Assembly (NCBI GenBank): GCA_031289875.1
Contig: JAITOO010000033.1
Location: 1 to 25,816, forward strand
Direction of reading: 5' to 3'
DNA length: 25,816 bases
From: Flavobacteriaceae bacterium
GTDB lineage: Bacteria; Bacteroidota; Bacteroidia; Flavobacteriales; Weeksellaceae
The notes under the pieces are model-generated. The model was not told where the DNA came from, did no database searches, and saw only the letters and a list, made by a program, of their open reading frames with translations. The stretch's first letter is position 1. Each line of letters starts with the position of its first letter. Positions 1-25,816 of this stretch are shown here, piece by piece. A program made the translations under genes and the position numbers.

Positions 1-2484
<2,484 letters not shown>

Positions 2485-2492
2485 GGGAAAAT

Positions 2493-2498
2493 CTCCTC
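2493..2498 (-). promoter_or_regulatory. Strong Shine-Dalgarno site of clpC
   Basis: On the minus strand GAGGAG lies 8 nt before the clpC ATG. This fixes the start at 2484. It contrasts with the other starts in the window, which mostly have A-rich leaders and no clear anti-SD match, the usual state in Bacteroidota. Confidence 0.7.
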
Positions 2499-2514
2499 TA
2501 TGGTAAATATTTAA

Positions 2515-2522
2515 CAAAGTTA
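2515..2522 (-). promoter_or_regulatory. Candidate -7 element of clpC promoter
   Basis: Read on the minus strand this is TAACTTTG, an exact match to the Bacteroidota -7 consensus TAnnTTTG. It would place the transcript start near 2508, giving a leader of about 24 nt that contains the Shine-Dalgarno site. No TTG lies 17-23 nt upstream, so only half of the promoter is supported. Confidence 0.4.
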
Positions 2523-2589
2523 CTAATTTTTGCAATATAAAAGCATTTATTGTACCGTTTTTGTTTTTCTGATATTTTGGCAGCTCCCC

Positions 2590-2626
2590 ACTCAAACAAA
2601 TAAGCAGGAAACTTTCGTTTCCTGCT
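2590..2626 (-). terminator. Intrinsic terminator of rpsA
   Basis: A perfect 10-bp stem (AGCAGGAAAC at 2603-2612 pairing with GTTTCCTGCT at 2617-2626) with a 4-nt loop lies 42 bp past the rpsA stop. On the minus strand it is followed by the U-rich run TTATTTGTTT. This is a classic rho-independent terminator and separates the rpsA transcript from clpC. Confidence 0.85.
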
Positions 2627-2667
2627 CACTGCAAAATATGAAAAATATTTGTTTAAAAATAAGGAAT

Positions 2668-4461
2668 TTATTCTCCTTCTTCCATTTTTTTCTTCAATGC
2701 CTGCAACTCGTCTAAATCTCCCAAAGTGGATTTTTCCACATTCTGATTCTGAGATTTCAACTGTTTTTCAGTATCCGCCTTGTTTTCTTCTTCGCGGAAA
2801 GTTCCTGTATGAGAAACGACTACTCGTTTGAATTCTTTATTAAATTCAATTACCTTAAAATCGGCTTCTTCACCTTTCTTGATTTTGGAACCGTCTTCTT
2901 TTTCCAAAAATCTGGAAGGACAGAAACCTTCAACTTCGGCATCTTCGAACTGAACGGTTGCGCCTTTGTCCAAAATCTGAATGGCTTTTCCTTGATGTAC
3001 TGTTCTTTCGGCGTACTTGGTTTCGTATTTATCCCAAGGATTTTCAGTCAGTTGTTTGTGTCCCAAACTCAATCTTCTGGCTTCGGTATCTAATTCAAGA
3101 ACAATAACATCAAGCACATCTCCTACGGAGCAGAACTCTGACGGATGTTTGATTTTTTTTGTCCAAGAAAGGTCTGAAATGTAAATCAGTCCGTCCACGC
3201 CCGGTTCTAATTCTACGAATATGCCGAAATTAGTGAAGTTCCGTACTGTTCCTTTGTGTTTAGATCCAACAGGATATTTGGCGGTGATATCTGTCCAAGG
3301 GTCGGGGGTCAATTGTTTGATTCCCAAAGACATTTTGCGGTCTTCCTTGTCCAGCGTGAGGATAACGGCTTCCACTTCGTCTCCGATTTTCACAAAATCC
3401 TGAGCGGAGCGCAGGTGTGTTGACCAAGACATTTCGGAAACGTGAATCAGTCCTTCCACGCCCGAAGCAACTTCTACGAAAGCTCCATAATCTGCAAGGA
3501 CAACTACTTTTCCTTTGATTTTGTCGCCAATCTGCAAGTTAGAGTCTAATGCGTCCCAAGGATGCGGTTCTAACTGCTTCATACCTAATTGGATTCTTGA
3601 TTTTTGGTCGTCGAAATCCAAAATTACAACATTGACTTTCCTGTCCAAATCTACCACTTCCGAAGGGTGGCTGATTCTGCTCCAAGAAAGGTCTGTGATG
3701 TGTATCAATCCGTCCACGCCGCCCAAATCGACAAATACGCCGTAAGAAGTGATGTTTTTCACCACGCCTTCCAGCACTTGTCCTTTTTCGAGTTGGCTGA
3801 TGATTTCTTTCTTCTGGTCTTCTATGTCGGCTTCAATCAATGCTTTATGAGAAACTACCACGTTTTTAAATTCGTGATTGATTTTTACAATCTTAAATTC
3901 CATTGTTTTGCCTACGAACTGGTCGTAGTCGCGGATAGGTTTAACGTCAATTTGAGAACCGGGAAGGAAAGCTTCAATTCCGAATACATCGACAATCATG
4001 CCTCCTTTGGTTCTGGATTTGATATATCCTTCGATGATTTCTCCTGATTCAAACAGTTCATTGACTTTGTCCCAAGCTTTGAGCATTCTGGCTTTTTTGT
4101 GGGATAATTGCAACTGCCCAGATTTGTCTTCTCTCTGGTCAACCATCACTTCTACTTCATCGTCCACTTTGAGGTGCGGATTGTAGCGAAACTCGTTAAG
4201 AGAAATCACTCCTTCCGATTTAAAGTTAATATCGACAATAGCTTCCTTGTCTGTTAAACGTACAACTTTTCCTTTAAAAACCTGATTTTCATCAAGTTCC
4301 CTCAAAGAATCATCATACATTTTTTCCAATTCAGATTTTTCTTTACGGTCTTCAGCATCCAATCCGGACTCGAAAGAATCCCAATCAAACTGCTCAGGAG
4401 CTACGTTCGCACTTTGAAGAACTTCTTGTTCTTCGTTCAAAATTTTAGTCTCTTCGGACAT
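2668..4461 (-). CDS. rpsA: 30S ribosomal protein S1
   Basis: Binds mRNA on the small ribosomal subunit and helps load messages for initiation. The 597-aa product carries six S1 (OB-fold) repeats at roughly residues 60-127, 140-208, 225-293, 310-380, 395-467 and 480-548. Repeats 3-5 are the most canonical (for example GVFVDLGGVDGLIH and GAFVEVASGVEGLIH). An acidic N-terminal extension of about 55 residues precedes repeat 1, and a charged Lys/Glu-rich tail follows repeat 6. Length and repeat number fit Bacteroidota S1. It starts at ATG 4461 in a 286-bp divergent noncoding region and ends at a strong terminator, so it looks monocistronic. In this phylum, where Shine-Dalgarno pairing is little used, S1 is thought to matter more for initiation (family knowledge). 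Confidence 0.95.
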   Translation of the reverse strand: MSEETKILNEEQEVLQSANVAPEQFDWDSFESGLDAEDRKEKSELEKMYDDSLRELDENQVFKGKVVRLTDKEAIVDINFKSEGVISLNEFRYNPHLKVDDEVEVMVDQREDKSGQLQLSHKKARMLKAWDKVNELFESGEIIEGYIKSRTKGGMIVDVFGIEAFLPGSQIDVKPIRDYDQFVGKTMEFKIVKINHEFKNVVVSHKALIEADIEDQKKEIISQLEKGQVLEGVVKNITSYGVFVDLGGVDGLIHITDLSWSRISHPSEVVDLDRKVNVVILDFDDQKSRIQLGMKQLEPHPWDALDSNLQIGDKIKGKVVVLADYGAFVEVASGVEGLIHVSEMSWSTHLRSAQDFVKIGDEVEAVILTLDKEDRKMSLGIKQLTPDPWTDITAKYPVGSKHKGTVRNFTNFGIFVELEPGVDGLIYISDLSWTKKIKHPSEFCSVGDVLDVIVLELDTEARRLSLGHKQLTENPWDKYETKYAERTVHQGKAIQILDKGATVQFEDAEVEGFCPSRFLEKEDGSKIKKGEEADFKVIEFNKEFKRVVVSHTGTFREEENKADTEKQLKSQNQNVEKSTLGDLDELQALKKKMEEGE

Positions 4462-4586
4462 AATTAATTAATTTTGTATTCCTTATCCAAGATAACGAAA
4501 GACAAGGACGGAATTATCTGTAAGGAAGATAGTTATACTTTTAGTTTACGGTTTTTCTTTCGTTCCGTCAAAACCGAACGCAAAAA

Positions 4587-4650
4587 TACAAATATTTTTG
4601 GGAACGGTAAAAAATTATTTTCTTCTTTTCGACTGACCTACAAATATTTT
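4587..4650. repeat. 12-bp direct repeat spaced 52 bp upstream of the nor-like promoter
   Basis: TACAAATATTTT occurs at 4587-4598 and again at 4639-4650; similarity continues as TGG versus CGG. The 52-bp start-to-start distance is about five helical turns, so both copies face the same side of DNA. They lie between rpsA and the norC-like gene, with the second copy 20 bp before that promoter's -33 element. The rest of this 286-bp noncoding region is AT-rich with nothing else recognisable. A regulator-binding role is inference, and chance recurrence in AT-rich DNA is possible. Confidence 0.35.
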
Positions 4651-4670
4651 CGGTGAATGGAATTTTTCTT

Positions 4671-4700
4671 TTGATATTTTTCCAATTTACACTACCTTTG
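4671..4700 (+). promoter_or_regulatory. Bacteroidota-type promoter of the norC/norB-like operon
   Basis: TTG (4671-4673), a 19-nt spacer and TACCTTTG (4693-4700) match the primary sigma consensus of this phylum in sequence and spacing. Transcription would start near 4707, giving a leader of about 40 nt before the ATG at 4748. Confidence 0.75.
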
Positions 4701-4747
4701 TCGGAAATATAGGAAAACTTTAGACTAAAAAAAGAATAAAAAAGAGC

Positions 4748-5185
4748 ATGAGAAATAACAAAATCTACGGCATTATCTTGTTAATTTTGGTTACTATTTT
4801 TCTGATATACAACTACAACATCTACACATCGAAGTCAAATTACGGAACTGTCCACCTCTCTCCGGAGGCGCTGAAAGGCGAGCGTTTATGGCTCAAAAAC
4901 AACTGCAACGCCTGTCATCAACTCTACGGGCTGGGCGGCTATCTCGGTCCTGACCTGACCAATATCTGTTCTACGCAGGGAAAACCTGACGAATATATCA
5001 AAGCAATGATGCTCAGTTCTTTAGACCCTATGCCTCAATTCAATTTCACCGAAGAAGAACAAAACGAACTTCTTCAATTCTTAAAAGCTGTTGATAAAAC
5101 AGGCTACTTCCCTAATAAACAAGCAAATATAGAACCCGACGGCTGGGTGAAACTCAAATACAAAGATTACCTTTATGAAAAATAA
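4748..5185 (+). CDS. NorC-like membrane-anchored cytochrome c
   Basis: Electron-donating small subunit for the haem-copper protein encoded next. The 145-aa product has one N-terminal membrane helix (about residues 6-24) and then a periplasmic monohaem domain. The haem c site is CNACH (Cys53, Cys56, His57), and Met95 in the segment DPMPQF is the likely sixth ligand. The order of helix, haem site and MPQF segment, and the length, match the NorC subunit of cytochrome-c nitric oxide reductase. The 3' end overlaps the next gene by 11 bp, so the two are surely co-translated, and the promoter at 4671-4700 drives both. Because the partner has altered active-site residues, I give no norC symbol. No NorQ, NorD or NO-responsive regulator is adjacent. 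Confidence 0.85.
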   Translation: MRNNKIYGIILLILVTIFLIYNYNIYTSKSNYGTVHLSPEALKGERLWLKNNCNACHQLYGLGGYLGPDLTNICSTQGKPDEYIKAMMLSSLDPMPQFNFTEEEQNELLQFLKAVDKTGYFPNKQANIEPDGWVKLKYKDYLYEK

Positions 5186-6494
5186 ATATCCGTTTTATTT
5201 TCTCGCAACGGCTCTAACGTGTTTATTGTTAAGCCTTTTGATTGGAATGCTTTCCAGCGTGCAGTACGCCGTTCCCTCTTTCATCAAAAACATAATTCCC
5301 TTTACCGTTTTCCGCCCATTGCACACGCTTTTTTCCGTGTCGTGGATTTTTATCGGCGCAATTGGAGGAATTTTTTATTACACGAGCAAAGAAGACGAAA
5401 ACGCCAAGTTCCGGAATGTCATGAAAGTACTGTTTTGGCTTTTCGCCCTGACGGGAATCGGAATTGCGGTTTCCTATCTGGCGAAAAACTTTGAAGGCAA
5501 AGAATATCTGGAATTTCCTCACTTTTTCTACTTCCCGATTCTCCTCGGCTGGATACTTTTCGGCGTATATTATTTCAAATTTCTGTTTTCTCGCAAAGGT
5601 CTGTTTCCCGCCTATTACTGGATGTGGGGAACAGGAATCGTTACCATGATTTTCCATTTCACTGAAGCGCATTTGTGGATTCTGCCGTATTTTCAGGGAG
5701 ATTACATGCAAAACCTCTCCATGCAATGGAAAGCCAACGGCTCGGCAGTCGGGGCGTGGAATATGCTCGTTTACGGAACTTCGATGTACGTAATGGCAAA
5801 AACCAGCGGAAGCGATGCTTATTCTCGTTCCAAAACCGCATTTTTCTTCTATTTCCTAAGTCTGGTAAATTTGATGTTCAACTGGGCGCACCACGTATAT
5901 CCAATCCCGATTGCGCCGTGGATTCGCATCGCCGCCTATGTTATCAGCATGACGGAATGGCTGATTCTTTTTTCCATGATTTATAATTGGAGCAAGAGCC
6001 TTTCCAAAGAAAAGAAAGCGGTTTACTCTCCGGCGCACAGATTTATGATTTTGAGCGATGTTTGGATTGTTCTGAACCTGCTTCTGGCGATTTCGATTTC
6101 CATTCCTGCGGTCAATTATTTCACTCACGGAACGCACTTTACGGTTGCCCACGCTATGGGAACAACCATCGGCATCAACACGTTGATTTTGCTCTCGTCC
6201 ATCAGTTATCTGCTTGAAAATCAGAATCCTTTTTCGGAACAGGATAAACGTTGGCTGAAAGTGGGGACGAATATTTTCAACATTTCTTTTGTCTGCTTTT
6301 GGATTGTGCTAATCGTGATGGGCGCAGAGCGAAGCGAATGGCGTTATTCGGAAAAAAATGTGCCGTTTGCCGTATTCAGAGAAGAGATGCACGGAATTTA
6401 CACAGCGTTTGCCGTGTCCGGCGCAGGTATTTTGATTGGGCTGTCCATCGTGCTGTTTTATCTGTTCAAAAGTTTGAAGAAAGCCGTTAAGTGA
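5175..6494 (+). CDS. NorB-like haem-copper oxidoreductase subunit with altered active-site ligands
   Basis: Multi-helix integral membrane protein (439 aa, about 12 helices) of the NOR branch of the haem-copper superfamily. Landmarks shared with cytochrome-c NorB are FRPLH (His50, haem b), GKEYLE (109-114), the pair His239/His240 (FeB), Glu261 (counterpart of Glu280) and THGT followed by His326 (haem b3). The spacings His240-Glu261 and Glu261-His326 fit NorB closely. Alignment without gaps back from the His pair puts Asn188 where the third FeB histidine belongs and Val192 where the FeB glutamate belongs. Met328 replaces the second histidine of the usual HGH motif. The fold and the cytochrome c partner are secure, but the reaction is not. 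It could be NO reduction by a divergent centre, another NO or O2 reaction, or a sensing or detoxifying role. Database labels such as cbb3-type subunit I would also fit loosely. Confidence 0.8.
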   Translation: MKNKYPFYFLATALTCLLLSLLIGMLSSVQYAVPSFIKNIIPFTVFRPLHTLFSVSWIFIGAIGGIFYYTSKEDENAKFRNVMKVLFWLFALTGIGIAVSYLAKNFEGKEYLEFPHFFYFPILLGWILFGVYYFKFLFSRKGLFPAYYWMWGTGIVTMIFHFTEAHLWILPYFQGDYMQNLSMQWKANGSAVGAWNMLVYGTSMYVMAKTSGSDAYSRSKTAFFFYFLSLVNLMFNWAHHVYPIPIAPWIRIAAYVISMTEWLILFSMIYNWSKSLSKEKKAVYSPAHRFMILSDVWIVLNLLLAISISIPAVNYFTHGTHFTVAHAMGTTIGINTLILLSSISYLLENQNPFSEQDKRWLKVGTNIFNISFVCFWIVLIVMGAERSEWRYSEKNVPFAVFREEMHGIYTAFAVSGAGILIGLSIVLFYLFKSLKKAVK

Positions 6495-6501
6495 TAAGGT
6501 T

Positions 6502-6519
6502 AAGAATCAGCCTATTCTT
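6502..6519. terminator. Weak hairpin between convergent genes
   Basis: AAGAAT and ATTCTT form a 6-bp stem with a 6-nt loop in the short gap between the norB-like gene and the MFS gene, overlapping the MFS stop codon. A run of six T follows shortly after on the plus strand. It may end the norB-like transcript, but the stem is short and AT-rich. Confidence 0.3.
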
Positions 6520-7873
6520 CTGCTTTTTTAATCTTCACGAATAACACCGCCGCCGCTGCCAAAATCAGTGAAATGCCTGCTACAACCAACATTGCTGTTT
6601 GTGTGCTTGCAACCGACAAAATTACGCCGCCAGACAAACCTGCAACAATTTGTGGCAAACAAATCGTTCCATTAAAAAGCCCCAGATAAGCGCCCATATT
6701 TTTGCCCGAAAGTGCATTTGTGAGTATTGTGAAAGGCAGAGCCAGCATTGCTGCCCAAGCACAACCAATAAGCGCGTAAGAACCGAACAACAGGAATTTA
6801 TCGTGAATGAAAAATGTTGATATAAATCCGATTGCGCCCAAAAGCAAACTGATGATATACGCCGATTTTTTCGACTTGAACATCGGAATAACCCACGCCC
6901 ACAGCATCGAACCAACTGCCTGAACGGCAAATAATATACCTACCCAATTGCCCGCATCTTGATATTCAGGAAGTTTGGCGTGTCCTTCCAGCGAAGTATC
7001 TACGCCCCACACGTTTTCGGCAATCGCACCGTTGGTGTAAGTCCACATAAACAGAAAGGCTGCCCAACAGAAAAACTGTACCAAACCGACTGTCCAAAAT
7101 ACTTTGGGGGCTTTTTTGAGCAGAGTAAAGAAATCAGATTTTTCTTTAACAGGTGGATTTTCATCAAATCCGTGAAACTGTGCATATTCTTTTGGCGGCA
7201 TTTCTTTTACTTTCCAAATGGTGTATAAAACGCAAAGTATCAAAATGACAGCACCACCATAGAATGAATAAATTACGGTATCAGGCACAATTCCTTCGGG
7301 TGCAACATTGGCAAAACCTATCAACGTTAGACTTATTGGCAAAAGATAGCCAATTAAACTGCCTGTATTTACCAAAAAACTTTGAATGGAATAGGCAAAA
7401 GTTTTCTGTTTTTCATTGACCATATCTCCCACCAGCATTTTAAAAGGCTGCATTGCCATATTAAGCGATGTATCCAAAAGCATCAGGAAAAAAGCCCCAA
7501 AAAGCAATGCTGATAAAACAACGTGTCCAAAGAACATTAAATAGTGTCCTTTTACTCCTAAACTGCCTGCATTGGGCAAAAGATACATTACCAAAATAGC
7601 AACCACCGCACCCACGAACAAATAAGGAATGCGCCGTCCAAATTTTGGCAACCATGTTTTATCACTCAATGAGCCGACAATCGGTTGCACGACAATGCCC
7701 ATCAATGGAGGCAAAATCCAGAAGAAACTCAATGAGTGCAGGTCAGCACCCAAAGTAGTAAAAATGCGGCTAATATTTGCGCTTTGAAGAGCATAGGCGA
7801 TTTGTACGCCGAAAAATCCGAAACTGAGATTCCAAATTTTCCAAAAAGAAAGGTCGGTTTTTTGTCTTTTCAT
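6512..7873 (-). CDS. MFS sugar transporter (GPH/SLC45-like)
   Basis: Inner-membrane secondary transporter, 453 aa from ATG 7873, with about 12 hydrophobic helices. The loop after helix 2 carries the MFS signature GSLSDKTWLPKFGRRIPYL. The opening, FWKIWNLSFGFFGVQIAYALQ, and the segment GDMVNEKQKTFAYSIQSF resemble bacterial maltose/sucrose-type transporters of the SLC45-like group. An upstream TTG at 7894 in frame would add 7 residues, but it lies inside the predicted -7 element, so the ATG is preferred. The gene runs in the same direction as the GlgX operon but is separated by 141 bp with its own promoter and operator-like palindrome. Substrate is inferred from family and neighbours; an alpha-glucoside such as maltose is the simplest guess. 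Confidence 0.8.
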   Translation of the reverse strand: MKRQKTDLSFWKIWNLSFGFFGVQIAYALQSANISRIFTTLGADLHSLSFFWILPPLMGIVVQPIVGSLSDKTWLPKFGRRIPYLFVGAVVAILVMYLLPNAGSLGVKGHYLMFFGHVVLSALLFGAFFLMLLDTSLNMAMQPFKMLVGDMVNEKQKTFAYSIQSFLVNTGSLIGYLLPISLTLIGFANVAPEGIVPDTVIYSFYGGAVILILCVLYTIWKVKEMPPKEYAQFHGFDENPPVKEKSDFFTLLKKAPKVFWTVGLVQFFCWAAFLFMWTYTNGAIAENVWGVDTSLEGHAKLPEYQDAGNWVGILFAVQAVGSMLWAWVIPMFKSKKSAYIISLLLGAIGFISTFFIHDKFLLFGSYALIGCAWAAMLALPFTILTNALSGKNMGAYLGLFNGTICLPQIVAGLSGGVILSVASTQTAMLVVAGISLILAAAAVLFVKIKKAEE

Positions 7874-7891
7874 GGTTAAATCTTTACGAAA

Positions 7892-7925
7892 CAAATTTAT
7901 GAAATATCAAGTGTACTTGATACAA
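7892..7925 (-). promoter_or_regulatory. Promoter of the MFS transporter gene
   Basis: On the minus strand TTG (7923-7925), a 23-nt spacer and TAAATTTG (7892-7899) match the Bacteroidota consensus within the 17-23 nt spacing range. The expected transcript start is near 7885, leaving a leader of about 12 nt before the ATG. Confidence 0.55.
7905..7922. promoter_or_regulatory. Operator-like palindrome inside the MFS promoter spacer
   Basis: TATCAAGT-GT-ACTTGATA has perfect 8-bp arms and lies wholly between the -33 and -7 elements. This is the classic position for a repressor site. The bound regulator is unknown; no LacI- or GntR-type gene is in the window. Confidence 0.55.
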
Positions 7926-8014
7926 TTATTTTGCAAAAGTTTGAAATCCGTCAGGGCTGTGCCGGAAACAACTTCGCAATTTCTGAATTTTCTCCTCTCC
8001 TCTTTTCTCATTAA

Positions 8015-10138
8015 TCATCGGGTATTTTCTTCCACTGCGTGGGAAACTGTTTCGCAAAGGTCTGAAATATTGAACGGTTTGAAAATCACGTTGTAAAAAC
8101 CCTGTTCTATGAAAGTTTCTTTTTGTGAAATGTCGCCCGTAATAGCAATGAAAGGTGTATTTTTATTGAGATTGTCAGATTCTCTGATTTTGTGCAGCAG
8201 GTCGATGCCCGACATCCCCGGCAGCTCTATGTCTGTGATGATGATGTCCACCTTGTGGGTCTGCAAATATTCGCAAGAGGCTTCGGCGTTGTCATACGAT
8301 TGGTAGTTAATGTGATATTTGGACAAACTCAGGGTCAAGATGCTTCTCATCACTTCATCGTCTTCGGAAATGACGACTTTCAGTCCGTTCAATTTTCCCA
8401 AGTAACTATTGTCCAGAACTTTGGCGATATCTTCCGTTTTTTTAGGGTCGTAGTACAGCGTGAACAGGAAGGTTGTGCCTTTGTCTTTTCGGCTTTTGGC
8501 GGATATCGTGCCGTTGTGCAAATCGACGATGTCCCTGCTGATACTCAATCCCAGCCCGATGCCGCCTATATTCATGGAAGTTTTTTGTATTTCTCCTTGA
8601 TAGTATTCGTCAAAAATGTGGGAAATGTCGCTTTTTTCAATACCGATTCCCGTATCATCTACTTTAACGATAAGTTTTATTTTTCCGTCGCTTTCTGTCT
8701 GTGTGTCGGAGGTTACGGTAACACCGCCTTCGTTGGTGAATTTGATGCAGTTGAAAACTATGTTATAAAACAACTGATTGAGTTTTCCTTTGTCTCCGCA
8801 AACGATGACGTTAGGAGTAATATGATTGTCATCAATTAGATACAAATTTTTATAGTCTGCCAAGATTCTGAGTGAGAACAGAATTTCGGAAATTTCTTCT
8901 CCCAAAACAAAATTGGATTCGTTTTTGGTCAAAGAATCGTCTCCGTTCTTGATGAAGTCCAACACTTGTTGAATGATGTAATTGATTGAGTTTGAGGAAA
9001 ACTGTACGGAATTAAGCATTTTCTGTTCTTCCGAACTGAGTTGATTGGTTATTGAAATTTTTTCGGTCAGGGACTGAATGATATTGAACGGCGTGCGGAT
9101 TTCGTGGCTCAAAAAGCCGAGAATCTTGTTGGTAATCTGTGCTTTCTGTTCTGCGTTGCGCCGAGCTTCTCTCAGATTTCTTTCGTAAATGTTTATCAAC
9201 AAAATATATAGCAGCAGCGTAACGGTTACTACGATACAGCACAACAAGACGTATTTCAGATTAGTGTGCTGATAATCATTGTTTTTCAAAAAGTCTTCAA
9301 CAAAGCGCATTTTTCTTTTGTTGGTAAATTCATTAACGCTTTTTGTATAATATTGGAGAATATATTTGCTTCCGGACAATATTTCCTCGTTTATTTTTAA
9401 CAAGTTGGCGTTCTGTTTCAGCATGGCGTTGTAGGTGTCTCTCACTTTCTGAAAAGCCTTGTCCTGCGACAATATTTTTTGGTTCTGCTTGGTGTTTTCG
9501 GAGCCGAGTTCCAGCCCGTTGATTTTCATTTGCACCAGATAGATTTCCTTTATGCCGGATTGGTTTTCGCCTCCTGTGAAAGCATCGCCCAGCCTTCCGA
9601 AAAGTCCTTTTTTCTTTACCTTTGCCGTGTCCACGCTCAGCATAATGGTGTCGTAAGTGATAATCGACTTGTAGGGTTTTAGCGGGCTGATGCCGACAAG
9701 TTCTTTCTGTACAAACGATTTATTGTCATTCATCAGGCGGTCGAGCTGTTTGCGCAGGTTGGCAACTTTCAGCGAAATATTTTCTTTGGTCGCCAGAATG
9801 CCGTTCAGTTCCAAATTGTTCGTGCCGAATTGTTGAAGGCTGTCCAAATACAGCGAAAAGTTGTTCAAAGAAGTTCTGTAATCTGCCAAATCAGTTTCCG
9901 AGTGCGAAGACAAAAACTTGTCAAAACAGTTATTGGCGTTCATGTAGCTGTTGGTCATTTCATTGATGTACAGCAGGGCATTGTTTGGCAAAGAGGCTTC
10001 CGTGATGACTTTGGAAACGCTCTCCTGATTTTTCTGTTCCTGCATCCATACGCGGTACAGCCCGTATTGAAGCCCCATCAACAGCAGGAAAATGATGATA
10101 TGTATCCACCACCGAACAAAATACAAAATATTTTTCAC
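8015..10138 (-). CDS. Hybrid sensor histidine kinase with receiver domain
   Basis: Membrane-bound signalling protein, 707 aa. A helix at about 12-30 and another at about 295-316 bracket a periplasmic domain of about 260 residues with helical character and no recognised fold. Then come HisKA with LSHEIRTP (His345), an HATPase domain (Asn459/Asn463 N-box, DDTGIG at 495-499, GGIGLGL at 525-531), and a C-terminal receiver with acidic pocket EDD (592-594), phosphoacceptor Asp636 and AITGD/FKPF motifs. There is no DNA-binding domain, so a separate phosphotransfer protein or response regulator is needed, and none is nearby. The frame starts with GTG at 10138. No ATG in frame precedes the first helix, and the gene begins 19 bp after the glgX stop, so it is probably read from the upstream operon. 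The signal is unknown; a saccharide-linked cue is suggested only by the neighbours. Confidence 0.9.
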   Translation of the reverse strand: MKNILYFVRWWIHIIIFLLLMGLQYGLYRVWMQEQKNQESVSKVITEASLPNNALLYINEMTNSYMNANNCFDKFLSSHSETDLADYRTSLNNFSLYLDSLQQFGTNNLELNGILATKENISLKVANLRKQLDRLMNDNKSFVQKELVGISPLKPYKSIITYDTIMLSVDTAKVKKKGLFGRLGDAFTGGENQSGIKEIYLVQMKINGLELGSENTKQNQKILSQDKAFQKVRDTYNAMLKQNANLLKINEEILSGSKYILQYYTKSVNEFTNKRKMRFVEDFLKNNDYQHTNLKYVLLCCIVVTVTLLLYILLINIYERNLREARRNAEQKAQITNKILGFLSHEIRTPFNIIQSLTEKISITNQLSSEEQKMLNSVQFSSNSINYIIQQVLDFIKNGDDSLTKNESNFVLGEEISEILFSLRILADYKNLYLIDDNHITPNVIVCGDKGKLNQLFYNIVFNCIKFTNEGGVTVTSDTQTESDGKIKLIVKVDDTGIGIEKSDISHIFDEYYQGEIQKTSMNIGGIGLGLSISRDIVDLHNGTISAKSRKDKGTTFLFTLYYDPKKTEDIAKVLDNSYLGKLNGLKVVISEDDEVMRSILTLSLSKYHINYQSYDNAEASCEYLQTHKVDIIITDIELPGMSGIDLLHKIRESDNLNKNTPFIAITGDISQKETFIEQGFYNVIFKPFNISDLCETVSHAVEENTR

Positions 10139-10157
10139 ATTCTATGTTTTTATAGTG

Positions 10158-12176
10158 TTATTCCGTCTTTTTCTTGTTCAATACAATTATTGCCTGTTCC
10201 GGCACTTGGAGTTTCTTTTTCACTATTTTTCCTTCTTTCACTCTTTCGTCCGTACTGACTACGATTTCCCAATCTCCGGAAGGGAGTTCAAACTGCAATT
10301 TTTGATAATAAAAGTTGAAAATTAAAAAGATATGTTCTTTCTTTTTCGGATAGCACATCTCAATTGCAATGGAATGCGAATAATAACTGAAATCAGGCTT
10401 GCCTAATTCCACGCCGTGGTAGCTAACAAACGGCGTATCGTAGCTATATTCCGTATCGAAATACCCGACATAATGAAAAATATGTGATGCCCTTCGGAAG
10501 AGAATAATTTTCTTCACAAATTCAAACAAATCTCTGTTTTTATCAATCAGAGACCAATCAAACCAAGAAGTCTCATTGTCTTGACAATAGGCGTTGTTAT
10601 TGCCTTTTTGCGTTCTGCGCACCTCGTCGCCCATGAGAATCATCGGGATTCCGTGCGAAGAAAACAAACAAACCAGCATATTTTTGATTTGCTTCAACCG
10701 TAGTTTTTCGATTTCCTCATTCGACGTTTCGCCCTCTTCTCCCCAGTTCCAACTGTAATTGTCGTTGCTTCCGTCTCGGTTGCTTTCGCCGTTCTCCTGA
10801 TTGTGTTTCTCGTTGTAGGAAACCAAGTCGTTGAGCGTGAAACCGTCATGGCAGGTAACAAAATACAAATTCCGTTCAGGGGAAAATTCCATGCTTCTGC
10901 CGAGCATCGTTCCTTTGCCGCCTGCGTTCCGCATGGCAAACTCAGGCACTTTTCCCTGATCTCCTTTGGTGAAAGTCCGCACCAAATCTCGAAACTGCCC
11001 GTTCCAAATCAGCCAGCGATCGCCGGGAAAGTTGTACGTCAAATTCAAGCCCGTAGCGTCCCAAGGTTCTGCAATAATTTGAGCATCAACCAATTCGGGG
11101 TGAGAATCAATCGCCCACAAAATCGGAGGATTTTTGAAAGGCGTCCCGCTTTCGTCTCTTGACAGAACGGAAGCCAAATCAAAACGAAAACCGTCTATTT
11201 TCATCTCCCTGACCCAATAACCCAGCGAATCTTGAATCATTCTCCTAACGACGGAATGATTGGTGTTCATCGTGTTACCGCAGCCTGTGTAATCAAGGTA
11301 TTTTCCGTTTTCGTCCAAAATGTAGTACGCCGAATTGACCAAACCTTTGAAATTGTACATTGGACCGTCTTCGCCCGTTTCTGCGGTATGATTGTACACT
11401 ACGTCCAAAATGACTTCGATGTTGTTTCGGTGAAGTTCGCGCACCATTTCCTTAAATTCATTGACGATTTCCTGAGGTTCCGACTCAGAAGAATAATTTG
11501 CATGAGGCGAGAAAAAATTGACCGGAGAATATCCCCAGAAATTGGTCTTTCCGGACGGGGCATCCTGTTCGTCAAAAGTGTAAACAGGAAGCAGTTCCAC
11601 GCCTGTTACGCCGAGTTCTTTCAAATAAGGAATCTTTTCTATCAACCCGCGATACGTCCCGCACAGTTTGTCGCTCAATCCTGAATTTTTGTTTTTGGTA
11701 AACGCACCGACGTGCATTTCATAGATAATCAACTTTCGGGTAGGTTTCTGCACCTGCTCGCAGTCCTGCCAGTCAAATTCGCTGTTGATAACGGCAGATT
11801 TGTAACAGCAGTCTATGTTGTCTTTCCCATATTGAGAAGCCATTCTTCTGGAATGCTTTCCTACAACAGCTTTGGCATAAGGATCAACCAAAACTTTGGA
11901 AAAATCGAATCTGCGGCGGTTGCTTTTGTTGCTTCCGTCCACGCGGAAGCCGTAGATCTGGTTTGCTCCGATTCCTTCGACAAAAACATGCCAATAGTAA
12001 TAGCTTTTGTTTCTCAGCGTCAGCTCAATAACTATCGGGTCGGTGTCTTCTATATCTTTAAACAGCAGCAGTTGAACGCGCGTGGAAAAAGGCGAGAAAA
12101 GTGAAAAATTGACTCCTCCGTCTCTGATGGACGCACCCAACGGCGTGGGTTTTCCTATTTTAGTGCTATAATTCAT
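10158..12176 (-). CDS. glgX: Glycogen debranching enzyme, isoamylase type (GH13)
   Basis: Hydrolyses alpha-1,6 branches of glycogen or limit dextrins in the cytoplasm. The 672-aa product has an N-terminal CBM48-like domain (about residues 8-100, from TPLGASIRDGGVNFSLF) and then a GH13 barrel. The four conserved regions are visible: DVVYNH (258-263), GFRFDLA with nucleophile Asp333, IAEPWD with acid/base Glu370, and CHDGF with His443/Asp444. Length and motifs fit the GlgX/isoamylase subfamily. Its 5' end overlaps the ABC ATPase by 11 bp and its stop lies 19 bp before the hybrid kinase, so the three look like one operon. No glgA, glgB, glgC or glgP is in the window. It could act on imported branched dextrins, given the transporter downstream, or on stored glycogen. 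Confidence 0.92.
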   Translation of the reverse strand: MNYSTKIGKPTPLGASIRDGGVNFSLFSPFSTRVQLLLFKDIEDTDPIVIELTLRNKSYYYWHVFVEGIGANQIYGFRVDGSNKSNRRRFDFSKVLVDPYAKAVVGKHSRRMASQYGKDNIDCCYKSAVINSEFDWQDCEQVQKPTRKLIIYEMHVGAFTKNKNSGLSDKLCGTYRGLIEKIPYLKELGVTGVELLPVYTFDEQDAPSGKTNFWGYSPVNFFSPHANYSSESEPQEIVNEFKEMVRELHRNNIEVILDVVYNHTAETGEDGPMYNFKGLVNSAYYILDENGKYLDYTGCGNTMNTNHSVVRRMIQDSLGYWVREMKIDGFRFDLASVLSRDESGTPFKNPPILWAIDSHPELVDAQIIAEPWDATGLNLTYNFPGDRWLIWNGQFRDLVRTFTKGDQGKVPEFAMRNAGGKGTMLGRSMEFSPERNLYFVTCHDGFTLNDLVSYNEKHNQENGESNRDGSNDNYSWNWGEEGETSNEEIEKLRLKQIKNMLVCLFSSHGIPMILMGDEVRRTQKGNNNAYCQDNETSWFDWSLIDKNRDLFEFVKKIILFRRASHIFHYVGYFDTEYSYDTPFVSYHGVELGKPDFSYYSHSIAIEMCYPKKKEHIFLIFNFYYQKLQFELPSGDWEIVVSTDERVKEGKIVKKKLQVPEQAIIVLNKKKTE

Positions 12177-12870
12177 TGTGTGTGTATTGGAAAAATGCTT
12201 CCTCTAAATTCTTGTATTTTCCTTTGAAATTTTCAATGTTTCCGTCCTGAATGATTCTGCCTTTGTCAAGCAAAATTACGCGCGAACACAACGCTTCGAC
12301 TTCCTGCATGATATGCGTGGACAAAATGACGGTTTTTTCCTTTCCCAACTCGCTGATTAACTGCCGGATTTCGATAATCTGGTTGGGGTCTAAACCATTG
12401 GTCGGCTCGTCCAGAATCAAAATTTCAGGATCGAAAATAATTGCCTGCGCCAGCCCGACACGCTGTTTATAGCCTTTGGAAAGTTGATGGATTTTCTTGT
12501 TTTGCTCTTGCGAAAGCCCGACTTTTTCAATAATCTGTGCGATTTTTCTTTTGTCAATTTGATGAATATCTGCCACAAACGACAAATATTCTTTGACATA
12601 CATGTCCAAGTACAGCGGATTGTTTTCGGGCAGGTAGCCAATCATGGATTTTGTTTTGAAAGGATTTTCCTGATTGTCGATGCCGTTCACCCAGATTTTT
12701 CCTTCATCAAAAGAGAGAGAACCTGCTATGGAACGCATCATGGTGGTTTTTCCTGCACCGTTGGGACCGAGCAGTCCGACGATTTCGCCGTTGCTGATTT
12801 CCAAAGAAATATGGTCAAGAGCAATTTGCTGATGATATAGTTTCGTTAAATTTTGTACTTTTACCGACAT
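12166..12870 (-). CDS. ABC transporter ATP-binding protein, GldA-like
   Basis: Cytoplasmic ATPase subunit, 234 aa, with every ABC landmark: Walker A GPNGAGKT (35-42), Q-loop region GYLPENNPLYLDMYV (about 78-92), signature LSKGY (130-134, a variant of LSGGQ), Walker B ILILDE (150-155) and switch histidine in STHIMQEVEAL. The signature variant, the PENNPLYLDMYVKEYL segment and HIMQEVEALC closely recall GldA of the gliding/secretion ABC complex. GldA is about 300 aa, however, and the C-terminal domain is absent here. No GldF- or GldG-like permease is adjacent; instead the gene overlaps glgX by 11 bp. It is safest to call it an ABC-2-type export ATPase related to GldA. Confidence 0.85.
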   Translation of the reverse strand: MSVKVQNLTKLYHQQIALDHISLEISNGEIVGLLGPNGAGKTTMMRSIAGSLSFDEGKIWVNGIDNQENPFKTKSMIGYLPENNPLYLDMYVKEYLSFVADIHQIDKRKIAQIIEKVGLSQEQNKKIHQLSKGYKQRVGLAQAIIFDPEILILDEPTNGLDPNQIIEIRQLISELGKEKTVILSTHIMQEVEALCSRVILLDKGRIIQDGNIENFKGKYKNLEEAFFQYTHNEL

Positions 12871-12899
12871 TTTTCAATGTTTTGCTTAAAAAATAGATA

Positions 12900-12907
12900 C
12901 AAAATTA
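12900..12907 (-). promoter_or_regulatory. Candidate -7 element for the ABC/glgX/kinase operon
   Basis: On the minus strand this reads TAATTTTG, an exact TAnnTTTG match 29 bp before the ABC ATG. No TTG lies at 17-23 nt upstream. It sits in the 59-bp divergent gap with pheA. I see no convincing plus-strand promoter for pheA in that gap. Confidence 0.3.
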
Positions 12908-12929
12908 CTAAAATTAATTGAATAATTTA

Positions 12930-13757
12930 ATGAGATTAATCAGTATTCAGGGAATTAAAGGGTCTTTCCACCACGAAGCGGTGGCAAAGTTTTTTAAAAA
13001 CGGAGAAGCCGAAGTTTTGGACAGCCCGACATTCAAAACTTTGGTAAAGGACATCACCAACGGCAACGCAGATTATGGCATGATGGCGATTGAAAACTCC
13101 ATCGCAGGCGCAATTCTTCCAAATTACACGCTGATAACCAAAAACAAGTTGCACATCATCGGAGAAATAGCCCTTCCGATTCGGCACAATCTATTGTCTT
13201 TGGAATCAGACACTTTGGATACAATCACCGAAGTGCAAACCCACCCGATGGCGCTGCTGCAATGCGAGAATTTTTTGGAAAAATATCCTGACTGGAAACT
13301 GCTCGCCAAAGACGACACCGCCACCTGCGCCAAGAAAATATCTGAAAATCAGATGAAAGGCATTGCAACTATCGGCTCGAAACTCGCAGCAAAAATGTAT
13401 AATCTGAAAATTCTGGCTGAGGATATTCACGATATTTCAGACAATTACACGCGGTTTTACCTGCTGTCGAAAAACAACGAAAAAATTGAAAATTTTGACA
13501 AAGCCTCGCTCTATTTCACAACCAAACACGAAATGGGAAGCCTCTCCAAAGTATTGGACATCTTGACAAAATACAAGTTGAACATGACGAAAATTCAGTC
13601 TGTACCGCTCTCAGGGTCGGTATTTCAATATTCTTTTCACGTTGATGTGATTTTGGATAACCGAAATTATGAAAGCTATCATCAGGCGTTGGAAGAACTG
13701 AGACAGAACACGGGTTTTCTGCACGTTTTGGGCGAATATAAAAAAGACGTTATATGA
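12930..13757 (+). CDS. pheA: Prephenate dehydratase with ACT domain
   Basis: Converts prephenate to phenylpyruvate for phenylalanine synthesis. The 275-aa product is a monofunctional two-domain enzyme with no chorismate mutase. The catalytic domain (about 1-185) starts ISIQGIKGSFHHEAV and contains ADYGMMAIENSIAG and the conserved TRF (174-176). The ACT domain (about 192-270) has GSLSKVLDILTKYKLNMTKI. The usual ESRP Phe-binding motif reads QSVP (223-226). An in-frame TTG at 12918 would extend the protein by 4 residues, but ATG 12930 starts right at the conserved domain and is preferred. The stop overlaps the cvpA start in ATGA, so translation is coupled. It is divergent from the ABC gene by 59 bp. 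Confidence 0.92.
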   Translation: MRLISIQGIKGSFHHEAVAKFFKNGEAEVLDSPTFKTLVKDITNGNADYGMMAIENSIAGAILPNYTLITKNKLHIIGEIALPIRHNLLSLESDTLDTITEVQTHPMALLQCENFLEKYPDWKLLAKDDTATCAKKISENQMKGIATIGSKLAAKMYNLKILAEDIHDISDNYTRFYLLSKNNEKIENFDKASLYFTTKHEMGSLSKVLDILTKYKLNMTKIQSVPLSGSVFQYSFHVDVILDNRNYESYHQALEELRQNTGFLHVLGEYKKDVI

Positions 13758-14197
13758 CGGAATATATCCTATTGGGGTTCACAGCCTTAGGCGCAGTTTT
13801 GGGTTATTTCAAAGGATTTTTGAAACAGATTTCTTCGCTCGCGGGAATCGTCATCGGATATTTGGCTGCAAGACTTTTTTCGTTGCAAATGCACGATTTT
13901 CTCATTGAAAAACACATTCTCTCTGAAAATTATTCGGATAGTCTGAGTTTTTTCCTGACGATAGTTTTGGTCATCATTGCAGTAAAATTCCTTTCCGCCA
14001 TGACTGAAACTCTGCTGAAAAATATCGGTTTGAGTTTTACCAACCGTTTTGCAGGACTGCTCTTGGGGGCAGTAAAATACTTTTTCATCGTTATGTTTGT
14101 GATGAGTTTTCTCTACAAACTCCATGTGATTACCCATGAAAACAGCTCCCAAAACGCCATTGACCTGATTGAGCTGTTTGGCTCTGTGGTGTGGTAA
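13754..14197 (+). CDS. CvpA family inner-membrane protein
   Basis: Small membrane protein, 147 aa, with about four hydrophobic helices (roughly 4-20, 22-42, 63-84 and 96-120). The start, DYxxLG-like [29 protein letters not shown], and the glycine-rich second helix fit the CvpA/colicin V production family. Members are conserved inner-membrane proteins with a poorly defined envelope-related role. It overlaps pheA by 4 bp (ATGA) and precedes prfA by 59 bp, so it is likely co-transcribed with pheA. Assignment rests on topology and the N-terminal pattern only. Confidence 0.75.
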
Positions 14198-14231
14198 GAA
14201 ACTTCATTTCCCAAAATCTCAACATATTCCG

Positions 14232-14239
14232 TACATTTG
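14232..14239 (+). promoter_or_regulatory. Candidate -7 element of prfA
   Basis: TACATTTG matches TAnnTTTG and lies 17 bp before the prfA ATG, implying a leader of about 11 nt. There is no TTG at the right distance upstream, so prfA may also rely on read-through from pheA-cvpA. Confidence 0.35.
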
Positions 14240-14256
14240 CAAACTTAAATTTTAGT

Positions 14257-15336
14257 ATGTCAGATTTATTAACGAAGTTAGAAGCCATTAAACAGCGGTT
14301 CGACGAAATATCCGATTTAATAATACAACCGGCTGTTATCTCCGATCAAAAAAAATATGCCCAACTGAACAAAGAATACAAGGACTTGGAAAAGTTAGTC
14401 CGCGTTTATCACGAATATAAAGCCTTGCTCAATACCGTTTCCGATGCCGATGAAATCATCAAAGAAGGCGCAGACCCCGACATGGTCGAACTTGCCAAAG
14501 AAGAAAAAAATACGGCGCTGGAAAAAATCCCCGCAAAGGAAGAAGACATCAAGTACATGCTGATTCCCAAAGACCCCGAAGACAACAAAAACATCACCGT
14601 AGAACTCCGTGCAGGAACGGGCGGCGACGAATCAGCTATTTTTGTGGAAGACATCTTCCGCATGTATTCCATGTATTGGAAACAAAAAGGCTGGAATTTT
14701 GAGGTCGCCGATGCTACCGAAGGCAGTCTCAAAGGTTATAAAGAAATGATTATCAATGTAAGCGGCGAAGGCGCATACGGCACGATGAAGTTTGAATCGG
14801 GCGTACACCGCGTGCAGCGCGTTCCCGAAACCGAATCGCAGGGACGCGTGCATACTTCCGCCATCACGGTGGCGACTCTCCCTGAGGCAGAAGAAGTTGA
14901 TGTGGAAATCAATCCTGCCGATTTGGAGTTTCAAACCGCACGTTCCAGCGGTGCGGGCGGACAAAACGTAAACAAGGTGGAAACCAAAGTTCAACTCACC
15001 CACAAGCCGACAGGAATCATGATTCAATGCCAAGTAGCTCGTTCTCAGCACGCCAACCGCGAAATGGCGTTGCAGATGCTCCGCAACAAACTGTACGACA
15101 TGAAATTGCAGGCACATTTGGAAAAGATTTCTTCCCAACGCAAGACAATGGTCTCAACGGGCGACCGCTCGGCGAAAATCCGCACCTACAACTATCCGCA
15201 GGGGCGCGTTACCGACCACAGAATCAACAAATCTATTTATAATCTGGACAATTTCATGAACGGAGATATTGAGGAAATGATTGAATCTTTGAAAATTGCC
15301 GAAAATGCCGAAAAACTGAAAGGACAAGAAGATTGA
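14257..15336 (+). CDS. prfA: Peptide chain release factor 1
   Basis: Class I release factor that ends translation at UAA and UAG. The 359-aa product has the universal GGQ motif in the segment [14 protein letters not shown] (positions about 14950-14990) and a PxT-type anticodon segment read as PET in [10 protein letters not shown]. PxT marks RF1, whereas RF2 carries SPF. N-terminal helical domain 1, the core and the C-terminal tail are complete. An open frame reaches back to 14191 inside cvpA, but ATG 14257 gives the normal family start [11 protein letters not shown] and normal length. The glutamine of GGQ is normally methylated by PrmC, which is not present here. Confidence 0.95.
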
Positions 15337-15365
15337 TGCGCCGGTTTTCTGATTTAATTATAATT

Positions 15366-15376
15366 GAGACTGTCCA
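15366..15376 (+). repeat. Left imperfect terminal inverted repeat of an AT-rich island
   Basis: GAGACTGTCCA matches the reverse complement of 15841-15851 at 10 of 11 positions (8 contiguous). The two bracket 486 bp with one AT-rich ORF. GAGACTGT-type ends occur on some insertion sequences (general knowledge), but no transposase and no perfect target duplication are visible here. Confidence 0.35.
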
Positions 15377-15427
15377 AAAAATATTTTGACACGAATTTAT
15401 TCGTATCCTAATTGAAAATTTAATTTT

Positions 15428-15748
15428 ATGAAAATCAAAATATTAATCGTTTCAATATTTATAATGTTCTTTTTGGTTGGGAATTTATTTTTCAACTATT
15501 TGTCGATTAGAAATGCCTATTTTTTATCGGTATTACTGCTGGGTTTAAGCCTTTTTATTTATCCGATAAATTTTAAATTTCAAGAAAAAAAAGATTTCAT
15601 ATTCATTCCTATATTAACGGTAGCGGCATTTAACCTGCTCAATATCTTGTTTTTGTCTATATTTAACCATGAACTGACTTTTACTAATTTGCTGTTTAGT
15701 CTGTTTTGTTCGTTTCAATTTCTTAATTATTCTAAAGTAAAGAGATAA
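15428..15748 (+). CDS. Small hypothetical membrane protein
   Basis: Unrecognised 106-aa protein. It is strongly hydrophobic, with about four predicted membrane helices (roughly 5-24, 29-47, 57-79 and 84-99), few charges and a basic C-terminal end (KVKR) that suggests a cytoplasmic terminus. The coding sequence is about 26% G+C by hand count, far below its neighbour prfA, which suggests recent acquisition or weak selection. It lies between imperfect inverted repeats at 15366-15376 and 15841-15851. ATG 15428 follows an A/T-rich leader with no Shine-Dalgarno match, and no promoter consensus is present. It may be a genuine gene or a fortuitous frame in AT-rich DNA. No function can be assigned. 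Confidence 0.55.
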   Translation: MKIKILIVSIFIMFFLVGNLFFNYLSIRNAYFLSVLLLGLSLFIYPINFKFQEKKDFIFIPILTVAAFNLLNILFLSIFNHELTFTNLLFSLFCSFQFLNYSKVKR

Positions 15749-15812
15749 ATCTTTCTCAAAATAATTCTGTCAAAAAGTAAAAATAGAACTGCTGCTACTA
15801 ATAAATAGACAC

Positions 15813-15824
15813 TATTGATCAATA
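15813..15824. repeat. 12-bp perfect palindrome
   Basis: TATTGATCAATA is perfectly self-complementary and lies between the small membrane-protein ORF and the thiolase stop. There is no U-tract, so it is not a clear terminator. It could be a protein-binding site or a chance palindrome. Confidence 0.3.
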
Positions 15825-15840
15825 ACACACATCAAAGAGG

Positions 15841-15851
15841 TGTACAGTCTC
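15841..15851 (-). repeat. Right imperfect terminal inverted repeat of an AT-rich island
   Basis: TGTACAGTCTC here is the inverted counterpart of 15366-15376 (10 of 11 bases). The bases that follow, TCTCT, do not repeat the left flank TAATT directly, although TAATT occurs 4 bases further on. Confidence 0.35.
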
Positions 15852-15869
15852 TCTCTAATTTTCTTGTTT

Positions 15870-17057
15870 TCAATTTGAAACATTCTCAATCACCACTGCG
15901 CTTGCACCGCCGCCGCCATTGCAGATAGCCGCCGCACCATAACGCGCTTGATTCTGTTTCAATACGTTGATAAGCGTAACCAAAATGCGTGAACCGCTGT
16001 TCCCCAGCGGGTGTCCGAGAGCTACTGCTCCGCCGTTCACGTTGATTTTCCCCAAACTGACATTCAATAATCGGGAGGTTACTACTCCAACCGTTGAAAA
16101 GGCTTCGTTAATTTCATAAAAATCAATATCTTCTGTGGAAAGACCGGCTTTCTTCAATGCGAGAGGAAGCGCTTTGGCGGGCGCAAGAGGAAAATCCTGA
16201 GGCGCAAGGGAAGCGTCTGCATAACTGACGATTCTCGCTAAAGGCTTGATATTCAATTCTTCCGCTTTCTCGGCGGACATTAAAATCAATGCCGAAGCGC
16301 CGTCGCTCAAAGTGGAAGCATTGGCTGCCGTTACCGTTCCGTTCTTTTGGAAGGCGGGTGAGAGCTGTTTCATTTTCTCAAAATTGATGTTCCTGTATTC
16401 TTCATCTTCCAAAATTGTCAAAGGCTCGCCGCTCTTCTGCGGAACGCTTACGGGAATGACTTCTTCGTTGAATTTTCCGGATTTCCAAGCCGTTGCGGCT
16501 CTTTGATAAGAATTAACCGCAAATTCGTCCTGTTCTTCTCTGGAAATGTGATATTTTTCTGCACATCGGTCGGCGAAAACGCCCATCTGCACAAGTTCGT
16601 AGGCGTCGGTCAAGCCGTCCCGAAGCAGCCCGTCGATGAGTTTTTGGTCTCCGAATTTGCTGCCTTTCCGAGCATTGACAACGTAGTGCGGCGTTTGCGA
16701 CATGGATTCCATTCCTCCACAAACGACGATATTATTATCCTCACACTTAATGCTTTGCGCTCCAATAATAACGGCTTTCATTCCTGAAGCGCAGACTTTG
16801 TTCACGGTGGTGCAGGGAGCGGTTTCGGGAAGCCCTGCGCCTAAGGAAACTTGCTTGGCAGGCGCTTGTCCTGCGTTTGCCTGAATAACGTTTCCCATGA
16901 AAACTTCCTGAGCCAACGATTTGTCTAACTGTATTTTACGAAACGCATTTTCAATAGCAACAGAGCCTAACTGCACAGCAGAAAGCGACGACAATCCTCC
17001 CAAAAAACTTCCAATCGGGGTGCGGACGGCGGAAACGATAACGACCTCTTTTTTCAT
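15870..17057 (-). CDS. Acetyl-CoA C-acetyltransferase (thiolase)
   Basis: Catalyses condensation of two acetyl-CoA or cleavage of 3-ketoacyl-CoA. The 395-aa product has all thiolase landmarks: nucleophile Cys89 in NKVCASGMKA, GGMESMSQTPHY, NEAF, His349 in GHPLGNSGSR and Cys379 in CNGGGGASA. These positions nearly coincide with those of the classical biosynthetic thiolases (Cys89, His348, Cys378). Length and the absence of an FadA-like extension favour the acetoacetyl-CoA type, but short-chain degradative use cannot be excluded. No 3-hydroxyacyl-CoA dehydrogenase or CoA-transferase gene is adjacent, so the pathway is not set by context. ATG 17057 begins exactly at the conserved KEVVIVSAVRTPIG. 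The 240 bp upstream are AT-rich with no clear promoter. Confidence 0.93.
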   Translation of the reverse strand: MKKEVVIVSAVRTPIGSFLGGLSSLSAVQLGSVAIENAFRKIQLDKSLAQEVFMGNVIQANAGQAPAKQVSLGAGLPETAPCTTVNKVCASGMKAVIIGAQSIKCEDNNIVVCGGMESMSQTPHYVVNARKGSKFGDQKLIDGLLRDGLTDAYELVQMGVFADRCAEKYHISREEQDEFAVNSYQRAATAWKSGKFNEEVIPVSVPQKSGEPLTILEDEEYRNINFEKMKQLSPAFQKNGTVTAANASTLSDGASALILMSAEKAEELNIKPLARIVSYADASLAPQDFPLAPAKALPLALKKAGLSTEDIDFYEINEAFSTVGVVTSRLLNVSLGKINVNGGAVALGHPLGNSGSRILVTLINVLKQNQARYGAAAICNGGGGASAVVIENVSN

Positions 17058-17297
17058 TTTTTTTACAAAATTTTAGTTTGAATTGACTAATTTAAGAATT
17101 ATTTTTCAATAAATCCTTTTTTTTTTATTTTTTTCCTACCTAAAGTTGCATTTGTTAGTTGAAATCACACAATCCAAAAAAATTTCTTGATTTTTTGCTT
17201 TCGTTCTTTTTGTCTTTTAATATCTGTGCGTTATAAAATAATTACAACCTATAATTTTTTACTTGCGCTTGAAGCAGTTAGACTTCAAACTAACGTT

Positions 17298-18038
17298 TCA
17301 TTTTTCATTTTTCAACTTTTTTGAGAAAATCTCTCCCAAAATCACTGCTGCGGAAACCGCTACATTCAGGCTTTCCGTTTTCTGCTTTTTGCCGAATCTC
17401 GGAATGCTCAACACCTTATGGCTGAGTTTTTTAACCTCTTCGGAGATGCCGTTGCCTTCGTTGCCCATAACCAGCAACAATTCCTGCGGAATCTCAGCCT
17501 TGAAAAGGTTTTCGCCCTCCATATCGGCAGCAAAAACGGGAAGTGTCATTTTCTGCAAAAAAACAGGCAAGTTCACATAAAATATATTAATTCTTGACAA
17601 AGAACCCATAGTTGCCTGTACCACTTTGGGGTTATAAACGTCCGCAGTACCTTCGCTGCAAAGGATTTGCTCAATTCCGAACCAATCTGCCAGACGAATG
17701 ATTGTTCCGAGATTTCCGGGATCTTGAATATCGTCCAAAACTAATTGTATCCCATTGACAGGAAGTATTTTAGCAGACGGAATTTCAAACAAAGCCAGCG
17801 CATTGTTCGGATTTTTCAAAAAACTGATTTTTTTCAATTCTGCATAAGAAATCAGTTCATAATCACGTTCTTTAAGGAAAGTCAGTGGCTCAACGGCGAA
17901 AATATTTTTGTAAAAATAACCCGAAAAAACAAATTCTTTGATATTTTTTGTTCCTTCAACTGCAAATAAATTATACTTTTGCCTAAACTTTTTTTTATCA
18001 AGTGATTTAATTACTTTAATTTTGTTGGAAGAAAGCAT
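17298..18038 (-). CDS. TrmH/SpoU-family RNA 2'-O-methyltransferase
   Basis: AdoMet-dependent ribose methyltransferase acting on rRNA or tRNA. The 246-aa product has an N-terminal substrate-binding domain (about 1-95, starting KVIKSLDKKKFRQKYNLFAVEG) and a C-terminal SPOUT knot. The three SpoU motifs are DPGNLGTIIRLADWFG (about 123-138), LLVMGNEGNGIS (about 188-199) and IPRFGKKQKTESLNVAVSAAV (about 212-232). The shape fits RlmB/TrmH-like rRNA methyltransferases, but the exact target nucleotide cannot be read from sequence. Its start codon is 3 bp from the divergent tamL-like start, so its promoter must lie inside that gene. I found no clean minus-strand promoter match there. Confidence 0.9.
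   Translation of the reverse strand: MLSSNKIKVIKSLDKKKFRQKYNLFAVEGTKNIKEFVFSGYFYKNIFAVEPLTFLKERDYELISYAELKKISFLKNPNNALALFEIPSAKILPVNGIQLVLDDIQDPGNLGTIIRLADWFGIEQILCSEGTADVYNPKVVQATMGSLSRINIFYVNLPVFLQKMTLPVFAADMEGENLFKAEIPQELLLVMGNEGNGISEEVKKLSHKVLSIPRFGKKQKTESLNVAVSAAVILGEIFSKKLKNEK
17948..17981 (+). promoter_or_regulatory. Promoter of the tamL-like gene, inside the methyltransferase gene
   Basis: TTG (17948-17950), a 23-nt spacer and TACTTTTG (17974-17981) match the Bacteroidota consensus. The expected start is near 17988, giving a leader of about 54 nt that is antisense to the first codons of the methyltransferase gene. Confidence 0.5.
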
Positions 18039-18041
18039 AAA

Positions 18042-20690
18042 ATGAAATTAAAACGCAATATTACATTAAAGTTATTAATTTTCGCTCAATTGTTCGCTAT
18101 TTTTTCTTGCCGAACGAATAAAGTGCCTGAAGGAGAGCATCTTTTCATCGCAAATAAATACAAATATTTGGACAATAAGAAAAAACCTTTTGCCGACGAA
18201 CTCCCCAATTATGTAAAACAGAAACCGAATCGAAATCTGGGCATGATTATTCCTTTTAATCTCTGGATTTACGACCTGTCCAATGTCAGGTTTGACAGCG
18301 TGTATCAGGAATATTACAATGCACCCGAATCAAAAAGAAACCAATATCTGCTTGATTCTCTTTACATTAAATATAATTTAGAGAAATCTGTCGGGCATGG
18401 ACACTGGTTTGGAAGATATTTTCATAACGCTTGGGGCGAGCCTCCCGTGTTGATGGACACGCTTCTTGCCGAAAAATCTGCAAAAAATTTACAGCAATAT
18501 TTTATCAATCGAGGATGGAGGAAAAATAGGGTAACCGACTCTCTTTTAATTAAAAGCAGGAAAAAAGCCTCTACTCAGTACAACCTCACACTGGGGCAGC
18601 CAACGATTATAGATTCAATATTTTACGATATTTCCGATCCTGACATTGCCCGAATTTATCAACGGGTTTCCAAGCATTCTTATGTAAAAAAAGGCGGTCG
18701 GCTGGACGCTTTCGTCATCGAAAAAGATATTTCCCGCATCGAAACAATAATGCAAAATCATGGATATTACGGTTTCAACGAATTGAAAGACGAGATGATT
18801 TACATTGTGGACACCGCCAATAGCATTTATCAAGTGCCTGTAACCGTATCTATTAGAAAAAGTCCGTACACGGGTTTTCCGCAAAAAAATCAAATATTTG
18901 CAGACGAAGATACCCTAAAAACGGATTCCATCAAAACTCCGCTCAAATTTAAAACGTTTACTTATGGCGAAATAAACATCACGCTGAACCGCAACAAAAG
19001 GCTCAACTCCGACCAGCCGGTAAATCTTCCGGACAAGCCCTCAGTAGAGGAAAACGGCTACGTCGTCATCAACAACAACCGACACTATAACAACCGCGTT
19101 TTGAGCGACATGATGGTCATCGAAAAAGGAAAAACTTACCGCCTGAACGACGAAGTCCAGACTCGGAAAAATATCTACAAACTCAACAACTTCAACATTG
19201 ATAATTTTGAGACCAAACTGCTGACAGATTCCACCGTACAGACTAATTTGATTTTAACTCCGATGGAAAAATATTCGTTTGAGCTTAGTTTTGAGGGATT
19301 TACTTCCAGAGTTGCGAGTTTCGGCGTAACGCCGAAACTCAGTTTCTTGGCAAAAAATCTTTTCGGAAATGCCGAAAATTTAGCTGTCAGCTTCAACCTA
19401 ACAGCGGGAAACATTGCCTCCAAACGCAACAACGACAAGTTGTTCAACGCTTCTGAATTTTCAGGACAGGCTACGCTGACTTTTCCGCGCTGGCTGCTCC
19501 CCTTCAATACGGAAAATATGATTCCCAAACGCTGGGGCGCATCTACCTCTATTTCTGCGGGATACAGCGCACAGTTCAATATCGGTCTCGACCGGCGGAA
19601 TTATTTAGCTTCGCTTTCCTATGACATCACTCCTACCCCAACCACAGTGCACAAGTTCATTCTTTGGAACTTGCAATACACTCAATTTCTGCACTCTGAA
19701 AATTATTTCCGCGTATATTCTCAGGACGGAAAGGTGAAAGACAGCATTTTTTCAGCCTATGTCAAAGAATATCCGAGCGTGGACTTACAAGCCATGAACT
19801 ACAACGAGGCGGCTTCTTTGATTTTGAATAACGCTGATTTTAAAAATATTCTGTTGAACAGCTCTGACAAAGCAGGACGAGCCTTGTGGGACAGTTACAA
19901 CCTCGTGGAAACACGAAGATACATCTTTACGCAGAATGTTTTGATTTCTTCCTTTGGATACAATTTCACCTACGACCAGCGCCTTAACAAATCAAAAATT
20001 AACCCGTTCTATTTGCACGCAGGCGTGGAATTGGCAGGAAATATTTTGTCGATTTTCAACAAATCTTACGACAAGATGACGACTTCCGGCAATCAAGAAG
20101 TGCGGCAGATATTCGACGTGCCATATTCTCAGTTTGCCAAATTCGATTTAGATTTGAGGAAATATTGGAATTTTACGACACGGAAAACGCTTGCCGCCCG
20201 ATTTTTAATGGGCTTGGGACATCCTTACGGCAACTCTTTTGCCATGCCGTTTGACCGAAACTATTCCGTTGGCGGACCCAACGACATCAGAGCTTGGAAG
20301 GCTTTCGGATTGGGACCCGGTTCTTCCAATGCAGGCAGCAAAGATGGATTTGAATTGATTGCCTTGCAAAATTTTAAGCTGCTTTCTTCCGTTGAATACC
20401 GCTTCCCGATTACTGAAAAATCGTGGGAAGGCGGACTTTTCATTGATGCGGGAAATATTTGGGCGACGGATAATAGCCATCCTAACGTTTTCAAAATAAA
20501 TACTTTCTACAAAGAATTAGGAATTGGAAGCGGCTGGGGAATCCGTTGGAACATGAATTATTTTATTCTCAGGCTGGATTTTGCGTACAAAATCCATGAC
20601 CCTTCGCGAGAAGAAGGCGACCGCTGGACATTCAAGTACATAAATCCTTTGAAATTCAGGATTAATTTCGGCATTGGATATCCGTTTTAG
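18042..20690 (+). CDS. tamL: Omp85-superfamily outer-membrane lipoprotein, TamL-like
   Basis: Outer-membrane beta-barrel of the BamA/TamA superfamily, 882 aa. The N-terminus is a lipoprotein signal: basic residues, a hydrophobic stretch, then IFSC with lipidated Cys23, followed by RTNKVPEGEHLF, the usual start of Bacteroidota TamL. POTRA-like regions span about 25-400. The C-terminal half is a 16-strand-type barrel rich in alternating aromatic strands, with the superfamily-type segment GGPNDIRAWKAFGLGPGS (about 746-763) and a terminal aromatic beta-signal, FGIGYPF. TamL replaces TamA in this phylum and is thought to work with TamB in envelope assembly. TamB is often encoded next to it, but here the next gene is a tRNA. 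A BamA paralogue is the alternative, although the lipobox argues for TamL. Confidence 0.85.
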   Translation: MKLKRNITLKLLIFAQLFAIFSCRTNKVPEGEHLFIANKYKYLDNKKKPFADELPNYVKQKPNRNLGMIIPFNLWIYDLSNVRFDSVYQEYYNAPESKRNQYLLDSLYIKYNLEKSVGHGHWFGRYFHNAWGEPPVLMDTLLAEKSAKNLQQYFINRGWRKNRVTDSLLIKSRKKASTQYNLTLGQPTIIDSIFYDISDPDIARIYQRVSKHSYVKKGGRLDAFVIEKDISRIETIMQNHGYYGFNELKDEMIYIVDTANSIYQVPVTVSIRKSPYTGFPQKNQIFADEDTLKTDSIKTPLKFKTFTYGEINITLNRNKRLNSDQPVNLPDKPSVEENGYVVINNNRHYNNRVLSDMMVIEKGKTYRLNDEVQTRKNIYKLNNFNIDNFETKLLTDSTVQTNLILTPMEKYSFELSFEGFTSRVASFGVTPKLSFLAKNLFGNAENLAVSFNLTAGNIASKRNNDKLFNASEFSGQATLTFPRWLLPFNTENMIPKRWGASTSISAGYSAQFNIGLDRRNYLASLSYDITPTPTTVHKFILWNLQYTQFLHSENYFRVYSQDGKVKDSIFSAYVKEYPSVDLQAMNYNEAASLILNNADFKNILLNSSDKAGRALWDSYNLVETRRYIFTQNVLISSFGYNFTYDQRLNKSKINPFYLHAGVELAGNILSIFNKSYDKMTTSGNQEVRQIFDVPYSQFAKFDLDLRKYWNFTTRKTLAARFLMGLGHPYGNSFAMPFDRNYSVGGPNDIRAWKAFGLGPGSSNAGSKDGFELIALQNFKLLSSVEYRFPITEKSWEGGLFIDAGNIWATDNSHPNVFKINTFYKELGIGSGWGIRWNMNYFILRLDFAYKIHDPSREEGDRWTFKYINPLKFRINFGIGYPF

Positions 20691-20749
20691 AATTTCACAA
20701 CGCAGCTAAAATATCCCGCAATTTTCAAGAAAAATTTATAATTTTTCTC

Positions 20750-20757
20750 TATCTTTG
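20750..20757 (+). promoter_or_regulatory. Candidate -7 element of the tRNA-Ser gene
   Basis: TATCTTTG matches TAnnTTTG and lies 33 bp before the tRNA, predicting a 5' leader of about 27 nt. No TTG lies 17-23 nt upstream; TTC is at 23 nt. Confidence 0.45.
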
Positions 20758-20790
20758 TCGAGCATTTTTTTTGAAGCAATCATTGTTTTT

Positions 20791-20875
20791 GGTGAGGTCG
20801 CATAGTGGTCGAGTGCACCCGTCTCGAAAGCGGGAGAGTGTAACAGCTTCGTGGGTTCGAATCCCACCCTCACCG
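20791..20875 (+). tRNA. tRNA-Ser (anticodon CGA)
   Basis: A complete class II cloverleaf of 85 nt. Acceptor arms GGTGAGG and CCTCACC pair perfectly. The anticodon stem is CCCGT/GCGGG around the loop CTCGAAA, so the anticodon is CGA (reads UCG). A long variable arm (AGAGTGTAACAGCTTC) follows, then the T arm GTGGG-TTCGAAT-CCCAC. The discriminator is G. CCA is not encoded, since the sequence continues CAAAA. The long variable arm and the anticodon agree on serine. Confidence 0.95.
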
Positions 20876-20880
20876 CAAAA

Positions 20881-20895
20881 TATTGATAATCAATA
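20881..20895. terminator. Short palindrome between tRNA-Ser and mpl
   Basis: TATTGAT-A-ATCAATA has perfect 7-bp arms in the 21-bp gap between the tRNA 3' end and the mpl stop. It could help end both convergent transcripts, but it is AT-only and lacks a U-tract. Confidence 0.3.
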
Positions 20896-20896
20896 C

Positions 20897-22246
20897 TCAA
20901 TTACTGAAAGTCTTTTCCAAACTCAGACCTCCATAATTTCCGGAACTCATCATCAAAAATACGGAATCGACTTTATTTAAGTTGATTAGATATTTTTCCA
21001 ACGCTCCCGAATCGATGAAAACTTTCAAATCTTCTCTGCCGAAAGCCTGTTTAATAAATTCTTCCGAAATTGGCTGCATTTGCTTGATTTCCAATGCCTC
21101 ACGACTGTAAAAAACAAGAGCTTCGTCTGCCGGTTCCAAAGAATTTTTGTATTGCTGTAAAAAATCGGGATTCAAAGAACTGTATGTATGAAGTTCCAAA
21201 CAGGCAATCAAATTTTTGTTTGGATAATTTTCCTTTACAGCCCCAACCGTCGCTGCAACTTTCGATGGCGCATGTGCAAAGTCTTTATACACAATGTATT
21301 CCGTATTTTCATAGATTTTTTCCAACCTTCGGGAAGCTCCTTTGAAAGAAATTATTGCTTCATAAAAAGCCTCGTCTTGAACGCCTAACTGATTGCATAT
21401 CAGCCGTGCGCCTTCCAAATTCAACAAATTATGCCTGCCGAAAACCGAAAGTTCGATTTCTCCTTCTTCTGTTTGCAAAAAGGATTTTCCATTCTTAATT
21501 GAAAAATTAGGCGTATGGTAAGGAAATTTTTTTAAATAATTTTCCGATTTCTCAGCTATTTCCGTAACTTCTTTATCTTCTGAATTATACACCAACGCCC
21601 CGCCATGACTGATGCTATTAACGAAATCAGTAAACGGCTGTTTGTACGCTTCAAAAGTTGGGAAAACGTTGATGTGATCCCAAGCTATCCCACTGATTAA
21701 CGCAATATTAGGACGGTACAGCAGAAATTTCGACCTGCGGTCAATTGGGGAAGATAAATATTCGTCTCCTTCCAAAATCATAAACTCGTTAGTATCCGTC
21801 AGTTTGACCATTGTGTCAAAGCCTTCCAACTGTGCGCCGACCATATAATCCATATTGATGTGATGATAGCTCATTACATGCAAAATCATGGAAGTAATCG
21901 TGGTTTTGCCGTGCGAGCCTGCAATCACCACGCGGGTTTTGTTTTTGGACTGCTCATATAAAAATTCGGGATAGGAATAAATTTCCAGTCCTAATTCTTT
22001 GGCTTTCAACAGTTCCGGATTGTCCTCGCGGGCGTGCATTCCGAGAATGACGGCATCTAAATTGGACATGATTTTTTCGGGAAACCACCCCATCTCTTGG
22101 GGCAAAATTCCATGTTTTGCCAACCGCGAGCGCGAAGGCTCAAAAACAGCATCGTCTGAGCCTGTTACCTTAATTCCTTTCTGACAAAGGGCTAACGCTA
22201 AATTATGCATGGCGCTTCCGCCGATAGCTATAAAATGTACATTCAT
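20897..22246 (-). CDS. mpl: UDP-N-acetylmuramate--tripeptide ligase (murein peptide recycling)
   Basis: Joins recycled L-Ala-gamma-D-Glu-meso-DAP tripeptide to UDP-MurNAc in the cytoplasm, using ATP. The 449-aa Mur ligase has an N-terminal Rossmann region (HFIAIGGSAMHNLAL), the P-loop GSHGKTT (110-116), EGDEYLSS and a C-terminal domain beginning near GASRRLEKIYEN. The AMHNLA sequence and the HAREDNPEL segment are typical of Mpl rather than MurC. It begins at ATG 22246, 86 bp after the plsC-like stop on the same strand. It implies meso-DAP peptidoglycan with recycling. Mixed annotation as MurC-like is possible, but length and motifs favour Mpl. Confidence 0.9.
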   Translation of the reverse strand: MNVHFIAIGGSAMHNLALALCQKGIKVTGSDDAVFEPSRSRLAKHGILPQEMGWFPEKIMSNLDAVILGMHAREDNPELLKAKELGLEIYSYPEFLYEQSKNKTRVVIAGSHGKTTITSMILHVMSYHHINMDYMVGAQLEGFDTMVKLTDTNEFMILEGDEYLSSPIDRRSKFLLYRPNIALISGIAWDHINVFPTFEAYKQPFTDFVNSISHGGALVYNSEDKEVTEIAEKSENYLKKFPYHTPNFSIKNGKSFLQTEEGEIELSVFGRHNLLNLEGARLICNQLGVQDEAFYEAIISFKGASRRLEKIYENTEYIVYKDFAHAPSKVAATVGAVKENYPNKNLIACLELHTYSSLNPDFLQQYKNSLEPADEALVFYSREALEIKQMQPISEEFIKQAFGREDLKVFIDSGALEKYLINLNKVDSVFLMMSSGNYGGLSLEKTFSN

Positions 22247-22275
22247 TGTTCCTAATGTGCTGATTTATTTAATAT

Positions 22276-22310
22276 GCTGACACGATGATAGTTGAATGGA
22301 AATTGTCAGC
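22276..22310 (-). promoter_or_regulatory. Stem-loop in the plsC-mpl spacer
   Basis: GCTGACA (22276-22282) and TGTCAGC (22304-22310) form a perfect 7-bp stem with a 21-nt loop. TGCCGGCA, an 8-bp palindrome, lies at 22312-22319. Both fall between the acyltransferase stop and the mpl start. The sequence after the stem is AT-rich without a U-run, so this could be a weak terminator or a leader structure. Confidence 0.35.
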
Positions 22311-22332
22311 CTGCCGGCATTACTCTGAAAAT

Positions 22333-23157
22333 TTATTCAAAGAATAATTTGTTTTTTTCTTCTTCTCGTTGTGCTTCCAGCTCTTCTACTGTTTTCACTT
22401 TCAAGAATTTAGGCAACTGTTCAATAGCTTCCATTACTTTTTCCAAAATTTCTGCCGTGTTTTCGTTATCGTAGTCAATCTTCAAAGGCTCTTTGAAAAT
22501 TATCGTCGGCTCAATGCCTCTCTTCTTAATAATCAACCCTTTCTTGTCAAACGCCCTCCGAAAACCGTTAATCACTACAGGAATTACCACCGGTTTGCGC
22601 GTCTTGATGAGTTTTGCCGTGCCTTTTCGTCCGGGCGACCAAGGTTTGGTTGTTCCCTGCGGAAAAGTAATCACCCAGCCGTTGTTCATGGCTTTAACAA
22701 TGTTATCCACATCCGTCAAGTCCACCATTCTGTTGACTTCTTTTCCTGCTTCGCGCCAAGTGCGTTTCACGGTGATTGCTCCTGCGAGCGCAAACAGTTT
22801 TGCTAAAATTCCTTTATTCATCGTCTCTTTCGCCGCCACGTAGTACAAATCTACTTTTGGGTCAAGCAGATAGATAGGGTTTTTGATAGTGTTGATGTAT
22901 CCGTGCCGCGCCGAGCAGATGGCGTGAAACATGGCGAAAACGTCCGCAAAGTAAGTCTGATGGTTGGACACGAACAAAACATTGGAATCGGGGAGATTTT
23001 CTAACTGCTCTGCTCCGCTGATTTTCAGCCTGTTAAATCCGTTGAAACGCTTATAGGAAATTGTCCCGAAAACAAATATCAGTATCCTTTTGAGAATAAA
23101 CCAGTTGCCGAAAGCATCTCGGAAAATTCTCCTTTTCTTTTTCTCACTGCCGTCCAT
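22333..23157 (-). CDS. PlsC-like 1-acylglycerol-3-phosphate acyltransferase family protein
   Basis: Membrane-associated acyltransferase of glycerophospholipid or related lipid synthesis, 274 aa from ATG 23157. One hydrophobic helix lies at about 20-34. The catalytic block reads NHQTYFAD (His66, Asp72), giving H-x5-D where PlsC normally has H-x4-D. The third block is FPQGTT (165-170) where FPEGTR is usual. GAITVKRTWREAG (125-138) and PVVIPVVINGFRRAF complete the fold. An in-frame start at 23232 would overlap the Nudix gene by 29 bp and add 25 residues of poor conservation, so the later ATG is chosen. The substrate may differ from ordinary lysophosphatidate because two signature motifs deviate. 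It lies in a minus-strand run with the Nudix gene upstream and mpl downstream. Confidence 0.82.
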   Translation of the reverse strand: MDGSEKKKRRIFRDAFGNWFILKRILIFVFGTISYKRFNGFNRLKISGAEQLENLPDSNVLFVSNHQTYFADVFAMFHAICSARHGYINTIKNPIYLLDPKVDLYYVAAKETMNKGILAKLFALAGAITVKRTWREAGKEVNRMVDLTDVDNIVKAMNNGWVITFPQGTTKPWSPGRKGTAKLIKTRKPVVIPVVINGFRRAFDKKGLIIKKRGIEPTIIFKEPLKIDYDNENTAEILEKVMEAIEQLPKFLKVKTVEELEAQREEEKNKLFFE

Positions 23158-23194
23158 TTGTATTTTATTGTATTTTGTTGTTTGATACAAGTTG

Positions 23195-23202
23195 CAAAAG
23201 TA
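23195..23202 (-). promoter_or_regulatory. Candidate -7 element of the plsC-like gene
   Basis: On the minus strand TACTTTTG matches TAnnTTTG and lies just past the Nudix stop codon, predicting a leader of about 31 nt. No TTG partner is at the right distance. Confidence 0.35.
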
Positions 23203-23203
23203 C

Positions 23204-23821
23204 TTATTTTTTAAATAATAATCTAAATTCATTTAAAATCATCGCCGTTGCTCCCCAGATGAGCAGCCCGCCACAGACGAAACACGGAACTGCTGTTTTG
23301 CGGGTCGGGGCAGAACTCCACACAATCGGTGTTTGGGTCAAAAAATTTTCCAAATCCACATCAACCACTCGGCTGACTTCTTTTTCGTCAGGAGAGAAAA
23401 TAATTTCATCTGATTGATACACAGAAATATACGGATATACTTGAAAATTGCTCGGCGGAATATAAATAGGCGTCAAGTCTCTGATAATCTTTAAGTTTTC
23501 CGTTTTTAAGCCCAATTCTTCCTGAGTTTCTCTTCTGGCGGTTTCCTCAAACGAGGCATCGATTTTTTCCCGTTTCCCTCCGGGAAGGCTGACCTGCCCC
23601 GAATGAACACCGTGATAAACATTTCGTACAATCACAGGAAAATAAAAACGGTTTTCTCTGATATACAACACAATAGATACTGCTGATTGTTTTGGATTTT
23701 TCGCTTCAATTTCTTCGGGAGTGAGCAAGGCGCGATAGGGCGGAGACATCTGTTTCTGCCCTTCCCATCCTGAAAGAGAGGCAGTTATCAACTGTTTTTC
23801 CAAGTCAGAAAAATTTATCAT
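23204..23821 (-). CDS. Nudix hydrolase, CoA pyrophosphatase type
   Basis: Cleaves CoA or acyl-CoA to phosphopantetheine and 3',5'-ADP, a housekeeping function. The 205-aa product carries the Nudix box GGKREKIDASFEETARRETQEELGL, with the REtqEElG metal-binding core. It is preceded by the UPF0035-type segment VRNVYHGVHSGQVSLPGG, which marks CoA pyrophosphatases (NudL-like). ATG 23821 gives an ATGA overlap with the peptidase stop, so translation is coupled. An upstream in-frame start at 23857 would lie deeper inside the peptidase gene and is not preferred. Substrate is assigned from the motif and not from context. Confidence 0.88.
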   Translation of the reverse strand: MINFSDLEKQLITASLSGWEGQKQMSPPYRALLTPEEIEAKNPKQSAVSIVLYIRENRFYFPVIVRNVYHGVHSGQVSLPGGKREKIDASFEETARRETQEELGLKTENLKIIRDLTPIYIPPSNFQVYPYISVYQSDEIIFSPDEKEVSRVVDVDLENFLTQTPIVWSSAPTRKTAVPCFVCGGLLIWGATAMILNEFRLLFKK

Positions 23822-25131
23822 TTCAGTAAAGAATAATCCGGACGGAGATGAATCCAATCGTAAAGTACGTTACTCAGTTGATTTTTAAGCGTTTCGTTCA
23901 TATTTTCAATCCTCGCCGAAGCGTGATTTGCGCCCGGCAGTTCCAAAATCACAGAATTGGTTTGCGGAGACGGCACAACTTTAGTTGCGCTCCATGTATC
24001 GTTTCCACCATAGATGTAAATTATGTTATTTGCCTGAGTCTCAAGCCAAATTTTCAATTTATTGTTGAGTTCTTCATTGTACTGCACTACGCCTGCTTCT
24101 TTCGGAGCAAAAGTTGCCAACGGATTGGCATCGCCGTTTAAATGATGTAAATATTTCTTAAAAGGTTGAATATCATAACCATAATAACCCATTTCCGTCG
24201 CCGCTTGATAATAATGTGAGGCGTAATTGTTGATTTCTTGGTCGCTGAAAAAATCTACGCCGCTATTAAGCATCAAATAATCAACAGCATGTGAAACATC
24301 TTCACTCTGAGGAATTTGGTTACAAGAATAACCCCATTGCCAAAAAGAAAATGAATATTCGAAAACGGAGTATTCAAAAGATTTTCCGATAGAGCCTAAA
24401 TAATTAAAAGTCAGACCTTTCGTCTCTGCGTAAGATTGAACGTATTTCAGAGCTTCGTCTTCATTTTTCAGCATAAATATCTGAAAATCCTTGATTTTCT
24501 GACGGCATTCAAGGGTTCCGACATTTTCCAAAAAATTATAAATCCGTTTATCCTCCAACGTGTAATTAATCGGAGTAACATAAGGGATGGAAACGTTCAC
24601 GTCATCAGGAAAAAAATAACGGTAGTAAATGGTCGTCTGACCGCCTTTGCTGATTCCTGTGCTAATCCAGTCTTTCTTGTATATTTTTCTGAAAATCCGG
24701 TTGATATGGTGCAAATCGTGAGCAACATTGTACAAATTCAAATATTTCCAGTCTATAGAATCGGGCTTGGACTCGCCGAAATAGCGATGTTCCACATTTA
24801 AGTCATTGGAATTGAGTATCTGCTGCAATTCGTTTTTATGGTCATATATTTGGTAGCCTTGCGTTTCTATGAGGGTCGGGCGGTCAAAACCTACGTGCGT
24901 AAGTATCACGCGCTGAAAGAAATACCCCTCTTTCGGATTTTTCCAATCCACAGGCTGCTTTACCCGCAGTTCGTAACGCAACGGCTCGCCGTCGGATGTT
25001 GGAAGCTGATTATATATCAAATCGTCTTGAGTGGACAAAAATTTTTCTAACTCTTTAACCTCTTGATTTTGTGCAACTATCCATGAAAAAATAAACAGAA
25101 ATAAAGCTGTCAAAAATTGTTTTTCTTTCAT
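23818..25131 (-). CDS. Secreted serine peptidase, S37 (PS-10) type
   Basis: Exported alpha/beta-hydrolase-fold peptidase, 437 aa. A signal peptide (residues 1-20: basic start, hydrophobic core, cleavage near IVA-QNQ) precedes the mature part. The nucleophile elbow is GISKGG with Ser161. Downstream, Asp378 in YGGNDTWSA and His403 in PGANHASAR complete the likely triad. The segment VEHRYFGESKPDSIDWKYLN is typical of the S37/S28-related tripeptidyl aminopeptidases. It probably releases short peptides in the periplasm or outside. The start is ATG 25131, 16 bp after a predicted transcript start. The 3' end overlaps the Nudix gene by 4 bp. S28 is the alternative label; the GxSKGG elbow favours S37. 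Confidence 0.85.
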   Translation of the reverse strand: MKEKQFLTALFLFIFSWIVAQNQEVKELEKFLSTQDDLIYNQLPTSDGEPLRYELRVKQPVDWKNPKEGYFFQRVILTHVGFDRPTLIETQGYQIYDHKNELQQILNSNDLNVEHRYFGESKPDSIDWKYLNLYNVAHDLHHINRIFRKIYKKDWISTGISKGGQTTIYYRYFFPDDVNVSIPYVTPINYTLEDKRIYNFLENVGTLECRQKIKDFQIFMLKNEDEALKYVQSYAETKGLTFNYLGSIGKSFEYSVFEYSFSFWQWGYSCNQIPQSEDVSHAVDYLMLNSGVDFFSDQEINNYASHYYQAATEMGYYGYDIQPFKKYLHHLNGDANPLATFAPKEAGVVQYNEELNNKLKIWLETQANNIIYIYGGNDTWSATKVVPSPQTNSVILELPGANHASARIENMNETLKNQLSNVLYDWIHLRPDYSLLK

Positions 25132-25153
25132 CTAAATTTTGATTTGTGGAGAA

Positions 25154-25161
25154 CAAAGATA
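25154..25161 (-). promoter_or_regulatory. Candidate -7 element of the peptidase gene
   Basis: On the minus strand TATCTTTG matches TAnnTTTG, 22 bp before the peptidase ATG. There is no TTG at 17-23 nt. It would also serve the overlapping Nudix gene. Confidence 0.4.
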
Positions 25162-25247
25162 CCGATTTTTTATTTACGACTGAAAAATTTCTTTCATTCC
25201 TTTTTCCCAATTCGACTATTTAAAAATCAAATAACAAGGCATGATTT

Positions 25248-25273
25248 TTGTCATTAAATTTTTATTACATTTG
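25248..25273 (+). promoter_or_regulatory. Candidate promoter of the superoxide dismutase gene
   Basis: TACATTTG (25266-25273) is an exact -7 match, and TTG at 25248-25250 precedes it by 15 nt, slightly shorter than the usual 17-23. The expected transcript start is near 25280, giving a leader of about 27 nt that is A-rich. Confidence 0.45.
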
Positions 25274-25306
25274 TTCAATGAATATTAATCAAAAAAACTT
25301 AAAAAT

Positions 25307-25816
25307 ATGGCATTTGGATTACCGAAATTGGCGTACGCATACGACGCATTAGAACCTTACATTGACGCAAAAACAATGGAAATACACCATACCAAGCATC
25401 ATGCTACTTATATAACGAACCTCAACAACGCCATTGCAGGCACGGAACTTGAAAACCTGCCTATCGAAGAGCTTTTGGTAAAAGGCTTTGACAAAACACC
25501 GATTCGCAACAACAGCGGGGGATTTTTTAACCACAGCTTGTTTTGGCAGTGGCTGACTCCGAACGCCGGAGAAAAACCCAATGGAGAACTGGCTTCGGCT
25601 ATTGACACAGCTTTCGGCTCATTTGATGCTTTCAAGGACGAATTTTCCAAAGCAGCGACAGGGCGGTTTGGTTCAGGCTGGGCGTGGCTCGTGGTAAAAA
25701 ACGGAAAACTTGCCATCGGAAGCACTGCAAATCAAGACAATCCATTGATGCCGAATGTCGGAATTTCAGGTTACCCTATTTTAGGATTAGACGTTTGGGA
25801 ACATGCTTATTACCTT
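25307..25816 (+). CDS. sodA: Superoxide dismutase, Mn/Fe family (3' end outside window)
   Basis: Cytoplasmic enzyme that dismutates superoxide. 170 codons are present from ATG 25307; the family is about 200 aa, so roughly 30 residues are cut off. Metal ligands are His27 (EIHHTKHH), His76 (FFNHSLFW), Asp162 and His166 (LDVWEHAYY). Gly71-Gly72 and Gln143 in ANQDNPLM resemble the manganese or cambialistic type rather than FeSOD, where an Ala-rich segment replaces the Gln. Metal use cannot be settled from sequence, so sodA is provisional. It is divergent from the peptidase gene by 175 bp that hold candidate promoters for both. No signal peptide is present. Confidence 0.93.

What the first reader, a model, noticed from the sequence alone, without database searches (positions are those of the whole stretch)
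5736..5750. NorB-like subunit lacks one FeB histidine and the FeB glutamate
Gap-free alignment backwards from His239/His240 (via Lys209 and Trp195) puts QWKANGSAVGAW over the cNOR segment that reads WVVHLWVEGVW. The third FeB histidine becomes Asn188 and the FeB glutamate becomes Val192. FeB would keep only two histidines. From memory, a His-to-Asn change at this FeB ligand is also a feature of the putative NO dismutases (NOD), but those are long quinol-type proteins. This one is short and has a cytochrome c partner. The reaction is therefore open: slow NO reduction, NO disproportionation, another NO/O2 chemistry, or sensing.
Basis: partly seen in the sequence, partly recalled or inferred. Interest (0 to 1): 0.78.

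Follow-up and report, generated by a model that had tools for sequence, protein, structure and literature searches.

The report
NorB-like protein with rebuilt active site
This bacterium carries a gene pair that resembles a nitric oxide reductase, but the protein family it belongs to has lost two of the six metal-holding histidines typical of this enzyme class and a key glutamate, so gene counts may wrongly treat it as an ordinary nitric oxide reductase.

Summary
The loss is real and family-wide: of 328 distinct relatives examined, none has His, Asp or Glu on helix VI (residues 182-199), where cNOR carries a FeB histidine and glutamate. The dismutase parallel fails. A missed change: at the low-spin heme b ligand of helix X, Met328 replaces His (326 of 327). 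Four of six signature histidines remain; Glu164 and Lys186 are invariant. The family is a branch separate from cNOR+qNOR (99/99, long branches flagged), found across Bacteroidota, with NorC adjacent in 74 of 80 loci; 21 of 80 also hold a canonical norB. In 100 genomes of the window's taxonomic family, NosZ is in 14 of 15 carriers and 24 of 85 others. Best reading: a NorCB-like complex with an altered second-metal site and a probable His/Met heme, most likely a slow or specialised NO reductase in NosZ-bearing cells. Activity is unproven, and the one physiological hint (CB-01, membership unchecked) is of minor activity.

The parts
4748..5185 (+). NorC-like membrane-anchored cytochrome c, 145 aa
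   Evidence: ORF; Pfam Cytochrome_CBB3 and Cytochrom_C; a NorC homologue lies directly upstream of the variant norB in 74 of 80 related loci
4904..4918 (+). heme c motif CNACH of the NorC-like protein (residues 53-57); likely axial Met95 at 5030-5032
   Evidence: C53, C56 and Met95 in 75 of 75, His57 in 74 of 75 variant NorC proteins
5175..6494 (+). NorB-like heme-copper-oxidase-fold protein, 439 aa; start overlaps the end of norC by 11 bases
5322..5324 (+). His50, helix II, low-spin heme b ligand position
   Evidence: 328 of 328
5664..5666 (+). Glu164, near the end of helix V, invariant in this family; not found at this place in the cNOR, qNOR and cbb3 rows compared
   Evidence: 328 of 328; comparison rows
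5724..5762 (+). helix VI motif QWKxxGxxxGxWN (residues 184-196) that stands where cNOR has RWWVVHLWVEGVWE
   Evidence: this is also the stretch matched by the DNA pattern
5730..5732 (+). Lys186, invariant
   Evidence: 328 of 328
   Evidence: position 188 variable, 189 invariant Gly, 192 V/T/I
5739..5741 (+). Gly189, most likely equivalent of the lost helix-VI FeB histidine
   Evidence: Gly 328 of 328
5751..5753 (+). Gly193, equivalent of the FeB glutamate if helix VI is anchored gap-free on Trp185 (hhalign gives Val192 instead)
   Evidence: Gly 328 of 328; spacing Trp482/His486/Glu490 of a qNOR from PMC10256718
5889..5894 (+). His239-His240, helix VII, retained metal ligand positions
   Evidence: 328 of 328
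5955..5957 (+). Glu261, equivalent of cNOR Glu280
   Evidence: 328 of 328; aligned
6150..6152 (+). His326, proximal ligand position of high-spin heme b3
   Evidence: 327 of 327; gap-free
6156..6158 (+). Met328 where cNOR has His349, the low-spin heme b ligand
   Evidence: 326 of 327, one Thr; assignment of His347/His349 from PMC10256718 (passage)

Best explanation
The window encodes NorC plus NorB of a distinct, Bacteroidota-wide family of NorCB-like complexes. Shown by sequence: a heme c motif in NorC; His50 and Met328 at the two low-spin heme b positions; His326 at the heme b3 position; His239/His240 for the second metal; no helix-VI ligand; invariant Glu164 and Lys186. Inferred: electrons pass from a soluble donor to heme c, then to a higher-potential His/Met heme b, then to heme b3. 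Next to b3, a non-heme metal is held by two histidines and perhaps a carboxylate (Glu164 or Glu261), with Gly189 and Gly193 leaving a roomier distal pocket. Inferred function: consumption of NO at low turnover, most likely 2 NO to N2O, as a protective or scavenging NO reductase in cells that carry NosZ. The confidence given applies to this function; that the family exists and lacks these ligands I hold at about 0.95.
For: Conservation in 328 distinct sequences: both helix-VII histidines and the b3 histidine are kept wherever the sequence is present, which argues for a working heme/metal site rather than decay. NorC adjoins it in 74 of 80 loci. NO/N2O neighbourhood in those 80 loci: RIC 41, Rrf2 regulator 36, any nos gene 23, canonical norB 21, globin 21 (one member each of RIC, Rrf2 and globin confirmed by profile). 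In 100 genomes of the window's taxonomic family, clade II NosZ is in 14 of 15 carriers against 24 of 85 non-carriers (p 2e-6) and RIC in 14 of 15 against 43 of 85 (p 0.002); the canonical NOR motif shows no link with NosZ (8 of 21 against 30 of 79). The window's genome has NosZ and only one other COX1 protein, a cbb3 oxidase, so this is the only NOR-like heme-copper protein found in it. By a NirK proxy (partial hits, which coincide with NirK hits in the six genomes checked), four carriers have NirK and NosZ but no canonical NOR motif. In a bioreactor, Cloacibacterium 'cnorB' transcripts were suppressed at high oxygen (PMC11879220, passages); whether those genes belong to this family was not checked.
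Against: Loss of the FeB glutamate and of one FeB histidine would be expected to cripple a cNOR; the glutamate is called essential and fully conserved in NORs (PMC10256718, passages). [quoted passage not shown] one Cloacibacterium record (P0004) is in this family, but CB-01's own gene was not checked. In 21 of 80 loci a canonical norB is already present, so a plain duplicate activity is odd. I saw no norQ or norD among the window's ORFs (read by eye). RIC is not found in the window's genome. The variant fills few of the gaps: of genomes with NirK and NosZ but no canonical motif it is in 1 of 3 in the order sample and, by the NirK proxy, in 4 of 11 in the family sample. In the order sample the NosZ link is weaker (3 of 4 carriers, 29 of 192 others, p 0.014). 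Relatedness of the genomes was not corrected for. NosZ co-occurrence also fits roles other than NO reduction.
Confidence: 0.47

Rival explanations
1. It no longer reduces NO catalytically but binds NO (or O2) at heme b3 and passes on a signal or gates electron flow: a membrane-bound redox or NO sensor, or NO buffer, derived from a NorCB-like ancestor.
For: Loss of two ligands and of the FeB glutamate in the 328 relatives examined; a canonical norB in the same locus in 21 of 80; 'minor NO reductase activity' in CB-01 (PMC11168931, passage; family membership of that gene not checked).
Against: No extra output domain in a 439-aa protein; the heme c partner and both helix-VII histidines are kept; 11 of 15 carriers in the family sample have no canonical NOR motif, which fits an enzyme better than a sensor.
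Confidence: 0.22
2. It runs a different NO or N-oxide reaction: disproportionation as proposed for NOD, one-electron reduction to HNO, or NO oxidation.
For: A changed second-metal site and a probable higher-potential low-spin heme would change the chemistry; an invariant Lys186 lies close to the lost ligand in sequence.
Against: The NOD signature (consistent His to Asn, Glu to Gln, long qNOR-type protein; PMC3413370, passages) is not met. No search for oxygen-using hydrocarbon pathways was made, so this is not excluded by context.
Confidence: 0.14
3. It is an electron conduit, for instance between the respiratory chain and NosZ, in which the b3/metal site is vestigial.
For: Co-occurrence with NosZ (14 of 15 carriers); heme c and a possible His/Met heme b are suited to electron transfer.
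Against: 24 of 85 non-carriers have NosZ without it; one carrier (G057, 90% complete) and one in the order sample (G528) show no NosZ; a vestigial site should not keep His239, His240 and His326 invariant.
Confidence: 0.1
4. Artefact: misalignment, frameshift or a decaying gene.
For: The register of helix VI is uncertain by one residue.
Against: Either register lacks a ligand; the frame is open without stops; 328 distinct homologues share the pattern; the model has the whole fold.
Confidence: 0.02

Closest known systems
[quoted passage not shown]
   Different: No helix-VI His or Glu, Met instead of His at the low-spin heme b position, invariant Glu164 and Lys186, 23-25% identity to cNORs on proteobacterial plasmids in the 15 rows listed of 78, separate branch in the tree
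cbb3 oxygen reductase CcoN (a common database name for this family)
   Different: CcoN keeps the helix-VI His and the HxH pair; 52 bits against a cut-off of 583 for the ccoN model; the adjacent ORFs are a NorC-like cytochrome and a transporter, not CcoO or CcoP by profile
Putative NO dismutase (NOD)
   Same: Loss of one FeB histidine and of the FeB glutamate (PMC3413370, passages)
   Different: NOD is long and qNOR-type with consistent Asn and Gln and all but one histidine; here Gly or variable, four of six histidines, short, with NorC
qNOR (NorZ)
   Same: Helix VII and heme b3 ligand positions
   Different: The qNOR-type rows printed keep the helix-VI His and Glu and the HxH pair; the 10 in the tree form their own clade

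Membership tests
cNOR | histidine sextet (two for heme b, one for b3, three for FeB) | tested here: not met
   4 of 6 kept; helix VI Gly189 (or Asn188) and helix X Met328 replace the other two
cNOR | FeB glutamate on helix VI | tested here: not met
   Asp or Glu at 182-199 in 0 of 328, the window included
cNOR | NorC partner with heme c | tested here: met
   window 4748-5185; adjacent in 74 of 80 loci; CxxCH in 74 and Met95 in 75 of 75
cNOR | placement inside the cNOR clade | tested here: not met
   37 variant rows form one side of a branch (99/99), 17 cNOR rows another (98/95); long branches were flagged
cNOR | norQ/norD for FeB insertion | tested here: inconclusive
   none seen by eye among the window ORFs; NorQ-like genes in 24 of 80 loci, 20 of these with a canonical norB in view; not searched in the window's whole genome
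cNOR | 2 NO to N2O activity | not testable with these tools
   needs an assay
NOD | consistent Asn at the FeB His position and Gln at the Glu position | tested here: not met
   Asn in 4 of 328 at 188, never at 189; no Gln at 192 or 193
NOD | long qNOR-type single-chain protein | tested here: not met
   439 aa with separate NorC; 435-485 aa in the 240 listed relatives (the searches only took candidates of 0.55-1.75 times the query's length)
cbb3 CcoN | score above the curated ccoN cut-off | tested here: not met
   52.2 against 583.15 bits
heme-copper oxidase superfamily (fold) | COX1 domain and fold | tested here: met
B-family-related NORs (bNOR, eNOR, sNOR, gNOR, nNOR) | relation to B-family oxygen reductases (as told in PMC11388526, passage) | tested here: inconclusive
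   best sequence and fold matches are cNOR and cbb3, but no B-family reference was in the tree

The most novel reading that the evidence does not exclude
A new class of NorCB-type enzyme in which the binuclear site has been rebuilt: helix VI is stripped to two invariant glycines, the second metal is held by two histidines and a carboxylate from another helix (Glu164) or is tuned by Lys186, and electrons arrive through a His/Met low-spin heme b, which none of the passages I saw describes in this superfamily. It would be the NO reductase, or another NO-consuming enzyme, of a share of the NosZ-bearing Bacteroidota now scored either as having an ordinary cnorB or as having none.
Probability: 0.35. 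Interest if true: 0.86.

Novelty: new variant of a known kind. Interest (0 to 1): 0.68.

Why it matters
Clade II NosZ Bacteroidota are being promoted as N2O sinks, and their NO and N2O budget depends on whether their 'cnorB' works. Where sources name members of this family, they mostly call them cbb3 subunit I or nitric oxide reductase subunit B. Some surveys discard NorB-like sequences that lack ligand residues (PMC12569097; PMC9188126; passages), so the same gene may be counted by one pipeline and dropped by another. Two surveys report Bacteroidota with nir and nosZ but no nor (PMC12569097; PMC4250227, which names Flavobacteriales; passages). A test of one purified member would say whether these genomes can reduce NO. 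It would also probe how few ligands a heme-copper site needs, and what a methionine at the low-spin heme does.

Tried and rejected
Rejected: (1) His161 or His166 as the replacement ligand for the family: His in only 196 and 188 of 328. (2) Asn188 as a NOD-like signature: not conserved. (3) A local mutation or decay: excluded by family-wide conservation. (4) CcoN membership: score far under the cut-off. (5) Association of the variant with the canonical NOR motif by genome: none (4 of 15 carriers, 17 of 85 others, p 0.51). The canonical DNA pattern also catches qNOR.

The DNA patterns need exact codons and miss divergent members; 2 of 8 phylum hits (G268, G483) gave no homologue in the fetched loci, leaving 6 of 395, one of them a fragment; the two new hits of the order sample (G506, G528) were not fetched. 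The 80 loci are the best 80 of 188 found, so are biased to close relatives, and 57 of the 80 are at least 20 kb long. The tree used 23 of those 80 loci, 13 of 15 pattern loci (the window itself and one fragment dropped) and the window, with 17 cNOR, 10 qNOR-type and 4 cbb3 rows; the first 200 residues of eight qNOR rows and the end of one CcoN were cut off; the tool warned of long branches. No NOD or B-family sequence was in the tree. Of the neighbour labels, the NorD-like and nosY-like members tested had no NCBIfam match. The paper that defines the newer NOR families (PNAS 2024, e2316422121) is not held, so I cannot say whether it mentions this family. In the ten paper searches I saw titles and starts of abstracts of the papers listed, none of which describes it; of eleven held papers I saw passages, of none the whole text.

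Full report

Gap-free phmmer alignments to the two NorB structures reproduce it: Asn188 over the FeB His, Val192 over the FeB Glu. But profile comparisons with eight canonical cNORs and with four cbb3 CcoN, a 68-row MAFFT alignment and the phmmer alignment to cbb3 place the lost histidine on Gly189. A scan of registers finds 188 and 189 the only plausible ones. For cNOR, 188 scores better overall without a gap (11.3 against 2.8) and downstream, 189 better upstream; for cbb3, 189 is better (14.0 against -1.0). With 189, Trp185 falls on the tryptophan that lies four residues before the FeB histidine in qNOR (Trp482/His486/Glu490; PMC10256718, passages), and the glutamate position falls on Gly193 if no gap is opened; hhalign opens one and gives Val192. 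Whichever is right, there is no ligand: 0 of 328 distinct relatives have H, D or E at 182-199, and Gly189 and Gly193 are invariant, while position 188 is G150/Y150/T12/M8/N4/V2/S2. The 328 are the 80 loci, the 240 listed hits (the window among them) and 14 loci, less identical copies; one is a fragment.

cNOR His347 and His349 bind heme b3 and heme b (PMC10256718, passage). Here they read His326 and Met328, gap-free; Met328 is Met in 326 of 327. The six-histidine signature of the superfamily (PMC3413370, passage) is thus reduced to four: His50, His239, His240, His326, each invariant. Glu110, Glu164, Lys186 and Glu261 are invariant too. His161 and His166 are not (196 and 188 of 328), so they cannot be the family's replacement ligand. 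Glu164, Glu261 and Lys186 are candidates; no coordinates were available to test distances.

Family and tree. Two protein searches gave 1,864 and 2,314 hits at E 1e-3, 120 of each listed. Names given by sources include Flavobacterium, Chryseobacterium, Cloacibacterium, Chitinophagaceae, Saprospiraceae and Cytophagales, mostly called cbb3 subunit I or nitric oxide reductase subunit B; the listed proteins have 435-485 aa. In a maximum-likelihood tree of 68 rows the 37 variants form one group (99/99) and 17 cNORs another (98/95). Ten qNOR-type rows form a third group, and cNOR and qNOR join each other (100/99) before the variants. Long branches were flagged. A canonical cNOR from a Flavobacteriaceae locus is 42.6-51.4% identical to cNORs on proteobacterial plasmids in 22 of the 30 rows listed. 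The window protein is 23.4-24.5% identical over 69% of its length in the 15 rows listed. It is not a recent relic of cNOR.

Neighbourhood. Among 80 loci: adjacent NorC 74, NadA 50, NadB 49, RIC 41, Rrf2 36, NrdD 28, NorD 25, NorQ 24, NorE 24, Crp 23, any nos gene 23, canonical norB (HLWVEG) 21, globin 21. One member each of RIC, NorQ, Rrf2, globin and the COX3-type NorE was checked by profile. The NorD-like and nosY-like members tested had no NCBIfam match. The other labels rest on my reading of the sequences. In the window itself I saw no such neighbour (read by eye).

Genomes. In 100 genomes of the window's taxonomic family: variant 15, canonical NOR motif 21, NosZ above cut-off 38, RIC above cut-off 57. 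NosZ is in 14 of 15 carriers and 24 of 85 others (p 2e-6); RIC in 14 of 15 and 43 of 85 (p 0.002); the canonical motif in 4 of 15 and 17 of 85 (p 0.51). Relatedness was not corrected for, and five carriers of one genus are near-identical in this protein. Seven sampled congeners of the window's genome have neither the variant nor NosZ above cut-off. The window's genome has NosZ, no RIC, no NirK and no canonical NOR motif. By a NirK proxy, 15 of the 100 have NirK and NosZ; 11 of these lack the canonical motif, and the variant is in 4 of the 11. In 196 genomes of the order: variant 4, canonical 21, NosZ 32, NirK 20. Ten have NirK and NosZ; 3 of the 10 lack the canonical motif, and the variant is in 1 of those 3 (G024). 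So it does not explain most of the missing nor genes seen here. In 395 genomes of the phylum: 6 variant hits after dropping 2, 43 canonical.

Function. A cNOR made without norQDEF lacks FeB and is inactive or nearly so (PMC9976466, passages), and the glutamate is called essential (PMC10256718, passages). The only physiological hint is CB-01. It is said to have cNor but 'minor NO reductase activity' (PMC11168931, passage), and its genotype predicts NO to N2O to N2 (PMC9239227, passage). Its gene may be of this family, since one Cloacibacterium record is (P0004, 62% identity), but this was not checked. Against a dead site stands the complete conservation of both helix-VII histidines and the b3 histidine. 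I therefore favour a working NO-consuming complex with an altered second-metal site (0.47), ahead of an NO-binding sensor or buffer (0.22), other NO chemistry (0.14) and an electron conduit (0.10). The first figure was lowered by 0.01 when the proxy count of unfilled gaps (7 of 11) was added.

Against known kinds. It works like a NorCB in outline but fails three tests of cNOR membership (sextet, glutamate, tree), so I do not file it there. It does not match the NOD pattern. It is a new variant of the heme-copper superfamily, common, and not described in the titles, abstract starts and passages I saw; the 2024 PNAS survey could not be read.

Noticed in passing
L051 and 34 further loci within about 10 kb of the variant norB: A multi-helix membrane protein of about 410-425 aa with a HAHSHFAFSGW stretch (possible heme ligands), in 35 of 80 variant loci; the one member tested has no Pfam match.
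   Followed up: partly
L052 and 33 further loci near the variant norB: A protein of about 600 aa of unknown family in 34 of 80 loci; the one member tested has no Pfam match.
   Followed up: partly
loci: Genes that I read as nadA and nadB lie near variant norCB in 50 and 49 of 80 loci, perhaps because NadA's iron-sulfur cluster is NO-sensitive (recalled).
   Followed up: no
window 4913-4963, NorC-like protein residues 56-72: The variant NorC reads CHQLYGLGGYLGPDLTN where canonical NorC in the same loci has CHTxLGEGAYYAPELTK; the Lys is Asn in 75 of 75 and the first Glu is Leu in 74 and Ser in 1 of 75 variant NorCs, against 18 of 18 Lys and Glu in canonical ones.
   Followed up: partly
G000 against G016, G041, G058, G071, G081, G090, G097: The window's genome carries variant norCB and NosZ, while 7 of 7 sampled congeners lack the variant pattern and NosZ above cut-off, which suggests joint gain or loss.
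   Followed up: no
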